Positions 1 through 58,825 of a stretch of DNA of 58,825 nucleotides are shown here, piece by piece. The stretch is from an uncultured Oscillospiraceae bacterium (GTDB taxonomy: Bacteria; Bacillota; Clostridia; Oscillospirales; Oscillospiraceae), in contig CANQVL010000012.1 in NCBI GenBank assembly GCA_947627285.1, positions 1 to 58,825 of the forward strand. Reading direction: 5' to 3'. The translations under genes were made by a program, and so were the position numbers. The notes beneath the pieces were generated by a model. That model was not told the DNA's origin. It searched no databases and was given only the letters and a program-made list of their open reading frames with translations. How positions within the stretch are numbered: position 1 is the first letter of the stretch; every line of letters begins with the position of its first letter.

Positions 1-50
1 CCGGTCTTTCAAATTACGGAATAGGGGCGGTTGCCTATCAAATTATTGTG

Positions 51-656
51 TTACTTTACCGCACATGAGCATTTGCAACAGCCATTTATCACAAAAACGG
101 CGCAAAGAAGGGCGGAGGGGTTGCCCCGCCGGGCCGTGAGCACATATATCCCCCAACCCAGCGCGGCAAGTGCGAAGGTCACATCAAGCGCAAGCGAGGC
201 GATCTCCGCTGTTCGTATGCCAAAAAAGCGGCAAATAACAGCGTATGCCGCCCTGCCCCCGTCCATGTCGCCCAAGGGGAGCAGATTGAAGGCTGTGTAG
301 ACAAGGCTCACCGCCGCAAGCTCGCAGAGAAACGACGAGCCGAGCGACCTCCCCGCCCACATTGATACGGCGGCAAGCGCCGCCCCCGCCGCCGGTCCCG
401 CAATTGCGACGGCGGCATCCTGAAGGTAGGTGAATTTCGCGTCATACTCCATCTCCGCCCCGAGAGCGCCGAGCCTCAGGCCGGTGACGCGCCCTCCCAG
501 CAGAGCTATCGCCGAGGCGTGCCCCAGTTCATGTACAGCCGCCGCTATAAGCACGGGAAATGCGAGCCTGAAGCCAGAAAGTATGACCGCCGCCGTGATG
601 AGAAGGAGGAACCATGGAGTTATGTTAACCGAACACCGGCGGGCTCCCTTCTTCAT
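51..656 (-). CDS. spoIVFB: SpoIVFB-like M50 (site-2) intramembrane metalloprotease
   Basis: About 201 residues, almost entirely hydrophobic, with the zinc-metalloprotease motif HELGH near residue 43 and the second metal-ligand motif NLLPLGDMDGGR near residue 125-136, the arrangement of the M50/S2P family. SpoIVFB in spore formers cleaves pro-sigma-K in the outer forespore membrane. The start ATG (654-656) overlaps the stop of the upstream gene by 4 nt (ATGA), and that gene encodes an M23/LytM-fold membrane protein as in the spoIVFA-spoIVFB operon. The context makes SpoIVFB more likely than a general RseP-type protease, and no PDZ domain is present. Length is somewhat shorter than B. subtilis SpoIVFB (about 288 residues): the C-terminal CBS domain is missing. 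Family assignment is firm; the sporulation role is inferred from context. Confidence 0.82.
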   Translation of the reverse strand: MKKGARRCSVNITPWFLLLITAAVILSGFRLAFPVLIAAAVHELGHASAIALLGGRVTGLRLGALGAEMEYDAKFTYLQDAAVAIAGPAAGAALAAVSMWAGRSLGSSFLCELAAVSLVYTAFNLLPLGDMDGGRAAYAVICRFFGIRTAEIASLALDVTFALAALGWGIYVLTARRGNPSALLCAVFVINGCCKCSCAVK

Positions 657-1531
657 AGGTTTACATAATATTCTGGGTTTACATAATTTCCGTCAACGAT
701 CATCTCCAGGTGGAGGCACGCGCCGGTGGCGTTGCCCGTGGAGCCCACGGAGCCTATGGCGTCTCCGGCGTTCACGGCGCTCCCGCCGGTGACGGAAACC
801 TCGCCCATGTGGGCGTAAAGCGTCTCAAGGCCGTCACGGTGGCGGATTATGACGTATAAGCCATAGTCTGAGCTGTCCCCCACCGCCTCCACCTCTCCGC
901 CGGCGGCGGCAAGCACGGGAGTTCCCTCACCCGCGCCGATGTCTATGCCGTAATGGAACCGCACCCGCCCGTCGGAGGGGTGTTCCCTGTATCCGAAGCC
1001 GGAGGTCAGCACCCCGCGGGCGGGGGCGACGATGTCCACGCCCAGCTCCGGCATTTCGTAGGTCACGTTTTCAGGGAGGTCAAGCTGTGAGTATTCCGCC
1101 TGGCTCTCCATAAACGCCGCCACCGGGTCAAGGGCCGCGCCATCCCCGTCGTTTTCGCCGGTGAGGCCGGCGTCGCTTATGGCGGGGAGAACGTCCGCGC
1201 CGGAAATATCCCCGTCCGCCGGGACGGAGCCGTCCCCCTCGGTCTTAAAGGCGTACTGCCAGGCGTCCTTTACCGATTCGGCAAAGCCGCCGCCGTCCTT
1301 CATCTGCTGTCCGAAGACCTGTACCGCGCCGCCTATGTCAGGCGAGCCAATGAGCCGGAGCGCCTCGCTTTTCAGCTTTTCCAGCTGCTCCGGCCAGACA
1401 AGCCGGACTGCCACGGCGACGAGCAGCAGCCAAAGGCACGCGCTGAGGAGGGCATGGCTCCCCCCACCCCGCCTGTTGACGGGCCTTGAGCGGTACCTTC
1501 TCCGCGACGGGCTTCTTCCCCGGTATACCAT
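653..1531 (-). CDS. spoIVFA: SpoIVFA-like membrane protein with degenerate M23/LytM domain
   Basis: A 292-residue protein with a short basic N-terminus, one transmembrane segment (about residues 26-45), an acidic linker and a C-terminal M23 (LytM) domain (about 165-292). The domain keeps HYGID, the first zinc-ligand motif, but the usual HLHFE box reads CLHLE, so the first histidine of HxH is a cysteine and peptidase activity is doubtful. In B. subtilis SpoIVFA is a degenerate LytM-domain protein that holds and restrains SpoIVFB; the downstream overlapping gene encodes an M50 protease, fitting that pair. The start has AGGAGG about 7 nt upstream. The last residues are encoded by two copies of a 10-bp motif (659-668, 677-686) found elsewhere in the window. 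A SpoIIQ-like protein is the alternative. Confidence 0.75.
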   Translation of the reverse strand: MVYRGRSPSRRRYRSRPVNRRGGGSHALLSACLWLLLVAVAVRLVWPEQLEKLKSEALRLIGSPDIGGAVQVFGQQMKDGGGFAESVKDAWQYAFKTEGDGSVPADGDISGADVLPAISDAGLTGENDGDGAALDPVAAFMESQAEYSQLDLPENVTYEMPELGVDIVAPARGVLTSGFGYREHPSDGRVRFHYGIDIGAGEGTPVLAAAGGEVEAVGDSSDYGLYVIIRHRDGLETLYAHMGEVSVTGGSAVNAGDAIGSVGSTGNATGACLHLEMIVDGNYVNPEYYVNL

Positions 1532-1549
1532 GACCGTACCTCCTCACGC

Positions 1550-1579
1550 ATTAAACCCAGCGCCACAAAGCAGCATCAA
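1550..1579 (-). promoter_or_regulatory. possible promoter of spoIVFAB
   Basis: On the minus strand TTGATG (1574-1579) and TTTAAT (1550-1555) are spaced by 18 bp, just upstream of the AGGAGG of the spoIVFA-like gene. The match is moderate and may not be the sporulation promoter. Confidence 0.3.
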
Positions 1580-1667
1580 TTGTCCCCTCAAGCGCGTGGG
1601 CACTGCTTCTTCGCCGGTTTAATATATTCGGAAGGTACAAGCCTTATAACTTAATTTGTCCTGTTCC

Positions 1668-2273
1668 TTACTCCCCGTCGGGCTTCTGACCGTCGTGGGC
1701 GCGCCACAGGCACTCCGTCACGGACATATGGGTGAATACCGCCTTAAATGAGGAATCCTCCGGACTGCAGGCGTAAATGCCGAAGCGCACCTCCCCCGCC
1801 GCCTTGTGCATATGGGCTATGCGCATTTGAGAGAAGGTCACGCCGTCCTTGGAGCACTCAAGGCAAAAATCGTCCTCACGGCGGCTCAGGCGGTACCACA
1901 TGGATCTTACCGAGGCGTCAATTTCCGTCGTCGCCCAGTCGGACCAGCCGTTGTTGGTGACGACGCTGCCAAGGTGCTGGAAGCGCTCGTTTTCGTATTC
2001 GATAGACGCCTTCAGCCAGTTTTCGCTGTCCAGGTACATCACCACGCCGCACTGGTCGAACCTGTGCTTGCTCTCAAACTCGGTTTTGACGGTGAAGGAG
2101 AAATATTTCTCCCCCGTGCTCATTTGAAAAACCGGCGCGTTGTCGTTGCGAAAGTGGTAATACGTCCTCTGCCACAGGTCCGTCCCCGGCCTTGTGACCA
2201 CCTCCACCCTGTCCTCAAATATCCTGTGCTCCGCCGGCAGTCTTGTCCACTCAAATTTTGAAAGATCCACCAT
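1668..2273 (-). CDS. DUF1349 family (concanavalin-like fold) protein
   Basis: A 201-residue soluble protein without signal peptide. It matches the DUF1349/YesU-type beta-sandwich family: an N-terminal WTRLP-type opening, then KTEF, DQCGVVMYLD and NWLKASIEYEN blocks and a C-terminal strand set ending near residue 185. Members are usually cytoplasmic and adopt a lectin/glucanase-like fold; the biochemical role is not established, though carbohydrate binding is often suspected. The start has a strong AGGGGGGG ribosome site 7-8 nt upstream, and a near-consensus promoter precedes it (2305-2333), so it is transcribed on its own rather than from the sigma/anti-sigma genes. Family recognition is good; function is open. 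Confidence 0.78.
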   Translation of the reverse strand: MVDLSKFEWTRLPAEHRIFEDRVEVVTRPGTDLWQRTYYHFRNDNAPVFQMSTGEKYFSFTVKTEFESKHRFDQCGVVMYLDSENWLKASIEYENERFQHLGSVVTNNGWSDWATTEIDASVRSMWYRLSRREDDFCLECSKDGVTFSQMRIAHMHKAAGEVRFGIYACSPEDSSFKAVFTHMSVTECLWRAHDGQKPDGE

Positions 2274-2304
2274 AACGTCCCCCCCTTTTTTCGTTACAAG
2301 CGCA

Positions 2305-2333
2305 TTATACCACAGCGCCTTTGATTTGTCAAG
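2305..2333 (-). promoter_or_regulatory. sigma-A-type promoter of the DUF1349 gene
   Basis: On the minus strand TTGACA (2328-2333) and TATAAT (2305-2310) are separated by exactly 17 bp, a perfect consensus, about 30 nt upstream of the start codon. Confidence 0.85.
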
Positions 2334-2398
2334 AAATTTTTAAGTAAACTTAATTATTTCTACGTTTTGACGAAACTTTTGGAAGATATAGGCAGTAC

Positions 2399-2435
2399 AA
2401 AACGCGGGAAATCGCAAAACGGTTTCCCGCGTTTT
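2399..2435 (-). terminator. terminator after the sigma/anti-sigma operon
   Basis: Inverted repeat AAAACGCGGGAAA (2399-2411) / TTTCCCGCGTTTT (2423-2435) with an 11-nt loop, just past the stop of the anti-sigma-like gene. On the minus strand the stem ends in TTTTGT. Confidence 0.7.
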
Positions 2436-2457
2436 GGGTTTTCGGCGGTCCGGCGTT

Positions 2458-3531
2458 CTATTCAACGCTCACAAGCTGTCCGGGCCAGATATTATAGGCT
2501 GTGGCGGGCTCGCCGTTGTAGGTGACGGCGACACGGTCGCCCACGCTGAAGCTGCCGGCCTCGCCGGGGAGCCAGACTGTCAGGAGTGTGCCGCCGCAGT
2601 CCACCGTGATGTAGTCGTGACATTCATTGTGATGGTGCTGAGCTCCGTCAAAAATATCCTCGGTTCGGCTGTCCACATGGGTAACCGTGCCGGCGGCGGT
2701 CCTCGGTTCAGGAATTTCTTCCTTTTGTGGCAGGATACTCTCAAGCGCCGGCGCAAGCTCATCGCTTTCAAGCCCGCGGGCGGTGACGGTGAAAATCACG
2801 CCCTCCTGTACAAGCTCGGTATACACGCACTCGGTCCCGTCGTCGTCCTCATATCTGAAAAGCGCCAGATCCCAGCCGTTTATCTCTGTAAGCTTGATTT
2901 TCTCCGGCCCGTTTTTCACCTGCTCCGGAGACGGGAGCAGGTTTTTGAAGACCGTGCGCAGGGTCAGGGTGACGCTCTTGCCGGCCTTGGTAAACACATA
3001 GGAGTTGATGTCGTAATAGACGCCGCGTTCCTCCGCCATGTACACGCCGTACCCGCCCCCAAAGCATCCGCCGCCGGTGAGCTCAAAGCCCGCGCCGGGA
3101 ATAATAACGTCCTCGGTAAGTCCGAAATATCGGAGGGATTCCTCCGCGCTCATGGGCTGAAGGTCCTCCTGCGCCAGACCGACCATTGCCGCCTCCCCCG
3201 CGGGAGACGCGTCAACATCGTTGAACAACACCGGAACTTGATAGCCGCTGTCGGGCTCGTCCAATATTACCCCCGGAACGATGCCGGCGGGAGGATATTC
3301 ACCGGGGTCCTGGTCGCGTTCTATCGTACCGTCGGGATTCGGAACGGGCGTGGTGCCCTCTTTCCACGGCTGAATGGCGGCAACGCTGAGAGCCGCGAAA
3401 ATAAGGCAGGCGGCAAGACCCGCCCATTTTCTCCAAACAGGCGCTTTCCTGATCTCCTCCGCCCGCGCCTCCTCGATAAACCGGTCGTCAATATTTGTAA
3501 TACTGTCGTATAGCTTTTTTGCTTCCTTCAC
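2458..3531 (-). CDS. probable membrane anti-sigma factor (ECF partner)
   Basis: A 357-residue protein with a short cytoplasmic N-terminus (about 35 residues, containing DDRFIEEARAEE), a single transmembrane segment around residues 37-57 and a large extracellular region with no domain I recognise. The start codon overlaps the stop of the upstream ECF sigma gene by 4 nt, the usual layout of a sigma/anti-sigma pair. The cytoplasmic part lacks the HxxxCxxC motif of zinc-binding anti-sigma domains, so if it restrains the sigma factor it does so by another fold. The external domain could sense an envelope signal. The role is inferred from topology and gene order, not from homology. Confidence 0.6.
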   Translation of the reverse strand: MKEAKKLYDSITNIDDRFIEEARAEEIRKAPVWRKWAGLAACLIFAALSVAAIQPWKEGTTPVPNPDGTIERDQDPGEYPPAGIVPGVILDEPDSGYQVPVLFNDVDASPAGEAAMVGLAQEDLQPMSAEESLRYFGLTEDVIIPGAGFELTGGGCFGGGYGVYMAEERGVYYDINSYVFTKAGKSVTLTLRTVFKNLLPSPEQVKNGPEKIKLTEINGWDLALFRYEDDDGTECVYTELVQEGVIFTVTARGLESDELAPALESILPQKEEIPEPRTAAGTVTHVDSRTEDIFDGAQHHHNECHDYITVDCGGTLLTVWLPGEAGSFSVGDRVAVTYNGEPATAYNIWPGQLVSVE

Positions 3532-4085
3532 AGGGAATAGCCCTCCTTTTCAAGAGTTGTTTTTAGGCTTTGCCGAAGCCGGTACATCCTCTTTGCCATA
3601 TTTGCCGGAGATATTCCCGCCTCCTTCGCCAGCGCGTTCACCGGTTCCCCGTTCCAATAGCGGCGCACGAAAAGGACGCGGTCGTTCTTCGCAAGCGCGG
3701 CAAGCCAGGTGTTGATTGCTTCGGTCAATTCCTGCTCTTCGATCTCACGTTCCACGGTGACAGGAGCGGGAACGCAGTCCTCCAATTCACCCATGAGCTC
3801 CTCCAGGCCCGCGCAGCGTTTCTGCCTGCGGTTCCTTTTCCAAAGGTCATACGCGATATTTCGGACGACCCTGCCCAGCCACGCGCCAAGCTTATCCGGC
3901 TTTTGCGGCGGTATGGAGTTCCAGGCGCGCAAATATGCTTCGTTGACGCACTCCCGCGCGTCCTCGTCGAGGGACAATATATTCAGTGCGACGCTGTGGC
4001 AAAACGCGCCGTATTTCACCGCCGTCTCCGAGATTGCCTTTTCATCGCGTTTGAAATACAGTCCGATGATCTCCAAGTCCTCCAT
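3528..4085 (-). CDS. ECF-type RNA polymerase sigma factor
   Basis: A 185-residue sigma-70 family protein of extracytoplasmic-function size. Region 2 lies in about residues 20-85 (DARECVNEAYLRAWN, WLGRVVRNIAYDLWKRNRR) and region 4, with a helix-turn-helix, in about 125-180 (ALAKEAGISPANMAKRMYRLR); there is no region 1 or 3. It directs RNA polymerase to a small regulon, normally under control of the anti-sigma factor encoded next, which overlaps by 4 nt. A GGGAAT-16-CGTC element upstream (4132-4157) could be an autoregulated promoter. The start is preceded by AGGGGGGG. Targets cannot be told from the sequence; the adjacent giant surface protease is a plausible but unproven candidate. Confidence 0.85.
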   Translation of the reverse strand: MEDLEIIGLYFKRDEKAISETAVKYGAFCHSVALNILSLDEDARECVNEAYLRAWNSIPPQKPDKLGAWLGRVVRNIAYDLWKRNRRQKRCAGLEELMGELEDCVPAPVTVEREIEEQELTEAINTWLAALAKNDRVLFVRRYWNGEPVNALAKEAGISPANMAKRMYRLRQSLKTTLEKEGYSL

Positions 4086-4131
4086 TCCCGTCCCCCCCTT
4101 CCGCGTTTATTTGAAGGCCCTCACCTGTAAA

Positions 4132-4157
4132 GACGACATTTTTTGGGGATTATTCCC
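4132..4157 (-). promoter_or_regulatory. candidate ECF-type promoter of the sigma operon
   Basis: On the minus strand GGGAAT (4152-4157) and CGTC (4132-4135) are 16 bp apart, resembling ECF promoters (GGAA(C/T) and CGTC). It lies about 50 nt upstream of the sigma gene, where autoregulation is common. Only one instance was seen, so this is tentative. Confidence 0.35.
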
Positions 4158-4195
4158 GCCGGAACAAAATATTTTTGGCTTTTTGCCTGATAAAC

Positions 4196-4234
4196 AGCAG
4201 CGCCGAGGGGCTTTTGGCGTTCCTCGGCGCTGCT
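4196..4234 (-). terminator. terminator after the giant SLH protease gene
   Basis: Strong 13-bp inverted repeat AGCAGCGCCGAGG (4196-4208) / CCTCGGCGCTGCT (4222-4234), located 35 nt past the protease stop codon. The T-run is clearer on the plus strand (TTTTAATT) than on the minus strand. Confidence 0.6.
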
Positions 4235-4268
4235 TTTAATTGTGCTGGTTAAGGTTCCTTTTGTAAGC

Positions 4269-7200
4269 TTATTTGACCATAAGCGCCACAAGCTTACGGA
4301 TGGCGAGGGCGACCTGGGCGCGGGAGGCGCTGGCGGTGGGGTTCAGGTGACCGGAGCCGTCGCCGCTGAATATGCCGGAGGAAACCGCCCATTTCATGGC
4401 GTCCGACGCCCAATCCGCCACGTCAGCAGCATCGGTGAACGCTGTGAGCTCGCCGGTCTTCGCCGTGTTCATGCCCACGCTCACGGCGTACCTGTAGAGC
4501 ATCATTGCCATCTCCTGGCGGGTCACCTCACGTTCGGGCTCGAAGACGCCCTTGTCGGTGCCGGTGATTATGCCGGCGTCCGCCGCCCAGCTGATGCCCT
4601 CGGCGTACCCGGTGCTGTCATTTACATCGGGGAAGGCGACGGCGCCCTCCGAGGCGGCCTCGCTCTCCAGACGCCACAGGACCGTCGTCAGCATGGCGCG
4701 GGTCATGTCGCTCTCCGGCTCAAAGGTGGTTTCGCCGGTGCCGTTCAGAAGCTCATGGCTGGAGGAGAACGCCACGGCGTCACCGAACCAGGCGCCGGCG
4801 TCCACGTCCTCGAAGCTCTTGCTGTTGGTGATGATCTTCACTGCGGCGGAGCCGTCCAGGAGCACATAGGTCCTGCCGTTCTCCACAAGGGACTTGGGTA
4901 CGACGGTCTCGGCGCCGTCCTGGGAGACGATCACCGCCACCTCGCCGTCCTTCAACTCGAAGGATGCCTTGACGCCGCCGGGGATCTTGTTGACGGTATC
5001 ACCGCCGGCGGAGACCTGAACGGAGACGGTCTCCTCAGTCTTCTCCACAGACACAGCCACGTCGCCGGCCTTGCCCAGCTCAGGCAGGGCGGTTCCGGGG
5101 AGGGTGACGGAGCCCACGGGGGTCTCCACCTTCAGCGCCGCGTCTGTCCTCTCGGCGATGTCCGTGACGGTCTTACCGGAGATGGTGACCTCGGTTTTGG
5201 ATACGTCGCCGGAGATCTTCGGCGCGACAACCACAGTGTCGCTCCCGTTCTCCTCAGCCTGCTTGACGATCTCACTGCCCATGGAATCGGTGACCTTGGA
5301 GGTCGCCTCGCCGTTATTGACGGAGGCGTCGGGGACGGCGGTGGTCTCGGTGGTGGTCCCGCCGTCCTGGGTCTTGTCGCCGGTGGTGACGGAGGGCGTC
5401 GGTACGGGCGTGGGAACGTACGGGAGCGCGAGCTCGACCTGTCCCTTTTCCTCGTCCTCACCGTAGACCGTGCCGCCAAGCTGCGACGCCGAGAGGGAGA
5501 CGGTGGTCTTTGTATCGGGCATTCCCGTGCTGTAGGAGAAGCTCACGCGTAGCGCCTCGCCGGTGAAAGCGCCGGAGGCGGCGTAGGCGACGGTAACGGT
5601 CCCGGCCTCGGAGTCGATTTTGAAGGCGCGCAGCACCCTGCCGCTGCCGGAGACGCCCTGGAAGGTCAAAACCTCAGGGTCATATTTCACCGTCACAAGT
5701 CCGTTTGTGGACGCGCTGAGCTCGATTTTCGCCGTCACACTCGTCCCGGAGACGCTGCCGCTGAGGGAGACGTCCCCGCCGGAGGCCATGACGGTGCCGG
5801 CGTCGGTCTTCGGGGCGGCGCTCATGACGCGGAACCCGGAGGCAAGAGCTTCAGTCTCGGGGGTGTTTTCGAGGGAGAACATTGAGACGTCTTCTGGAGG
5901 TATCGGGTTAGGATTGAGACCTTCTTCCGCGTCAATACTTCCCTTGTCATATCCTTCGGACCACCCTATTTCATGACCATTGTCATAAGCGGCATCGTAC
6001 ACGCCATCCGAAAAGCCCTCATAGTAACCGCCTTCTCCGTAGTATTCCAGGTCAATCCCTACTGCCTCGTCTGCGTTGAGGTCGTAGCCCTCTCCGGAAA
6101 AATCTTCATAACCAGTGTAGTAACCTTCATCATAGCCGTCATAGTATCCTTCCCTGTATCTTTCATTACACAACTCCTCGTACTCATAAGGAACGCTGTA
6201 AGAATAAACAGCTTCTGAGCCGGCATCGTATCCCTGGTCGTAGTTATCCTCATCTATGTCTCCGCCGCCTTCGCCGCCGCCGATGGTGGTGGTGTCAACG
6301 AAGTCGCCGCTCAGGTCATGTTCGGTGTAAAGGCCCGCAAGGTCCGAAACGCCCTCGAGGATGCCCAGCTTGCCGAAGGAGGCAGGGGCAAGATCTTCGG
6401 TCAGTTCGAGCCAGTACAGGGCAGTACCGTTCCTGTCCGCGGCGTCGGAGATGAGAAGTCCGTCGTAACCGTCGCCCTTCACCCGGGTCATGGAGACCTT
6501 TGTCCTGTCGGCAAACTCCACGCCCAGCTCGGCAAACTGCTCAATGTCACTGACCGGAGTGGTGTAGACATCGCCAAACATATCCACATACGTTCTGCGG
6601 AAAACCTTCCAAAGATACCCGTCGGCGCCCAGCACGAACCACTCCTGGATGTAGCTGTCCTCGTCGTACTCCCCATCCACGTCCCAGCGGGAAATTTTGT
6701 TTCCGTACCATGTTATCGCCGCGGCGTCATAGCCCTCCAGCACGGAGCCGTGGGCGGTATTGGCGTCCGTGTAGTCATCCACAAACATGATCCAATCGTC
6801 GCCGGTGACGTACACGACCCCGCCGGGGACCTGGACGTCTTCTTTGGTTTGCACATACCATTCCTCATCAAAATACCGAAGCGTGACCGGCTCGCCGTAA
6901 ACGCAGGTGCCGTCCAGGATCTGCGTTCCCGCCGGGAGCGCGTCGCCTATATCAACGGAGTAGCTATATCCGTCTATACGCGTAAGCCAGATGCCGTTCA
7001 TGGCGTATATGCCCCCGTCATAGGCAGCCGCGCCGCTGTAGGCCCTGTCGTCTTGGGCGTTTTCGTAGAATGTCAGCGAGCTAAGGTCGATAGTCACCCA
7101 CGCGCCGGAGCCGTCGGGCTTCACTATGTAGGCGTTGGCAGTCGCGCCAGCCGGGGCGGTCGCCAGACCCTTGACCGTCACGGTGCAGGAGGCGGACGCG

Positions 7201-10200
7201 TCGCCGTATGTCGCGGTGATCACCGCAGTCCCGGCGCTCTTTCCGGTTACGACGCCGTCAGCGTCCACCTCAGCAACGTCATCACGGTCGCTGGACCATG
7301 TGACCTCGCCTGCCATGTCGGTGGGATAGACCGAGGCCGTCAGCTTCACCGTCTCGCCCACGTAGATCTCCGACTGGGCGGGTCTTACCTTGACCGTCAG
7401 CTCGCTGATGCGGTCGTACTGGTAAAGCGCAACCACGGGAGCCACGCCGGGGGCGAAGGCTCCCAGCTCCACAGCGGAGGCCTCATTCGGGTCGACGATG
7501 TACATTTTGTCGGTCCGCCCGTCGAGGCAGACGGACACCAGCAGGCAGCCGGAATCCTGGTCGTAGAGCATGGATGCGGACTGACCGCCGTAGACGGTGG
7601 AGACGCCTCCCAGGTCGATGCCGGTGGGCCCTATGTCGGTGAGCTCACAGTCATGGATGAGGGTGCCATAGCTCCACTCGTCGTAGGTCTCCCAAATGAC
7701 AGCCTTCCAGAGCTCGCCGCTCTCGGTCAACAGGTAGTATTCGCGAGAGGGACAGTCTAAATAATTGGCATATTGCGTCCCGCTGCCCTTGTACGCTATG
7801 ACGGCAGCCCTGTCGTCGTAGAACTGGCTTCTGGTTGCCATATCGTCGCCGGTGCCCTTCTCCGGGTTCATCACCGCGATGGAGGTGCCGCCGTCGATGC
7901 CGTCCACAAGGCCAACGATCCGCCCAAAGGCGGTGTCCTGCCCATCCAGCACCAGATCAGTGCTCAGAGGCGCCGGGGCCGCGTCAGGCCAGTTCCAGGT
8001 GAGGTCGATATTTGTGAGCGGACGCACGGAGAAGTTGTCCGCGTCCACGGCGTAGATCCTGTCGCCGTCGTGGACGTAGATGGTGTCGTCCAAAAGTGTG
8101 CCCGCGATATAGCTTGCGCTCGGTGACAGCTGCGTCCAGCTGCCCAGGTCCTTTGTGCTTGTTTCAATCCAGGCGGAGGTCCCGTCAGCCTTTGTCAGAA
8201 GGGCGCTGAATTCGATGTTGGGCAGCTCCTTCACGGTGACGGTGCAGGTCGCCTTCACTTCGCCCGAAACTGCCGACGCCGCCGTGACGGTGGCGGAGCC
8301 CGCCTTGACTGCCTTAACGACGCCGTTTTTCACCGTGACCGACGATTCGTTGTCGGAGGTCCACTTAAGGCTCTTGTCCCCAAGGTTCCAGGGGAACACG
8401 TCGGCGGTAAGGGTCACGGACGCGCCCTCAAGGAGCTCCACATTGTCCCTGCTGAGCTTGACGGAGGTTGCGCTCTCCGCCTCGGGGATGCGGGTGTCGT
8501 CGTTCTTCGGCACGATGTAGAGTCCGGGGATCTGCGACGAGGTAAGACCGCTGTTGTCATCCTCCGTTCGGAGAAGCTCCGCCTTACCGCTGGCGGGATT
8601 TCTGAACACGACGAGGCAGCTGTAAGTGGAAGTGTACTCGTCGCCGCTTGCCCAGTACAGTACGTCTTTGTCGTGGTCCCAGGCCATGGCCTGGAAAACA
8701 TTCTGCGGGTAATCAGGGGATCCGTAGAGATGGCTGCTGTAGAAATTGTTGCCCGTGCTTTCATTGGACACCGGCGAAAGATTGGCGATCTCGCCGTTTT
8801 CGATATTCTCCGCTCCCCATTTGTACAGGAAGGTCCACTGTGGGTTGCCCTTTACAGTTTTTGTGAAGCCGCCAGCGGACACGCTGTAGCCGCTGTTCAC
8901 GGAGTAGAAATTCCCCTCGTCGTCAATCGCCAGGGTCACGAGGACGGTGTTATTATCGTCCGTGCCATCGGCGGGGCAGGTGATGCTCACCTTGTAGTCC
9001 TCTGTCAGCTCGCCGGTGCTCAGGTTTACCCGGAAGACGGTGTTTTTATCGCCCAGCGCGTAAAGTATACCGTTCGTGTAGTTGTACGCCATATCGCGCA
9101 CCAGATCGGTACTGTCCTTGTAGCTTCCCAGAAGGACGGGGTCACTCCAGCGACCCTGCCGGGCAACGTACATATTCCCGTCGCCCGCCGCCATATAGAC
9201 GTATCCGCCCACATACTCCGCCGCCGTGACGGTGAAGGTGCTCTGCGCCACTGTCTCAACGCCCCTGTCGGCGGTATTATAAAAATTCAATTTATCCGGA
9301 TCTATGCGAAGCCAGCTGTTTGCGACGCCGTATCTGTAACCCGCGGTGAAGCCGAACATCTGCCCGCCGAAGTCCTCCTCCGGCTCGTCCTCGGTCTTCA
9401 GCGAGACGTCGTAAAGCTTCTCGTTCCCCGCGTAGTCGCCCACCAGGATCTTGCAGGTCCCGCTCTCAAATGAGGAGAGGTCGAAGGTGACGCTCCCCCT
9501 GCCGCCGGACTGCTCCACGGGCTGGGCGTCGATGATCTCCGTCCCGCCGGAGTTCATCATCACCACGGCGGCTATTGCCATGTTGTCCTGCGCGTTGACC
9601 ACCAGGTTCCCATCCTCATCCTTGGCGATGGACAGGGCGGTGGGCGCGGTGTCGTCCACGGTGAAGGTCCAGGACATGCACGCCCCGTCTCCCAGGGAGC
9701 CGTCCTTCTCCATATCAAGGACCCTATCGACCGTCAGCTCGCCGTCCTGCTCGTAATATTCCGGCACGGCGAGGACGCCCACGGTGAAGCTTTCGCCCTC
9801 GCTGAAGCCCATTCCCGAGGGGGAGGCGATGATCTCCGACAGTCCCGCCACAATGTAGTCCCAGAGAACGGTGCCGTCATGCTGGGTATAGGGGAAGCCT
9901 CCGGGATACTGACCGGCGATCTCCTCCGCTTCCACCACGTTCCCCTGCCCGTCCTTCACAAACAAAGTAATCTGGGCGGCGTTGCGGATAAGTGAAAACG
10001 CAATTGAATATATAAGCGACCGGCTGTTGATGGCGGCCCTGCCGTACATCGGCGTGTCCTCGATAAGATAGGGGTTTACCGACCAGTAGGAGCTCTCCCT
10101 CTCGCCGAACTGCCTTATTCCGATGTAGTTGGAGGTATAGAGCTGAGCAACAGGGTCGTCGGCAGGGGCGGCGATGATCTCGGGGGTGTTGACGCCCATA

Positions 10201-12812
10201 TATGAGCTCTCGCCGATACCGTAAAGCGCCTCAACATAGGTGGGGCTGTCAAACATGGGCGCGTCAGACCAGCTCCCGTAAAAGCCCAGGACCGGTATAG
10301 AGTGCTCCGGCAGGGCGACCCCCTCCTCGGTGCTCCCGGGGGTGACAAAGACATATCCTTCGATGTACGCGCCGTTGGGATATGTGGCGTCCAGGTACTC
10401 CCTGGCGCTGTCGTCCAGCCTCAGCGTCGCGGTCACATGGGCGCTGCCGCCATTCTCCAAAGTCAGCGTCTTCGTGCCCAGCTTCACCAGGAACAGATAC
10501 GCGTCCTCGGTGGTGAAGGTCCCGTCCCCGTTGAGGTCCGCCGCGCCGTCGAGACCGTCTACGTTCCCCGCGGCGTATGCCAGGATCATCAGGGCGTCGT
10601 CATTGTCCGTGTCGCCGTCCCCGTCCAGGTCGCAGACAAAGGGAGCTTCGGTAAAGCCCGCGCCTGTCACCTGGAAATCGGCGGTGGAAAGGAGGCGTCT
10701 TGTGCCGCCGCTGAGGCGGACGGTCCCCTCCCCGTCAGTGAAGACATCCTGGGTGAAGAGCTCCGCCCGGAGCTCATACTCCTCAGTCTGCCCTGTAAGA
10801 TCGCTCAGCGTGAAGCCGAAGGAATATTCGCCCGTCTTCCCGGCGTCCTCCCCCAGCTCCGCCTTGACCTTGCCCTTTTCAACGCCGGCGGCGGCGCTGT
10901 CGTCCATCGTAATGTAAGAGGAGCTCTGCGTGGCGAGGCCAACATTGGCAAGACCCGCGCCCTGCTGGAGGACCGGATAATACACGCCGTCCTCTCCGTC
11001 CACGGTGATGGGCACGGCGGTGGACATGAGAAGACTGTTCACCAGCTGTCCCGCGTTGAGGTCCGTCTTTTCCTCCAGGTGGTTTTCACGTATGTACTGA
11101 GCCATAAGCGCCGTCATGCCCGCGATCTGCGGGGACGCCATGGACGTACCGGACATGTTCTCATACGCGTCATGGGTATCTCCCGCGCCGTTGACGGAAT
11201 AGATATTGCCGCCTGGGGCGGTGATCTCGGGCTTGAGCTCCAGCGATCCGGGAACGCCCCAGGCGCTGAAGCTGCTCATGGCGTCGGGGCCCACGTTCTC
11301 AACGACGGTCACATCCGTGTTGACCGTCAGCGTGCCCTCGTAAATATCCACTCCGGATACCGTTTTCTTCTCGCCATACTTTCTCAGCGCCTCTCCGCAC
11401 TTGCTGGTGACGCTGAAGCACGGGTTCGTATAATCCCCGTGGCTCGACAGGTCCATATTCAAAAGCGAGTTTTCTGTGTTGACAACGATAAGACCGATGG
11501 CACCGGCGCCCATGGCGTTGTTCGCTTTTTGGGAGAAGTCGATATCACCGCGCATACAGACCGCCAGCTTACCGTTAACTTCGCTTGCAACGGCGTTAAA
11601 CTGATCCTCCGAGCCGATGCCGTCTATCATCACGTAGCTCTGAGGTCCCTTGACGCTCTCAACCGAGTTGAGTCCGTATTTGCTGCCGCCGTCATAGAAG
11701 GTGAATTTCTCGCCGCCCACGTCAACGGTCCTGTCAGTCATTCCCCTGTTGTCCGACGACGCTACCGAAAGGACGTCGGTGTAGGAGGCGGGAGAGGACA
11801 CGGTATTCATGCTCACGTCCTCCACCCGAAGGGAACCGGCGCCGCCAGCCTCATTGTCCGCCCAGCCTCCCTCGTTGCCGGCGGAGGCGGCTATTATTAA
11901 CCCGGCGTCGGTCAGCTCGTCCAGCAGCTCCTGATAATACTCGCTGCGGGAGAAGCCCATCTGGGGCGTTCCAAGGGACAGGTTCACCACGTTCGCGCCC
12001 AGATAGAAAGCGTCCTCGATGGCAGCCATATAGTCGGAATCGTACCCGCTGCCAGCTCTGCCGAAGACCTTCATGACCAGCAGCTGAGCGTCGGGCGCGA
12101 CGCCCTGGACCTTTACCGCGTCAAGGGCCTTTTCAAATCCGTCCTTCGACTCGGCGGGGACATAGGCGTTTGCCGCCGCGATACCCGCCACGTGGGAGCC
12201 GTGCTCGCCCTGGGTGTCATGGCTGTGGTCCACCTCAACGCTTATGTCGCCGTAGTTGAAGGCGAATGGCACCTTCGCGCTGTAATAGACATCATCCTCA
12301 TCCCATTTGTTGGCTTTCATCGCCGTGTAGATGTTGAGCCTGGGAAGGATATCCTTCAGGGACTCCTCGTCCAGAAGCTCAAGGCTGTCAAGCCAGCCAT
12401 CGGGCTTTTCAGCCTCCTGCAGCCCAAGGGAGTACATGAGAGCCTCCCCGTCAAAGCTCCGGTGCTGATAATCTATACCGGTGTCGATGATCGCGACGCG
12501 GGAGCCCGCGCCGGTGTATCCCGACTCCCAGAGCCGGTTGGCGCCTGTCATCTCCGAGGAGGTAGCCATCTGGGGCTCGGTCTCCTCCCGGACCGTGGAG
12601 AGGGGCCTGCTGGGCGTCTCGACAATGACGCGCGCCACGCCGTCAAGCTTCTCGATCTCCCTGATCTTTCCGTACTGCACATTGGCTGAGATGAGGTTAG
12701 CCGCCAGCGTCAGGTTCCAGACAACATCCAGCGGTTCACCGTCAAGGACCTTGTCCTCGATCTCCTCCACCACGTCAGACTGCTTTTGCTCCAGCTCCTG
12801 CTGGTACGACAC
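4269..12812 (-). CDS. giant cell-surface subtilase (S8) with dockerin-like, Big_2, cohesin-like and SLH domains
   Basis: This open frame covers 2,847 residues, but the true gene begins at 13117 in another frame (see the fragment and the G8 tract upstream); in-frame sequence before this ATG still encodes typical prodomain (TDTVRVSVVLED). Subtilase catalytic residues are Asp110 (AIIDTGID), His204 (HGSHVAG) and Ser near 555 (GTSMASP), with a protease-associated insert at about 360-500. Then come EF-hand/dockerin-like repeats (about 725-770, DLDGDGDTDNDDA), Ig-like Big_2 domains (about 1447-1527 and 1804-1884), a Tyr/Asp/Gly-rich GX3 repeat (about 2185-2305), a cohesin-like beta domain (about 2344-2450), a pre-SLH module and three SLH repeats (about 2667-2847). 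The SLH repeats should anchor the enzyme to cell-wall polymers. Substrate is unknown; size and modules suggest degradation of host or dietary protein or glycoprotein at the surface. Confidence 0.85.
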   Translation of the reverse strand: MSYQQELEQKQSDVVEEIEDKVLDGEPLDVVWNLTLAANLISANVQYGKIREIEKLDGVARVIVETPSRPLSTVREETEPQMATSSEMTGANRLWESGYTGAGSRVAIIDTGIDYQHRSFDGEALMYSLGLQEAEKPDGWLDSLELLDEESLKDILPRLNIYTAMKANKWDEDDVYYSAKVPFAFNYGDISVEVDHSHDTQGEHGSHVAGIAAANAYVPAESKDGFEKALDAVKVQGVAPDAQLLVMKVFGRAGSGYDSDYMAAIEDAFYLGANVVNLSLGTPQMGFSRSEYYQELLDELTDAGLIIAASAGNEGGWADNEAGGAGSLRVEDVSMNTVSSPASYTDVLSVASSDNRGMTDRTVDVGGEKFTFYDGGSKYGLNSVESVKGPQSYVMIDGIGSEDQFNAVASEVNGKLAVCMRGDIDFSQKANNAMGAGAIGLIVVNTENSLLNMDLSSHGDYTNPCFSVTSKCGEALRKYGEKKTVSGVDIYEGTLTVNTDVTVVENVGPDAMSSFSAWGVPGSLELKPEITAPGGNIYSVNGAGDTHDAYENMSGTSMASPQIAGMTALMAQYIRENHLEEKTDLNAGQLVNSLLMSTAVPITVDGEDGVYYPVLQQGAGLANVGLATQSSSYITMDDSAAAGVEKGKVKAELGEDAGKTGEYSFGFTLSDLTGQTEEYELRAELFTQDVFTDGEGTVRLSGGTRRLLSTADFQVTGAGFTEAPFVCDLDGDGDTDNDDALMILAYAAGNVDGLDGAADLNGDGTFTTEDAYLFLVKLGTKTLTLENGGSAHVTATLRLDDSAREYLDATYPNGAYIEGYVFVTPGSTEEGVALPEHSIPVLGFYGSWSDAPMFDSPTYVEALYGIGESSYMGVNTPEIIAAPADDPVAQLYTSNYIGIRQFGERESSYWSVNPYLIEDTPMYGRAAINSRSLIYSIAFSLIRNAAQITLFVKDGQGNVVEAEEIAGQYPGGFPYTQHDGTVLWDYIVAGLSEIIASPSGMGFSEGESFTVGVLAVPEYYEQDGELTVDRVLDMEKDGSLGDGACMSWTFTVDDTAPTALSIAKDEDGNLVVNAQDNMAIAAVVMMNSGGTEIIDAQPVEQSGGRGSVTFDLSSFESGTCKILVGDYAGNEKLYDVSLKTEDEPEEDFGGQMFGFTAGYRYGVANSWLRIDPDKLNFYNTADRGVETVAQSTFTVTAAEYVGGYVYMAAGDGNMYVARQGRWSDPVLLGSYKDSTDLVRDMAYNYTNGILYALGDKNTVFRVNLSTGELTEDYKVSITCPADGTDDNNTVLVTLAIDDEGNFYSVNSGYSVSAGGFTKTVKGNPQWTFLYKWGAENIENGEIANLSPVSNESTGNNFYSSHLYGSPDYPQNVFQAMAWDHDKDVLYWASGDEYTSTYSCLVVFRNPASGKAELLRTEDDNSGLTSSQIPGLYIVPKNDDTRIPEAESATSVKLSRDNVELLEGASVTLTADVFPWNLGDKSLKWTSDNESSVTVKNGVVKAVKAGSATVTAASAVSGEVKATCTVTVKELPNIEFSALLTKADGTSAWIETSTKDLGSWTQLSPSASYIAGTLLDDTIYVHDGDRIYAVDADNFSVRPLTNIDLTWNWPDAAPAPLSTDLVLDGQDTAFGRIVGLVDGIDGGTSIAVMNPEKGTGDDMATRSQFYDDRAAVIAYKGSGTQYANYLDCPSREYYLLTESGELWKAVIWETYDEWSYGTLIHDCELTDIGPTGIDLGGVSTVYGGQSASMLYDQDSGCLLVSVCLDGRTDKMYIVDPNEASAVELGAFAPGVAPVVALYQYDRISELTVKVRPAQSEIYVGETVKLTASVYPTDMAGEVTWSSDRDDVAEVDADGVVTGKSAGTAVITATYGDASASCTVTVKGLATAPAGATANAYIVKPDGSGAWVTIDLSSLTFYENAQDDRAYSGAAAYDGGIYAMNGIWLTRIDGYSYSVDIGDALPAGTQILDGTCVYGEPVTLRYFDEEWYVQTKEDVQVPGGVVYVTGDDWIMFVDDYTDANTAHGSVLEGYDAAAITWYGNKISRWDVDGEYDEDSYIQEWFVLGADGYLWKVFRRTYVDMFGDVYTTPVSDIEQFAELGVEFADRTKVSMTRVKGDGYDGLLISDAADRNGTALYWLELTEDLAPASFGKLGILEGVSDLAGLYTEHDLSGDFVDTTTIGGGEGGGDIDEDNYDQGYDAGSEAVYSYSVPYEYEELCNERYREGYYDGYDEGYYTGYEDFSGEGYDLNADEAVGIDLEYYGEGGYYEGFSDGVYDAAYDNGHEIGWSEGYDKGSIDAEEGLNPNPIPPEDVSMFSLENTPETEALASGFRVMSAAPKTDAGTVMASGGDVSLSGSVSGTSVTAKIELSASTNGLVTVKYDPEVLTFQGVSGSGRVLRAFKIDSEAGTVTVAYAASGAFTGEALRVSFSYSTGMPDTKTTVSLSASQLGGTVYGEDEEKGQVELALPYVPTPVPTPSVTTGDKTQDGGTTTETTAVPDASVNNGEATSKVTDSMGSEIVKQAEENGSDTVVVAPKISGDVSKTEVTISGKTVTDIAERTDAALKVETPVGSVTLPGTALPELGKAGDVAVSVEKTEETVSVQVSAGGDTVNKIPGGVKASFELKDGEVAVIVSQDGAETVVPKSLVENGRTYVLLDGSAAVKIITNSKSFEDVDAGAWFGDAVAFSSSHELLNGTGETTFEPESDMTRAMLTTVLWRLESEAASEGAVAFPDVNDSTGYAEGISWAADAGIITGTDKGVFEPEREVTRQEMAMMLYRYAVSVGMNTAKTGELTAFTDAADVADWASDAMKWAVSSGIFSGDGSGHLNPTASASRAQVALAIRKLVALMVK

Positions 12813-12874
12813 CGCCGGACCGTCAAGAGATATGGTCTGGACCGGATATCCGGCCTCCAGGACTGACTCGTCCT

Positions 12875-13117
12875 CTAAAACGACCGAGACACGGACCGTA
12901 TCTGTGTCATTAAAGCTACCCCCCCCGGCACGGAGTCCGGCGCGGTGAGGTGGAGCTTCGCGTCCACGGTGTCGTCTGATTCCGAGAATTCCAGCGGGGT
13001 CAGCCCTTCGGCTGTCACCTCTGTCTCCTCTCCGTCCGCGTATGCCGCCGGCATCATCCCTATCACCATAAGGACCGCCAGAAGCATTCCCAGGACGCGC
13101 TTTGTTCCTGTTCTCAT
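12875..13117 (-). pseudogene. signal-peptide fragment of the giant protease, separated by a frameshift
   Basis: An 80-codon frame with a strong ribosome site (GAGGAGGA) and a clear Sec signal peptide (basic RTGTKR, hydrophobic core, cleavage after AAYA). It carries the start of a subtilase prodomain (VDAKLHLTAPDSVPGG), then loses frame at a run of eight G (minus strand; 12919-12926) and stops 14 residues later. The other frame carries on directly with NDTDTVRVSVVLEDES and reaches the protease ATG at 12812 without a stop. Adding one G or removing two restores one gene of about 2,949 codons (4269-13117). This could be a sequencing error, a real mutation, a slippage-based on/off switch or -1 ribosomal slippage on G-GGG-GGG; the sequence alone does not decide. 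Confidence 0.8.
12919..12926 (-). repeat. G8 homopolymer at the protease frameshift
   Basis: Eight consecutive C on the plus strand (G on the coding strand) at exactly the point where the signal-peptide frame and the protease frame part. Tracts of this kind are known slippage sites. Confidence 0.9.
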
Positions 13118-13342
13118 AATGTTCCTCCTCGTTGTATTTCTCAGTTTGTTAACGCGGTTGACAAAATACTTTTTTGAATAATGTCGCGCGGCAGCGCGTC
13201 ATTTCGGAAAATATTTTTCCAGATAACTTTATCACGCTTCACCGAAAAACGCAATACCGGAGAGGAGAAAAATTCAAGAAAACGAAATATTTGGACGTAA
13301 AAGCGAGGATATAACGCATGCTTCGCCAGGTGAAGGAGGATC
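13118..13342. other. intergenic region upstream of the giant protease
   Basis: 225 nt, AT-richer than the surrounding genes. It holds the ribosome site of the protease (AGGAGGA near 13125). No convincing sigma-A promoter was found on the minus strand. A TTGACA facing the plus strand (about 13159) has no good -10 and no gene to serve. Confidence 0.4.
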
Positions 13343-13380
13343 AAAAAAGCGGAGCCTTCGCGTTGAAGGCTCCGTTTTTT
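13343..13380 (-). terminator. bidirectional terminator after the alpha-glucan operon
   Basis: Arms CGGAGCCTTC (13350-13359) and GAAGGCTCCG (13365-13374) flanked by A6 (13343-13348) and T6 (13375-13380), giving a U-run in both directions. It lies 10 nt beyond the malG-like stop codon. Confidence 0.9.
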
Positions 13381-13390
13381 GAATTTCAGG

Positions 13391-14218
13391 TCACTCCTTG
13401 GCGGCGCCGGCGGTGACGCCGGTTACAAGGAAGCCGGAGAGGCAGAAGTAGAGGATCACGATGGGGACCGCTATGAATATGGAGCCCGCGGCGAAGCGGG
13501 TGAACTGGGTCTCGTCCAGGTGCATGAGCCCCACGGCGACGGTCCACTTGTCCTTGTTCTTCAAAAGGAGGTTGGGCAGGATGAAGTCGCTCCAGGGCCA
13601 GGCAAACTGCGTCAGGGCGGTGTAGACGATTATGGGCTTTGAAAGTGGCAGTGCGATGGATCGGAACACCCTGAAGTTGCTCGCCCCGTCCAGCCTTGCC
13701 GCCTCGAACACCGAGGAGCTGATGGAGTCGAAGTAGCCCTTCTGCACCAGGTAGCCCATGGGAGCGCCGGAGGCGTAAATGAGCACCAGCGCCCAGAGGC
13801 GGTTGATGAGCCCGAAGTTCACCATCAGCAGGTACACCGCGGTCATGCCCATGAAGGACGGGAACATGCTCAGGACGAGCGTGGACTTCATGAGCATTTT
13901 GCGCGAGCGGAACTGGAAGCGGCTGATGGTGTAAGCCGTGAGTATCACCAGAACCGTGCCCAGGATACTGGAGCCAACCGCCACGAAAAGCGTGTTTTTC
14001 AGCCAGTTGGGGTAGTCGTACATGGTGATGTCGCCGAAAAGCGTCTTATACCCCGAAAGGCTGAAGGAGCCGGGGAAGAAGCCCTTCAAATCGTAGATGG
14101 AGCCGGTGGCGGAGAAGGACGCCAGCACCAGCCACAGCACCGGGAAGAAAAAGAGGAAGCAGACAATGAGCAGCGCCAGGTGCGCGCCCATCCAGTCAAG
14201 GGTCTTTCTCCATCTCAT
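13391..14218 (-). CDS. malG: sugar ABC transporter permease, MalG type
   Basis: A 275-residue inner-membrane permease with six predicted membrane segments and the EAA loop (EAARLDGASNFRVFRSI, about residues 175-191) that contacts the ATPase. It pairs with the MalF-type permease encoded just upstream (4-nt ATGA overlap) to import maltodextrins or related alpha-glucans delivered by the MalE-like lipoprotein. No ATPase gene lies in the operon, so a shared MsmX/MsmK-type ATPase encoded elsewhere is presumably used, as is common in Firmicutes. It is the last gene of the operon and is followed by a strong terminator. Specificity for maltodextrin is inferred from the GH13 and starch-binding neighbours. 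Confidence 0.88.
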   Translation of the reverse strand: MRWRKTLDWMGAHLALLIVCFLFFFPVLWLVLASFSATGSIYDLKGFFPGSFSLSGYKTLFGDITMYDYPNWLKNTLFVAVGSSILGTVLVILTAYTISRFQFRSRKMLMKSTLVLSMFPSFMGMTAVYLLMVNFGLINRLWALVLIYASGAPMGYLVQKGYFDSISSSVFEAARLDGASNFRVFRSIALPLSKPIIVYTALTQFAWPWSDFILPNLLLKNKDKWTVAVGLMHLDETQFTRFAAGSIFIAVPIVILYFCLSGFLVTGVTAGAAKE

Positions 14219-15537
14219 CTGTAGCTGTCCTCCCTTCTGTACGCGTTGGAGCGGACGTACACCGACAGGGACACGGCGGAGGTGATGAGGAAGATGATAA
14301 GGCTCACCGCCGCGCCTATGCTGTAATAGTTGTTGTCAATGGACAGGTTGTAGAGCCAGTTTATCAAAAGGTCCGTGTCCGAGGCCAGGAAGTAGCCGTC
14401 CATGTAGAGCCCGCCGCGCAGGAAGTAGAATATGCCGAAGTTGTTGAAATTCCCGATGAAGTTTGTTATAAGCACCGGGGTGGTGGAGAACACCACAAAC
14501 GGCAGGGTTATCTTTTTGAACTGCTGCCAGGGTCCCGCGCCGTCTATGCTCGCCGCCTCGTAGAGATTGGGGTTCAGGTTCGAGAGTATGCCCGTAGCAA
14601 GGAGCATGGAGGTGGGGACGGAGATCCAGGCGTTCACGAATATGCCGATCACCCGCGCCTTCAGCCCCGCGTCGATGTCCAGAAAGCCCACGGCGCTGTG
14701 ACCCGCGGCGGTGATGTAGTGGTTTATGGGACCGCCGTAGGAGAAAAGGAACTTGAAGGCGAGAAGGGTGATAAAGCCGGGGACGGCGTAGGCGAGGATG
14801 GGGAACATCCGCCAGAAGCGCTTGAATTTCACGCATTTTTTGTTGAGAAGCAGCGCCAGGGCCAGTCCGCCGAAGTAGTTTATCGCGGTGGAAAGCACCG
14901 CCCAAACCACGTTCCAGCCGAGTATGCGGAAGAAGGTCTCCTTTATACCGCCCAGGGTCAGCACGCGGCGGAAGCTGTCAAACCCCGTCCAGTCCACAAG
15001 CTTTGGCGGCACGATGTCGCCGCCGTAGTTTGTGAAAGCGATGAGGATCATGAAGACTATGGGAATGACGTTGAACACCAGCACGCCGACGACGGGAAGG
15101 GCAAGCGCCGCGACGTAGAATTTGTTGTTGAGGTAATTGCCAAGCGACTTGACAAAACCCTCCGGGGCGCCTCCCCTTCTCTCGGTCTCCAGGATGTCCC
15201 GGAGGTTTGAGCGGTAGAGCAGGACCATGCCGATAACCAGGATGAAGGTCAAAAGTCCGCGCAGGAGCATTATTATGGAGTCGTCCCCGCCAGTGCCGAG
15301 CCAGGGGTCAGCCTCCACGGTGCCCAGGGTGAAGAAGCCCGCGATGTCCCGCGCGCCGGTGACCGCCATGTACGCGATGAAGCCCGACAGCGCCCCCAGG
15401 TACGCAAAGCCCTTTACCCACTGGCGGGACATGAGCTGTCCCAGACCCATGAGCGCCGCCGACGCCCTGACGCGCTTTGAGGGGCTTTTTACGGCGGTAA
15501 TGAAGAGAGGTGAAGCTTTCATATACGCCTCCCTCAC
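14215..15537 (-). CDS. malF: sugar ABC transporter permease, MalF type
   Basis: A 440-residue permease, longer than the usual 290-310 residues. The C-terminal two thirds form the standard binding-protein-dependent permease with the EAA loop (YEAASIDGAGPWQQF, about residues 330-344). The first 135 residues add about three hydrophobic segments (MGLGQLMSRQWVKGFAYL; IMLLRGLLTFILVIG) not needed in minimal MalF proteins. Stop and start codons overlap by 4 nt on both sides, so translation with the MalE and MalG genes is likely coupled. E. coli MalF is also long (514 residues), but its extra periplasmic loop is of another kind. Role: maltodextrin uptake with MalG and MalE. Confidence 0.87.
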   Translation of the reverse strand: MREAYMKASPLFITAVKSPSKRVRASAALMGLGQLMSRQWVKGFAYLGALSGFIAYMAVTGARDIAGFFTLGTVEADPWLGTGGDDSIIMLLRGLLTFILVIGMVLLYRSNLRDILETERRGGAPEGFVKSLGNYLNNKFYVAALALPVVGVLVFNVIPIVFMILIAFTNYGGDIVPPKLVDWTGFDSFRRVLTLGGIKETFFRILGWNVVWAVLSTAINYFGGLALALLLNKKCVKFKRFWRMFPILAYAVPGFITLLAFKFLFSYGGPINHYITAAGHSAVGFLDIDAGLKARVIGIFVNAWISVPTSMLLATGILSNLNPNLYEAASIDGAGPWQQFKKITLPFVVFSTTPVLITNFIGNFNNFGIFYFLRGGLYMDGYFLASDTDLLINWLYNLSIDNNYYSIGAAVSLIIFLITSAVSLSVYVRSNAYRREDSYR

Positions 15538-17006
15538 CCGGCCAGGGTGTGAATGGCGTCGTAGATGTTCTTGTCTATTGTCTCAAGCGCCGCCTGAAGC
15601 TCGGCCTTTCCGGGATATTTGGCTGCCTCACCCTGCCTTTCCCTGAAGGGGTCCTTCGCCACGTCGCCCATGACTGTCTGGCAGGGCACCCAGATCTGGT
15701 TCACAGCCTTTACAGAGGGCATGAGGTATATGCGCCCGGCGGAGAGGCTTTTGAAAATGATGTCCGCCGTGTCGCCGCTCTGCGCCGCCACATCACTGCG
15801 GGTGGGGGCGATGCCGAGAGTGTCGGCGCGCAGCTTTATCATGTCGAAGGACGTGGCGAAGTTCACAAACTCCATGCACGCCTCCCGGTGCTTTGTGTAG
15901 CTGGAGATGCCGTAGCCGTTGACGCCGCCCATCACAACGGTGTCCCTCCAGCCGTCCTCGGGGACGGAGGCGCTGTCGCGCGTAAGGTCCCCGTCCTTGG
16001 GCATTTTGGCGGGCAGCTCCACCATTTTCAGGTTCTCCTTCGCCTTACTTTCCGCTTCCTCCTGGGAAAGGCCGTCCTGCTTGTAGCGGTTTGTCAGGTT
16101 CCCCAGGAAAAGGGAGTAGGTGTCGGGTGTGGAGACAGCGCAGAAGTAGCTGCCGTCAGCCAGCTTCTCATAGCGGTTCAGGGTGACGGTGTCGTCGATA
16201 CAGCCCTCGTTCATCTGTCCCGCGAAGAGGCGCAGGGCCCAGAGGCCGTTGACGGCGTCGCCGCCGGAAAAGCCGATGTCGGTGTCGTCGGTCACGCCGT
16301 CCTTCACTCCGAAGATGTAGTTGCCGAAGGAGAGCATGAAGGGGGACGCAAGGTAGAGGTTGTTCATTGACACCATGAAGCCGAATTTGTTGGGGTCGGA
16401 ATCGTGGAGCTCCTTGGAATAGGCGTAGAGGTCGCACCAGTTCTCGAAGAAGTCCGGCGTGCCGTTCCCGTCGGCGTCCCAGCGCTCCCGCCAGTTATCC
16501 GGCATCATGTCCTCGCGGTAGAAGAGCATGGGCTCCTGGACGTTTACGGGCACGCCCATGGTATAGACCTGTCCGTCCAGGGTCATGTGGAAGGCGTCCC
16601 ACGCCGCCTCGGGAGTGGTCTCATAGCAGTCCAGCTCCTCCACGTTGATGGGCAGGATGTGGCGGTCCTCGGCGTAGCGCATAAGCTGGTCGTTGGCCTG
16701 GTAGAGCACGTCGGGGCCGTAGCCGTAGGGACCGTTTGTGGCAAGGTCGGTGAACTCGTCCATGTTGGCGTCCACCGCCTGTATCCCCTTGTCCTTATAC
16801 GCCTCGTTGAAGGCGTCCAGCAGGTCGGCAAGATACCCCTCCGCCTTGGCGGTGTCGTTTTCCAGGACGTGGAGCACCACCGTCTCCCCCGTGGCGCCGT
16901 CGCCGCCGCCGGCTGACTGATTTGATCCGCCGCCGTCCTTGCCGCAGGCGGCGAGGGTCAGCGATAAAGCGAGGATCAGCGCCAGGATCGAAGCTGTTCT
17001 TCTCAC
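15534..17006 (-). CDS. malE: extracellular maltodextrin-type solute-binding lipoprotein (MalE-like)
   Basis: A 490-residue lipoprotein: signal peptide with a lipobox at LTLAAC and a Gly/Ser/Asp linker (GGGSNQSAGGG), then a family-1 extracellular solute-binding fold. I chose the GTG at 17004-17006 because it has AAAGGAGAG about 10 nt upstream and begins directly with the signal peptide; the frame stays open further upstream but that part is low-quality sequence overlapping the GH13 gene. The GTG overlaps the GH13 stop by 4 nt. The protein should capture oligosaccharides outside the membrane and deliver them to MalF/MalG. Acidic and aromatic residues are frequent, as in sugar binders. The exact ligand is unknown. 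Confidence 0.87.
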   Translation of the reverse strand: MRRTASILALILALSLTLAACGKDGGGSNQSAGGGDGATGETVVLHVLENDTAKAEGYLADLLDAFNEAYKDKGIQAVDANMDEFTDLATNGPYGYGPDVLYQANDQLMRYAEDRHILPINVEELDCYETTPEAAWDAFHMTLDGQVYTMGVPVNVQEPMLFYREDMMPDNWRERWDADGNGTPDFFENWCDLYAYSKELHDSDPNKFGFMVSMNNLYLASPFMLSFGNYIFGVKDGVTDDTDIGFSGGDAVNGLWALRLFAGQMNEGCIDDTVTLNRYEKLADGSYFCAVSTPDTYSLFLGNLTNRYKQDGLSQEEAESKAKENLKMVELPAKMPKDGDLTRDSASVPEDGWRDTVVMGGVNGYGISSYTKHREACMEFVNFATSFDMIKLRADTLGIAPTRSDVAAQSGDTADIIFKSLSAGRIYLMPSVKAVNQIWVPCQTVMGDVAKDPFRERQGEAAKYPGKAELQAALETIDKNIYDAIHTLAG

Positions 17007-18631
17007 AGGTCTGTCTCTCCTTTCAATAATCTGTGGCTCATTGCCGGTACGACTGTGCCGCCGGCGTTGGCAACTCTCGCCGTACGGTTTATATAGAGGG
17101 CGTATTTGCCGCGCCTTACGGCGAGCATTCCGTCCACGCAGGAGATCTCCGGCTCGCCGTGTCGGGGTATTTTCGCCAGCTTCCGCAGCAGCGCCGCCGC
17201 CGACAGGGAGTCGGACCAGTCCATACAGCGGCGGCAGTCCGGGTCGAAGCCGCCGGTGATGTACTTCTCCGTGCCGTAAAAGACGCAGGGCGCTCCGGGG
17301 AGCATGAATATCAGGGAAAGCGCCGCGTGGAGCGCCTCCCGGTCGCCGCGCGCCTCGGTCAAAAAGCGATATGTGTCGTGGCTGTCCAAGAGGTTCAGCA
17401 TCATGGAGTTGACGGGGCCCGAGTTGCGCATGAGGAGCTCCGAGAGCTTCCACGCCATATGCTGTCCGTCCAGCTTGCCCCAGGCGAAATAGTCGAGGCA
17501 CGCCTTGGTGACGGAGTAGTTCATTATCCCGTCGAACTGGTCCCCGCGCAGTGAGGGCGAGGCGTCGTGCCAGTTCTCGGCGATGAGCACCGCCTCGGGG
17601 TTCGCGGACTTGACCGCGCGTCGGAAATCCCGCCAGAAGCCGCGGCTCACCTCGTCAGCCACGTCCAGCCGCCAGCCGTCGATGCCGTATTCCCGCACAT
17701 AGTATGTGCCCACACCGCACAGGTACTCCCGCACCGAGGGGTTGGAGGTGTTGAGCTTGGGCATGTAGGCGCAGGAGGCAAAGACGTCGTAATTTAAGGG
17801 CTCCCGGCAGGGGCGGTCGCCTCGGATTATGAACCAGTCAAAATACTCCGAGGCGCGCCCCCGCGCCTCCACGTCCCGAAAGGGCGCGAAGCCCTCGCCC
17901 ACGTGGTTGAATACACCGTCGAGCACTATTCGGACGCCCTTCGCGTGCGCCGCCTCCACCAGCCTTTTAAGGGCGCCGTTGCCGCCGAAGCGGGGGTCCA
18001 CCGTGTAATAGTCCCAGGTGTCGTACTTGTGGTTGGAGGGGGCGGAGAAAACGGGGGTGAGGTAGAGGGCGTTGACCCCGAGCCCCTTTAGGTAGTCCAG
18101 CTTTTCCCTCACGCCGTCCAGGTCGCCGCCCGCAAGGCTCTTTGGGTTGGGGACATCTCCCCATCTCAGGTCCACAAAGCCCTTGTCGCCGCTCCCCTGT
18201 CTGAACCGGTCCACGAATATCTGGTAGAAGAACGCCTTTTCCATCCACGCCACCGGTCTTTGTACGTCAGAGGAGTTGATATACGGGTATTGGAAGAAGT
18301 TGTAAAACCCCTTTTTGTAATCGTAGCTCTCCGTCACGCCGTCCTCGGAGTAATACCACGCCCCATCGTCAGCGTACAGGCGGAATATGTAGGCAAAGCG
18401 GGTGTCCTCGGCTTTCAGGGTGACGGTGAACCAGTCGTAAAGCTCCGTTGAGCAGGAAAGGCGCATTTTGGCGCGGCGGCGCCTTTCGTGGAAGACGTAT
18501 TTGCTCTCGTAAAGCACCTCCACACGCCGCAGCTCCCCACGCGCCGCCCGAAGCCTCAGCTCCAGGGAATCTTCGGACACCGGGCAGCAGCAGGGGGTAT
18601 CCGGCGCGTGAAAGACCGCGTATCTGTTCAT
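17003..18631 (-). CDS. GH13 alpha-glucan hydrolase (neopullulanase/cyclomaltodextrinase-like)
   Basis: A 542-residue GH13 enzyme without signal peptide, hence cytoplasmic. An N-terminal beta domain (about 1-125) precedes the (beta/alpha)8 barrel. Conserved regions seen: DGVFNHVG (region I), DGWRLDVAD with the nucleophile Asp near 323 (region II), IAENWHD with the acid/base Glu near 351 (region III) and LLDSHDT (region IV). The N-domain and the MPKLNT block resemble neopullulanase, cyclomaltodextrinase and maltogenic amylase, which degrade imported maltodextrins or cyclodextrins. It lies between the starch-binding lipoprotein and malE genes with 4-nt overlaps on both sides. Substrate preference (maltodextrin, pullulan pieces or cyclodextrin) cannot be read from the sequence. 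Confidence 0.88.
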   Translation of the reverse strand: MNRYAVFHAPDTPCCCPVSEDSLELRLRAARGELRRVEVLYESKYVFHERRRRAKMRLSCSTELYDWFTVTLKAEDTRFAYIFRLYADDGAWYYSEDGVTESYDYKKGFYNFFQYPYINSSDVQRPVAWMEKAFFYQIFVDRFRQGSGDKGFVDLRWGDVPNPKSLAGGDLDGVREKLDYLKGLGVNALYLTPVFSAPSNHKYDTWDYYTVDPRFGGNGALKRLVEAAHAKGVRIVLDGVFNHVGEGFAPFRDVEARGRASEYFDWFIIRGDRPCREPLNYDVFASCAYMPKLNTSNPSVREYLCGVGTYYVREYGIDGWRLDVADEVSRGFWRDFRRAVKSANPEAVLIAENWHDASPSLRGDQFDGIMNYSVTKACLDYFAWGKLDGQHMAWKLSELLMRNSGPVNSMMLNLLDSHDTYRFLTEARGDREALHAALSLIFMLPGAPCVFYGTEKYITGGFDPDCRRCMDWSDSLSAAALLRKLAKIPRHGEPEISCVDGMLAVRRGKYALYINRTARVANAGGTVVPAMSHRLLKGETDL

Positions 18632-19722
18632 GCCTTTGCCACCGTCACGCCCATTGTCCCGGCGTCAACGGTGAAGGTGTAGGTCCCCGCGTCTGCCACG
18701 ATGATATTGCCGCCGGCGTCGCCCAAAAGGGCGCGGCTGGCATCGTCCGTGACGTTCTCGTCCTTGAGCACAAGGCCGGTGTCAACGCCGCCGTCAAAGA
18801 CCATGAAGCACAGCTGAGTGCCGGCGTCCAGCTCCATTTCAATGGAAAATACATATCCGTCGCCCTCAGCGCGGGTGAGCTCCTTGAGGTCGGACCAGTC
18901 TTCGACCCAGCTGCCCTTTACGGAGACAGTCGTCTCGGGACCCGGCGCGAAGACCTGGGGGGCGCTGACGGGGTCGCCGTTGCGGACTATGGTCATGGTG
19001 TCCTGAACGGGGTTGTCGGGGTCGGTCGTGAGGGTAACGGTGTAATTGCCGTCCATTATGACGTTGACGTTGGATTTATCGGAGGTGCCGCCAAGTCCGC
19101 CGCCGTTCGCCATCTGAGTCTCGTCGATCTGGGTGAAGGCGCCGAAGCCCTTCTGCCCGTCCCACTGCCAGTCATGGACGACCTGGAACTGGTCGCCGGA
19201 GTACAAATCGAGGGTTATGGACATCTCGTTGACGGCGTTCCCGGTGGGCTGGAGCCTGAACGCCTCCCGGTCAGCCTCGGCTACGCCGGCGTTTGCCCAG
19301 TTGCTCCCCGCAAGGATCCCGCCGGAGGTGGAGGCGCCCACTATGTACCACGCCCTGGTGTCCTCGGCTACGTTTGTGGACTTGAAGCTGCCGTAGAGCG
19401 TCATGTCGCCGGTGACGGTCAGCGCGCTAAGGTCCTTTTTACTGCTTTCAAGGAATGTGGGGGTCTCGAACCAGCCGAGAAATTCGCTGTCGGGCTGGCT
19501 CTCAAACGCCTCATAGCCGCTTGCCTTGCCGCCCTCGGCGACCTTCACCTCGCCCAGCTTCGTATCGCCGTTCATGAAGGTGACGGTATACTCCGCGGGC
19601 GTCCCCTGCCCGGACCCGCTTCCGGAATCTCCGCTGCCGCCCTTTTCGCAGGCGCACAGGGACAGCGCCAGTATGAGCGCCAGGATCACGGCTATCAGCT
19701 TTGACGTGCTTTGCTTTTTCAT
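18628..19722 (-). CDS. cell-surface lipoprotein with InlB-type repeat and SusE/F-like starch-binding domains
   Basis: A 364-residue lipoprotein: signal peptide with lipobox LSLCAC, then a Gly/Ser linker. Next is a Listeria-Bacteroides (InlB B) repeat (about 45-112, with YTVTFMNGD and FLGWFETP), followed by two beta-sandwich segments rich in Trp and Tyr (AWYIVGAS, FQVVHDWQWDGQ, SWVEDWSDL) resembling SusE/SusF or CBM-type starch-binding domains. First gene of the alpha-glucan operon, directly downstream of the promoter and operator, with AAGGAGG before the start and a 4-nt overlap with the GH13 gene. Likely role: holding starch or maltodextrin at the cell surface to feed the importer. The SusE/F likeness is by pattern only and binding is inferred. 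Confidence 0.7.
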   Translation of the reverse strand: MKKQSTSKLIAVILALILALSLCACEKGGSGDSGSGSGQGTPAEYTVTFMNGDTKLGEVKVAEGGKASGYEAFESQPDSEFLGWFETPTFLESSKKDLSALTVTGDMTLYGSFKSTNVAEDTRAWYIVGASTSGGILAGSNWANAGVAEADREAFRLQPTGNAVNEMSITLDLYSGDQFQVVHDWQWDGQKGFGAFTQIDETQMANGGGLGGTSDKSNVNVIMDGNYTVTLTTDPDNPVQDTMTIVRNGDPVSAPQVFAPGPETTVSVKGSWVEDWSDLKELTRAEGDGYVFSIEMELDAGTQLCFMVFDGGVDTGLVLKDENVTDDASRALLGDAGGNIIVADAGTYTFTVDAGTMGVTVAKA

Positions 19723-19770
19723 ATTGGTTCCTCCTTGTTATTTTTTTGCGGCGCTTCTATGAGCGTTCCG

Positions 19771-19797
19771 CTTAATCGTTTCACTTAAACGATTAAG
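19771..19797. promoter_or_regulatory. LacI-family operator of the alpha-glucan operon
   Basis: Perfect 11-bp inverted repeat CTTAATCGTTT (19771-19781) / AAACGATTAAG (19787-19797), with central CG steps typical of LacI-family sites. It can also be read as two sites of the form TTAAWCGWTTAA. It sits just downstream of the -10 of the operon promoter and next to the divergent LacI-type gene, so binding should block transcription start. Confidence 0.85.
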
Positions 19798-19800
19798 TAA

Positions 19801-19829
19801 AGGATAACACATCGCCGCCGTTATGTCAA
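19801..19829 (-). promoter_or_regulatory. promoter of the alpha-glucan operon
   Basis: On the minus strand TTGACA (19824-19829) and TATCCT (19801-19806) are 17 bp apart. The expected transcription start falls inside the operator at 19771-19797. Confidence 0.82.
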
Positions 19830-19834
19830 TACAG

Positions 19835-19862
19835 TTGACAAAAAAAATTTTATATGTAAAAT
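19835..19862 (+). promoter_or_regulatory. promoter of the lacI-type regulator gene
   Basis: TTGACA (19835-19840) and TAAAAT (19857-19862) with a 16-bp, A/T-only spacer tail, 35 nt upstream of the start codon. It is divergent from the operon promoter, with the two -35 boxes nearly adjacent. Confidence 0.75.
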
Positions 19863-19897
19863 ATAAATCAGCGAAATGACAAAACAGGAGGAATATA

Positions 19898-20749
19898 ATG
19901 GCGCGTCAGGTGACCTTGAAGGATGTGGCCAGGGAGGCGAACGTCTCGGTGGCGACGGTGTCCTATATCATAAATAACCGGGAGGACCAGAAGATAAGCG
20001 ACGCTACCCGCAAGAAGGTACTGCAGATAGCGAATCTCCTGGGCTATACCCCCAACCCGGTGGCAAAAAGTCTGGTGACCGGCAGGAAGGACCTGGTGGG
20101 CATAGTTTACCGTCTGCGGGAGAGCACTCCCAGCAGGAATCTGGAGATATTTCATTTCATCGACCTGCTGGCAAAGCGCCTGAACCGGGAGCGCTGTGAG
20201 TGCATACTGCTCCCGGCGGACGTGACGGACATCACGCTCAAGCGTGTGGACAGCGTCATCACACTGGGGATATTGGCGGAGGAGTTTGCCGCCCTTGCCG
20301 ACGACTGCTTTGTGCCTATACTGGCGGTGGATATGCTCATTGACAACACCTGGCTCTTTTCCCAGATATACCAGGACATTCCCGCGCTGGAGCGGGAAAC
20401 ACCCGAGGACGCGCTTTTGGTGGCGGAGCCATACGGGAACGAGAAATACGACGAATTTGTCAAAGCCCGCTTCCCCGCCGCCGCGCGTCTCGCGCCTTCC
20501 CAGTGCGTGCCGGAGCGCGTCTTGGGGCGGCCCTTGCTCATACTGGGCGCTCCCCTCGCCCTCTCGGTTGGTCCCAGGTCAGGAAGCCGCGATATAACGG
20601 TCATAGCCTCGGACCCCACCGCCGCGCTTTTGCCTCCGGAATATAAGATCATCAGCGCCGACGTGGTCAAGAAGGCCGAGGTCACCGCCCAATACGTCCT
20701 CGACGCCCTGAACGGGAAATTCGACGCCCCTCACGACAGGAAAGTATAA
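19898..20749 (+). CDS. LacI-family transcriptional regulator of alpha-glucan use
   Basis: A 283-residue regulator. The N-terminus is a canonical LacI helix-turn-helix and hinge (VTLKDVAREANVSVATVSYI, NPVAKSLVTGRKDLVGIVY). The remaining part is shorter than the usual effector domain (about 275 residues): here about 220, with the standard periplasmic-binding motifs poorly kept. The ligand pocket may therefore be reduced or unusual. The start has AGGAGG 6-7 nt upstream. Transcribed divergently from the five-gene alpha-glucan operon, with a perfect inverted repeat between them, so repression of that operon relieved by a maltodextrin-type signal is the simplest reading. A hairpin follows the gene at 20839-20865. 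Confidence 0.88.
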   Translation: MARQVTLKDVAREANVSVATVSYIINNREDQKISDATRKKVLQIANLLGYTPNPVAKSLVTGRKDLVGIVYRLRESTPSRNLEIFHFIDLLAKRLNRERCECILLPADVTDITLKRVDSVITLGILAEEFAALADDCFVPILAVDMLIDNTWLFSQIYQDIPALERETPEDALLVAEPYGNEKYDEFVKARFPAAARLAPSQCVPERVLGRPLLILGAPLALSVGPRSGSRDITVIASDPTAALLPPEYKIISADVVKKAEVTAQYVLDALNGKFDAPHDRKV

Positions 20750-20838
20750 GCGCGAAAAAACGCCGCCCGCGGTCTGGCGGAACGGCAGCCTGAAAGCGCA
20801 AAATGGGTGTGCATAATACTCGCCCGCAGTCTTTGCAA

Positions 20839-20865
20839 AGGGCGGGTCAATACCTGACCCGCCCT
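20839..20865 (+). terminator. possible terminator after the lacI-type gene
   Basis: Inverted repeat AGGGCGGGTCA (20839-20849) / TGACCCGCCCT (20855-20865) with a 5-nt loop, followed by GGATTATTTA, a poor U-run. A second, stronger hairpin lies at 20919-20955. Confidence 0.5.
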
Positions 20866-20918
20866 GGATTATTTACGCGCCTTCGGCGACTGATAATATG
20901 TACATGGCGATTGACAAG

Positions 20919-20960
20919 TGAAGGCTCCCGAGATCATTATCCTCGGGAGCCTTCAGTTTT
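20919..20960 (+). terminator. terminator between convergent lacI and SLH genes
   Basis: Arms TGAAGGCTCCCGAG (20919-20932) and CTCGGGAGCCTTCA (20942-20955), followed on the plus strand by GTTTTTT. It directly abuts the stop codon of the convergent SLH gene and may also end that transcript. Confidence 0.8.
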
Positions 20961-23900
20961 TTACTTTGCCATGTAGTCGCAGAGCTTCATGAGAATCACG
21001 GCGGTTTGCGCGCGGGTGGTGGTGCCGGTGGGATTTAAGGTGTTGTTGCCCTGACCCGAGACGATGCCGGCGCCGATTGCCCACACCATCGCCTCTTTCG
21101 CGTAATTGTGTACCTCGCCAGCGTCGGTAAATGCGTCGATATTACCGGCGGTTTCCTTCACTACACCCTTAAATTGGGCGTATTTATAAATCAGAGTTAC
21201 AAGCTGTTCGCGGGAGATTTCATCGTTTGGCTTGAACAGTCCGTTCCCGTTGCCGCTGACGATGGAATTGGCGTCCGCCCAGGCAATGGCGGCGGCGTAA
21301 ATGCCGGTTTTGTCAACGTCGCTGAACTTCAGCTCAGGAGCTTCGGGCTCATAGCTCAGGCGGTAGAGCAGCGTCACAAGAGCTCCTCTGGACATTTCGT
21401 CGTCGGGCTTGAAGTTATTCTCGCCTGTGCCCGAGAACAGCTCGCGTGCCGATGTAAACTCAATGGCGTCGCCAGCCCATCCTTCCACTCGCTCAATATC
21501 CTTGAATTCCACGGAGTTTTCAACTATTTTCAGCGTAACGTCGCCATCAACGCTGAGCACAACGCCGTTTTCTCCGATGACGCAGTCACGGACAACTTTC
21601 TCTGTTCCGTCCGGGCTGACAAGCACCGCAACGGTGCCGGGGCCGAACTTGGTGACAGGGATCTCAACCCCGATTCGCCCGGCGGACTGTGATTTCAGGC
21701 TGATTTCCGGCGCCTCCGCCGCGGACTTCGCCGCCGGAACCCGGATCGGCGCGGTAACAATATCCTGCTTCTCGGTCTTGCCGTTCGCGGGAATGACCAC
21801 TTCGGCGGAGGTGACCTTGCCCCGTGCGTCGGTAGTGACCTTGCCGGTGACGCCCGCAGGCGTGACGGTCTTCTCGGTGATAGAGCCGTCGGTCAGCGTG
21901 ACCTTTTCGGTGACGGTGCCGTCGACCTTCTCGGTGGTCTCCGTGACAACGCCGTCCTTGGTCGTGGTGGTAGTTTTGGACCCGTCGGGGTTGGTGACGG
22001 TCCCGGCGTCGGCTCCGCCGCCCGCAGGTGCGCTGCTTCCGCCGGCTGATCCGCTTCCGCCGGTACTGCCGCCCGTGGCGCCGCCTCCGGTGGTTCCTCC
22101 GGTGCTTCCACCGGTGCTTCCACCAGTGCTGCCACCGGTACTTCCGCCGGTGCCGCCGGTCGAGGGGTCTGTCGAGGGCTGGGCAGGCGTCTTTGCGATC
22201 ACCGAGACAGGCGCACTGCCGGAGACTGCCGTATAGTTGGAGCTGTTCGGGGTGAAGGTCCAGTTGTAGGATGCGGTCGTATCACTCTTGGAGAGCACAA
22301 CTTCTGTCGGGTCGTCCACTCCGCCGATCCTGTCCCAGGTCACCTTGCCGGGGACGGTCTCGCCCTGCGCGCCGGTGGCGGTTGCTCTGAGCGTAGACTT
22401 ATCGAGGGTGTCGCCCTCGTTCACTCCGCTCGCGGTCACCGTAACGGTGGGGACAGCGGGGGCGATGACAAGTGTGGTCTCCATTTGGTTGTCAGAACAG
22501 TCGGAAAGACCGGTTGTGTCCGCCGTGACCTTTACCTTGTAGGTTCCGGCGTCAACGGGTGCAACGGTGGAAGTGCCGCCGTTGGAGCTGTATTCGACCT
22601 TAATCGTCGCGCCGCTGTTCGTCACGCCGGTGACGGTGTGAGGATTGCCGTCATAGGTGACGCTCGTCTCGCCGGATATTGCGAGGTCGGCGGGCTGAAC
22701 ATCCTTGCCGGAGACCGAGACATATCCGTGGACTACGGTGTAGTTATCAGAGGACGGCTTGAATATGTACTCGAGAGACTGTGCCTCTGAGGTGATTATT
22801 CTATTTCTCGCCTCGTCGGTGAGCTCGACCGTGCCGGTGACGGGCTCGCCGTTATACGGGTTGCGGTAGGTCGCCTGAATGGATTTTTCGATGGTGGAGG
22901 CGGGTTCGCCGTTCTTGCCGATTGGGGCGACTACGTCCACCTTCTGCGGGACGGCGGGGAGGACCTTGATGTTGCCGTCTACCCGATAGATGCGGTAGTT
23001 CCCGGCGCTGCCCGTTGCGGTGACGCCATAGCCATTGGTGTTCACGTTCGCCGTGGGCGAGGTGCCCGCGCTTGCAAGGACGGCCTGAATGTTTTCGGCG
23101 AGGTCAACGACGAGGCCGTCGGTGTCGTACTCGTTATCTACGCTTGTCACCGTCAGACTGGCAAAGTCGCTGCTGACGATGTCCATGCTCTGACCGTAGT
23201 ATTTGTGGAGCTCCTTCAACCGAAGGATGATATCTATCGGGAAGATCTCGCTGTACACCGTGACGGAATCAGGGAGAGCATATTTATCCGCGTGGTCGCC
23301 GACGATCTCGGTATTGGGCTTGAAGGTTATCGTCACGGCCTTGTTCGTTCCGACCGCGTCGTCTTCAAATTCTGCCTCGAGGCATTCAATACCGGTGAGT
23401 GTGCCACACCGGAGCATGAGTTGGTCTCCGATTACTCCGGTAACGATTTTATCGGTCGGAACAATCTGCCCGGAGGTCTTGCCCGCGTTATAGGGCTTGG
23501 AATAGACCTCAACATTGATATTTACGGTGCGCGGCTTTATGGTGTACTCCGTCGAAAATGCGGCGCCGGTGTAACCGTACCTCGGCTGAATGGTCGCGCT
23601 CACGTCGTAAATGCCGGGATTTGTCGGCGCGGTCTCGGTCCAACCGCCGGACTTGTCATGTTCCTTATAAAGGACGTAGATGCTGTCCGAGCCTGCCTGA
23701 CTGTCGGTCCTGTTGGTCGTAAATTTCAGCGGCTGAGCCTTGCCGTTGTACTGAACCTCGGTCGCCGAGGGGGTGAGGGTGGTGAATACGAGCTGACCGA
23801 TATCCTGGTCAAAGGTGCCGTCGCCTATCTTTACGGCGATATAGCTGTTGTAGGCATTGTAATTCGTTGTATCTATCGGGGTGAAGGTAAAGGGGCAGAT

Positions 23901-24896
23901 GCAGAAGATTCCGCCCTTTATCTCCTGACCGGGGTCACCCCATGTGAACTTGCCCGCCACCGTGCCGCCGCTAAAGGGGTTGACAAACGTACCGGTGGGG
24001 ACGTTGCCGCCTTCGGATTCGCCGGCGTTGGAAAGGACGGTGCCCTTTGTGAACTCCTTGACGTATATCTCTTTAGGCTTCGGCATGACCTTTTCGACGG
24101 TTATTGCGGTCGTGCCGCTGACCGTGACAGCATAGCTGCCGTAGATGGAGGTGACGCCAGTATAATCGTAGCTGTACGGACTGGCCGAAACGGACGAGTT
24201 CGCGTCCGCGCCTTGACCGCGGAGCTCCTTCACGCCAAGGTCGGCGAGCGTCTTGCCATTGATCTCGGGATCGTCACACGTGACCTTTATGTCAGCGGGG
24301 TCAAGCGCCGTGCCATAGGGCTTGGTGATGGTCGCCTGCGGCGTGACGGTGACGGGCTTGAGCTCAACGCCTATCGTGAGCTTGACCGTCCAACCGATGT
24401 GGCTGTTCTGCTCCATGAAGAGTATGGTTTCCTCGAGCTGTCCGGCAGGAAGGTCACTCCGAGGGGTGATGGTGAGGACTGCGGTATCGCCCTTGTTTTC
24501 GATGTGGCCTTTCGATTTGTCCCACTCGAAGTTGAAGTAAGCGGAGCGGTTGACAACGGCGATGTCCACCTTGCCGTAGTTGTTGGGGTTTCCGTTGTCG
24601 GTGTCATAGTCCTCGGTTTCGCTGATGTTCGTGAAGGTGAGCTCGAGCGATTCGCCGCTTGTACTGCCGTAGTTTATTGCTTTGAAGTTGTAGGTCTGCG
24701 TTCCCTCAAGCTCGCGAATTTCCGCGCCTGCGTCAGTGCCTTCTTCGGACGTCTTACTGGCTGTAACTGAGTAGAGCCACGGCGTCCGGTGGGTGCGGAA
24801 ATCGTCCGAACTCCCCTCCCCGGCGAGAGCCGTGACAGGCAGGGCGCTTATCACCATGCACAGGACGAGAAGCAGGACAAGATACCTGTTTTTCAT
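20961..24896 (-). CDS. secreted surface protein with MBG/YDG and Ig-like repeats and three SLH domains
   Basis: A 1,311-residue protein. I take the ATG at 24896 because it opens a clear signal peptide (KNRYLVLLLVLCMV, cleavage after ALA); the frame is open further upstream but includes AT-rich non-coding-like sequence and the promoter. Following are repeated beta-sandwich modules resembling MBG/YDG and bacterial Ig-like domains (for instance ATITKPYGTALD near 255, TSVTYDGNPHTVTG near 770), a Gly/Ser/Thr linker (about 910-950), a Thr/Val-rich stretch, the same pre-SLH module as the giant protease, and three SLH repeats (about 1129-1311). No catalytic domain is seen, so an adhesin or S-layer-associated structural protein is most likely. 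Its C-terminus closely resembles that of the truncated gene at the right end of the window. Confidence 0.85.
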   Translation of the reverse strand: MKNRYLVLLLVLCMVISALPVTALAGEGSSDDFRTHRTPWLYSVTASKTSEEGTDAGAEIRELEGTQTYNFKAINYGSTSGESLELTFTNISETEDYDTDNGNPNNYGKVDIAVVNRSAYFNFEWDKSKGHIENKGDTAVLTITPRSDLPAGQLEETILFMEQNSHIGWTVKLTIGVELKPVTVTPQATITKPYGTALDPADIKVTCDDPEINGKTLADLGVKELRGQGADANSSVSASPYSYDYTGVTSIYGSYAVTVSGTTAITVEKVMPKPKEIYVKEFTKGTVLSNAGESEGGNVPTGTFVNPFSGGTVAGKFTWGDPGQEIKGGIFCICPFTFTPIDTTNYNAYNSYIAVKIGDGTFDQDIGQLVFTTLTPSATEVQYNGKAQPLKFTTNRTDSQAGSDSIYVLYKEHDKSGGWTETAPTNPGIYDVSATIQPRYGYTGAAFSTEYTIKPRTVNINVEVYSKPYNAGKTSGQIVPTDKIVTGVIGDQLMLRCGTLTGIECLEAEFEDDAVGTNKAVTITFKPNTEIVGDHADKYALPDSVTVYSEIFPIDIILRLKELHKYYGQSMDIVSSDFASLTVTSVDNEYDTDGLVVDLAENIQAVLASAGTSPTANVNTNGYGVTATGSAGNYRIYRVDGNIKVLPAVPQKVDVVAPIGKNGEPASTIEKSIQATYRNPYNGEPVTGTVELTDEARNRIITSEAQSLEYIFKPSSDNYTVVHGYVSVSGKDVQPADLAISGETSVTYDGNPHTVTGVTNSGATIKVEYSSNGGTSTVAPVDAGTYKVKVTADTTGLSDCSDNQMETTLVIAPAVPTVTVTASGVNEGDTLDKSTLRATATGAQGETVPGKVTWDRIGGVDDPTEVVLSKSDTTASYNWTFTPNSSNYTAVSGSAPVSVIAKTPAQPSTDPSTGGTGGSTGGSTGGSTGGSTGGTTGGGATGGSTGGSGSAGGSSAPAGGGADAGTVTNPDGSKTTTTTKDGVVTETTEKVDGTVTEKVTLTDGSITEKTVTPAGVTGKVTTDARGKVTSAEVVIPANGKTEKQDIVTAPIRVPAAKSAAEAPEISLKSQSAGRIGVEIPVTKFGPGTVAVLVSPDGTEKVVRDCVIGENGVVLSVDGDVTLKIVENSVEFKDIERVEGWAGDAIEFTSARELFSGTGENNFKPDDEMSRGALVTLLYRLSYEPEAPELKFSDVDKTGIYAAAIAWADANSIVSGNGNGLFKPNDEISREQLVTLIYKYAQFKGVVKETAGNIDAFTDAGEVHNYAKEAMVWAIGAGIVSGQGNNTLNPTGTTTRAQTAVILMKLCDYMAK
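22087..22160 (-). repeat. 12-bp tandem repeat encoding a Gly-Ser-Thr linker
   Basis: About six degenerate copies of CCACCGGTGCTT (plus strand), coding for STGG units in the SLH protein. In-frame copies can change in number without breaking the gene. Confidence 0.8.
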
Positions 24897-24990
24897 TTTG
24901 TAACTTCTTTCCGCCGCGATATACGCGGCAAGGTGATATTCGGCGCTCGGAAGAAAAATCTCCGAGAAGCCGGTGAATACATTCATGTAA

Positions 24991-25019
24991 ATTGTACTAT
25001 ACTGCGCGTTAAATTGCAA
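24991..25019 (-). promoter_or_regulatory. promoter of the second SLH gene
   Basis: On the minus strand TTGCAA (25014-25019) and TACAAT (24991-24996) with 17-bp spacing. It lies within the upstream open frame, which supports the start at 24896; the 5' leader would be about 88 nt. Confidence 0.7.
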
Positions 25020-25102
25020 CAGTAATTTTTGGGAATTTTCATCATTTAAAAAATCATTTAAAAAATTACAGGTTTTTTCCGCCAAAATCTGTACGTTTAC
25101 AG

Positions 25103-25140
25103 AAAAAATCCGTGAATTTCGCAAAATTCACGGATTTTTT
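25103..25140 (-). terminator. bidirectional terminator after tRNA-Pro
   Basis: Arms ATCCGTGAATTT (25108-25119) and AAATTCACGGAT (25124-25135), A-run before and T-run after, so U-rich ends in both directions. It lies about 30 nt beyond the 3' end of the tRNA gene. Confidence 0.85.
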
Positions 25141-25167
25141 CAAATATTTTCCTTTTGTGGCAATAAA

Positions 25168-25240
25168 TCCGAGTGGCGGGATTTGAACCCACGGCCTCAT
25201 GGTCCCGAACCATGCGCGCTACCATCTGCGCTACACCCGG
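25168..25240 (-). tRNA. tRNA-Pro (anticodon CGG)
   Basis: Cloverleaf on the minus strand: acceptor CCGGGTG/CACTCGG (one G-U), anticodon stem CATGG/CCATG with loop TTCGGGA (anticodon CGG), T-loop GGTTCAAATCC. No encoded CCA. It has its own consensus promoter and terminator. Confidence 0.93.
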
Positions 25241-25251
25241 ATCGCCTGTAT

Positions 25252-25280
25252 ATTATAGTTTTCCGTTGGGGAAATGTCAA
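25252..25280 (-). promoter_or_regulatory. promoter of tRNA-Pro
   Basis: TTGACA (25275-25280) and TATAAT (25252-25257) on the minus strand, spacing 17 bp, 12 nt from the tRNA 5' end. Confidence 0.9.
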
Positions 25281-25351
25281 GCATTATTTTTGGGTGATTT
25301 GCCGGCGCTGTTGGCAGGATGGTGAGGTCGACGGCAAAAAGGTCACGCGGG

Positions 25352-25804
25352 TCATTCTATATTTTTCACATACACTCTTGAGGGGTCTCCGTTCATGTCG
25401 GGCATTTGTGTTAGATATTCGCAGCCGTATTTTTCGTATGGGCCCACGTGGTTTGTTGATATATACACCTTTTTGACATGCTCCTGCTTTGCGAGACGTT
25501 GGATCTCGGCTAAAAGCAAACCTGCGCAGCGGTGGCCGCGGTGCTTGGGGAAGGTGTAGACAAAGCCCATCCAGGGCGTGAGCTCCGTTGGCTGAATATC
25601 GTCCTTTTGCGCGTATGTGCAAAAGGAGATGAGCTCGTCGCCGTCTGTGAGCAAAAGCACCCTGGAGCCCTCTCCGACAGCTTCAAAAAAGGTCCCGCTG
25701 CTGAGAAGCTCATGTAAAAAAGCGCCCGCTCCCCAATCGCATTTGGCTATCTCGCAAAGCCAGTGCTCCTGCCTGTCGCTTTCAAAAAAGCTGATGACCC
25801 TCAT
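25352..25804 (-). CDS. GNAT-family N-acetyltransferase
   Basis: A 150-residue single-domain acetyltransferase. Motif A, the acetyl-CoA site, appears as PKHRGHRCAGLLL (near residue 87), close to the Q/RxxGxG/A consensus, followed by a helix and the strand VKKVYISTNH; the C-terminal block HVGPYEKYGCEY is typical of the fold. The start ATG at 25804 was preferred over the GTG at 25822 because AAGGAG lies 9 nt before it. It stands alone between the tRNA-Pro promoter and a divergent unknown gene. The acceptor substrate is unknown; small amines or peptides are typical. Confidence 0.82.
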   Translation of the reverse strand: MRVISFFESDRQEHWLCEIAKCDWGAGAFLHELLSSGTFFEAVGEGSRVLLLTDGDELISFCTYAQKDDIQPTELTPWMGFVYTFPKHRGHRCAGLLLAEIQRLAKQEHVKKVYISTNHVGPYEKYGCEYLTQMPDMNGDPSRVYVKNIE

Positions 25805-25909
25805 AAAGATACTCTCCTTCACAATGACCGACCGTCCGAAAATACCGCCGGCGGCTCAAATAATATCAGGTTTTTGCCGAAATATCAAGCATCGGGAACA
25901 ATATTTACC

Positions 25910-25938
25910 TTGCGGCGAGGCGAAAAAGGTTGTATAAT
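25910..25938 (+). promoter_or_regulatory. promoter of the 351-residue unknown gene
   Basis: TTGCGG (25910-25915) and TATAAT (25933-25938), spacing 17 bp, 31 nt before the start codon. Confidence 0.75.
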
Positions 25939-25969
25939 CGGTTTATATTTCTCATGGCGGGAGGAAATC

Positions 25970-27025
25970 ATGAAGGAGAGCAGAGGAAGCGGTAAAGAGC
26001 GGGACGTGGCGGGGAACCGTGGGCGTACGGTTCGGGCGGTGCTTAAACGCGTCGCGGCGGTGCTCTTTATCATCGCCGCCGCCTGCGTCGCGAACAGTCC
26101 CGCCGGAGATGAGCCGGTCCTTTCGCAGATGTATCCCTATGCCGCCGCGACCTCACGGGAGCTTGAATATCTCCGCCAACTTTACGACGCGTGCGTTTCC
26201 TGCGACATTCCGGCGCTGGAGGAGCTTTCAACGGAGGAGGAAAGGGCTGAGGAGGTCTATAACAAGGTCATGGTCCCGTTCAGCCGCCAGCTTTCCCGGG
26301 AGTACGGGGACCTGGGGACCCATTTTTATGAGGACGGGGCGGAGTATTTCTCCCTGGAGTTTGACGGGGTGAATGCCGGATACGGCCTGGAGGCGAGGGG
26401 CAGGGAGCCGGTCGTCACCGTGAAATTCAGCTTTGACGGCGCGTCCGGGCGCGTGTGGAAGCTCTCCTTTGAATGTAAAAGGAACGGCTTCAAGCGGTGG
26501 CTTTTTGTGACAAAGGAGTATGGCGAATACGGTCTGAGGATAATGTCGTCGCTATACAAGGACGACAGCCTGCCCGTCGGAGAGGGCAACGCCGCCGCGC
26601 CCACGCTTTTGTCCCGCGACAGCATACCGGTCAGCGGCGGTCACGACATCATAGAGGCTGTATTTACCGGGGAATTTGATTTTTCCAACGGCATACGGGT
26701 ACTGAAAACAGGAACGGCGGATTTTCGCTGTTACCTCCAATCCGGGGAAAGCTATTCCGGCGGCGCGCAGGTGGAGGACTTTAAGACCGTCAGCGTGGAC
26801 AAAAATATCACCGTGACCGTGGAGACGGCGGAAAACGGCGTTACGGTCCACACCATGTGGCTCCCATGCGGAAAGCTCTGGACCGCCTTCCGCACCCCAT
26901 GTCCCGTCCCGGAGGCGGGCTTTGAAAACTCCCCGGGCTATAAGCAGTTCCCGTTTGTCATCTGGCCGGTCTTCCCCAGCGCGGATATTTCCCCGGACAT
27001 CGGACAGATCATTGTGATCAAATAA
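25970..27025 (+). CDS. membrane-anchored or secreted protein of unknown function
   Basis: A 351-residue protein I do not recognise. The first 27 residues are basic, followed by a hydrophobic segment (about 28-45, VAAVLFIIAAACVANS) that is either an uncleaved anchor or a signal peptide. The rest is predicted soluble and mixed alpha/beta, with an acidic helical part (about 75-110, EELSTEEERAEEVYNKV) and a beta-rich C-terminal half. I chose the ATG at 25970 for its GGGAGGA ribosome site and the consensus promoter upstream. The gene is alone on its strand, ends at a strong terminator shared with the convergent thioesterase operon, and gives no functional clue from its neighbours. Confidence 0.7.
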   Translation: MKESRGSGKERDVAGNRGRTVRAVLKRVAAVLFIIAAACVANSPAGDEPVLSQMYPYAAATSRELEYLRQLYDACVSCDIPALEELSTEEERAEEVYNKVMVPFSRQLSREYGDLGTHFYEDGAEYFSLEFDGVNAGYGLEARGREPVVTVKFSFDGASGRVWKLSFECKRNGFKRWLFVTKEYGEYGLRIMSSLYKDDSLPVGEGNAAAPTLLSRDSIPVSGGHDIIEAVFTGEFDFSNGIRVLKTGTADFRCYLQSGESYSGGAQVEDFKTVSVDKNITVTVETAENGVTVHTMWLPCGKLWTAFRTPCPVPEAGFENSPGYKQFPFVIWPVFPSADISPDIGQIIVIK

Positions 27026-27050
27026 GCAAAACGTTCCAAGAGTAAAATTA

Positions 27051-27091
27051 CCGTCCAAAAAGGGTTTTTGATCCTCTTTGGACGGTTTTTT
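27051..27091 (+). terminator. terminator between convergent genes
   Basis: Arms CCGTCCAAA (27051-27059) and TTTGGACGG (27077-27085), followed by TTTTTT. The T-run touches the stop codon of the convergent thioesterase gene. Confidence 0.85.
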
Positions 27092-27500
27092 ATTCGCGCT
27101 CAAGCTCAAAGGCGCGGAGGAAATCAGGGTTGTGCTGCTCCATGTTGACGATTTTGCCGTCAGCGTCCAGGTAGCAGTGCTGGCTCGTTCCTGCGGCGCG
27201 TCTCTCGCCGGTGGCGGCGTCCTTGATCTCGTAGCGGAAGGAACAGCGGAATTTTGTCATGGAGGTGAGGTACACGTCTATGGCGACGGTGTCCGGGTAT
27301 CGGACGGGCTTTTTGTATTCACAGCTCACGCTTATGACGGGACTTATAATCCCCTCCTCCTCAAGCCTGGGGTAGGTGTAGCCCACCTGCTCCATAAAGC
27401 TTGTCCGCGCCTCCTCGAACCAGCGAATGTAGTTTGAGTGGTGCACCACGCCCATTTTGTCGGTCTCATAGTAGTTGACGCGCCGGATATATGTCTTCAT
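27090..27500 (-). CDS. acyl-CoA thioesterase, YbgC/FcbB (4HBT hotdog) family
   Basis: A 136-residue hotdog-fold enzyme. The active-site block YETDKMGVVHHSNYIRWFEEAR (about residues 10-31) is the signature of the YbgC/4-hydroxybenzoyl-CoA thioesterase group, in which the Asp and His positions are catalytic. It hydrolyses acyl-CoA (short or aromatic acyl chains), substrate unknown. The ATG at 27500 was preferred to the one at 27527 because AGGAGG lies 6 nt upstream. Last gene of a minus-strand run (unknown membrane protein, HAD phosphatase, CDF transporter, thioesterase), separated from the CDF gene by 46 nt. Confidence 0.87.
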   Translation of the reverse strand: MKTYIRRVNYYETDKMGVVHHSNYIRWFEEARTSFMEQVGYTYPRLEEEGIISPVISVSCEYKKPVRYPDTVAIDVYLTSMTKFRCSFRYEIKDAATGERRAAGTSQHCYLDADGKIVNMEQHNPDFLRAFELERE

Positions 27501-27546
27501 AGGCTCCTCCTGAGGGGCTAATTTCATGTCTTTTGACGCGGCCTTA

Positions 27547-28650
27547 TCAGTCGCTTATGTCGCTGTCCAGGATGACGGCGAAGATGTACTCCGGGTATTT
27601 CTCCTCCATAGCCGCTATGAGCTCGTCGCGTATGCGCTCCTTGCGGTCACATTTAAAGTCGATGATGAGGTCGAAGGTGACAAGGCTCCGCTCCGTGTCA
27701 ACGTAGAAGCCGTGCATTTGAATGATCTCAGGGTAACGCACAATGAGCCCGCGAAGCTCCTCCTTCATCTCGGCAAAACGCCTGTCGGTGGTGTTGGAGG
27801 CGTATATGCCGACGGTGAGGACTATTCCGAAGCTGGCGAACACGTCCTCGGTGATGTGGCGGGTCAGGTTGTGTATGTCCCTGGCGGTCATCTCGTCGGG
27901 AAGCTCTATGTGGACGGAGCCGATTATCTTCTCGGGACCGTAGCGGTGGAGGGACAGGTCATAGGCGCCCAGGACGCCGGGATAGCGGCATATGAACGCC
28001 TTCAGCTTGCCGGAGAGCTCGCTGTCGATCCTTGTGCCGATTATCTCCCCCAGGCTCGTCATCAGAAGCTCAACGCCGGATTTGAGCATGAGCAGGGATA
28101 TGAGCGCGCCCAGCCAGCCCTCGGGGTTTATGTGCCATATCATGGAGACGACCGCCGCGGCGAGGGTGGAGAGGGACACCAGGGCGTCCATCATGGCGTC
28201 GGTGCCGGAGCCAACCAGCGCCTCGGAGTTGAGCTCCCTCCCCTGCCCCTTCACGTACCTGCCCAGCAGGAGCTTGCCCGCCACGGACACGGCGATTATG
28301 ATGAGGGACGCCGCGGTGTAGTTGGCGGTCACGGGGTCGATTATCTTCCGCACCGACTCCACCGCCGCCGTGACCCCGGCGGCGAGAATGACGACCGCCA
28401 CGGAAATGCTGGTGATGTACTCCACCTGCCCGTGCCCGTATGGGTGCTTGCGGTCCGGTGCCTTTCCGGCTATCTTTGTTCCGGCGACGGTTATGATGGA
28501 CGAGAGGGCATCGGTCAGGTTGTTGAGGGCGTCCATGATTATCGCCACGGACCCGGAAACAAAGCCCACCAGCGCCTTGAAGCCCACGAGCACAAGGTTC
28601 ACGACTATGCCTATAACGCTTACGCGGATTATGGATCTTCCCCGCTCCAT
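27547..28650 (-). CDS. cation diffusion facilitator (CDF) metal transporter
   Basis: A 367-residue membrane transporter. Six membrane segments occupy about residues 10-210. The metal-site motifs DALNNLTD in the second segment and GSGTDAMMDAL in the fifth match CDF site A (the usual HxxxD becomes TDAMMD), and the HPYGHGQVE motif follows the second segment as in CDF proteins. The C-terminal half carries the cytoplasmic dimerisation domain, here extended, with a second ferredoxin-like segment to the end. It should export divalent cations (Zn, Fe, Mn or Co) by proton antiport. Loss of the histidine often seen in site A argues for Mn or Fe rather than Zn, but weakly. The start ATG has AAGGAG 8 nt upstream. 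Confidence 0.87.
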   Translation of the reverse strand: MERGRSIIRVSVIGIVVNLVLVGFKALVGFVSGSVAIIMDALNNLTDALSSIITVAGTKIAGKAPDRKHPYGHGQVEYITSISVAVVILAAGVTAAVESVRKIIDPVTANYTAASLIIIAVSVAGKLLLGRYVKGQGRELNSEALVGSGTDAMMDALVSLSTLAAAVVSMIWHINPEGWLGALISLLMLKSGVELLMTSLGEIIGTRIDSELSGKLKAFICRYPGVLGAYDLSLHRYGPEKIIGSVHIELPDEMTARDIHNLTRHITEDVFASFGIVLTVGIYASNTTDRRFAEMKEELRGLIVRYPEIIQMHGFYVDTERSLVTFDLIIDFKCDRKERIRDELIAAMEEKYPEYIFAVILDSDISD

Positions 28651-28662
28651 CAGGGTCACTCC

Positions 28663-29307
28663 TTACAGCCTCAGGGTTTTTTCAAGCTCCTCCAGATCCG
28701 CGGCGACGGCGGCGTGGGGGTAAGCCTCCAGCTCCGCCGCCACGGTTGTGCCGGTGAGGACGCCCGCGAAGGGCACCCCGGCGCTTTGGGCGCATCGGGC
28801 GTCAACGGTGCTGTCTCCTATATATATGGCGCGTTCGGGCGAGGTATGAAGCTCATTGAGCGCCAAAAGCAGAGCCTCCGGGTGGGGCTTTTCGTTTTTC
28901 ACCATGTCACAGCCCACGATGACATCAATGAGGTCCAATGCGCTGAATTTTTCAAAAATGCCCTCTATCCTGAAGCGCGCCTTGGTGGTGACGATGGCAG
29001 TTTTTACGCCCTTTTCCCGAAGCCTTTTGAGAAGCGGGAGCGTCCCGGGGTAGAGCGACGCCGAGGCGACCATCACCTCGTCCGCCTTCTCCATGAAAAG
29101 CTTAGTGAATATCCGCGCCTTTTCAGGGTCCGAACAGCCCGTGAGCCTTGCCAGCGTCTCGGGGAGTGAGAGCCCTATTGTGCGCCGCATGGCCTCGCTG
29201 TCAGCCTTCGGAAAGCCGAGGCCGGTAAGCCCGTGGGTTATTGATCTCAGTATTCCGTCGGTGGTGTCGCCAAGGGTGTAGTCAAAATCAAATAATACCG
29301 CGTCCAT
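28663..29307 (-). CDS. HAD-superfamily phosphatase (PpaX/Gph-like)
   Basis: A 214-residue HAD subfamily IA hydrolase: motif I DFDYTLGDT at residue 6, motif II TTKAR near 107, motif III/IV KPHP then IGDSTVDARCAQSAG near 160. The cap between motifs I and II is helical, as in phosphoglycolate phosphatase and pyrophosphatase PpaX. It releases phosphate from a small phosphorylated metabolite; phosphoglycolate or pyrophosphate are the common substrates of this group. It lies 5 nt after the upstream gene and 12 nt before the CDF gene, within one probable operon. The ribosome site is weak, suggesting coupled translation. Confidence 0.83.
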   Translation of the reverse strand: MDAVLFDFDYTLGDTTDGILRSITHGLTGLGFPKADSEAMRRTIGLSLPETLARLTGCSDPEKARIFTKLFMEKADEVMVASASLYPGTLPLLKRLREKGVKTAIVTTKARFRIEGIFEKFSALDLIDVIVGCDMVKNEKPHPEALLLALNELHTSPERAIYIGDSTVDARCAQSAGVPFAGVLTGTTVAAELEAYPHAAVAADLEELEKTLRL

Positions 29308-29312
29308 ACGGC

Positions 29313-30026
29313 TCAGCCCGCGGCAAATTTGCTTATGTAGTAGGCCTTTTCCGTTTCCTTCTCGTCCTTATAGTGCTCCCAGAGCATATCAAGCACGGAG
29401 GTGTCGCCGTCAGTCTCCTCAAGGAGCGGCTCGTACCTGTCTATAATATCCTTTACCTGGCTGTCCATGGCGCTCTCCAGCTCGTTGAAATCGCCCACGC
29501 TCTCCATGGCCAGCTCTACGGTCTTTGAGCCGGTGCGCTCCTCCTCGGGGAGCTCCTCAAGCTTCTCGGTCACGTCGTCCTTTATGCCGCCGAGGCCGTC
29601 CATAAAATCGACGCGGGAGTTATAAATCTCAGCCACGCATATGTCGGTGAGCTCGTCGTATGTAAGGCCGCTGTTGTTGACCGCCTCACCGGAGCCGCCG
29701 TCGGGGATCACGCCGGCCTGCTTGCCCTTCTCCATAAGATCCGTGATGCCCAGCTCCTTTTTGACCTCCTCGGAGGAGGCGGAGCCCATAAGCACGTCCT
29801 CGCCCTGCTCCATTGTAGGCTGTTCCACCGTTATCGCCGCCTTTGAAAGGAGCTCCTGCCGGTGCGCCTCGCGCTTGTCCGCCACCGCCTGCTCAAGCTC
29901 AGCGGCGTCCTTTGTGACGACAGTATAGACTGCCTTCAGATTGTCCCACTGCCATATGACAAGACCCGCCGCCAGTGCCGCTATGATGGCGATGACGACA
30001 AGTATAACTATAAGGACCTTTTTCAT
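29313..30026 (-). CDS. single-pass membrane protein of unknown function
   Basis: A 237-residue protein not recognised by family. An N-terminal transmembrane segment (about residues 2-25, LIVILVVIAIIAALAAGLV) is followed by a highly charged, largely helical extracellular part with many Glu, Lys and Asp and possible coiled coil (AELEQAVADKREAHRQEL). I chose the second ATG (30026) because CGGAGG lies 9 nt upstream. First gene of the minus-strand run leading to the HAD phosphatase, CDF transporter and thioesterase. The acidic helical ectodomain gives no clear function. Confidence 0.68.
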   Translation of the reverse strand: MKKVLIVILVVIAIIAALAAGLVIWQWDNLKAVYTVVTKDAAELEQAVADKREAHRQELLSKAAITVEQPTMEQGEDVLMGSASSEEVKKELGITDLMEKGKQAGVIPDGGSGEAVNNSGLTYDELTDICVAEIYNSRVDFMDGLGGIKDDVTEKLEELPEEERTGSKTVELAMESVGDFNELESAMDSQVKDIIDRYEPLLEETDGDTSVLDMLWEHYKDEKETEKAYYISKFAAG

Positions 30027-30111
30027 TTTGTCTGCCTCCGTTGATTTATTTTTTGGCATTTTGTTATTATATTGCCTTATCTTGATTTTTTCAATAGCGC
30101 GGCTTGCGAAA

Positions 30112-32064
30112 TTAAGCTTTTTTAAGGAGCCTTATGTTCGCCTCGGTGCACTCGCGGGTGAGGCCGTCGTCGGTGTAGAGCTCGTATGTCTCCCCGTCGC
30201 CCAAAAGCTCAAGGGCGGCGGCGTCGTACTCCCCGGTGTTCATGATGGGCTTGCCCACCGGCAGGAGCTTACCGCGTCTTACAAAGAACACCACCTCGTC
30301 AAGTCCCACGCCGACGGTGTGCCAGCCCCGGGAGGCGCTCTCGCATTTAAAACCGCCGTCATAGCGGACAAGCGTCATGTCCTCGGGGACAAAAACGTTT
30401 CTGGACAGCGCCCCCTCGGTGACGACGGGGGCTATCATTATGCTGTCGCCCACGAGCAGCTGGTCCTCTATGCCCTTTGCCTCGGGGTAGACGAACTCCA
30501 CGGGCTTTATGTACATATCCGACCTCAGCGCCGCCTTCATGTATTCAGAGTATATGTACGGCAGGAGCCTGTAGCGCAGGCCAATGACCTTGCGGAAGGC
30601 GTCTGTGTCGCCGAAGCTGTACGCCTCCTGATTGCGGGTGAACTTGCTTGTGTGGTTGCGCATAAGCGGCGTGAACACGGAGAAGGCGAGCCAACGGAGC
30701 AGAAGCTCGCGGGTGCAATTGCCGCCGAAGCCGCCGGTGTCGGCGCCGGAGAATAGGAAGCCGCACATATTGAGGGAGGGCATGTGGCGGACGTTGAGCA
30801 TAAGGTGCTCCCAGGTGGAGCTGTTGTCCCCCGTCCACACACCGCCGTAACGTCCCGCGCCTATGAAGCTCGACCTGGAGAAGAGCATGAAGCGGTGGTC
30901 CAGGAGCCTTTCGAGCCCCTCGCTTGTCGCCCTGGTCATCATCGCCCCGAAAAGGTTGTGGACGTCATAGTGCCTCAGTCTCCGCCCGTCGGCGTCGTGG
31001 AAGAAGGACTTGTAGTCGCGAACAAGCTCCCGCTCCTTCTTTTCCTTTCGGCGCTTGCCGAAGAGTATGTCCATCGCCAGGCGGTAAAGGGGATTTTTAA
31101 GCCCTTTGGTGTACTCGCTGTAAAATATGGCGGGCTCATTCATGTCGTTCCAGAAGCCCTCAAAGCCCCTGTCGGTGTAAAATTTGTACTGCCGCCCGAA
31201 CCACTCCCTGGCGGAGGTGTTCAGGAAGTCCGGGAAGTGGGTCATTCCGGGCCAAACCCCGGCGGAGAAGAAGCCGCCATCCCGGTTTTTGCAGAAGTAT
31301 CCGCCCTTTACGCCCTCCTCGTAAACCGGGTCGCCCGGCTCGATTTTGATACCGGCGTCTACGATGGGCACAAGGCGAATACCGCGCCCGCGCATATCCG
31401 AGGCAAAGGCGGCAGGGTCAGGGAAGCTCCGCTCGTTGAAGGAGAAGTCCCGGTACCCGTCCATATAGTCTATGTCCATGCATATATAGTCCAGCGGGAT
31501 ACCGTTATTTTTGTACCCGTCGGCAACAGCGCGGAAATCCTCGGGCGAGGCGTAGCCGAATCTGCTCTGCCCGTACCCGAACGCCCAAAGCGGCGGAAGA
31601 TAGCACCTGCCAACGGCGCGGATAAGCTCGCGGCAGACCTCATAAGCCGAGCCGCCCTCTATCTCGTAGAGGTTCAGGTCACACGTCTCGCAGTCCGCCA
31701 CGACCTCGCCGGAGCCCATGTAGTCGATCTCAAAGGTGACCTTCGCCGGGGTGTCGAAAAACGCGCCGAAGGGCCGCTCCCCGTCGATGACTATAAAATT
31801 GTGGGAGGCGTAAAGCGAGGGGTTGGAGTCCGTGTGGTCGGCGGTGTCGGTGTTAAAGGATATGTAACGCCCGCCGCGCTTGTTCACCCTTCCCATCGTC
31901 TCCCCGAGCCCGTATACCGCGTCGCCGGCCTTAAGCGGACAGCGGAAAACAAGGCGCTTTTCCTCCCGCGTCAGACTGAAGTTTTTGACCTTCTCCCCTT
32001 TTGGGACCCGCGCCGTCACAGCGTCGGTCCTCACAGGGTCTCCGAAAACGATTTTGGTTATCAT
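30112..32064 (-). CDS. GH31 alpha-glucosidase (alpha-xylosidase/alpha-glucosidase family)
   Basis: A 650-residue glycoside hydrolase family 31 protein without signal peptide. An N-terminal beta domain (about 1-150) precedes the barrel; the nucleophile motif WNDMNEP lies near residue 305 and the acid/base region YGGVWTGDNSSTW near 405. Other GH31 blocks seen: YGQSRFGY and DIDYMDGYRDF (the -1 subsite Asp). It should cleave terminal alpha-glucosyl residues from oligosaccharides in the cytoplasm, complementing the imported maltodextrins of the alpha-glucan operon 12 kb away. The ATG at 32064 (GGGGGAT upstream) was chosen over an upstream TTG. It stands alone, followed by no clear terminator. Confidence 0.9.
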   Translation of the reverse strand: MITKIVFGDPVRTDAVTARVPKGEKVKNFSLTREEKRLVFRCPLKAGDAVYGLGETMGRVNKRGGRYISFNTDTADHTDSNPSLYASHNFIVIDGERPFGAFFDTPAKVTFEIDYMGSGEVVADCETCDLNLYEIEGGSAYEVCRELIRAVGRCYLPPLWAFGYGQSRFGYASPEDFRAVADGYKNNGIPLDYICMDIDYMDGYRDFSFNERSFPDPAAFASDMRGRGIRLVPIVDAGIKIEPGDPVYEEGVKGGYFCKNRDGGFFSAGVWPGMTHFPDFLNTSAREWFGRQYKFYTDRGFEGFWNDMNEPAIFYSEYTKGLKNPLYRLAMDILFGKRRKEKKERELVRDYKSFFHDADGRRLRHYDVHNLFGAMMTRATSEGLERLLDHRFMLFSRSSFIGAGRYGGVWTGDNSSTWEHLMLNVRHMPSLNMCGFLFSGADTGGFGGNCTRELLLRWLAFSVFTPLMRNHTSKFTRNQEAYSFGDTDAFRKVIGLRYRLLPYIYSEYMKAALRSDMYIKPVEFVYPEAKGIEDQLLVGDSIMIAPVVTEGALSRNVFVPEDMTLVRYDGGFKCESASRGWHTVGVGLDEVVFFVRRGKLLPVGKPIMNTGEYDAAALELLGDGETYELYTDDGLTRECTEANIRLLKKA

Positions 32065-32159
32065 ATCTGTATCCCCCGGAAGCTTGACCGGCAAAAGCCG
32101 TTTTTATCCCTCCCAACGGCGCGTAAAGCCGCCGAAGGGAGCGCAGATCTGAGTATAGC

Positions 32160-32187
32160 AAAAAGACCGGCTGCGGCCGGTCTTTTT
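32160..32187 (-). terminator. terminator after tRNA-Leu
   Basis: AAAAAGACCGG and CCGGTCTTTTT around a short GC-rich loop, with T-runs in both directions; it abuts the tRNA 3' end. Confidence 0.85.
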
Positions 32188-32188
32188 A

Positions 32189-32273
32189 TGCGCGAGGCGG
32201 GACTTGAACCCGCACGTGCGTAATGCACACTAGAACCTGAATCTAGCGAGTCTGCCAATTCCACCACTCGCGC
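32189..32273 (-). tRNA. tRNA-Leu (anticodon CAG)
   Basis: 85-nt class II tRNA: acceptor GCGCGAG/CTCGCGC, anticodon loop TTCAGGT (CAG) in stem CTAGA/TCTAG, long variable arm (TGTGCATTACGCACG) and T-loop GGTTCAAGTCC. No encoded CCA. Confidence 0.93.
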
Positions 32274-32283
32274 GTGCTTAAGT

Positions 32284-32312
32284 ATATTACCACAGCGCGG
32301 GGGCGGTGTCAA
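32284..32312 (-). promoter_or_regulatory. promoter of tRNA-Leu
   Basis: TTGACA (32307-32312) and TAATAT (32284-32289) on the minus strand, spacing 17 bp. Confidence 0.85.
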
Positions 32313-32342
32313 GTAGTTTTTCTCAATTTTTCCTAAGCTTTT

Positions 32343-33716
32343 TTATATTCCCAAAAGGATGCTGGCGACCTGGAAGTAAATTAGCAGGCTCAGGGCGTCT
32401 ACGATGGTGGTTATGAAGGGACTCGCCATGACAGCCGGGTCGAAGCCCAGCTTTTTCGCCAGGAGCGGGAGCGTACAGCCAACGAGCTTTGCGCAGATGA
32501 TTGTGAAAGCGAGGGTGAGGCAGATGACCAGGTTCACCGTTACGGTGACGCCGGTGTTGCCCAGGAGCATCACGTCCACAAGCTGTATTTTCAGAAAGTT
32601 CACAACGGCGAGGGACACGGCGCAGAGCACCGCAACGCGAAGCTCCTTCCAGACGACGCGGAAGAAGTCCGAAAACTCCAGGTCGCCGATGGACAGGGCG
32701 CGAATAACGGTGACCGACGCCTGGGAGCCGGTGTTGCCGCCGGTGTCCATGAGCATGGGTATGAAGGCGGTGAGCGCCACCCATTTTGCGAGGGCGCTTT
32801 CAAAGGAGCTGATGATAAGTCCGGTGAAGGTGGCGGAAACCATCAGCAGTAAAAGCCAGGGTATGCGGGACTTCCAAATCTCAAAGGGCGACAGCTTTAA
32901 ATACGGCTTGTCCGTGGGCATGATGGCTGCCATCTTCTCGATGTCCTCGGTGGCCTCCTCCTCCATGACGTCGATGGCGTCGTCAACGGTGACGATTCCC
33001 ACGAGCCTCGACTCCTTGTCCACCACGGGGAGCGCCGACATATCGTATTTTGAGAAGGTGTTGGCGACCTCCTCCTGGTCGTCGGTGGTGGTGACGGAGA
33101 TGGTGTCCGTTCCCATTATGTCCGTTATCTGCGTGTCGTCCTCGGCAAGCAGCAGGGACTTGAGCGTTACATACCCCACGAGCTTGCGGTTCCTGTCCGT
33201 CACGTAGCAGGTGTAAATCGTCTCCTTGTCAACGGCGCCGCGTCGGATGCGCTTTATCGCCTCCTCCGCGGTCATATCCGGGCGCAGAGAGACATACTCC
33301 GTGGTCATAATTGAGCCCGCGGAGTCCTCCGGGTAATTTAAAAGCTCGTTTATGGTCCTGCGCATTTCAGGGTCGGCGGACCTGAGGATACGCTTGACCA
33401 CGTTGGCGGGCATCTCCTCGATGAGGTCCACCGCGTCGTCCACGTAGAGCTCATCCACCACGTCCTTGAGCTCGGCGTCCGAAAAGCCCCGGATCAGGAG
33501 CTCCTGCTCCTCCGGGTCCATCTCAATGAAGGTCTCCGCCGCCAGCTCCTTGGGAAGGAGCCGGAACATCAGCGCCAGCCTGTTCTCCCCCAGCTCCCCC
33601 AGGAGCTGGGCGATGTCCATGGGCTGCATGGTAACGAAGATGTCGCGGAGAGTCAGGTACTTTTTACTCTCAATAAGCGCCTCGATGGTGGCGGAGAGTA
33701 CAGTGTTCTCGCTCAT
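32343..33716 (-). CDS. mgtE: magnesium transporter MgtE
   Basis: A 457-residue MgtE-family channel. Domains in order: N-terminal helical superhelix (about 1-125), two CBS domains (about 130-255) that sense cytosolic Mg, a plug helix, and five membrane segments (about 285-455) with the family motif PMLMDTGGNTGSQAS near residue 330. It admits Mg2+ (and Co2+) down the membrane potential and closes when Mg is plentiful. Expressed from a consensus promoter (33893-33921) through a leader of about 170 nt that has an upstream ORF and competing helices, suggesting Mg- or translation-dependent attenuation. The start has AAGGTG upstream. Confidence 0.93.
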   Translation of the reverse strand: MSENTVLSATIEALIESKKYLTLRDIFVTMQPMDIAQLLGELGENRLALMFRLLPKELAAETFIEMDPEEQELLIRGFSDAELKDVVDELYVDDAVDLIEEMPANVVKRILRSADPEMRRTINELLNYPEDSAGSIMTTEYVSLRPDMTAEEAIKRIRRGAVDKETIYTCYVTDRNRKLVGYVTLKSLLLAEDDTQITDIMGTDTISVTTTDDQEEVANTFSKYDMSALPVVDKESRLVGIVTVDDAIDVMEEEATEDIEKMAAIMPTDKPYLKLSPFEIWKSRIPWLLLLMVSATFTGLIISSFESALAKWVALTAFIPMLMDTGGNTGSQASVTVIRALSIGDLEFSDFFRVVWKELRVAVLCAVSLAVVNFLKIQLVDVMLLGNTGVTVTVNLVICLTLAFTIICAKLVGCTLPLLAKKLGFDPAVMASPFITTIVDALSLLIYFQVASILLGI

Positions 33717-33753
33717 TTTTTCACCTTGCTTTCTTAAATTTTAAGAACAACAA

Positions 33754-33830
33754 GGCACAGCTGTGATTTTAAAGGGCGGGCACGGAAAATAGACCGGTCC
33801 CGCGCATCCGTTCTCGGTCAACTGTGCCCG
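33754..33830 (-). promoter_or_regulatory. leader with mutually exclusive hairpins upstream of mgtE
   Basis: In the leader RNA, CGGGCACAG (from 33830-33822) can pair with GTGCCCG (33783-33777) or with CTGTGCC (33760-33754), but not both. Such a choice is the hallmark of attenuators and riboswitches. The canonical conserved blocks of the M-box (ykoK) magnesium riboswitch are not present, so the type is unidentified. Confidence 0.45.
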
Positions 33831-33846
33831 TACTGCCGGCGTCCAT
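33769..33846 (-). CDS. candidate 25-residue leader peptide ORF in the mgtE leader
   Basis: ATG at 33846 behind GAGGTGAGG (spacing short), 25 codons ending in TAA at 33769. The peptide is hydrophilic, with an acidic-basic stretch DRERMR. The ORF covers both strands of the longer helix (33777-33783 with 33824-33830), so translation would disrupt it and could free 33822-33828 to pair with 33754-33760 just after its stop. By analogy with mgtL/mgtP-type leaders it may link translation to mgtE expression, but the peptide lacks the Pro/Asp/Glu bias of those. It may be fortuitous. Confidence 0.35.
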   Translation of the reverse strand: MDAGSTGTVDRERMRGTGLFSVPAL

Positions 33847-33892
33847 GCCCTCACCTCACATTTTTATGATTTCCGGCCATTGCCGTACCTTA

Positions 33893-33921
33893 AATTTACA
33901 CTATTTTTCCCCGCAAGTCAA
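33893..33921 (-). promoter_or_regulatory. promoter of mgtE
   Basis: TTGACT (33916-33921) and TAAATT (33893-33898) on the minus strand, spacing 17 bp, placing the transcript start near 33886 and giving a leader of about 170 nt. Confidence 0.75.
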
Positions 33922-33997
33922 CCCGTTCATTCACATTTTTCCCGTCCGCCGCATAGCCGCGCGCGCAAAGGGGAAAGCTATTCGCGAGGTGATAAAA

Positions 33998-34204
33998 ATG
34001 TATTATCAGAACCTTTACAACGACGGTCTTCCCATGGGCTTCGGCATGGCGCTGGCTGCCAATATGCTGGCGTATGACCGCTTCTCCGCCCTCTCCCAGC
34101 GGGAGCGTGAGGAGCTCATCGCGCGCACCCACGGCATCGAATCCCCAGAGGAAATGCGCAATTTTGTGGCGGAATTCGGTAAAAACGGACTTGGCATAAT
34201 GTAA
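33998..34204 (+). CDS. small conserved Clostridia protein of unknown function
   Basis: A 68-residue protein with a GAGGTGAT ribosome site. Its C-terminal half (LSQREREELIARTHGI then SPEEMRNFV) matches a pattern I know from small uncharacterised Clostridia proteins; the N-terminal part has MALAANMLAYDRF. It is probably helical, cytoplasmic and not membrane-bound. Function unknown. It lies between the divergent mgtE promoter and the convergent MocR-like gene and looks monocistronic. The first ATG with a ribosome site was used; the frame is open further upstream but with no good start. Confidence 0.68.
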   Translation: MYYQNLYNDGLPMGFGMALAANMLAYDRFSALSQREREELIARTHGIESPEEMRNFVAEFGKNGLGIM

Positions 34205-34241
34205 CGCCTGCCCCTCCACGCTCAGATGGAGGGGCGGACTA

Positions 34242-35327
34242 CTATTTTTCCTCTGTTCTGAGCCGGCGCCTCACCCTGTTCAGGTGGCGCTCAAAGTGCC
34301 CGCGGTCAATGAACCTGGCAAGTACATACTGGTCAAAGGCGGGCACGGGGCAGGAATAGAAGCCCAGCCTTTCACTGTAATCCCTCAGCAGGCCCTCGGG
34401 CAGGACCATGTAGCCCATACGCATTGACGGCGCCAGGGAGTGGGAGAAGGTGTTGAGGTATATGACCCGCCCTCCCCTGTCCATTGAAAAAAGAGGCTCC
34501 TGGGGCTTGCGGGAGGGGGAAAACTCCGAGTCAAAGTCGTCCTCGATAATTATCCCGCCGCCTCGCTCCGCCCAGTCTAAGTATTCACGTCTCTTTGAAG
34601 CGGAGGCGGTTATGCCCGTGGGGTAGCTGTGGTAGGGCGTCACGTGGAGTATATCGGCGCTTGACGAGGCGAGGGCGGCGGAGCTTATGCCGTCCCCGTC
34701 AAGGGGCAGCAGCTCATATTTAGCCCCGCAGGAGGCGTAAACCAGCCTTATTTTCTCATATCCCGGGTCCTCCAGGGCGAAGAGCCTGTCCCTTCCGAAA
34801 AGCTGGGCCAGCATTCCGTAAAGGTACTCGGCGCCGGAGCCGACTATCACCCTCGCCGGTTCCACCCGCATACCTCTGTAGCGCCGCAGAAACGCCGCTA
34901 TGGCGTTTCTCAGCTCCGCGCATCCGAAGGCGGGGGGCTTTAGAAGGAGCTTTTCACCGTAATCGGTGATGACCTCGCGCATTATCTTTGTAAGCGCCGA
35001 GTAGCGGAATCCCAGGTCCCTTCCGGGCTCCGCCGGAACGTCCACCACCGGCGTATAGTCCGGCACCTCGGCATTCACTGATACCGCCCCGAGCTTTGCC
35101 GCAAAGTAGCCGCTCCGTTCACGGCTGACGGCGTAGCCCTCGTCCACAAGGCATTTGTAAGCCCCGTCAACCGTGATGACGCTCACATCCAGGTGCTCCG
35201 CCAGCGTCCGCTTTGACGGCAGACGGCTGCCGGAGGGTATAGCGCCGGAGCGTATGTCCTCCCGGATATGCCAATAAAGCCTCATATAGAGGGGACCTGT
35301 CCCCTCCTTCAAATTATAGGTGAGCAT
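34242..35327 (-). CDS. MocR/GntR-type regulator with truncated, lysine-less aminotransferase domain
   Basis: A 361-residue protein: winged-helix GntR domain (about 1-75, IPSGSRLPSKRTLAEHL) followed by a type-I aminotransferase-like domain (about 95-350). MocR regulators bind PLP through a lysine in a motif such as FSKSLAPSxRxGY; here the sequence is FSHSLAPSMRMGY, so the lysine is histidine (codon CAC). The protein also ends about 100 residues early, lacking the small C-terminal domain. It is divergent from an ECF-transporter S component, and MocR proteins often control vitamin B6 genes. It may be a decaying pseudogene or a regulator that binds a ligand without a Schiff base. The start is uncertain; the AAGGAG lies 16 nt upstream. 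Confidence 0.7.
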   Translation of the reverse strand: MLTYNLKEGTGPLYMRLYWHIREDIRSGAIPSGSRLPSKRTLAEHLDVSVITVDGAYKCLVDEGYAVSRERSGYFAAKLGAVSVNAEVPDYTPVVDVPAEPGRDLGFRYSALTKIMREVITDYGEKLLLKPPAFGCAELRNAIAAFLRRYRGMRVEPARVIVGSGAEYLYGMLAQLFGRDRLFALEDPGYEKIRLVYASCGAKYELLPLDGDGISSAALASSSADILHVTPYHSYPTGITASASKRREYLDWAERGGGIIIEDDFDSEFSPSRKPQEPLFSMDRGGRVIYLNTFSHSLAPSMRMGYMVLPEGLLRDYSERLGFYSCPVPAFDQYVLARFIDRGHFERHLNRVRRRLRTEEK

Positions 35328-35356
35328 CTGGTTATAAAAAATTCTCCTTATCTGGT
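35326..35356. promoter_or_regulatory. direct repeat between MocR-like and ECF S-component genes
   Basis: Two ATCTGGT copies (35326-35332 and 35350-35356), 24 bp apart in the same orientation. MocR-type regulators often bind direct repeats, so this is a candidate operator. The copies are short and could be chance. Confidence 0.3.
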
Positions 35357-35419
35357 GATTTCAATATATCCAAAAGCCATTATAATGAGGTAAATCCCAA
35401 AAGTCAAGGAGGAATCCCA

Positions 35420-35929
35420 ATGAAAGCAAGAGACATAAAAAAGCTGACCGTTACCGCGATGCTCATGGCGATGAACATAGTCCTGAGCATGGAGATACTG
35501 TCCATACCCGTCCCCGGAGGGCACCTTTACGCCAACGACATAGTCATATGCACCGCGGCGCTTCTTCTGGACCCCTTCTGCGCCTTTGTTGTGGGCGGCG
35601 TGGGAGCGTTTTTGGGGGACATGATCTTCTACCCCACTCCGATGTTCGTCTCCCTTGTGACCCACGGGCTCCAGGCGGTGGTGATCGTCCTCATGACCCG
35701 CAAGGTCCTGACAAAAAAGCCCGTGCTCTCCGCCATTATAGCCATCACCGTGGGCGCAATTATCATGGTAACCGGCTACTCCCTTGGGCGCGCCTACATC
35801 TACTCCACCCCTGAATACGCCCTGGCGAAGCTCCCCTTCCAGTTTCTCCAGGCCGCGCTGGGCTACATCGCGATACCCCTGGTATACGGCTGCGGCATAA
35901 AAAAGGCTTACGACAAGCTGATGAAATAA
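35420..35929 (+). CDS. ECF transporter S component (vitamin/cofactor binding, possibly B6)
   Basis: A 169-residue, very hydrophobic protein with six membrane segments and the early MLMAMNIVLSM (Ala/Met-rich helix 1) typical of ECF-type S components (HmpT/PdxU/QueT group), plus conserved loop residues ANDIVIC and YPTPMFV. S components bind a vitamin or its precursor and share an EcfA/A'/T energy module encoded elsewhere. It is divergently encoded from a MocR-like regulator, which points to a pyridoxine-type substrate, but the substrate cannot be proved here. The start has AAGGAGG upstream. A TATAAT-like box lies near 35379 and a consensus promoter for tRNA-Gln follows the gene. Confidence 0.8.
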   Translation: MKARDIKKLTVTAMLMAMNIVLSMEILSIPVPGGHLYANDIVICTAALLLDPFCAFVVGGVGAFLGDMIFYPTPMFVSLVTHGLQAVVIVLMTRKVLTKKPVLSAIIAITVGAIIMVTGYSLGRAYIYSTPEYALAKLPFQFLQAALGYIAIPLVYGCGIKKAYDKLMK

Positions 35930-35967
35930 GCCGCGAAAAACTGAGAAAAAAATTTTTCAGAAAAACC

Positions 35968-35996
35968 TTGACAACCCCGCCCGCTGTGGTTATAAT
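35968..35996 (+). promoter_or_regulatory. promoter of tRNA-Gln
   Basis: TTGACA (35968-35973) and TATAAT (35991-35996), spacing 17 bp, full consensus, 13 nt before the tRNA 5' end. Confidence 0.92.
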
Positions 35997-36009
35997 AGCT
36001 CTTGCGTTT

Positions 36010-36083
36010 AGCGGGATTGTGTAAAGGTAGCACAGCGGACTCTGACTCCGTATGTGAGGGTTCGAATCCTTCTCCCGCTGCCA
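36010..36083 (+). tRNA. tRNA-Gln (anticodon CTG)
   Basis: Acceptor AGCGGGA/TCCCGCT with discriminator G and encoded CCA (36081-36083). Anticodon loop CTCTGAC (CTG) in stem CGGA/TCCG; T-loop GGTTCGAATCC. Its promoter and terminator are directly adjacent. Confidence 0.92.
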
Positions 36084-36090
36084 TAACGAG

Positions 36091-36119
36091 AATCCCGAAA
36101 CCGCAACGGTTTCGGGATT
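36091..36119 (+). terminator. terminator after tRNA-Gln
   Basis: Perfect 13-bp stem AATCCCGAAACCG (36091-36103) / CGGTTTCGGGATT (36107-36119) with a CAA loop, followed by TTCGTTTATTTC. It faces the convergent metH gene. Confidence 0.85.
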
Positions 36120-36164
36120 TTCGTTTATTTCTTTTATTTTGTCAAACCGTTTAACAAATTGCTC

Positions 36165-38570
36165 CTAATCCCCGAAAACAAGATTGGCGACGCGGGCGGA
36201 GTCTTGGGCGTCTTTGGTGTAGTAGTCGGCGCCGACAAGTCTGGCGTACTCCTCGTTGAGGACGGCGCCGCCAACCATAACCTTGCAGTCAGCGCCGGCG
36301 TCGCGGAGCATTTTGATGGTCAACGCCATATTTTTAACCGTTGTGGTCATGAGCGCCGACAGGGCGACGAGCTTTATATTCTCCCTCTTTGTCACGTCAA
36401 CAATTAGCTCCGGCGCCACGTCGCGCCCCAGGTCAACGACCTCGTAGCCGTAATTTGACAGGAGCATTTTGACGATATTCTTACCTATGTCGTGAATATC
36501 GCCCTTGACGGTGGCAAGGAGTATCTTCCCCTTTCCCTTGACCTCTCCGGATTTTGCCGAGCTTTTAACCACGTCAAAGCCGAGCTTCACCGTCTCCGCC
36601 GACGCCATCAACTGCGGGAGGAAGAACTGTCCCTTTTCAAATCTCTCACCGGCGGCGTTGATGGCGGGTATGAGGAGGTCGTTTATGACCTCCATGGGAG
36701 TTTTATCCTCCAATGCCTTCCTCACCGCATCCTCTATGAGCATTTTCCTGCCCGATAAGACGATTTGAGTTATGTCAACTTCGTTTGAAGGGTTAGTTGA
36801 CATAATGCTTTCAGTTGACATAACGTTATTTTCGCCCTTGTTTACATAATTCTTGTTTACATAACTCTGATATACTGTCGTTTGGTTTACATAAGTATCT
36901 ATATACGCCTGTGAGCCCACGTCCTCGCCGGAGAGCACCCGCCACGCCGCCACCACGTCCATGTACCTTTTGGACATTGGGTTCAAAATCGGCAGTGTCA
37001 GCCCCCGGGCGAAGGCGTTTGCCAAAAATGTGGCGTTCAAAAGCTCCCTGTTGGGCAGTCCGAAGGAAATATTGCTGACACCCAGAACGGTCTTCACTTC
37101 GAGCCTTTCCGTCACCAGCCCAACAGCCCGAAGGGTCTCGCGGGCAAAGCTCTGGTTTGTTGAGACAGCCATTGTCAGGCAGTCTATAAGCACGTCCTCG
37201 CGGGGTATGCCGTACTCCCCCGCCGTTTTCAGTATCCGTTCGGCTATATCCAGCCTGTCCTCGGCTCTCTCGGGTATGCCGTTCTCGTCGAGTGTGAGCC
37301 CCACCACCGCCGCGCCGTATTTTTTCGCGATGGGCAAAATCGCCTCCAGGCTTTCCCTCTTGCCGTTTACTGAGTTTATGATGGGTTTGCCGCAGTAGAC
37401 GCGGCACGCCCTGTCAAGGGCTATGGGGTCGGAGCTGTCTATCTGGAGCGGCAGGGGCGACACTGCCTGAAGCGCCGTCACAAGCCTTGTGAGCGTACCC
37501 GCCTCGTCGATCTCGGGAAGTCCGGCGTTCACGTCCAAAAGCTGTGCCCCCGCCTCCTCCTGGTTTATCGCCTCGTTGAGGATATAGTCGAAGGCGAAGG
37601 AGCGCAGAGCCTCCTTTATTTTCTTTTTTCCCGTGGGATTTATCCGCTCGCCGATCACAGCGACGCCGCTGTCGGCGCACACAAGCCTCTGACCGCTTGT
37701 AAAGACGCTCCTGCGGCGCGCTGGGCGCTCCACGGGCCGTCGCCTGTCCATCTCCGCCCGCAGGAGCCTTATGTGCTCCGGCGTTGTTCCACAGCAGCCG
37801 CCGGCTATGGTGACGCCGGCGTCCAGCATCTCTCCCACGGCGGCGGCGAACCGCTCAGGCGTGACGTGATACACCGTCTGACCGGAGGTTGCGTCTGGAA
37901 GCCCCGCGTTGGGCTGGACCATAACGGGGACTGTGGACCACTCAAGCATCGTTTTGGCAAAGGGAATTATCTCCTCGGGTCCCAGCGAGCAGTTTATGCC
38001 CACCGCGTCGGCTCCCAGCGCGGAGAGCGTCACGGCGGCGATGGCGGGGTCCGTGCCAAGAAACGTCCTGCCGTCGGCGGCAAAGGTCATGGTGACATAC
38101 ACCGGCAGGCGGGAATTTTCCTTCACCGCCAGCAGTGCCGCCTTCGCCTCCAGAAGGTCCGACATTGTCTCGATCACCGCAAGGTCCGCTCCCGCCTCGG
38201 CTCCGGCGAGAACCTGCTCCCGGTAAAGCTCATATGCCTCGTCAAAGCTCAATGTCCCCATGGGGGCGAGCATCGCGCCGGTTGGCCCCAAATCCAGCGC
38301 CACGCGCCTGGCGCCCGCCTCCCGGGCAAGGCGTATGCCGGCGGAGATGACCTCCCTCACCTTTTGTGCGCTTCCCAGCTTTCTTGAGTTGGCTCCGAAG
38401 GTGTTGGCGGTGATGACGTCAGCCCCCGCCGCCACATAGTCGGCGTGGACCGCCCTTACGATCTCCGGGCTTTCCAGGTTGAGGAGCTCCGGCAGTCCTC
38501 CGGTTTTGAGCCCGCGCTTTTGGAGCTCCGTGCCCATTCCGCCGTCAAAAAGAATAAATTTATTTTCCAC
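36165..38570 (-). CDS. metH: cobalamin-dependent methionine synthase without activation domain (MetH)
   Basis: An 801-residue methionine synthase. Domains in order: homocysteine methyltransferase (about 1-285; zinc Cys in GINCSLG and AGGCCGTTPEH), pterin/methyl-THF binding (about 300-560), an unusual linker (about 560-600) built from a repeated 10-bp DNA motif, a helical cap, and the B12-binding domain with GDIHDIGKNIV near residue 700. The AdoMet-dependent activation domain of E. coli MetH is absent but is encoded separately just upstream. Start is GTG (38568-38570) with GGAGGG 7 nt before it; the ribosome site can fold as AGGAGggacCTCCT, suggesting coupling to the overlapping upstream gene. 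It makes methionine from homocysteine and methyl-THF supplied by MetF. Confidence 0.9.
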   Translation of the reverse strand: MENKFILFDGGMGTELQKRGLKTGGLPELLNLESPEIVRAVHADYVAAGADVITANTFGANSRKLGSAQKVREVISAGIRLAREAGARRVALDLGPTGAMLAPMGTLSFDEAYELYREQVLAGAEAGADLAVIETMSDLLEAKAALLAVKENSRLPVYVTMTFAADGRTFLGTDPAIAAVTLSALGADAVGINCSLGPEEIIPFAKTMLEWSTVPVMVQPNAGLPDATSGQTVYHVTPERFAAAVGEMLDAGVTIAGGCCGTTPEHIRLLRAEMDRRRPVERPARRRSVFTSGQRLVCADSGVAVIGERINPTGKKKIKEALRSFAFDYILNEAINQEEAGAQLLDVNAGLPEIDEAGTLTRLVTALQAVSPLPLQIDSSDPIALDRACRVYCGKPIINSVNGKRESLEAILPIAKKYGAAVVGLTLDENGIPERAEDRLDIAERILKTAGEYGIPREDVLIDCLTMAVSTNQSFARETLRAVGLVTERLEVKTVLGVSNISFGLPNRELLNATFLANAFARGLTLPILNPMSKRYMDVVAAWRVLSGEDVGSQAYIDTYVNQTTVYQSYVNKNYVNKGENNVMSTESIMSTNPSNEVDITQIVLSGRKMLIEDAVRKALEDKTPMEVINDLLIPAINAAGERFEKGQFFLPQLMASAETVKLGFDVVKSSAKSGEVKGKGKILLATVKGDIHDIGKNIVKMLLSNYGYEVVDLGRDVAPELIVDVTKRENIKLVALSALMTTTVKNMALTIKMLRDAGADCKVMVGGAVLNEEYARLVGADYYTKDAQDSARVANLVFGD
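36770..36894. repeat. cluster of a 10-bp motif (GTTKACATAA) in the MetH linker
   Basis: Six copies: TTATGTCAAC at 36770-36779 (inverted), GTTGACATAA at 36796-36805 and 36814-36823, GTTTACATAA at 36840-36849, 36855-36864 and 36885-36894. Spacings within the last three are 15 and 30 bp. The same motif lies in the spoIVFAB-like genes (620-629, 659-668, 677-686) and just before metF (40101-40110). Confidence 0.75.
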
Positions 38571-39249
38571 AGGAGGTCCCTCCTCTACGGTATTCGCAGT
38601 TTTCCCTGTTCTCGCAGGTGTCGCAGGAGGTGCCGTGCCGCGCCTCCCTGACCCCCTCGGGGAACAGACCTATGAGCGCCGAAACGCTTTTTTTGGGGAG
38701 CATGAGCATACTGTCCGTCAGCGTTATCCCCAGCCGCACGTCGGCGCTTATTACGTTCAGCACCTCCGGCTGCTGCTCCAGTGGGAAGTCGCCGTACCCG
38801 GGGCTGTACCTGAACACCCCGGTGAGGCTCCTTGCCCTCCCCCAGTCAAGTATCTCACTTTCGCACCTGTCGGATACCGCCTCGATGAGCGCCGTACACG
38901 CCGCGTTGAAGATCACCTCTCCGGTGGCGGAGCGCCGGGAGAGCCGCATCATAGCCCTCTCCACCTCAAAGCCCAGCGTCGCCGCCATTACCGCGCAGTA
39001 TTTTGCGCCATTCAGGTGCTTTTTTATGTCCTTTCCCTGAAATACGGCGCCTGTCCCGGCAAGGGCGGGCTGTCCGTCCCGCTCCTCCAGCTCAAAGACC
39101 TGCCAGAAGTACCGTGGTTCGGCGCTATTGAGGCACTCCTCGCAGACCCTGTCAATGAGCGCGTCAAGCTCCCTGTCTATCTCCTGACCCCGGTGCCCCA
39201 GGTAACGCAGTACCTCCGATCTGTCTATCCTATACCCCAAATCCGGCAT
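38560..39249 (-). CDS. free-standing methionine synthase activation domain protein
   Basis: A 229-residue protein matching the MetH reactivation (AdoMet-binding) domain: the loop RYSPGYGDFPLEQQ near residue 146 is its signature. It should reductively methylate oxidised cob(II)alamin on MetH, using AdoMet and an electron donor. The C-terminus is cysteine-rich (CDTCENRENCEYRRGGTSC), suggesting a small metal or iron-sulfur site involved in electron transfer, an inference only. It overlaps metF by 20 nt and metH by 11 nt, so the three are translated together. In many Clostridia the activation domain is split off in this way. Confidence 0.85.
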   Translation of the reverse strand: MPDLGYRIDRSEVLRYLGHRGQEIDRELDALIDRVCEECLNSAEPRYFWQVFELEERDGQPALAGTGAVFQGKDIKKHLNGAKYCAVMAATLGFEVERAMMRLSRRSATGEVIFNAACTALIEAVSDRCESEILDWGRARSLTGVFRYSPGYGDFPLEQQPEVLNVISADVRLGITLTDSMLMLPKKSVSALIGLFPEGVREARHGTSCDTCENRENCEYRRGGTSCGK

Positions 39250-40099
39250 CTCTCAGCGCCCCCATCTCGAATTTTGCCACGTCGGGCTTGTTCATGGTGT
39301 AAATATGTATCCCGCTGGCGCAGCCGCTCTCCGCAAGCTCCGTGATCTGCCTCGCCGCGTACTCCATACCCGCCTTCAAAAGGGAATCCGGGTCGTGCTC
39401 GTATCTGTAGCACATACGTATGACCGGCGCCGGCAGGGAGGCGCCGCACATGAACACCATCCTGGTTATCTGACTTTTGCCCATTATGGGCATTATCCCG
39501 GCGTCAATGGGCACCGTGATGCCCGCGGCGCGCGCCTTTTCGATGAAGCGGTAAAAAACTGTGTTGTCAAAAAAGAGCTGGCTCAGGAAGAACTCCGCTC
39601 CGGCGTCCTGCTTCTCCCTGAGATGGCGTATGTCCGCCTCAAAGTCGTCGCACTCCACGTGCCCCTCCGGGTAACAGCCGCCGCCAACGCAGAAATCCGT
39701 CGTCTCCCGAAGATACCGCACAAGCTCCGCGCCGTAGCGGAAATCCCGCGTCTCACTGCCGGGGAGCCTGTCCCCGCGCAGGGCGAAGACGTTGGAAATT
39801 CCCCTGGAGCGTATATCGCTCACCATCCCGTCCACGTCCGCCCTTGTGGAGTTTACGCACGTCACGTGGGCCACCGCCGGAATCGCGTACTCCCGCTCGA
39901 TTATCCCCGTAAGCGCCGCGGTGTTGCTGCCGTTGCCGGAGCCGCCCGCCGAACAGGTGACGGAGATAAAGTCGGGTCCGGTCCCCGCAAGGGCGTCCAG
40001 CATACCCCTCAGCTCCTCCACCTTCAGCTCGCCCTTCGGGGGGAATATCTCATAGGAAATGGGGAGCCTCTTTTGCCTGTAAATATCGCGAATGTACAT
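39230..40099 (-). CDS. metF: methylenetetrahydrofolate reductase
   Basis: A 289-residue MetF. Signature blocks: SYEIFPPKG near residue 15, FISVTCSAGGSG near 45, VAHVTCVNS near 75, FALRGD near 104, FFLSQLFFDN near 165 and IPIDAGIMPI near 190. It reduces 5,10-methylene-THF to 5-methyl-THF with FAD, feeding the downstream methionine synthase. Start ATG at 40099 is preceded by GTGAGG and then one copy of the 10-bp repeat (GTTTACATAA) placed between ribosome site and start. Its stop region overlaps the activation-domain gene by 20 nt. Confidence 0.92.
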   Translation of the reverse strand: MYIRDIYRQKRLPISYEIFPPKGELKVEELRGMLDALAGTGPDFISVTCSAGGSGNGSNTAALTGIIEREYAIPAVAHVTCVNSTRADVDGMVSDIRSRGISNVFALRGDRLPGSETRDFRYGAELVRYLRETTDFCVGGGCYPEGHVECDDFEADIRHLREKQDAGAEFFLSQLFFDNTVFYRFIEKARAAGITVPIDAGIMPIMGKSQITRMVFMCGASLPAPVIRMCYRYEHDPDSLLKAGMEYAARQITELAESGCASGIHIYTMNKPDVAKFEMGALRDAGFGV

Positions 40100-40100
40100 A

Positions 40101-40110
40101 TTATGTAAAC
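40101..40110 (-). repeat. 10-bp motif copy between the metF ribosome site and start codon
   Basis: TTATGTAAAC on the plus strand, that is GTTTACATAA read toward metF. It is the same element as in the MetH linker and near the spoIVFAB genes, here in non-coding DNA. Confidence 0.7.
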
Positions 40111-40123
40111 CTCACTGATTTAT

Positions 40124-40579
40124 CTATTTCAGTACCTCGACCCATTGGTCGTTTTGCTTATAGAAAAACTGCTCGGAAAGTCCGTCCTCCATAAAAAGCC
40201 TCAACACGTTCTCCATGCCCTCGGCAAGCCTCATCTCAGGAAGCTCCCGGAGCGGCACCCAGCTTACCTCCCCCTCGTCGGAGGAGGTCAGCTTGCCTGA
40301 AAAACTGCCTGTTTTGTAACACAACACCGTGTACCGTGTCCCGTCGTCCCGTGTCCAGTCCTTTATGCCGCAAAGCGTAAGGCGGGATACCGTCAGACCT
40401 GTCTCCTCATATACCTCCCGTATAACAGCGTCGGTAAAGGACTCTCCCCGCTCCACGTGACCGCCCGGGAAGGCGGCTCCCTGCCAGTCAGGGTCGACCC
40501 TGTCCTGGACCAGCACGTTACCCTCGCCGTCCGTGACCATGCACATATTGGTGAATATCACCGTTTCCGTTCTTCCCAT
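40124..40579 (-). CDS. NUDIX hydrolase (8-oxo-dGTP diphosphatase type)
   Basis: A 151-residue NUDIX protein with the box GGHVERGESFTDAVIREVYEETGL (about residues 38-61), matching GX5EX7REUXEEXGU; the Glu residues bind Mg. It hydrolyses nucleoside-diphosphate derivatives; MutT-type sanitising of oxidised nucleotides is typical, but the substrate is not known here. In a run with the GyrI-like, AlaX-like and HAD genes upstream (3-nt gap) and metF downstream (24 nt). Start preceded by GGGGGAG. Confidence 0.85.
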   Translation of the reverse strand: MGRTETVIFTNMCMVTDGEGNVLVQDRVDPDWQGAAFPGGHVERGESFTDAVIREVYEETGLTVSRLTLCGIKDWTRDDGTRYTVLCYKTGSFSGKLTSSDEGEVSWVPLRELPEMRLAEGMENVLRLFMEDGLSEQFFYKQNDQWVEVLK

Positions 40580-40582
40580 AGC

Positions 40583-41224
40583 TCACTCCCCCACGGGTCT
40601 TATGGGGTGGCGCAGTACGGTTTTCAGCTTCTCCGGAGCGCACTTGCGCGGGTCGGAGAGGTAGATCTCATGGTGCTGTCTCGTATCCGAGATGTCCAGA
40701 CGACAGCCCCGGCTCTCCATAAATCCGTGCATAAGCCGCACCGTCTCCGGCTCGGCGTCGTAGGAGCCAATGTGCATACACTGTACGCAGAGGCCCTCAT
40801 TAACCGGCAGGAACTCGACCCTTGAGAAATCGGTCCTTTTCTTCCGCTCCGCCTCTCCTATCGCCCAGTCAAATTCCTCTTTTGTCACAAAATCGGGCAG
40901 TCTTATACATGAGATAAACTCAAGGTCCGCCTTGCGGGTAAGGTCAAGCCCCGCCTCGTTCCCCTCCTGCCGCCAAAAGCCCTCCAGCGGCGGGACCACA
41001 TAGTCAAAATAGCCCTCTATCCGGTGGTCGCCCATTTTGCTCATTTTGATTGTAAAGGCGATGGCGTAGAGCATACCGATGGAGGATTTATACTCCCCCG
41101 CCTCCTCGTTTGGGTCCCCGCGCCCCCTGACGGCGATATAATTCATCGGCGGAACGTCAACGATAGACGGCTTTTTGGGCGGGAGATAGAATTCCCTGTA
41201 TTCCTTCTTGAAATCAAATGCCAT
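40583..41224 (-). CDS. GyrI-like small-molecule-binding domain protein
   Basis: A 213-residue GyrI-like (SOUL/AraC-effector-binding) protein with the opening VDVPPMNYIAVRGRGDPNE near residue 21 and the repeat unit of that fold in the second half (FSRVEFLPVNEGLCVQCMHIG). Related stand-alone proteins bind small hydrophobic molecules or, in some cases, hydrolyse electrophilic cyclopropanoid compounds. It overlaps the AlaX-like gene by 11 nt, so it is co-translated. Ligand unknown. Confidence 0.82.
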   Translation of the reverse strand: MAFDFKKEYREFYLPPKKPSIVDVPPMNYIAVRGRGDPNEEAGEYKSSIGMLYAIAFTIKMSKMGDHRIEGYFDYVVPPLEGFWRQEGNEAGLDLTRKADLEFISCIRLPDFVTKEEFDWAIGEAERKKRTDFSRVEFLPVNEGLCVQCMHIGSYDAEPETVRLMHGFMESRGCRLDISDTRQHHEIYLSDPRKCAPEKLKTVLRHPIRPVGE

Positions 41225-42365
41225 TTCTCAAATACTCCTCTATATCCCTCTGTTCACTCATCACCGAGCCGCTGACGAGCTCCGGTCTGCCGCCGCCGCG
41301 GCCTTGGAGGGCGGCGTTCATATCCTTTGACACGGCGCGCAGGTCCACGCGCTTTGACGCCAGCGCGTACCTGTAGCCGCTCTCCTCATCGCCGGAAAAG
41401 ACAGCGGCGACAGCGCACTTTTCCGCGGCGGAGCCGGCAAAGGCCTGAAGCTCCTTCATATCAAGATCCGGCTCAAAAAACACCAGGTTCCCCTCAGTAT
41501 CGGGAAGCGCCGCCAGCTTTTCCTCAAGCATCTGCCGCCGGAGCCCCACAAGCTTAAATTTGAGCCTGTCCCGCTCGCGCATGAGCCGCTCCACGGCCTG
41601 CGTCACCCCGCCCCGGGGGGAGGATAAAAGCGCGGAGATGTCCGCCGCCGTCTTTGAGCGCTTTACGTAGTCCTCATACGCCCGGCTCCCCGCCAGCATA
41701 CGCAGGCGCACGCCGTTTTTCCGGCGAATGGACTCGAAAATCTTTATGACGCCGATCTCCCCGGTCCGCTTCACGTGCGGCGCGCAGCAGGCGCAGACGT
41801 CCACGCCCTCAATAGTGACAAGCCGCACGTTCTCCGTAAGCTCCAGCTTACTGCGGTACTCAAGCTTTTGAAGCTCCCCGGGGCTTGGGAAGCTCTGCGT
41901 GACGGGCACGTCACGCCATATGACCTCGTTTGCCTCGCGCTCGATATCCGAAAGCTTCGCCTCGTCGAGAAATCCGTCAAAGTCCACTATCACGCCGTCA
42001 ACGCCCATGTGGAAGCCCACGTTGGCGTACCCCCGGCGGCGGTGGACTATGCCGGACACGATGTGCTCGGCGGTGTGGTTCTGCATATTTGAAAAGCGCT
42101 TTTCCCAGTCGATAACGCCGTGTACGGTCTCTCCCGCCGCAAGCCTTCCGTCGCACCGGTGTATGACCTCGCCACCGCGGTCAAAGGTGTGCAGGACATT
42201 TACCGCGCCGATAGTCCCCACGTCAGCGGGGTTGCCGCCTCCCTCCGGGAAAAACGCCGTTTTGTCCAGGATTATCTCAAAATACCCGTCAATTTCCCGG
42301 CAATCCAGCACCTTCGCGTCAAACTCGGCGATGTGCGAGTCCTCATAGTAAAGCTTACGTGTCAT
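41214..42365 (-). CDS. alanyl-tRNA editing protein (AlaX-like with DHHA1 domain)
   Basis: A 383-residue AlaX-L type protein. The editing domain (about 1-240) has zinc-binding HTAEH near residue 97 and CACCAPHV near 191; a coiled linker (about 245-285, VERLMRERDRLKFKLVGLRRQ) and a C-terminal DHHA1-like domain follow. It removes wrongly attached serine or glycine from tRNA-Ala in trans. It overlaps the upstream HAD gene by 4 nt and the downstream GyrI-like gene by 11 nt. The glycine-rich GRGGGRPE near the end matches DHHA1. Confidence 0.88.
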   Translation of the reverse strand: MTRKLYYEDSHIAEFDAKVLDCREIDGYFEIILDKTAFFPEGGGNPADVGTIGAVNVLHTFDRGGEVIHRCDGRLAAGETVHGVIDWEKRFSNMQNHTAEHIVSGIVHRRRGYANVGFHMGVDGVIVDFDGFLDEAKLSDIEREANEVIWRDVPVTQSFPSPGELQKLEYRSKLELTENVRLVTIEGVDVCACCAPHVKRTGEIGVIKIFESIRRKNGVRLRMLAGSRAYEDYVKRSKTAADISALLSSPRGGVTQAVERLMRERDRLKFKLVGLRRQMLEEKLAALPDTEGNLVFFEPDLDMKELQAFAGSAAEKCAVAAVFSGDEESGYRYALASKRVDLRAVSKDMNAALQGRGGGRPELVSGSVMSEQRDIEEYLRNGI

Positions 42366-43102
42366 AAAATATTCTCCTCAACAAACCTCGCCGCGCCGTC
42401 GGCGTCGCAGTCCCCGGCGTAAAATCCGGCGGCGGCTTTGACCTCTGGTATGGCGTTTTCCATGGCGACGCCTATGCCGCAGCGCTTTACGCACTCTATA
42501 TCGTCAAAGTCGTCCCCGAAGTAGGCGCAATCTGCTGGACTTATGCCAAACGCGCCCAGCATCTCCCGAACGCCGTTCCACTTCGTCGCCTCGCGGCTCA
42601 TGAATTGCCAGAGCACCCCACCCTCAATGGAGGTGCAGTATGTATCCCCCGTCAGGGCATTTCTCACCTCCTCCTCGGAAACGCCGCTCACCAGCACCTT
42701 GTAAAGCGTCCCCTCCGGCGGTTCGGGAAAGCCCGCGTATACCGCGGCGTTCCATATCGGTATGGGCTCGCTTGCGAATATGCCACGGCTTGTCTCCGCC
42801 GAGACCACGGCATTGGGGATGCCTATGAGCTTTGAGATGACCGCCCTGCCTGTGTCGCGGCTTATCTCGTTGACAAGCTCCCCCTTTGGCAGAACCACCC
42901 GCGCCCCGTTGAGGGTGGCGGCGGCTTCAAACTCATCAAATACATCAAACTCCCTCAGTGTCCTCTCAGGCCTCGCGGACGCCGCCAGAACGCGTATGCC
43001 GCGCCCGCGGCACCGCTCAAGGACGTTGCGGGAATATCGGGACACCGTCTTATCCCGCCGCAAAAGCGTGTTGTCCAGGTCAAATATGACTGCCCTTACC
43101 AT
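42362..43102 (-). CDS. HAD-superfamily hydrolase, Cof/YidA type
   Basis: A 246-residue HAD IIB phosphatase: motif I VIFDLDNTLLRRD at residue 4, the Cof-type cap domain (about 80-180) and motif IV CAYFGDDFDDIECVKRCG near residue 195. Cof-type enzymes dephosphorylate sugar phosphates, pyridoxal phosphate or flavin nucleotides. The ATG at 43102 with GGAGGAAGGT just upstream was preferred over an in-frame TTG. It is the first gene of a seven-gene minus-strand run ending with metH, behind a good promoter. Confidence 0.85.
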   Translation of the reverse strand: MVRAVIFDLDNTLLRRDKTVSRYSRNVLERCRGRGIRVLAASARPERTLREFDVFDEFEAAATLNGARVVLPKGELVNEISRDTGRAVISKLIGIPNAVVSAETSRGIFASEPIPIWNAAVYAGFPEPPEGTLYKVLVSGVSEEEVRNALTGDTYCTSIEGGVLWQFMSREATKWNGVREMLGAFGISPADCAYFGDDFDDIECVKRCGIGVAMENAIPEVKAAAGFYAGDCDADGAARFVEENIL

Positions 43103-43140
43103 ACCTTCCTCCAAGCTGTCAAGTCACTTTATTAAATCGC

Positions 43141-43169
43141 ATTATACCCTTCAACCGTCAAAAACGCAA
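43141..43169 (-). promoter_or_regulatory. promoter of the HAD-alaX-gyrI-nudix-metF-metH operon
   Basis: On the minus strand TTGCGT (43164-43169) and TATAAT (43141-43146), spacing 17 bp, 39 nt upstream of the first start codon. Confidence 0.75.
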
Positions 43170-43181
43170 GATTAAAAAGGA

Positions 43182-44318
43182 CTATTTCAGCTTCACCCTC
43201 AGAGTACCGGCGGCGGCCCTGAGCTCGCGGATAAAGGTGTCCGCCTCCTGCGTTGTGGAGAATCTTGACAGGCTCACGCGGACAGCCCCGTCTATGACCT
43301 CCGGGCTCTCCCCCATGGCCTCAAGTACGTGGCTCCTTGCCCCCCTGCGGCAGGCTGAGGACTTGGAGACGCATATGCCCCTGGCGTCCAGGAGGTTCAT
43401 TATGACCTCACTTTTGTACCCCGGCAGGGAAATGCTCAGGATATGCGGCGCGCCGCTCTCGCCGATTATTTGAAGTCCCGGTATCGCCGAGGGAAGCTCA
43501 GACACCAGGTGCTCCTTTATCCCCCTCATGCGCCCGGCGTCCTCCGTAAAGGTGCTCCCGCACGCCTTCGCCGCGGCGCCGAAGCCCAGTATCGCCGGCA
43601 TGGGCTCCGTTCCGGGGCGGGCCTCCCCCTCCTGCCCGCCGCCTGTGACCAGCGGCGGCAGCCGCAGACCCCGGCGGACGTAGAGCGCCCCCGCGCCCTT
43701 GGGTCCGTGTATCTTGTGGGAGCTCACCGTCACCAGGTCCGCGCCCAGCTTTTTTGGTGTGAAGGGAACCTTCAAAAGCGCCTGGACGCAGTCCGAATGG
43801 ACTAAAACGCGCGGGGATACGCGCCTCGCCGCCGAGGATATGGCGGCAATATCCGAGACAGCCCCCGTCTCGTTGTTAACAAGCATGAGCGAAATGAGCC
43901 CCGTGTCCTCCCTCAACGCCCCCATTACGGCATCAACGGATATTCTGCCGGACCTGTCAGGCTTCAGGAACGTGACCTCATAGCCCTGTGCCTGAAGGCT
44001 GAGGCACGTCTTTCTCACGGCGTCGTGCTCAGCCTGGGAGGTTATGATGTGCCTGAGCTTATGGCGCTGAAGGTAGGCCGCGCCGCGTATGGCCATATTG
44101 TCCCCCTCGGTGCCGCCGGAGGTGAAGATGAGCTCAGAAGCGTCGCACCCCACAGCCTTAGCGACGCTCTCCCTGGCGCGCCTCAGCTCCTCGGCGGCTC
44201 TTCTCCCCAGGGCATAGCCTGAGGACGGGTTGCCGTACTCCTCCGTGAGCGCCCTCATCACGGCCTCCACAGCCTCGGGGCAGGGCATTGTGGTGGCGGC
44301 GTTGTCAAAATAAATCAT
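43182..44318 (-). CDS. cysteine desulfurase (NifS/IscS family)
   Basis: A 378-residue class-V aminotransferase: the PLP lysine lies in SSHKIHGPKG near residue 203, the substrate-binding start is YFDNAATT, the catalytic cysteine loop is SKSSACRRG near 326, and EHDAV near 104 stacks on PLP. It takes sulfur from cysteine for Fe-S clusters or thiolated cofactors. The short form of the Cys loop fits the group II or Firmicutes NifS-like enzymes. No IscU or thiI neighbour is in view. It is divergent from mtaB, whose product needs Fe-S clusters. Start preceded by AAGGAG. Confidence 0.9.
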   Translation of the reverse strand: MIYFDNAATTMPCPEAVEAVMRALTEEYGNPSSGYALGRRAAEELRRARESVAKAVGCDASELIFTSGGTEGDNMAIRGAAYLQRHKLRHIITSQAEHDAVRKTCLSLQAQGYEVTFLKPDRSGRISVDAVMGALREDTGLISLMLVNNETGAVSDIAAISSAARRVSPRVLVHSDCVQALLKVPFTPKKLGADLVTVSSHKIHGPKGAGALYVRRGLRLPPLVTGGGQEGEARPGTEPMPAILGFGAAAKACGSTFTEDAGRMRGIKEHLVSELPSAIPGLQIIGESGAPHILSISLPGYKSEVIMNLLDARGICVSKSSACRRGARSHVLEAMGESPEVIDGAVRVSLSRFSTTQEADTFIRELRAAAGTLRVKLK

Positions 44319-44330
44319 GGCGTTTTCTCC

Positions 44331-44359
44331 TTGATTTACACAAAGCTTTATACTATAAT
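44331..44359 (+). promoter_or_regulatory. promoter of mtaB
   Basis: TTGATT (44331-44336) and TATAAT (44354-44359), spacing 17 bp, about 41 nt before the start codon. Confidence 0.75.
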
Positions 44360-44400
44360 ACCAGATTATACACCGAATTTTTAATTAGGACAATACCATT

Positions 44401-45684
44401 ATGAGAATACACATACACACCCTGGGCTGTAAGGTAAATCAGTTTGAATCCCAGGCCATGGAGACGATGCTCACAAATCTCGGGCACACCGTCACGCAGG
44501 ACGAGGCGGGGCTTGACGCCATAGTCATCAACACCTGCGCCGTCACCGCCGAGGCGGGGCGCAAGTCGCGGCAGGCCATAAGGCGCCTTTCCGAGCTTAA
44601 CCCCGGCGCGCTGGTCGCCGTCTGCGGCTGTTGGAGCCAGGCGGAGGCAAAGGCGGCGTCGGAGCTTGGGGACATAGTTTACGGCACCGGCGACAAATCG
44701 GGCTTCGTGGAGGCGCTGGACAGGGCTCTTGTGGAGCGGCAAAGCGTCCTTCGCGTGGACAACGCCTTTGACCGGCGCTCCTTCGAGCTGCTCCCCGCCG
44801 GAAGTCCAGCCTCACGCACCCGCGCGCTTCTCAAGATCGAGGACGGGTGCGTAAACTTCTGCACCTACTGCGTCATACCCTACACCAGGGGGAGAGTGCG
44901 CTCCCTGGCGCTTGAAGACTGCGCCTCGGAGTCCGCGAGGCTCATGGCGGATGGCTGTCGGGAGATAGTCCTCACCGGCATCGAGATAGCCTCCTACGGC
45001 GCGGACCTCCCCGGAAAGCCAACTCTTGTAGACGCTGTAAAGGCGGCGGCAAACGCCGCGCCCTCCTGCCGCATACGTTTAGGCTCCCTGGAGCCCCGTG
45101 TCGTCACGGAGGAATTCTGCCGGGAGCTCTCCGCGCTCCCCAACCTGTGCCCCCACTTCCATCTGTCACTGCAAAGCGGCTGTGACGCCACACTGGAGCG
45201 TATGAAGCGCAAATATGACACCGCCCGCTTTTATGAAGCTGTGGAGCTTCTTCGCTCGACCTTTGACAACTGCGGCATAACCGCAGACCTGATAACCGGC
45301 TTTCCCGGCGAGACGGAGGAGGAGTTTTCCGAAACCCTCGCCTTTATCGAGAAATGCGCCTTCAGCTCCATGCACGTCTTCCCCTACTCCCTCCGCCCCG
45401 GCACCGCCGCGGCGTCCATGGAGCAGCTGCCACGGGCGCTGAAGGAGTCCCGCGCCCGCACCGCCGGCGCTCTTGCCCGCCGCATGAGAGACGCGTTTTT
45501 GGCATCCCAGGTGGGCAGGACGCTCCCGGTACTCTTTGAAGCCGAGGAAAGCGGCATTTGGTCAGGCCACGCGGAAAATTACGTTCTCGTCCACGCAAAG
45601 GGGGAAAATCTTCACAACGCTGTGGTAAATGTACAAATCACCGGCGCTGAGAACGGGGCGCTTTGGGGAAATGCCCTCTTGTAA
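44401..45684 (+). CDS. mtaB: tRNA t6A37 methylthiotransferase MtaB
   Basis: A 427-residue radical-SAM methylthiotransferase. N-terminal UPF0004 domain with cluster-binding cysteines (TLGCKVN, NTCAVTAEAG, VCGCW), central radical SAM motif CVNFCTYC near residue 149, and a C-terminal TRAM domain. It converts t6A37 to ms2t6A37 in tRNAs reading ANN codons. The TLGCKVNQ opening separates MtaB from RimO and MiaB. Own promoter upstream. It is followed by serC, whose promoter overlaps the mtaB stop codon. Confidence 0.93.
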   Translation: MRIHIHTLGCKVNQFESQAMETMLTNLGHTVTQDEAGLDAIVINTCAVTAEAGRKSRQAIRRLSELNPGALVAVCGCWSQAEAKAASELGDIVYGTGDKSGFVEALDRALVERQSVLRVDNAFDRRSFELLPAGSPASRTRALLKIEDGCVNFCTYCVIPYTRGRVRSLALEDCASESARLMADGCREIVLTGIEIASYGADLPGKPTLVDAVKAAANAAPSCRIRLGSLEPRVVTEEFCRELSALPNLCPHFHLSLQSGCDATLERMKRKYDTARFYEAVELLRSTFDNCGITADLITGFPGETEEEFSETLAFIEKCAFSSMHVFPYSLRPGTAAASMEQLPRALKESRARTAGALARRMRDAFLASQVGRTLPVLFEAEESGIWSGHAENYVLVHAKGENLHNAVVNVQITGAENGALWGNALL

Positions 45685-45707
45685 AATTCTCTGTAATTAT
45701 GTATAAT
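45679..45707 (+). promoter_or_regulatory. promoter of serC
   Basis: TTGTAA (45679-45684) and TATAAT (45702-45707), spacing 17 bp; the -35 box overlaps the mtaB stop codon. Confidence 0.7.
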
Positions 45708-45749
45708 TTACTTGATTAAAGAAGCCTGGCTTCAAGGGAGAGCTGTTCC

Positions 45750-46835
45750 ATGTTCAACGAAAGGATCTACAATTTCTCCGCCGGGCCCTCCATGCTGCCG
45801 CTTCCGGTGCTGGAGAGAGCCGCCGGGGAGCTTAAAAATTTCGGCGGAACCGGTATGTCCGTAATGGAGATGTCCCACCGCTCCAGGGCGTATCAGGACA
45901 TATTTGACGAGACGAAGTCGCTTATGCGCGAGGTCCTGTCCGTGCCCGACACACACGAGATAATCTTCATGCAGGGCGGCGCAACGGGGCAGTTTGCCGC
46001 GGTCGCCATGAACCTCATCGGCATGACCGGCGCCGCCGACTACGCCATAACCGGAAACTTCTCCGGCCTTGCCGCCAAAGAGGCGAAAAAATACGGCGCA
46101 GTCCGCGTTGCCGCCGACACCACTGATGTAAAGCACACACGTATACCGCGCCAGAGCGAGCTCAGGCTCAGCGAAGACGCCTCCTATTTCCACTACTGCG
46201 CCAACAACACCATCTACGGAACGGAGTGGGATTACGTTCCCAAGGCCCCCTGCCCCGTGGTCTCGGACATGAGCTCAAACATACTCTCAAAGCCCGTGGA
46301 CATAGCCTCTCACGGCGTAATTTACGCCGGCGTGCAGAAAAATATGGCGCCGGCGGGCATGGCGGCAGTCATCATCGACAAGTCCATCGCCGGTCACGAG
46401 CTGCCCTTCACGCCCACGATTCTGAGCTATAAGACCGCCATTGAAAAGGACTCCATGTACAACACGCCCCCCACCTACAACATCTATATGCTGGGGCTCA
46501 TGCTCAAGTGGGTGAAGGAGATGGGCGGAGTGCGGGGAATGGAGGAGCTTCGCGAGAAGCGCGCCTCAATGCTTTACGATTTCCTGGACAACTCCAAAAT
46601 GTTTACCGGCTGTGCCGAGCCCGGCTCCCGCTCGAAAATGAACGTCACCTTCCGCACCTCATCTCCCGACCTGGACGCCGCGTTCGTAAAGGAGGCGGCG
46701 TCAAAGGGGCTCGTCTCCCTGGCGGGCCACCGCATAGTCGGCGGTATGCGCGCCTCCATATATAACGCCATGCCGGTGGAGGGCGTCAAGAGGCTTGTGG
46801 ACTTCATGGGCGAGTTTGAGACGCGCGGCAGATAA
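45750..46835 (+). CDS. serC: phosphoserine aminotransferase
   Basis: A 361-residue SerC: opening IYNFSAGPSMLPLPV, EMSHRS near residue 36, PLP lysine in YAGVQKNMAPAG near 196, and NTPPTYNIYML near 237. It makes phosphoserine from 3-phosphohydroxypyruvate and glutamate, the second step of serine synthesis. It precedes the phosphoglycerate dehydrogenase gene by 59 nt, so both serine steps are together. Start preceded by AAGGGAG. Confidence 0.95.
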   Translation: MFNERIYNFSAGPSMLPLPVLERAAGELKNFGGTGMSVMEMSHRSRAYQDIFDETKSLMREVLSVPDTHEIIFMQGGATGQFAAVAMNLIGMTGAADYAITGNFSGLAAKEAKKYGAVRVAADTTDVKHTRIPRQSELRLSEDASYFHYCANNTIYGTEWDYVPKAPCPVVSDMSSNILSKPVDIASHGVIYAGVQKNMAPAGMAAVIIDKSIAGHELPFTPTILSYKTAIEKDSMYNTPPTYNIYMLGLMLKWVKEMGGVRGMEELREKRASMLYDFLDNSKMFTGCAEPGSRSKMNVTFRTSSPDLDAAFVKEAASKGLVSLAGHRIVGGMRASIYNAMPVEGVKRLVDFMGEFETRGR

Positions 46836-46894
46836 CGCCCCGGCAAAACAGCGCAAAAGCTTTGAATATCCATACTGATTTGAGGTATATAATT

Positions 46895-48070
46895 ATGATC
46901 AAAATAAAAACCATCAACAACATCTCCCCCGCCTGCCGCGCCATACTTGACCCCGCAAAATACGACGTGGGCGAGGATCCGGAAAACCCGGAGGTAATCT
47001 TCGTCCGCGCCTCCTCCCTGCTGGACTACGAATTCGGCGACAGGCTCCTGTGCGTCGCCCGGGCCGGCATAGGCGTCAACACCATACCCCTGGAGAAGCT
47101 CGCGGAAATGGGCGTCGTGGTGTTCAACACCCCCGGCGGCAACGCCAACGGCGTGAAGGAGATATTCCTCATGGCGCTGGGAATGGCCTGCCGCGACATC
47201 CTGGGCGCGATCCAATGGGTCCTGAACTTTGACACCAAGGAGCGGGACGTCTCCGTGGTCATGGAAAAGGTGAAAAAGCAGTTTGCGGGTCCCGAGTACA
47301 TGGGCAAGAAGATAGGCGTCATCGGAATGGGCAACGTGGGGCGCCGCGTGTCCAACATCTGCCAGCACCTGGGAATGGACGTATACGGCTACGACCCCTA
47401 CCTCTCCGTGGACGCGGCGTGGGCCATCTCCAACAAGGTCGTCAGGGTAGACAGGCTCGAGGACCTTTGCGACTGTGACTTTATAACCCTCCACGTCCCC
47501 CTCACCGACGAGACGCGCGACATGGTAAACGCCGAATTCCTCTCAAAGATGAAGGACGGCGTGCGCATAATCAACTACGCACGCCAGCAGGTGGTCAACG
47601 AGGACGCCATACGCGCCGCCCTCAACACCGGCAAGGTGGCGCGCTTCGTCACCGACTTCCCCACCAACACCCTCATCGGCACAAAGAACGTGGTCATGAC
47701 GCCGCACCTGGGCGGGACCACCTGGGAGTCTGAGGAGAACTGCGCGGTCATGGCGGCGCAGGAGGCTCGGGACTACATCGAAAACGGCAACATTAACAAC
47801 TCCGTGAACTTCGGGAAGGCCGTCATGTCCCCCTCCCGTCTTGCCCGCCTTTGCGTGTTCCACAAAAACGTCCCCTCAATGATTGCCAAGATAACCGCCG
47901 CCGTATCCGGTCAGGGGATCAACATCGAAAACATGGTCAACTCCTCCCTTAAGGGCAGTAAGATAAGCTACACCATGCTGGAACTGGGTGAACAGCCCGA
48001 CAGCTCCCTCGCCGACGCGGTCAAGGCGATAAACGGCGTTGTGCGCGTGCGCGTCATCGACGCAAAGTAA
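46895..48070 (+). CDS. serA: D-3-phosphoglycerate dehydrogenase with ACT domain
   Basis: A 391-residue D-2-hydroxyacid dehydrogenase of the SerA type: NAD-binding GVIGMGNVGRRV near residue 148, catalytic Arg in NYARQQVV, Glu in the next helix and His in TPHLGGTT, then a C-terminal ACT domain (about 320-391) for serine feedback. The usual ARGG after the catalytic Arg is ARQQ, a minor variation. ATG at 46895 (GAGG upstream) preferred over the ATG at 46862. It follows serC in one operon. Confidence 0.92.
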   Translation: MIKIKTINNISPACRAILDPAKYDVGEDPENPEVIFVRASSLLDYEFGDRLLCVARAGIGVNTIPLEKLAEMGVVVFNTPGGNANGVKEIFLMALGMACRDILGAIQWVLNFDTKERDVSVVMEKVKKQFAGPEYMGKKIGVIGMGNVGRRVSNICQHLGMDVYGYDPYLSVDAAWAISNKVVRVDRLEDLCDCDFITLHVPLTDETRDMVNAEFLSKMKDGVRIINYARQQVVNEDAIRAALNTGKVARFVTDFPTNTLIGTKNVVMTPHLGGTTWESEENCAVMAAQEARDYIENGNINNSVNFGKAVMSPSRLARLCVFHKNVPSMIAKITAAVSGQGINIENMVNSSLKGSKISYTMLELGEQPDSSLADAVKAINGVVRVRVIDAK

Positions 48071-48118
48071 GCGCCTCGCCCGCCGGATGCCGTCCCTCTA
48101 AACTGAAAGGTAGTTTTT

Positions 48119-49024
48119 ATGTCAAAAACCCTACTCATCGTCAATCCCGTCTCCGGAAAAGGGCGGGCAAAGAACGTGCTCATCGACATCCTCTCCGCCC
48201 TTTGCGCGGGAGGGGAGAATGTGGGCGTGTGCATAACCGAAAAGCGGGGCGACGCCTCGGACTTTGCCGAAAAATACGGTCCCGGCGTGGAGCGTGTGGT
48301 TTGCACCGGCGGCGACGGCACGCTGAACGAGGTCATATCCGGCCTTATGCGCCTCTCCCCCGACGCGCGTCCCGGCATAAGCTATATCCCGCTGGGCACC
48401 ACGAACGACATGGCGACCTCCCTCTCCATTCCAAAGACGCCCAGGGACGCCATTGAAAACCTCACCGTCTGTTCTGAGCCGCGTGTGCTTGACGTGGGAC
48501 AGCTGGGGCAGGATTACTTCGGCTATGTGGCGGCCTTCGGCACCTTTACAAACGTGCCCTTCACCACCCCGCAGGCGGCAAAGAACACCTTCGGATACCT
48601 GGCGTACCTTATGGAGGCGCTGGGGAAGCTCACGGAGATCACCGCCCACCACACAAGGGTGTGGTATGACGGGGGATACATCGAGGGCGACCTGCTTTTC
48701 GGCTTTGTCACCAATTCTCTGACAGTCGCCGGCGGGATCGTGAAATTCGACGAAGAAAACGTCTCCCTGGACGACGGGCTCTTTGAGGTCCTGCTCATAC
48801 GCAAGCCGCGCAACATCGTGGAGCTCAACGACACCCTCGCCAACATCTTAAAGCGCAACTTCAACTCCGACAATGTGACCTTGCTCCATACAAGCCGCAT
48901 AAGCTTCTCCTTTGACGGCGACGTGCAGTGGACGCGCGACGGCGAGGACGGCGGGATATACAGGAGCGTGGACATCGTGAACCACCGCCGCGCCGTGCGC
49001 ATATCCGTGGGTAACGGAATATGA
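48119..49024 (+). CDS. diacylglycerol/lipid kinase (DagK/YegS family)
   Basis: A 301-residue protein with the diacylglycerol-kinase catalytic domain: NPVSGKGRAKN at residue 8, GGDGTLNEVISG near 63 and GTTNDMATSL near 94, the phosphate- and nucleotide-binding loops, and a C-terminal beta-sandwich. It phosphorylates diacylglycerol or a related lipid, recycling it in phospholipid metabolism. The stop overlaps the ymdB start by 4 nt. Acts at the membrane surface without membrane segments. Confidence 0.9.
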   Translation: MSKTLLIVNPVSGKGRAKNVLIDILSALCAGGENVGVCITEKRGDASDFAEKYGPGVERVVCTGGDGTLNEVISGLMRLSPDARPGISYIPLGTTNDMATSLSIPKTPRDAIENLTVCSEPRVLDVGQLGQDYFGYVAAFGTFTNVPFTTPQAAKNTFGYLAYLMEALGKLTEITAHHTRVWYDGGYIEGDLLFGFVTNSLTVAGGIVKFDEENVSLDDGLFEVLLIRKPRNIVELNDTLANILKRNFNSDNVTLLHTSRISFSFDGDVQWTRDGEDGGIYRSVDIVNHRRAVRISVGNGI

Positions 49025-49791
49025 GGATCCTTGCGATAGGCGACGTGGTGGGAGAGCCCGGCATTGACTGCCTGCGGCGCGCGCTTTGGACGTTCCGAAA
49101 AGAAAAAAAGGCGGATTTTTGCGTCGTAAACGGAGAAAATGCCCATATGTCCGGCATCACGCCCGATGAGGCGGAGGACATATTTTCAGCCGGCGCGGAT
49201 GTTATAACTCTCGGCAACCACGCTTTCCGCCAGGGCTCCATCATACCCCGGCTTGAGGAAAGACCGAATATTTTAAGGCCCGCCAACCTCTCCCCCTCGG
49301 CTCCCGGCATGGGATGGGGAGAATTTGACACACCCTTTGGGGGCGTCGCCGTCATAAATCTCATCGGCAGGCTTGGCATGGACCCAGCCGAGAGCCCTTT
49401 TTTTGAGGCGGAGCGGATATTGAAGCGTTTGACGGCTAAAATTATCCTTATAGACTTCCACGCCGAGGCCACAAGCGAAAAGGGCGCCCTGGCGTGGCAC
49501 CTGGACGGTCGGGTTTCCGCCCTGTGGGGGACCCACACCCACGTCCAGACCTCCGACGCCCGCGTGCTTCCGTCGGGCACCGGCTTTGTAACGGACCTGG
49601 GCATGACCGGCGCCGCGGATTCCGTTCTGGGGATAAAGCCCGAGCAATCCGTCCGGCTTTTCCTCGGCGACCCGCGCCGTACCCCGTACTCCGCCCCCGG
49701 CGGTGCGAGGAAGCTTGAGGGCGCGCTGTTTGAAATAGACAACGCGACAGGAAAATGCCTGACAGCGGAGACGTTCCGCGTTATCAAATAA
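49021..49791 (+). CDS. YmdB-family metallophosphodiesterase
   Basis: A 256-residue calcineurin-like phosphoesterase of the YmdB group: IGDVVG at residue 6, NGENAH near 38, LGNHAF near 66, DFHAEATSEK near 141 and GTHTHVQTSD near 168, which carry the di-metal ligands. B. subtilis YmdB cleaves 2',3'-cyclic nucleotides and influences biofilm, sporulation and motility choices. The usual GNHTWD is LGNHAF here. It overlaps the lipid kinase by 4 nt. A hairpin without U-run follows at 49795-49814. Confidence 0.87.
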   Translation: MRILAIGDVVGEPGIDCLRRALWTFRKEKKADFCVVNGENAHMSGITPDEAEDIFSAGADVITLGNHAFRQGSIIPRLEERPNILRPANLSPSAPGMGWGEFDTPFGGVAVINLIGRLGMDPAESPFFEAERILKRLTAKIILIDFHAEATSEKGALAWHLDGRVSALWGTHTHVQTSDARVLPSGTGFVTDLGMTGAADSVLGIKPEQSVRLFLGDPRRTPYSAPGGARKLEGALFEIDNATGKCLTAETFRVIK

Positions 49792-49794
49792 TCA

Positions 49795-49814
49795 GGCGGG
49801 TCTTTTGACCCGCC
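49795..49814 (+). other. hairpin between ymdB-like and helicase genes
   Basis: GGCGGGTC (49795-49802) / GACCCGCC (49807-49814) with a TTTT loop and no U-run after it. It may be an RNA processing or attenuation element rather than a terminator; the next gene starts 17 nt on. Confidence 0.45.
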
Positions 49815-49830
49815 ATCTTAGAAGGGAGGG

Positions 49831-52062
49831 ATGACCTTGAGCGGAGCTAAAAACTGGTCGCTCTCCGCGCTGAAGGCGCGGGGCTGGACGAGGGGGCTTG
49901 TAAAGGAGCTTCTTCCGCCGCCCAGGCATATACCCTCCCGTTCCGGCGGGCGTATGCCGGTGTGGAAAAGGACCGACGTTCTGGCTGCCGAGCTCACCGA
50001 GGAGTTCTGGGAAAACCGCGTCGTCCGCGTCCAGCTGCCGCGGGAGAGCGCGCCGAGGACGGACCCGGGAGCGCTGAGGGACAGCTTCAACGCCTCCTTT
50101 GAAGGCTTTTCCTGGGACGACAGCGCCGCCTCCCTCCTTGCCCGCCACTACCACAACGCCATAATGAAGAGGCTGGGCAGCGTAAGCGAGGCGTATGCCT
50201 CCGCCGGCAAGAGCCAGAACTATTCCTGGATAGGCGAATTTCTCTCCCTGGAGCAGGAACGCCCCGCCGCCGTGGTGAGGGCGTCGCTCATGTCCCTTGC
50301 CCGCGCATGCCCGTATTTAAAGCGCAACCCCGACGATCCGAAGGCGGCGGAGCTTTTGGAGCGGTATCCCCACGTCCTGCGGGCGCTGTCCGAAAACACC
50401 ATCAGCGAGCTCCACGGAGTTGAGTCCGAGGAGAGCCTTTACGATATGCTCCGCTCCCCCGATTTCCCCCTGGGTATGCTTTTCAAGGACGGGCTTTCCA
50501 AGGTCTGGTCCGTCTGGTACGTCCCCCGCGCCATCCGCACCTCCCTCTCCCTTCTTGTGGCGCTGAACCCCAGGGACGAATACCCCGAGGCCCGCGCCAT
50601 GCGCCGCCACTTCATCATACACATCGGCGGCACAAACACGGGAAAGACCTACGCGGGGCTTGTAAGGCTCATGGAGGCGCCTACGGGCATATACTTAGGT
50701 CCCCTGCGCCTTCTCGCTCTGGAGGCCCAGGAGACGCTTTTAGACGCCCACATTGACTGCTCCCTCACCACCGGCGAGGAGGAGGACCACCGCCCCGGCG
50801 ACACTCACGTCGCCGCAACAGCCGAAAAGCTGGACCTGAAGCGCCGTTTTGACGTGGCGGTCATCGACGAGTGCCAGATGATAGCCGACCCCCAGCGCGG
50901 CTACGCCTGGACCCGCGCCATTCTGGGCGTTCTGGCTCCCGAAGTGCACCTGTGCGCCGCGCCGGAGGCTGAGGATATACTGACGAGCCTCATCGTCTCC
51001 TGCGGCGACACCTACACCGTGATCACCCATGAGCGCCGGGTGCCCCTTGTCCCCATGCGCTACACCGTTGACCCCAATAATATCCAGCCCGGAGACGCGC
51101 TCATCACCTTCTCCAAGGTGGGCGTTCTGTCCGTTGCCGAGGAGCTGCGCTCCCACGGCAAGGAGCCGGCGATAATCTACGGCGCTTTGCCCTACGCCAC
51201 CCGCCGGCGGCAGATGGACGGATTTTTAAACGGCGACATGAAGTATATCGTCTCCACCGACGCCATCGGCATGGGGCTGAACCTCCCAATCCGGCGGATA
51301 ATCTTCATGGAGACGGAAAAGTTCGACGGCGTTGAGCGGCGGGAGCTGAAGCCGGAGGAGATAAAGCAGATCGCCGGGCGCGCCGGACGCTACGGGATGT
51401 ACAACCGGGGCTATGTGGGCGCTACCCAGAACCTCCCCTTCATCAAGGCGGGCCTCGCCGCCCCCGTGCCTCCCATTGAAAAGGCCGTGGTGGGCTTTTC
51501 TGAGCTGGTTCTCCAGGTGGACTTTGACCTTCTTGAGGTCCTCACCGAGTGGAACAAGCTCCCCACCGTGGAGCCCTACGTGAAGCTGGACATATCCCGC
51601 TATATCTCCATCATCTCAAAGATGCGCGAGCTTGGCTTCACCTTCACCAAGGACCGGGAGCTTCGCGCCGCCAACATTCCCTTCGACGAGGACTCCGAGG
51701 AGCTTCGGGGGCTGTTTTTTGAGCTTTTGAGAAAATACCAGCAGGGCCAGCCCATTGAGCAGCCGGGTCTCTCCGCCGAAAGCCCCACGCTCCTCGACCT
51801 TGAGACGTACTACAAAAAGCTGGACCTGTATTTCTCCTTCTCCAAGGCCTTTGAATTTGACGTGGACGAGGACAAGCTCTATGAGACGCGAGAGGCCGTC
51901 GCCGACGAGATAAACGAGATACTCCTCACCCGCCTCAAAACCAACATCCGCTTCTGCGCCGTATGCGGCAAGCCTCTGGGTCTTTACCAGAAGGGCAGGC
52001 TGTGCGACGATTGCTACCGCCGCACCCGCAAGCCCCAGCAGTCACGGCGCAGGAAGAAATAA
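49831..52062 (+). CDS. SUV3-like DExH RNA helicase with C-terminal zinc ribbon
   Basis: A 743-residue protein. An N-terminal region of about 260 residues is unrecognised, with helical segments. The helicase core has Walker A GGTNTGKTY near residue 269, the DExH-box variant DECQ near 347, STDAIGMGLNLPIRRI near 475 and QIAGRAGRYG (motif VI) near 512. These blocks, with DPQRGYAWTRAILG and EVHLC after the DECQ, closely follow eukaryotic mitochondrial SUV3. The C-terminus adds a zinc ribbon CAVCGK-CDDCYR (about 708-730). A role in RNA unwinding or decay is inferred. The ATG at 49831 lies only 1-2 nt after GGAGGG; an in-frame TTG at 49837 has better spacing. Confidence 0.85.
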   Translation: MTLSGAKNWSLSALKARGWTRGLVKELLPPPRHIPSRSGGRMPVWKRTDVLAAELTEEFWENRVVRVQLPRESAPRTDPGALRDSFNASFEGFSWDDSAASLLARHYHNAIMKRLGSVSEAYASAGKSQNYSWIGEFLSLEQERPAAVVRASLMSLARACPYLKRNPDDPKAAELLERYPHVLRALSENTISELHGVESEESLYDMLRSPDFPLGMLFKDGLSKVWSVWYVPRAIRTSLSLLVALNPRDEYPEARAMRRHFIIHIGGTNTGKTYAGLVRLMEAPTGIYLGPLRLLALEAQETLLDAHIDCSLTTGEEEDHRPGDTHVAATAEKLDLKRRFDVAVIDECQMIADPQRGYAWTRAILGVLAPEVHLCAAPEAEDILTSLIVSCGDTYTVITHERRVPLVPMRYTVDPNNIQPGDALITFSKVGVLSVAEELRSHGKEPAIIYGALPYATRRRQMDGFLNGDMKYIVSTDAIGMGLNLPIRRIIFMETEKFDGVERRELKPEEIKQIAGRAGRYGMYNRGYVGATQNLPFIKAGLAAPVPPIEKAVVGFSELVLQVDFDLLEVLTEWNKLPTVEPYVKLDISRYISIISKMRELGFTFTKDRELRAANIPFDEDSEELRGLFFELLRKYQQGQPIEQPGLSAESPTLLDLETYYKKLDLYFSFSKAFEFDVDEDKLYETREAVADEINEILLTRLKTNIRFCAVCGKPLGLYQKGRLCDDCYRRTRKPQQSRRRKK

Positions 52063-52075
52063 GGAGGTTCACCCC

Positions 52076-52294
52076 ATGCTTTTCAAGAAAAGGCCGCCCA
52101 AGCCGCGCCTTGATATGGCGGGCAGGATACCCACCATTCGCGCCAGCATATGCACCGGCGAGCAGGTGGCGGGCTTCAAGGATCCATCGACAGGCCGCTT
52201 CACCGAGGTCATGCTCATCCGCGGGCAGAAGGACATCGACGAGTTCACCAAGGCCTACGGGATAAGCGAAGGCGATATAAAGCGGGAGTGGTGA
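52076..52294 (+). CDS. small conserved protein, unknown function
   Basis: A 72-residue basic protein with a strong AAGGAGG ribosome site, 13 nt after the helicase stop. The N-terminus is rich in Lys, Arg and Pro (FKKRPPKPRLD); the core has SICTGEQVAGFKD and ends in KAYGISEGDIKREW. I recall the pattern CTGEQVAGFKD from uncharacterised Clostridia proteins but know no function. Its position directly after the SUV3-like helicase and before the P-loop kinase suggests co-expression with them. Stop and next start are 1 nt apart. Confidence 0.68.
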   Translation: MLFKKRPPKPRLDMAGRIPTIRASICTGEQVAGFKDPSTGRFTEVMLIRGQKDIDEFTKAYGISEGDIKREW

Positions 52295-52295
52295 C

Positions 52296-52868
52296 ATGGG
52301 TACCCCATCTGTTTTCTCACCCGTTTTCGACGCTGTGGAACGCCTGATTCGCGCCTCCGCTCCCGCAATTATCGGGATCGACGGTATGTGCGCCTCGGGG
52401 AAGTCAACTTTGGGGCACGCCCTCTCTGAGGCTTACGGCGCTGAGCTTTACCACGCCGACGACTACTTTCTGCCTCCAGATAAGCGCACGGCACAGCGTC
52501 TTTCCGCGCCCGGTGGGAACATGGACCGGGAACGCCTCACGAAAGAAGTGCTCCTTCCCATTTCCCGCGGTGAAGGACCTGTCACCCGCCGCTTTGACTG
52601 CTCGTCCCTTTCACTGGAGATGCCTGTGGAGCACAAAATCAGTAAAATAAACATAGTGGAGGGCTCCTACTCCCTTCGCCCGGACCTTTGCGGCTTTTAC
52701 ACCCTCAAAATCGCCCTCCGGACAACGCCGGAGGTACAGCTCCGGCGCCTTCAAGCCCGCGCCCCGTCGCGCGTTCCCGATTTTATCTCAAAATGGATAC
52801 CAATGGAAAACGCCTACATTGAGGAAACCTCCCTCTACTCCCGCGCGGATATGGTTATCGACACATAA
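52296..52868 (+). CDS. uridine kinase-like P-loop protein
   Basis: A 190-residue P-loop NTPase: Walker A GMCASGKSTL near residue 29, then HADDYFLPPDKR near 53 and NIVEGSYSLRPDL near 109, the pattern of uridine kinase or phosphoribulokinase-like enzymes. It probably phosphorylates a nucleoside or another small alcohol, substrate not identifiable. Last gene of the plus-strand run that begins with serC; a hairpin with a T-run follows it. Confidence 0.82.
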   Translation: MGTPSVFSPVFDAVERLIRASAPAIIGIDGMCASGKSTLGHALSEAYGAELYHADDYFLPPDKRTAQRLSAPGGNMDRERLTKEVLLPISRGEGPVTRRFDCSSLSLEMPVEHKISKINIVEGSYSLRPDLCGFYTLKIALRTTPEVQLRRLQARAPSRVPDFISKWIPMENAYIEETSLYSRADMVIDT

Positions 52869-52869
52869 A

Positions 52870-52909
52870 AACAGCGGAAAGGCCTACGCCTCTCCGCCGT
52901 TTCTTTTTA
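52870..52909 (+). terminator. convergent terminator
   Basis: Imperfect stem (AGCGGAAAGG against CCTCTCCGCC) followed by TTTCTTTTT, between the P-loop kinase and the convergent Gfo/Idh-type gene. Confidence 0.65.
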
Positions 52910-52921
52910 CAGGCTGTGATC

Positions 52922-53989
52922 CTATTCGCTCCAGGGCCTCTTTCCGGAGCATATCACCTTACCCGGTTCCTCCAGCGCCTTACCAAGCAGCAGCCACGTA
53001 TACGCGTCCTCCAGCGCCTCCCGTAGGGGGTAGCCCTCCCTTCCAAGGTAAATGAAGTCCGCCATATCCGCCATAAGTGTGGAGACGGCGTAATCGTCCT
53101 GGGCGTTCTCCATGTGGACGAAGGGGCTCCACTGCCCGCCTATGCCCTGGAGCTCCGGCGTCATCAGGTGCTCATACCCCGGTATCGCCTGCGCGCGGAG
53201 CTTGATAAGCCGCGGCGTGTGGGTATTATCCGAATACCTCACCGCCGTATCCATCCACTGACCGGCGGCGCCCCGCAGGTCGATATGCCGACCGCGTATG
53301 AAGGTGTGGTACTGGATACCGTCAAAGTCGTAAAACGCCCGCTTGCCGTTGTCAAAATCCAGCTCCGCCATCACCCTGCCGCTTTGCTGTACCGAGCCGT
53401 CCGTGATTGGACCGTATCTGGAGTCAGTCCGCTCCACCGGATATTCAACCACCTTGCCCACAACAGAGAAGTCGTGAAGCCTGCCCTTTTCCAGCATCAG
53501 CATCCGCCTTATCACCGATGCGGCATGGTAGTCGTGGCACAGCGACAGCGTCACGCAGTCCGGCTCCCCTATTTTTCCGCTATTCACCTCCCGCAGTCCG
53601 GCGGCGATAAGTGGGTAGCGGAAATACTGCTCCGCCACCGCCAGCTTGGCCCCGCTGAGGCGCAGTCTCCACAGCTCCTCCAGCTCCCGTAGCTCACACC
53701 CCGCCGGCGTCTCCGCCAAAACAGGGTACCCCTTTTCAATCCACCGCTTCGTTACGGCAAAATTCGCGCCCTTCTCCACCGCCACAACGATAAAATCCGG
53801 TCTTCCCGCGTCAATTTCCGCCTCTGTAAGTACCGCCGGTATCCCTTCCACGCGGAGCGCGGCCGCCTTCTCAACTGACCTGCACAGCACGTTTTTCAGC
53901 TGAAAATACTCCGGGAACCTGCGCGCCGCCCTTACGTAAAACATGGCCCTCCAGCCTGAGCCCACTATAGAGAACGACAGCTTTCTCAT
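52922..53989 (-). CDS. Gfo/Idh/MocA-family oxidoreductase-like protein
   Basis: A 355-residue protein with an N-terminal Rossmann fold (FSIVGSGWRAMFYV at residue 4; the usual GxGxxG is GSGWRA) and the family middle segment VLAETPAGCEL. The family's catalytic lysine sits in EKP; here the motif reads ETP, so normal sugar-alcohol dehydrogenation is doubtful, though NAD(P) binding is likely. The C-terminal part resembles the substrate-binding domain. ATG at 53989 preferred because GAGGTG lies 8 nt upstream; it starts 4 nt after the upstream stop codon. It may be a redox-inactive or differently acting member. Confidence 0.78.
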   Translation of the reverse strand: MRKLSFSIVGSGWRAMFYVRAARRFPEYFQLKNVLCRSVEKAAALRVEGIPAVLTEAEIDAGRPDFIVVAVEKGANFAVTKRWIEKGYPVLAETPAGCELRELEELWRLRLSGAKLAVAEQYFRYPLIAAGLREVNSGKIGEPDCVTLSLCHDYHAASVIRRMLMLEKGRLHDFSVVGKVVEYPVERTDSRYGPITDGSVQQSGRVMAELDFDNGKRAFYDFDGIQYHTFIRGRHIDLRGAAGQWMDTAVRYSDNTHTPRLIKLRAQAIPGYEHLMTPELQGIGGQWSPFVHMENAQDDYAVSTLMADMADFIYLGREGYPLREALEDAYTWLLLGKALEEPGKVICSGKRPWSE

Positions 53990-53993
53990 ATTG

Positions 53994-54671
53994 TCACACC
54001 TCAATTACAGTCTCGATAATGTGGAAATTCTCATCGGGGGACTCTGGAAATCGCTTAAAGTGGCTGTCCGGGTCCTCCGCCGCCCATTTTTCCGCCTCTA
54101 TTGAGCGCCCGCCGGCGCGCCTTATGTTCACTCTCTCCCTGTCCCTGGGCGTCTCAAAGTAGGAGAAAAGGATGTTCTCGTGGACGGATATGAACTGATA
54201 CCTGTCCCCTGTCAGTAGCCCCTCCCTGACTATGGCCTGGTGATGGCATATGTAGCTCATTGCCTTATCCGGGTAGAGCTCCGCGATTCTCCCGCACCGC
54301 TTCTCCGGCGGGAGAGCGCGGGCAAAATGATTGTACCCCTTTGGCTCGTCGAACCAGAACACCGGCAGCATATACGCCCAGTGCCTGTCACCGTCCCGCT
54401 CCGGCCAGAGCTTCAAAAACGGCGCCAGCGCGGAAAACCACCTCTCCGGCGTGTCCCGAAGCTCCGCCTCGGAAAGCCGCCCGTCCGTAAGATACTCAAG
54501 ATACGCAAAGAGCATGGACCTCCAGCGGAACACCCCGCCGGTATAGAGCTCTCCCCTGCCCTTTGCCCCTTCAAGCGCCGCGCGGCACGCGTCAAACGCC
54601 TCCGCCAGCGCCTCCCCGTCAACACCCTCGCACAAAGCGGCACGGTATTCCGCCCTGACCATATTCACCAC
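53994..54671 (-). CDS. protein of unknown function paired with the Gfo/Idh-type gene
   Basis: About 225 residues, no signal peptide, rich in aromatic and charged residues. Recognisable blocks are WFDEPKGYNHFARALPPEKR, YICHHQAIVREG and DRYQFISVHENILFSYFETP; I do not know the family. It ends 4 nt before the Gfo/Idh/MocA-type start codon, so the two are co-expressed and possibly act on the same sugar derivative. The start is uncertain: the GTG at 54671 has AGGGG 8 nt upstream; ATG at 54662 is the alternative. Confidence 0.65.
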   Translation of the reverse strand: MVNMVRAEYRAALCEGVDGEALAEAFDACRAALEGAKGRGELYTGGVFRWRSMLFAYLEYLTDGRLSEAELRDTPERWFSALAPFLKLWPERDGDRHWAYMLPVFWFDEPKGYNHFARALPPEKRCGRIAELYPDKAMSYICHHQAIVREGLLTGDRYQFISVHENILFSYFETPRDRERVNIRRAGGRSIEAEKWAAEDPDSHFKRFPESPDENFHIIETVIEV

Positions 54672-54717
54672 ATCGCTCACCCCTTTTCCCCGATAATACC
54701 ACACTTAACTCAAAAAT

Positions 54718-54746
54718 AAAAGACCCGTACCCGGGTCTTTTATTTT
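54718..54746 (-). terminator. bidirectional terminator
   Basis: AAAAGACCCG (54718-54727) / CGGGTCTTTT (54732-54741), A-run before and T-run after. It ends the ABC operon on the minus strand. Confidence 0.87.
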
Positions 54747-54754
54747 TTGGTGTG

Positions 54755-56674
54755 TTAATCCTGAGCGCCGCTGTCCGGCGTGTCGTAGCCCCATGCGCCT
54801 AATTCCTCCGGGAGGGCGTTCCATATCGCCTCCAGGGTTTTTGTTGCCTCCGGGGTGATTGTGATCACGATGTTGCGGTATTCGCTCCTGCGGGTATTCG
54901 ACGGTCCCTCAAGGCCGTCAAAGAGGCTGAGAGGCGCGTACTCGGTCCAGGTGATGTCGATGGACCTGCACCGCTCAGGCCAGGTGTACTCGCGTCCTAC
55001 CTGGCGGATACCCGCACGTCCCGCGAAAAAGTCCTCCTTTATGGCATCCAAAACGGTCCTTATGTTCTCAAAGCTGTGAAATTCGATGGAGTTGTTATCG
55101 TCGAAATAACCGTACTGCAGCTCCGGGTCATTGAGCTCCGTCTCCTCGCGGTCGTATTTCTCCATCTCGTAATTGTAGCTGAATCTGATTTCCCGCCCGC
55201 CGGAGGCTATGTACTCCTCCAGCCTGTCAAAGCCGTAAGTGCTCCAGTAGAGCTCCCGGTCCTCAAATAATTTCTCCGCTGCCCAGGACGCGGTGCCAGG
55301 CGTGTCAACGTCAGCCTTGTAAAGCGGTATGCTGTATGACCTCTCGTGCTTGATAAGCCCCGACTTGTACGTTACGCGATAGTTCATATTTTCGTCGGCG
55401 GGCCTTCCGTCCCCGTCCCTGTTTTCCAGCGCCCACTTATGTATCGTTACGGCGTATTCCATCTGCTCCGGCGTGGTCAGTATGAGCCCGTTCCACTCGC
55501 CCGAGTCGTAAAGCTGATAGCCGAAGCTATCGATCTCCACGCTGTCAAGCTCCGACGCGTCGGGAAGCCAGCTTTCAAATCCCGTCAGGTCAAAGAGCAC
55601 CACGCACAGCGCCGCAGTCATGGCAAGCCCCGTGAACACGGGTCCCTTCCACTTTTTGAACACCCTGAAGGTCTTGTCAAGCATCATCTGCGCCAAAAAG
55701 CACCCCGCAACGCTCCAGGCGACAACATATACATACATATACGTGGAGTCGCCGTCCAGCATATCGCCGGTAAGATACCCAAGGAACAGCCCGGTACACA
55801 CCGCCACGCCGTACTTGAACACCGGACGCATCCAGCGCACCGCCACCACGTCGCCGGCGCTCTCAAGCCGGCGGCGGCGGTAGAGAAGGTATGCCAGGAC
55901 CAGCATCAAAAGCCCCGCGCCCATGTATATCCCCAGCACCTCCCAGCCGTATGTTCTCAAGCGGCTGCTGTCTGTGAGGGAGAAGTCTATGAACGCCGAG
56001 GGAGTAAGGCCAGTCAGCTTTGTGGTAGGTGTGAGCCAATCCACCGCCCGGCCCACCGAATCCGGGAAGCCGATAAAGCCGTAGTAAAACCTCCTGAACA
56101 CCGTCTCAAGCAGCATATAGAGAGCCACGGCAATGCAGTTGAACACCGTATAGAACACCGGCAAGGCCAGTATGTGACCTGTGAACATTCCGCACAGGAA
56201 GGCGAAGGTGTAGAAGAAGAAATATACCCCGCACCCCTCCGCCAGCCATACGAGCGTCACGGTCGCCACCGTGCCGGCGGAGGCGTATTTGACTACACCC
56301 ACCAGCATAGTTAAGAGCGCCACGATGATATTCGGCAGCCAGTTGAACGCCAGACCCGAGAGGTACTGGGTGAGGAATATCACCTCCCGCCTCACCGGCA
56401 GGGAGCCGAAGAAATTCGCCGAGCGGGAGGAATACAGGTGGCTCAGCACCGCCATCGCCGAAAACACCGCCAGGACGACGGAAAAATACGGGTGAGCGTT
56501 CATAAGGTCGGTAACGTCGTTGACGAACACGCTCTGACCGTTGAAGTCCGACATCATAAGGTATATCGGCATTATGAAAAGCCAAATCACCAGGTATGCC
56601 GCCCAAATCGGCCAGTAGCGGGTCACATTCTTTTTAAAAAGGGTACCGTCAAAGAACGATGTCTCGGACTGCAT
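54755..56674 (-). CDS. ABC-2 type permease of the YtrA-type operon
   Basis: A 639-residue membrane protein. The first half has about six to eight membrane segments (for example VVLAVFSAMAVLSHLY, IIVALLTMLVGVVK, YFFFYTFAFLCGMF), the second part a further segment pair and a long extracellular C-terminal domain (about 390-639) with no motif I know. It overlaps the ATPase gene by 26 nt and so is co-translated. Similar permeases in GntR-ABC operons of Firmicutes respond to cell-wall antibiotics or carry unknown substrates; export of an envelope-active compound or resistance is plausible. Confidence 0.78.
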   Translation of the reverse strand: MQSETSFFDGTLFKKNVTRYWPIWAAYLVIWLFIMPIYLMMSDFNGQSVFVNDVTDLMNAHPYFSVVLAVFSAMAVLSHLYSSRSANFFGSLPVRREVIFLTQYLSGLAFNWLPNIIVALLTMLVGVVKYASAGTVATVTLVWLAEGCGVYFFFYTFAFLCGMFTGHILALPVFYTVFNCIAVALYMLLETVFRRFYYGFIGFPDSVGRAVDWLTPTTKLTGLTPSAFIDFSLTDSSRLRTYGWEVLGIYMGAGLLMLVLAYLLYRRRRLESAGDVVAVRWMRPVFKYGVAVCTGLFLGYLTGDMLDGDSTYMYVYVVAWSVAGCFLAQMMLDKTFRVFKKWKGPVFTGLAMTAALCVVLFDLTGFESWLPDASELDSVEIDSFGYQLYDSGEWNGLILTTPEQMEYAVTIHKWALENRDGDGRPADENMNYRVTYKSGLIKHERSYSIPLYKADVDTPGTASWAAEKLFEDRELYWSTYGFDRLEEYIASGGREIRFSYNYEMEKYDREETELNDPELQYGYFDDNNSIEFHSFENIRTVLDAIKEDFFAGRAGIRQVGREYTWPERCRSIDITWTEYAPLSLFDGLEGPSNTRRSEYRNIVITITPEATKTLEAIWNALPEELGAWGYDTPDSGAQD

Positions 56675-57551
56675 AATCCTCGCCTCCCATCTCGTAAATA
56701 AATATCTCCTCCAGCGTCAGGGGCAGGGCCTCCATAAAAAGCGGCTCCAGCGCCGCGAAGCGCACCTTTACCTCCTCCGCGCCGCCGCGGACTATGTAGG
56801 TGTAGATCCTGCCCAAATTGGAGGTGTGGAGCACCTTCAACCCCTCCGGCAGAGCCGGCGGCTGCGAGGAATTGAAGGCTATCTGGAGCTTCACGATGCC
56901 GCCCTGAAGCTCCGAAAGCGACCTCTCCAGCGCCACCCTCCCGTGGCTCAGTATCCCCACGTGGTCGCACACGTCCTCCAGCTCCCGCAGGTTGTGGGAG
57001 GATACGAGCACCGTCGTCCCGTACTCCGTCACGTCCCCCATGAGTATGGACCACACCTGCCGGCGCATCACCGGGTCCAGTCCGTCCACAGGCTCGTCAA
57101 GGAGCAAATAGTCCGGCCTGCATGACAGCGCCAGCCAGAACGCCGACTGCTTCTGCATACCCTTTGAGAGCCTCCTGATGGGCCGCTTCTCGTCCACCTC
57201 CGGGAACGCCTCTCTCAGCTTGCTGTACCGCTCGCCGTCAAAGGCGGGGTAGAGCCCCTTGTAAAACCTCATCATGTCCTGTGTGGAGGACGAGCCGAAG
57301 TAATATACCTCGTCGGGTATCGCCGCGATCCGCCGCTTCACAGCGGGGTTTTCGTATATTGGCGCCCCTTCAAGGGTTATCTCCCCGGAGTCCTGCCTGT
57401 ACGCCCCGCACAGGTGACGGAGTATGGTGGACTTTCCCGCGCCGTTTGGCCCCACAAGGCCGTATATCGCCCCTTTGGGCACCGTCATGGTGAGCCCGTC
57501 CAGGGCGCGGAACCCGTCAAAGCTCTTTACCACGTTTTTGACCTCAATCAT
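56649..57551 (-). CDS. ABC transporter ATP-binding protein
   Basis: A 300-residue ATPase: Walker A GPNGAGKST near residue 35, the signature in this subfamily RRLSKGMQKQ near 132, Walker B YLLLDEPVDGLD near 152 and the switch SSHN near 187; a C-terminal accessory region (about 215-300) follows. It belongs to the YtrB/CcmA-like group of ABC-2 exporters. Encoded after the GntR regulator (4-nt overlap) and before the permease (26-nt overlap). Confidence 0.92.
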   Translation of the reverse strand: MIEVKNVVKSFDGFRALDGLTMTVPKGAIYGLVGPNGAGKSTILRHLCGAYRQDSGEITLEGAPIYENPAVKRRIAAIPDEVYYFGSSSTQDMMRFYKGLYPAFDGERYSKLREAFPEVDEKRPIRRLSKGMQKQSAFWLALSCRPDYLLLDEPVDGLDPVMRRQVWSILMGDVTEYGTTVLVSSHNLRELEDVCDHVGILSHGRVALERSLSELQGGIVKLQIAFNSSQPPALPEGLKVLHTSNLGRIYTYIVRGGAEEVKVRFAALEPLFMEALPLTLEEIFIYEMGGEDYAVRDIVL

Positions 57552-57916
57552 TCCTTTTCCTCCTCTCTCTCCATGCGCGCCGCAAGCTCCGGCGGCTTTA
57601 CGCCCAGGTATCTGAGCTCCTGGACGATGGCGTCGAACCGCTCCAAAAGCTCCTCCCGCCGCCCGGCATTCACGTCCGTGGGCAGAGCCGCGAAGCTTCC
57701 TTTGCCGGGGACCGTGTAGGCGTAGCCCTCCGCCTCCAGCGCCTCGTAAGCCCGCTGAATGGTGTTGGGGTTGATGGCAAGGGAGCTGGAAAGCGCCCGC
57801 ACCGACGGCAGCTTGTCTCCCGCCGGGATCACGTCGGTTATGATGAGCCGCCGCAGTCCGTCCCTGACCTGCTCATATATCGGACGGCTGTCCCTGTAAT
57901 TGAGCTGGAGCATCAC
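57548..57916 (-). CDS. GntR-family regulator, YtrA subfamily
   Basis: A 122-residue YtrA-type regulator: winged helix with YEQVRDGLRRLI near residue 12, GDKLPSVRALSSSLAINPNTIQRAYEALE near 37, and a short helical C-terminal dimerisation part (about 85-122). It represses its own operon in known cases, released by cell-wall stress. It is the first gene of the ABC operon and has an inverted repeat GTATTAA-N14-TTAATAC (57930-57957) between promoter and start. Confidence 0.92.
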   Translation of the reverse strand: MMLQLNYRDSRPIYEQVRDGLRRLIITDVIPAGDKLPSVRALSSSLAINPNTIQRAYEALEAEGYAYTVPGKGSFAALPTDVNAGRREELLERFDAIVQELRYLGVKPPELAARMEREEEKE

Positions 57917-57929
57917 ACCGCCTCCTTCC

Positions 57930-57957
57930 GTATTAAGTGTATCAGCTGTGTTAATAC
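57930..57957. promoter_or_regulatory. likely operator of the GntR/YtrA-type regulator
   Basis: Perfect 7-bp arms GTATTAA (57930-57936) and TTAATAC (57951-57957), 14 bp apart, located just downstream of the -10 (57959-57964) of the operon promoter. Position and symmetry fit an autoregulatory operator. Confidence 0.65.
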
Positions 57958-57958
57958 A

Positions 57959-57987
57959 GTTATACTACCCTTATATCGCCCTGTCAA
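57959..57987 (-). promoter_or_regulatory. promoter of the GntR-ABC operon
   Basis: TTGACA (57982-57987) and TATAAC (57959-57964) on the minus strand, spacing 17 bp. Confidence 0.83.
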
Positions 57988-58050
57988 CGGATTTTTATCA
58001 TCTTAAACGTTTCTTAATTTACGGCGCCCTGCAAAAAAGGGCAAAAAAAG

Positions 58051-58086
58051 CCCCTTTACCGAAAAGCTTGCTTTTCAGTAAAGGGG
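58051..58086 (-). terminator. terminator after the tRNA cluster
   Basis: Long stem CCCCTTTACCGAAAAGC (58051-58067) / GCTTTTCAGTAAAGGGG (58070-58086), followed on the minus strand by CTTTTTTTG. Confidence 0.88.
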
Positions 58087-58093
58087 AGGAAAG

Positions 58094-58165
58094 AGGCGAC
58101 ACCCAGACTTGAACTGGGGAATCAGGGTTTTGCAGACCCTTGCCTTACCACTTGGCTATGTCGCC
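58094..58165 (-). tRNA. tRNA-Cys (anticodon GCA)
   Basis: Acceptor GGCGACA paired with TGTCGCC, anticodon loop CTGCAAA (GCA) in stem GGGT/ACCC. Discriminator U, as usual for tRNA-Cys. No encoded CCA. Last of the four-tRNA minus-strand cluster. Confidence 0.93.
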
Positions 58166-58242
58166 GTCTGATAATATTGTATGCGCTCGGGGGAAAAATG
58201 TTCCTGTATGAGATCGGGGGCGCTGAACGCCCCCGTCTCAAG

Positions 58243-58315
58243 AGCGGCCTACGAGGCTCGAACTCGCTACCTCCACCTTGGCAAGGTGGCGCTCTACCAG
58301 ATGAGCTAAGGCCGC
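58243..58315 (-). tRNA. tRNA-Gly (anticodon GCC)
   Basis: Acceptor GCGGCCT/AGGCCGC, anticodon loop TTGCCAA (GCC), T-loop GTTCGAGCC. No encoded CCA. A GGGGGCG/CGCCCCC hairpin (58216-58234) separates it from tRNA-Cys. Confidence 0.93.
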
Positions 58316-58318
58316 AAA

Positions 58319-58394
<76 letters not shown>

Positions 58395-58399
58395 ATAAA

Positions 58400-58476
<77 letters not shown>

Positions 58477-58553
58477 ACATGGGATGAGAGGCAGATACTC
58501 TAATGAGCTGTGCTCCCCTATCTCCCTCTGCCGCTCTTTCAGCGGCAACAGCT

Positions 58554-58582
58554 ATTATACTAAAGGCGGTCCAAATTGTCAA
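58554..58582 (-). promoter_or_regulatory. promoter of the tRNA cluster
   Basis: TTGACA (58577-58582) and TATAAT (58554-58559) on the minus strand, spacing 17 bp. A leader of about 70 nt precedes tRNA-Asp. Confidence 0.92.
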
Positions 58583-58693
58583 CCCCAAATTTTAAAAATT
58601 TAGCGTCATTTTTGGGAATATTAAAAAACCGCGTTTAAAGCCTTGCGACGCCGCGTTAACTGACTGAAACGCACTCTTTTCAAACATATAACC

Positions 58694-58724
58694 CCCGCGG
58701 GACGGAACGATGCCGTCCCGCGGG
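58694..58724 (-). terminator. probable terminator after the third SLH gene
   Basis: Perfect 12-bp stem CCCGCGGGACGG (58694-58705) / CCGTCCCGCGGG (58713-58724). The minus-strand U-run is weak (GGGTTATATG); the plus strand has a better one. Confidence 0.6.
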
Positions 58725-58741
58725 AACATATTTTTGGTTGC

Positions 58742-58825
58742 TTAGTATTTCGCCATGTAGTTGCAGAGGTTCATGAGGATCACGGCGGTTTGGGCGCGGG
58801 TGGTGATGCCGGCGGGGTTCAGGGT
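58742..58825 (-). CDS. C-terminal end of a third SLH-domain protein (truncated by the window)
   Basis: The last 27 codons of a gene that continues to the right: TLNPAGITTRAQTAVIL followed by MNLCNYMAKY and a TAA. This is the end of an SLH repeat and is nearly identical to the end of the SLH protein at 20961-24896 (TLNPTGTTTRAQTAVIL), so the two are paralogues. The product is presumably also anchored to the cell wall. Nothing upstream is visible. Confidence 0.85.
   Translation of the reverse strand, partial: TLNPAGITTRAQTAVILMNLCNYMAKY

Follow-up and report, generated by a model that had tools for sequence, protein, structure and literature searches.

A subtilase gene interrupted by a G8 tract in an uncultured Oscillospiraceae bacterium: a probable slipped-strand phase-variable locus

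Tract slippage is best known from Campylobacter, the genomes of which are AT-rich, and from Neisseria; uncultured gut Clostridia are commonly viewed as genetically steady commensals, and in Clostridioides difficile the CwpV and flagellar switches act through DNA inversion, not tract slippage. The poly-G contingency loci of Campylobacter are reported to be G runs spread over the genome, with many in surface-glycan genes (PMC4965091, PMC6321876). In C. difficile, CwpV and the flagella are reported to be phase-variable (PMC3080850, PMC10889297). In Bifidobacterium breve, a sortase pilus is under the control of a G-tract switch, for which mixtures of tract length were measured by deep sequencing and mouse passage (PMC9187656).

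The locus described here was found in a window of 58,825 nucleotides, which is the whole stretch of DNA analysed and equals one contig (C12) of a draft genome of 2.81 Mb in 95 contigs. It resembles the pilus switch of the gut commensal B. breve in that a G run lies inside a gene for a surface structure, close to its start, and in consisting of two ORFs that are fused only at certain tract lengths, with the annotated genome holding the split form (PMC9187656). Unlike the actinobacterial pilus, the gene encodes a predicted SLH-anchored protease in another phylum and is known from one assembly. As in Campylobacter, there is a set of G runs across the genome; unlike Campylobacter with its measured switching, the genome is GC-rich and the set is smaller (13 runs of G8 or longer) and known from sequence. 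The likeness to C. difficile CwpV and flagella would be that of phase-variable cell-surface proteins in Clostridia, but tract slippage rather than inversion is proposed here. The feature is real, and the proposed mechanism is of a type already known from other bacteria, in a lineage for which a partial coverage of the literature gave no report of poly-G phase variation.

Inspection of the sequence and its ORFs confirmed the claim of an earlier note on this DNA that a signal-peptide ORF, running leftward from 13117, and a protease frame meet out of frame at eight Gs (12919-12926). The ORF starts at an ATG at 13117 behind GAGGAGG and ends at 12875. No stop interrupts the protease frame between 13148 and 4269, and its first start codon past the tract is a GTG at 12812. 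The run is within the gene, at codon 64 of about 2,950, and its length sets the outcome: at the assembled length a stop follows after 80 aa, and it is at the run that the two coding frames join. The sequence on both sides of the tract looks coding, as had been proposed, both by gene-like GC at the three codon positions (0.67/0.43/0.75 for the 63 codons that lead up to the tract versus 0.59/0.44/0.79 for the protease ORF) and by homology to relatives, which align with the protease frame from 2-10 residues past the tract, about 30 codons ahead of the first start codon.

A frame break with an early stop could also mark a recent, permanent frameshift in a decaying gene, and loss does occur in the family, since the N-terminal region of one relative (L097) is likewise interrupted, by a nonsense codon. 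Such a fixed loss of function is quite unlikely here, as about 2,850 codons are free of a further lesion, the S8 motifs are intact, and the break coincides with one of the 13 long runs that are in excess in the genome.

Table 1 Features of the split protease gene, and long G runs in its own genome and in sister species.
Feature	Position, contig or genome	Strand	Basis or detail
Peptidase_S8 (PF00082), E 7.1e-45, with PA domain; DTG, HGSH and GTSMAS motifs by eye	11016..12512	-	Pfam
Best of three C-terminal SLH domains, residues 2727-2769	4506..4634	-	Pfam
G8 homopolymer (C8 on +), TAG next on the coding strand; proposed slippage tract	12919..12926	-	Sequence
80-aa ORF: signal peptide and linker, 17 out-of-frame codons, stop; product at the assembled phase	12875..13117	-	ORF translation
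GAGGAGG, Shine-Dalgarno-like, ahead of ATG 13117	13124..13130	-	Sequence
Protease frame past the tract; 2,847-aa ORF counted from GTG 12812	4269..12918	-	ORF list, homology
Candidate recoding stimulator, 84 nt past the tract; RNA fold -32.6 kcal/mol, z -3.05	12835..12918	-	Folding versus shuffles
Family 2 glycosyltransferase, split at G10	C14		PF00535 positions 1-79 and 73-119 in two frames
Tyrosine integrase of mobile element, split at G8	C7, L200 (G000:C7:62733)		PF00589 26-99 and 110-170 in two frames
ORF pair, split at G9	C2		Without Pfam match
FtsQ-type POTRA protein, G9 in frame	C5
Alpha-amylase, G8 in frame	C29
AraC-like C-terminus, G9 in frame	C1		By eye
Leader of 1,004-aa SLH protein, G8	C8
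Shine-Dalgarno site of amidohydrolase-like gene, G8	C22
Codon 8 of short ORF preceding phage-tail-like ORF, G9	C2		By eye
Non-coding or ambiguous runs	C4, C7:50043, C43
SLH-protein leader	G8 own, G10 G005		73% over 224 aa
Pilus/secretion ATPase leader (T2SSE, MshEN)	G10 G047, G10 G015, G11 G017
Acyltransferase-like gene	G9 G024, G10 G013		By eye
Further same-position set	G9 G011, G10 G047, G9 G018

Domain scores indicate that the gene product is an S8 subtilase with an SLH anchor, with PF00082 at 144.7 bits (cut-off 21.8) and SLH at 97.9 bits (cut-off 20.8), both above the Pfam threshold; protease activity and surface location are predicted. Big_2 and weak fn3_5 matches are also present. The domain set is similar to that of the cell-envelope S8 proteases, which have PA, Fn3-like, Big_2 and SLH parts, but the protein is far longer than most of these and its N-terminus is interrupted in the assembly. 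A second large SLH protein, of 1,387 aa, is encoded in the window at 20961-25124.

Relatives of the protease were counted per gene and came from a set of 40 genomes of which 10 had a match, from the best 80 of 157 relatives and from 11 of 34 genomes (own genome included), one of the relatives being a paralog in the own genome; three of the 97 genes were cut or not assessable, hence 94. In 93 of these, the signal peptide, the linker and a VRVSIVLE-like conserved region are in a single frame. In L097, the lone exception, the frame is unshifted but is interrupted by a TAG upstream of 1392, past the signal peptide and ahead of the prodomain. The two halves at the tract are thus one gene, because the homology starts before GTG 12812, the relatives are single-frame and a Shine-Dalgarno sequence is present at the ATG but not at the GTG. 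The possibility that the protease frame has a start of its own was rejected on the same grounds: the bases ahead of GTG 12812 are without a Shine-Dalgarno-like sequence and the homology begins earlier.

The same comparison bears on programmed -1 ribosomal frameshifting or transcript slippage, by which the full protein would be made from G8. The slippery heptamer G-GGG-GGG pointed out in the earlier note is indeed present in the right frame, -1 is the direction needed, and the 84 nt downstream of the tract are predicted to fold with a z-score that 1 of 200 shuffles equalled. The z-score is just -1.68 when the tract is included (81 nt), and the site is not conserved, as 93 of the 94 assessable relatives are single-frame and need no recoding, the remaining one having its nonsense codon. 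Recoding is very improbable.

The earlier note had also proposed that the tract be compared across related genomes, and here the result was negative: runs of at least six Gs or Cs were found in the N-terminal coding region of 0 of 91 protease relatives. The protease family as such accordingly does not carry the switch, and that idea was rejected. One relative found later (L341) has a G6, which is outside the gene. No ortholog closer than 53% to the protease was found among the 34 genomes, and there was no close ortholog in named genomes among the best 80 of 157 relatives (top 50%), a set that may lack records close to the genome of the window. Some sister genomes have many S8 protease copies, with 10-11 matches in G004 (loci L188, L005, L013, L017, L021 and L023-L029) and 7 in G046, counted as aligned places.

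Long G runs are in excess in the genome. Exact counts on both strands are 609 for G6, 25 for G7, 6 for G8, 6 for G9 and 1 for G10, such that a 24-fold drop from G6 to G7 is followed by a halt in the decay and the distribution is not smooth. Extrapolation from G6 and G7 gives about one G8 (1.0 expected, 6 present; Poisson P 7e-4) and 0.04 runs of G9 or longer (7 present; P 6e-14). If the step ratio is set leniently at 0.25, the expectation for G8 is 6.25, with no excess, and G9+ is still in excess (P 0.006); for this reason the statistics are weaker for the G8 at 12919-12926 than for the long-run class. The 13 runs of G8 or longer include three split genes with domain or homology support on both sides (Table 1). 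Some of the runs are outside surface genes, namely those in the FtsQ-type, amylase and integrase genes and at the amidohydrolase-like Shine-Dalgarno site. Two G7 runs in the window (C7 on the + strand; 2279-2285 and 4092-4098) are a few bases upstream of minus-strand ATGs, of a DUF1349 and a sigma-70-like gene, and may serve as Shine-Dalgarno sites.

Runs of G9 or longer were found in at least 26 of 34 genus genomes, and 147 distinct runs of G8 or longer, from the own genome and selected stretches of sister species, were examined. At the same position in different species, run lengths differ in several genes (Table 1), all of them genes other than the protease. Equal-length pairs also occur, G10 in each of G022 and G004 for a hexapeptide transferase and G9 in each of G013 and G011. 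The T2SSE/MshEN ATPase leader has runs of G9 to G11 in loci L333, L300, L245 and L228, the length depending on the species. Within 19 kb of G022, six runs are clustered in or beside transferase-type and sugar-enzyme genes, and several of these runs are G9-G10.

Pfam searches with 20 tract-side pieces of sister genomes (L271, L304, L307 and L316 are outside this set) revealed a UbiA-family gene split at G8 with a UbiA match on each side. Hexapeptide transferases, a methyltransferase, a family 1 glycosyltransferase and a DNA methylase had a match on the downstream side only, while GNAT, family 2 glycosyltransferase and FkbM methyltransferase genes are whole at the run. Seven of the 20 pieces had no Pfam match, so most of the sister-genome splits have a match on a single side. 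Both split and whole states are found among independent assemblies. Many of the genus runs of G9 or longer, among those listed (an almost unbiased set), are in repeats or intergenic. Among the matches listed, contigs end at such runs in three cases (the end of G002:C21 and the starts of G002:C70 and G022:C114), which is what a failure of assemblers at tracts of mixed length would produce; other causes are possible. In a type IV pilin-like gene at L246:951-1060 (G015:C60), for which the Pfam N_methyl match is barely above the cut-off, a G9 is located at the prepilin cleavage motif (KKLT, G9, FTLAELL). L254 (G006:C26) has a G9 at the equivalent place, as judged by opposite-strand translation similarity only.

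Taken as a single tract, the G8 in the protease gene would be explained by a mistake in sequencing or assembly, the real tract having another length and the gene being simply whole. The long gene is open but for one lesion, and this lies at a homopolymer, a kind of site prone to errors. Moreover, 93 of the 94 relatives that could be assessed have a single frame, the genome is a draft in 95 contigs, and annotated G-tract lengths can be wrong, as is cautioned in PMC9187656. This option, which the earlier note had raised, does not account for the long-tract class: single-base mistakes make neither an excess of G8-G10 nor same-position tracts across independent assemblies. In addition, the window has seven runs of six G or C, and each of them sits within a longer open ORF. 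An error is unlikely.

TA comes after long G runs more often than after shorter ones, and above expectation. In the own genome TA is next to 8 of 13 runs of G8 or longer versus 3 of 25 G7 runs (Fisher P 0.0026); in the nearly unbiased genus set it follows 27 of the 97 G9+ runs among those listed, which is weaker than in the own genome. Against a reversed-pattern control, which is crude, G7TA was counted 162 times versus 76 in the 34 genus genomes and G8TA 102 times versus 28 (a row count) in 147 genomes of the order. TA occurs after runs in all three codon frames, C often precedes the run, and TA runs are often preceded by A/T-rich sequence. Scans of viral contigs for the pattern with the flanks of the protease tract and of a prophage tract gave 0 matches each. 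We tentatively suggest, as a possibility that is still doubtful, that a whole gut-type Clostridia lineage carries undescribed poly-G contingency loci that act on S-layer proteins, type IV pili and the glycans of the surface, with a signature at the DNA level (G8-12 preceded by A/T-rich sequence, in many cases with a final C, and followed by TA) that is read in all three codon frames, which would hint at a common origin or upkeep beyond the chance growth of glycine codons.

The protease tract itself is best interpreted as a slipped-strand phase-variable locus caught in the OFF state in the assembly, to which we assign a probability of about 0.68. Of the options in the earlier note, the phase switch is the most likely because long G runs exceed chance both here and in sister species and several of them split other genes in the same way; in other genes, lengths at one position also differ between species. 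The 8.5 kb of protease frame beyond the tract, which have no other break, agree with this reading. Slipped-strand mispairing during replication would add or remove Gs, so that cells would differ in tract length. In the ON state, one length class would put the signal peptide, prodomain and protease in frame and an S-layer-anchored protease would be exported. At other lengths, including the assembled one, translation from the sole Shine-Dalgarno start would end at 80 aa and no exported protease would be made. We infer that the length changes at 12919-12926 in living cells, that the change is reversible and that the protease has a role at the cell surface. G8 is at the short end of the range, and the own tract could be stable. 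Also counting against the switch are the lack of such a tract in the protease relatives, the own runs outside surface genes and the many genus runs in repeats or between genes.

If this interpretation is true, uncultured gut Clostridia would diversify their surface via tract slippage, as do Campylobacter and Neisseria. Gene finders would mis-call such genes in metagenome assemblies as two ORFs or as pseudogenes, and the ON and OFF fractions would be directly measurable from faecal reads.
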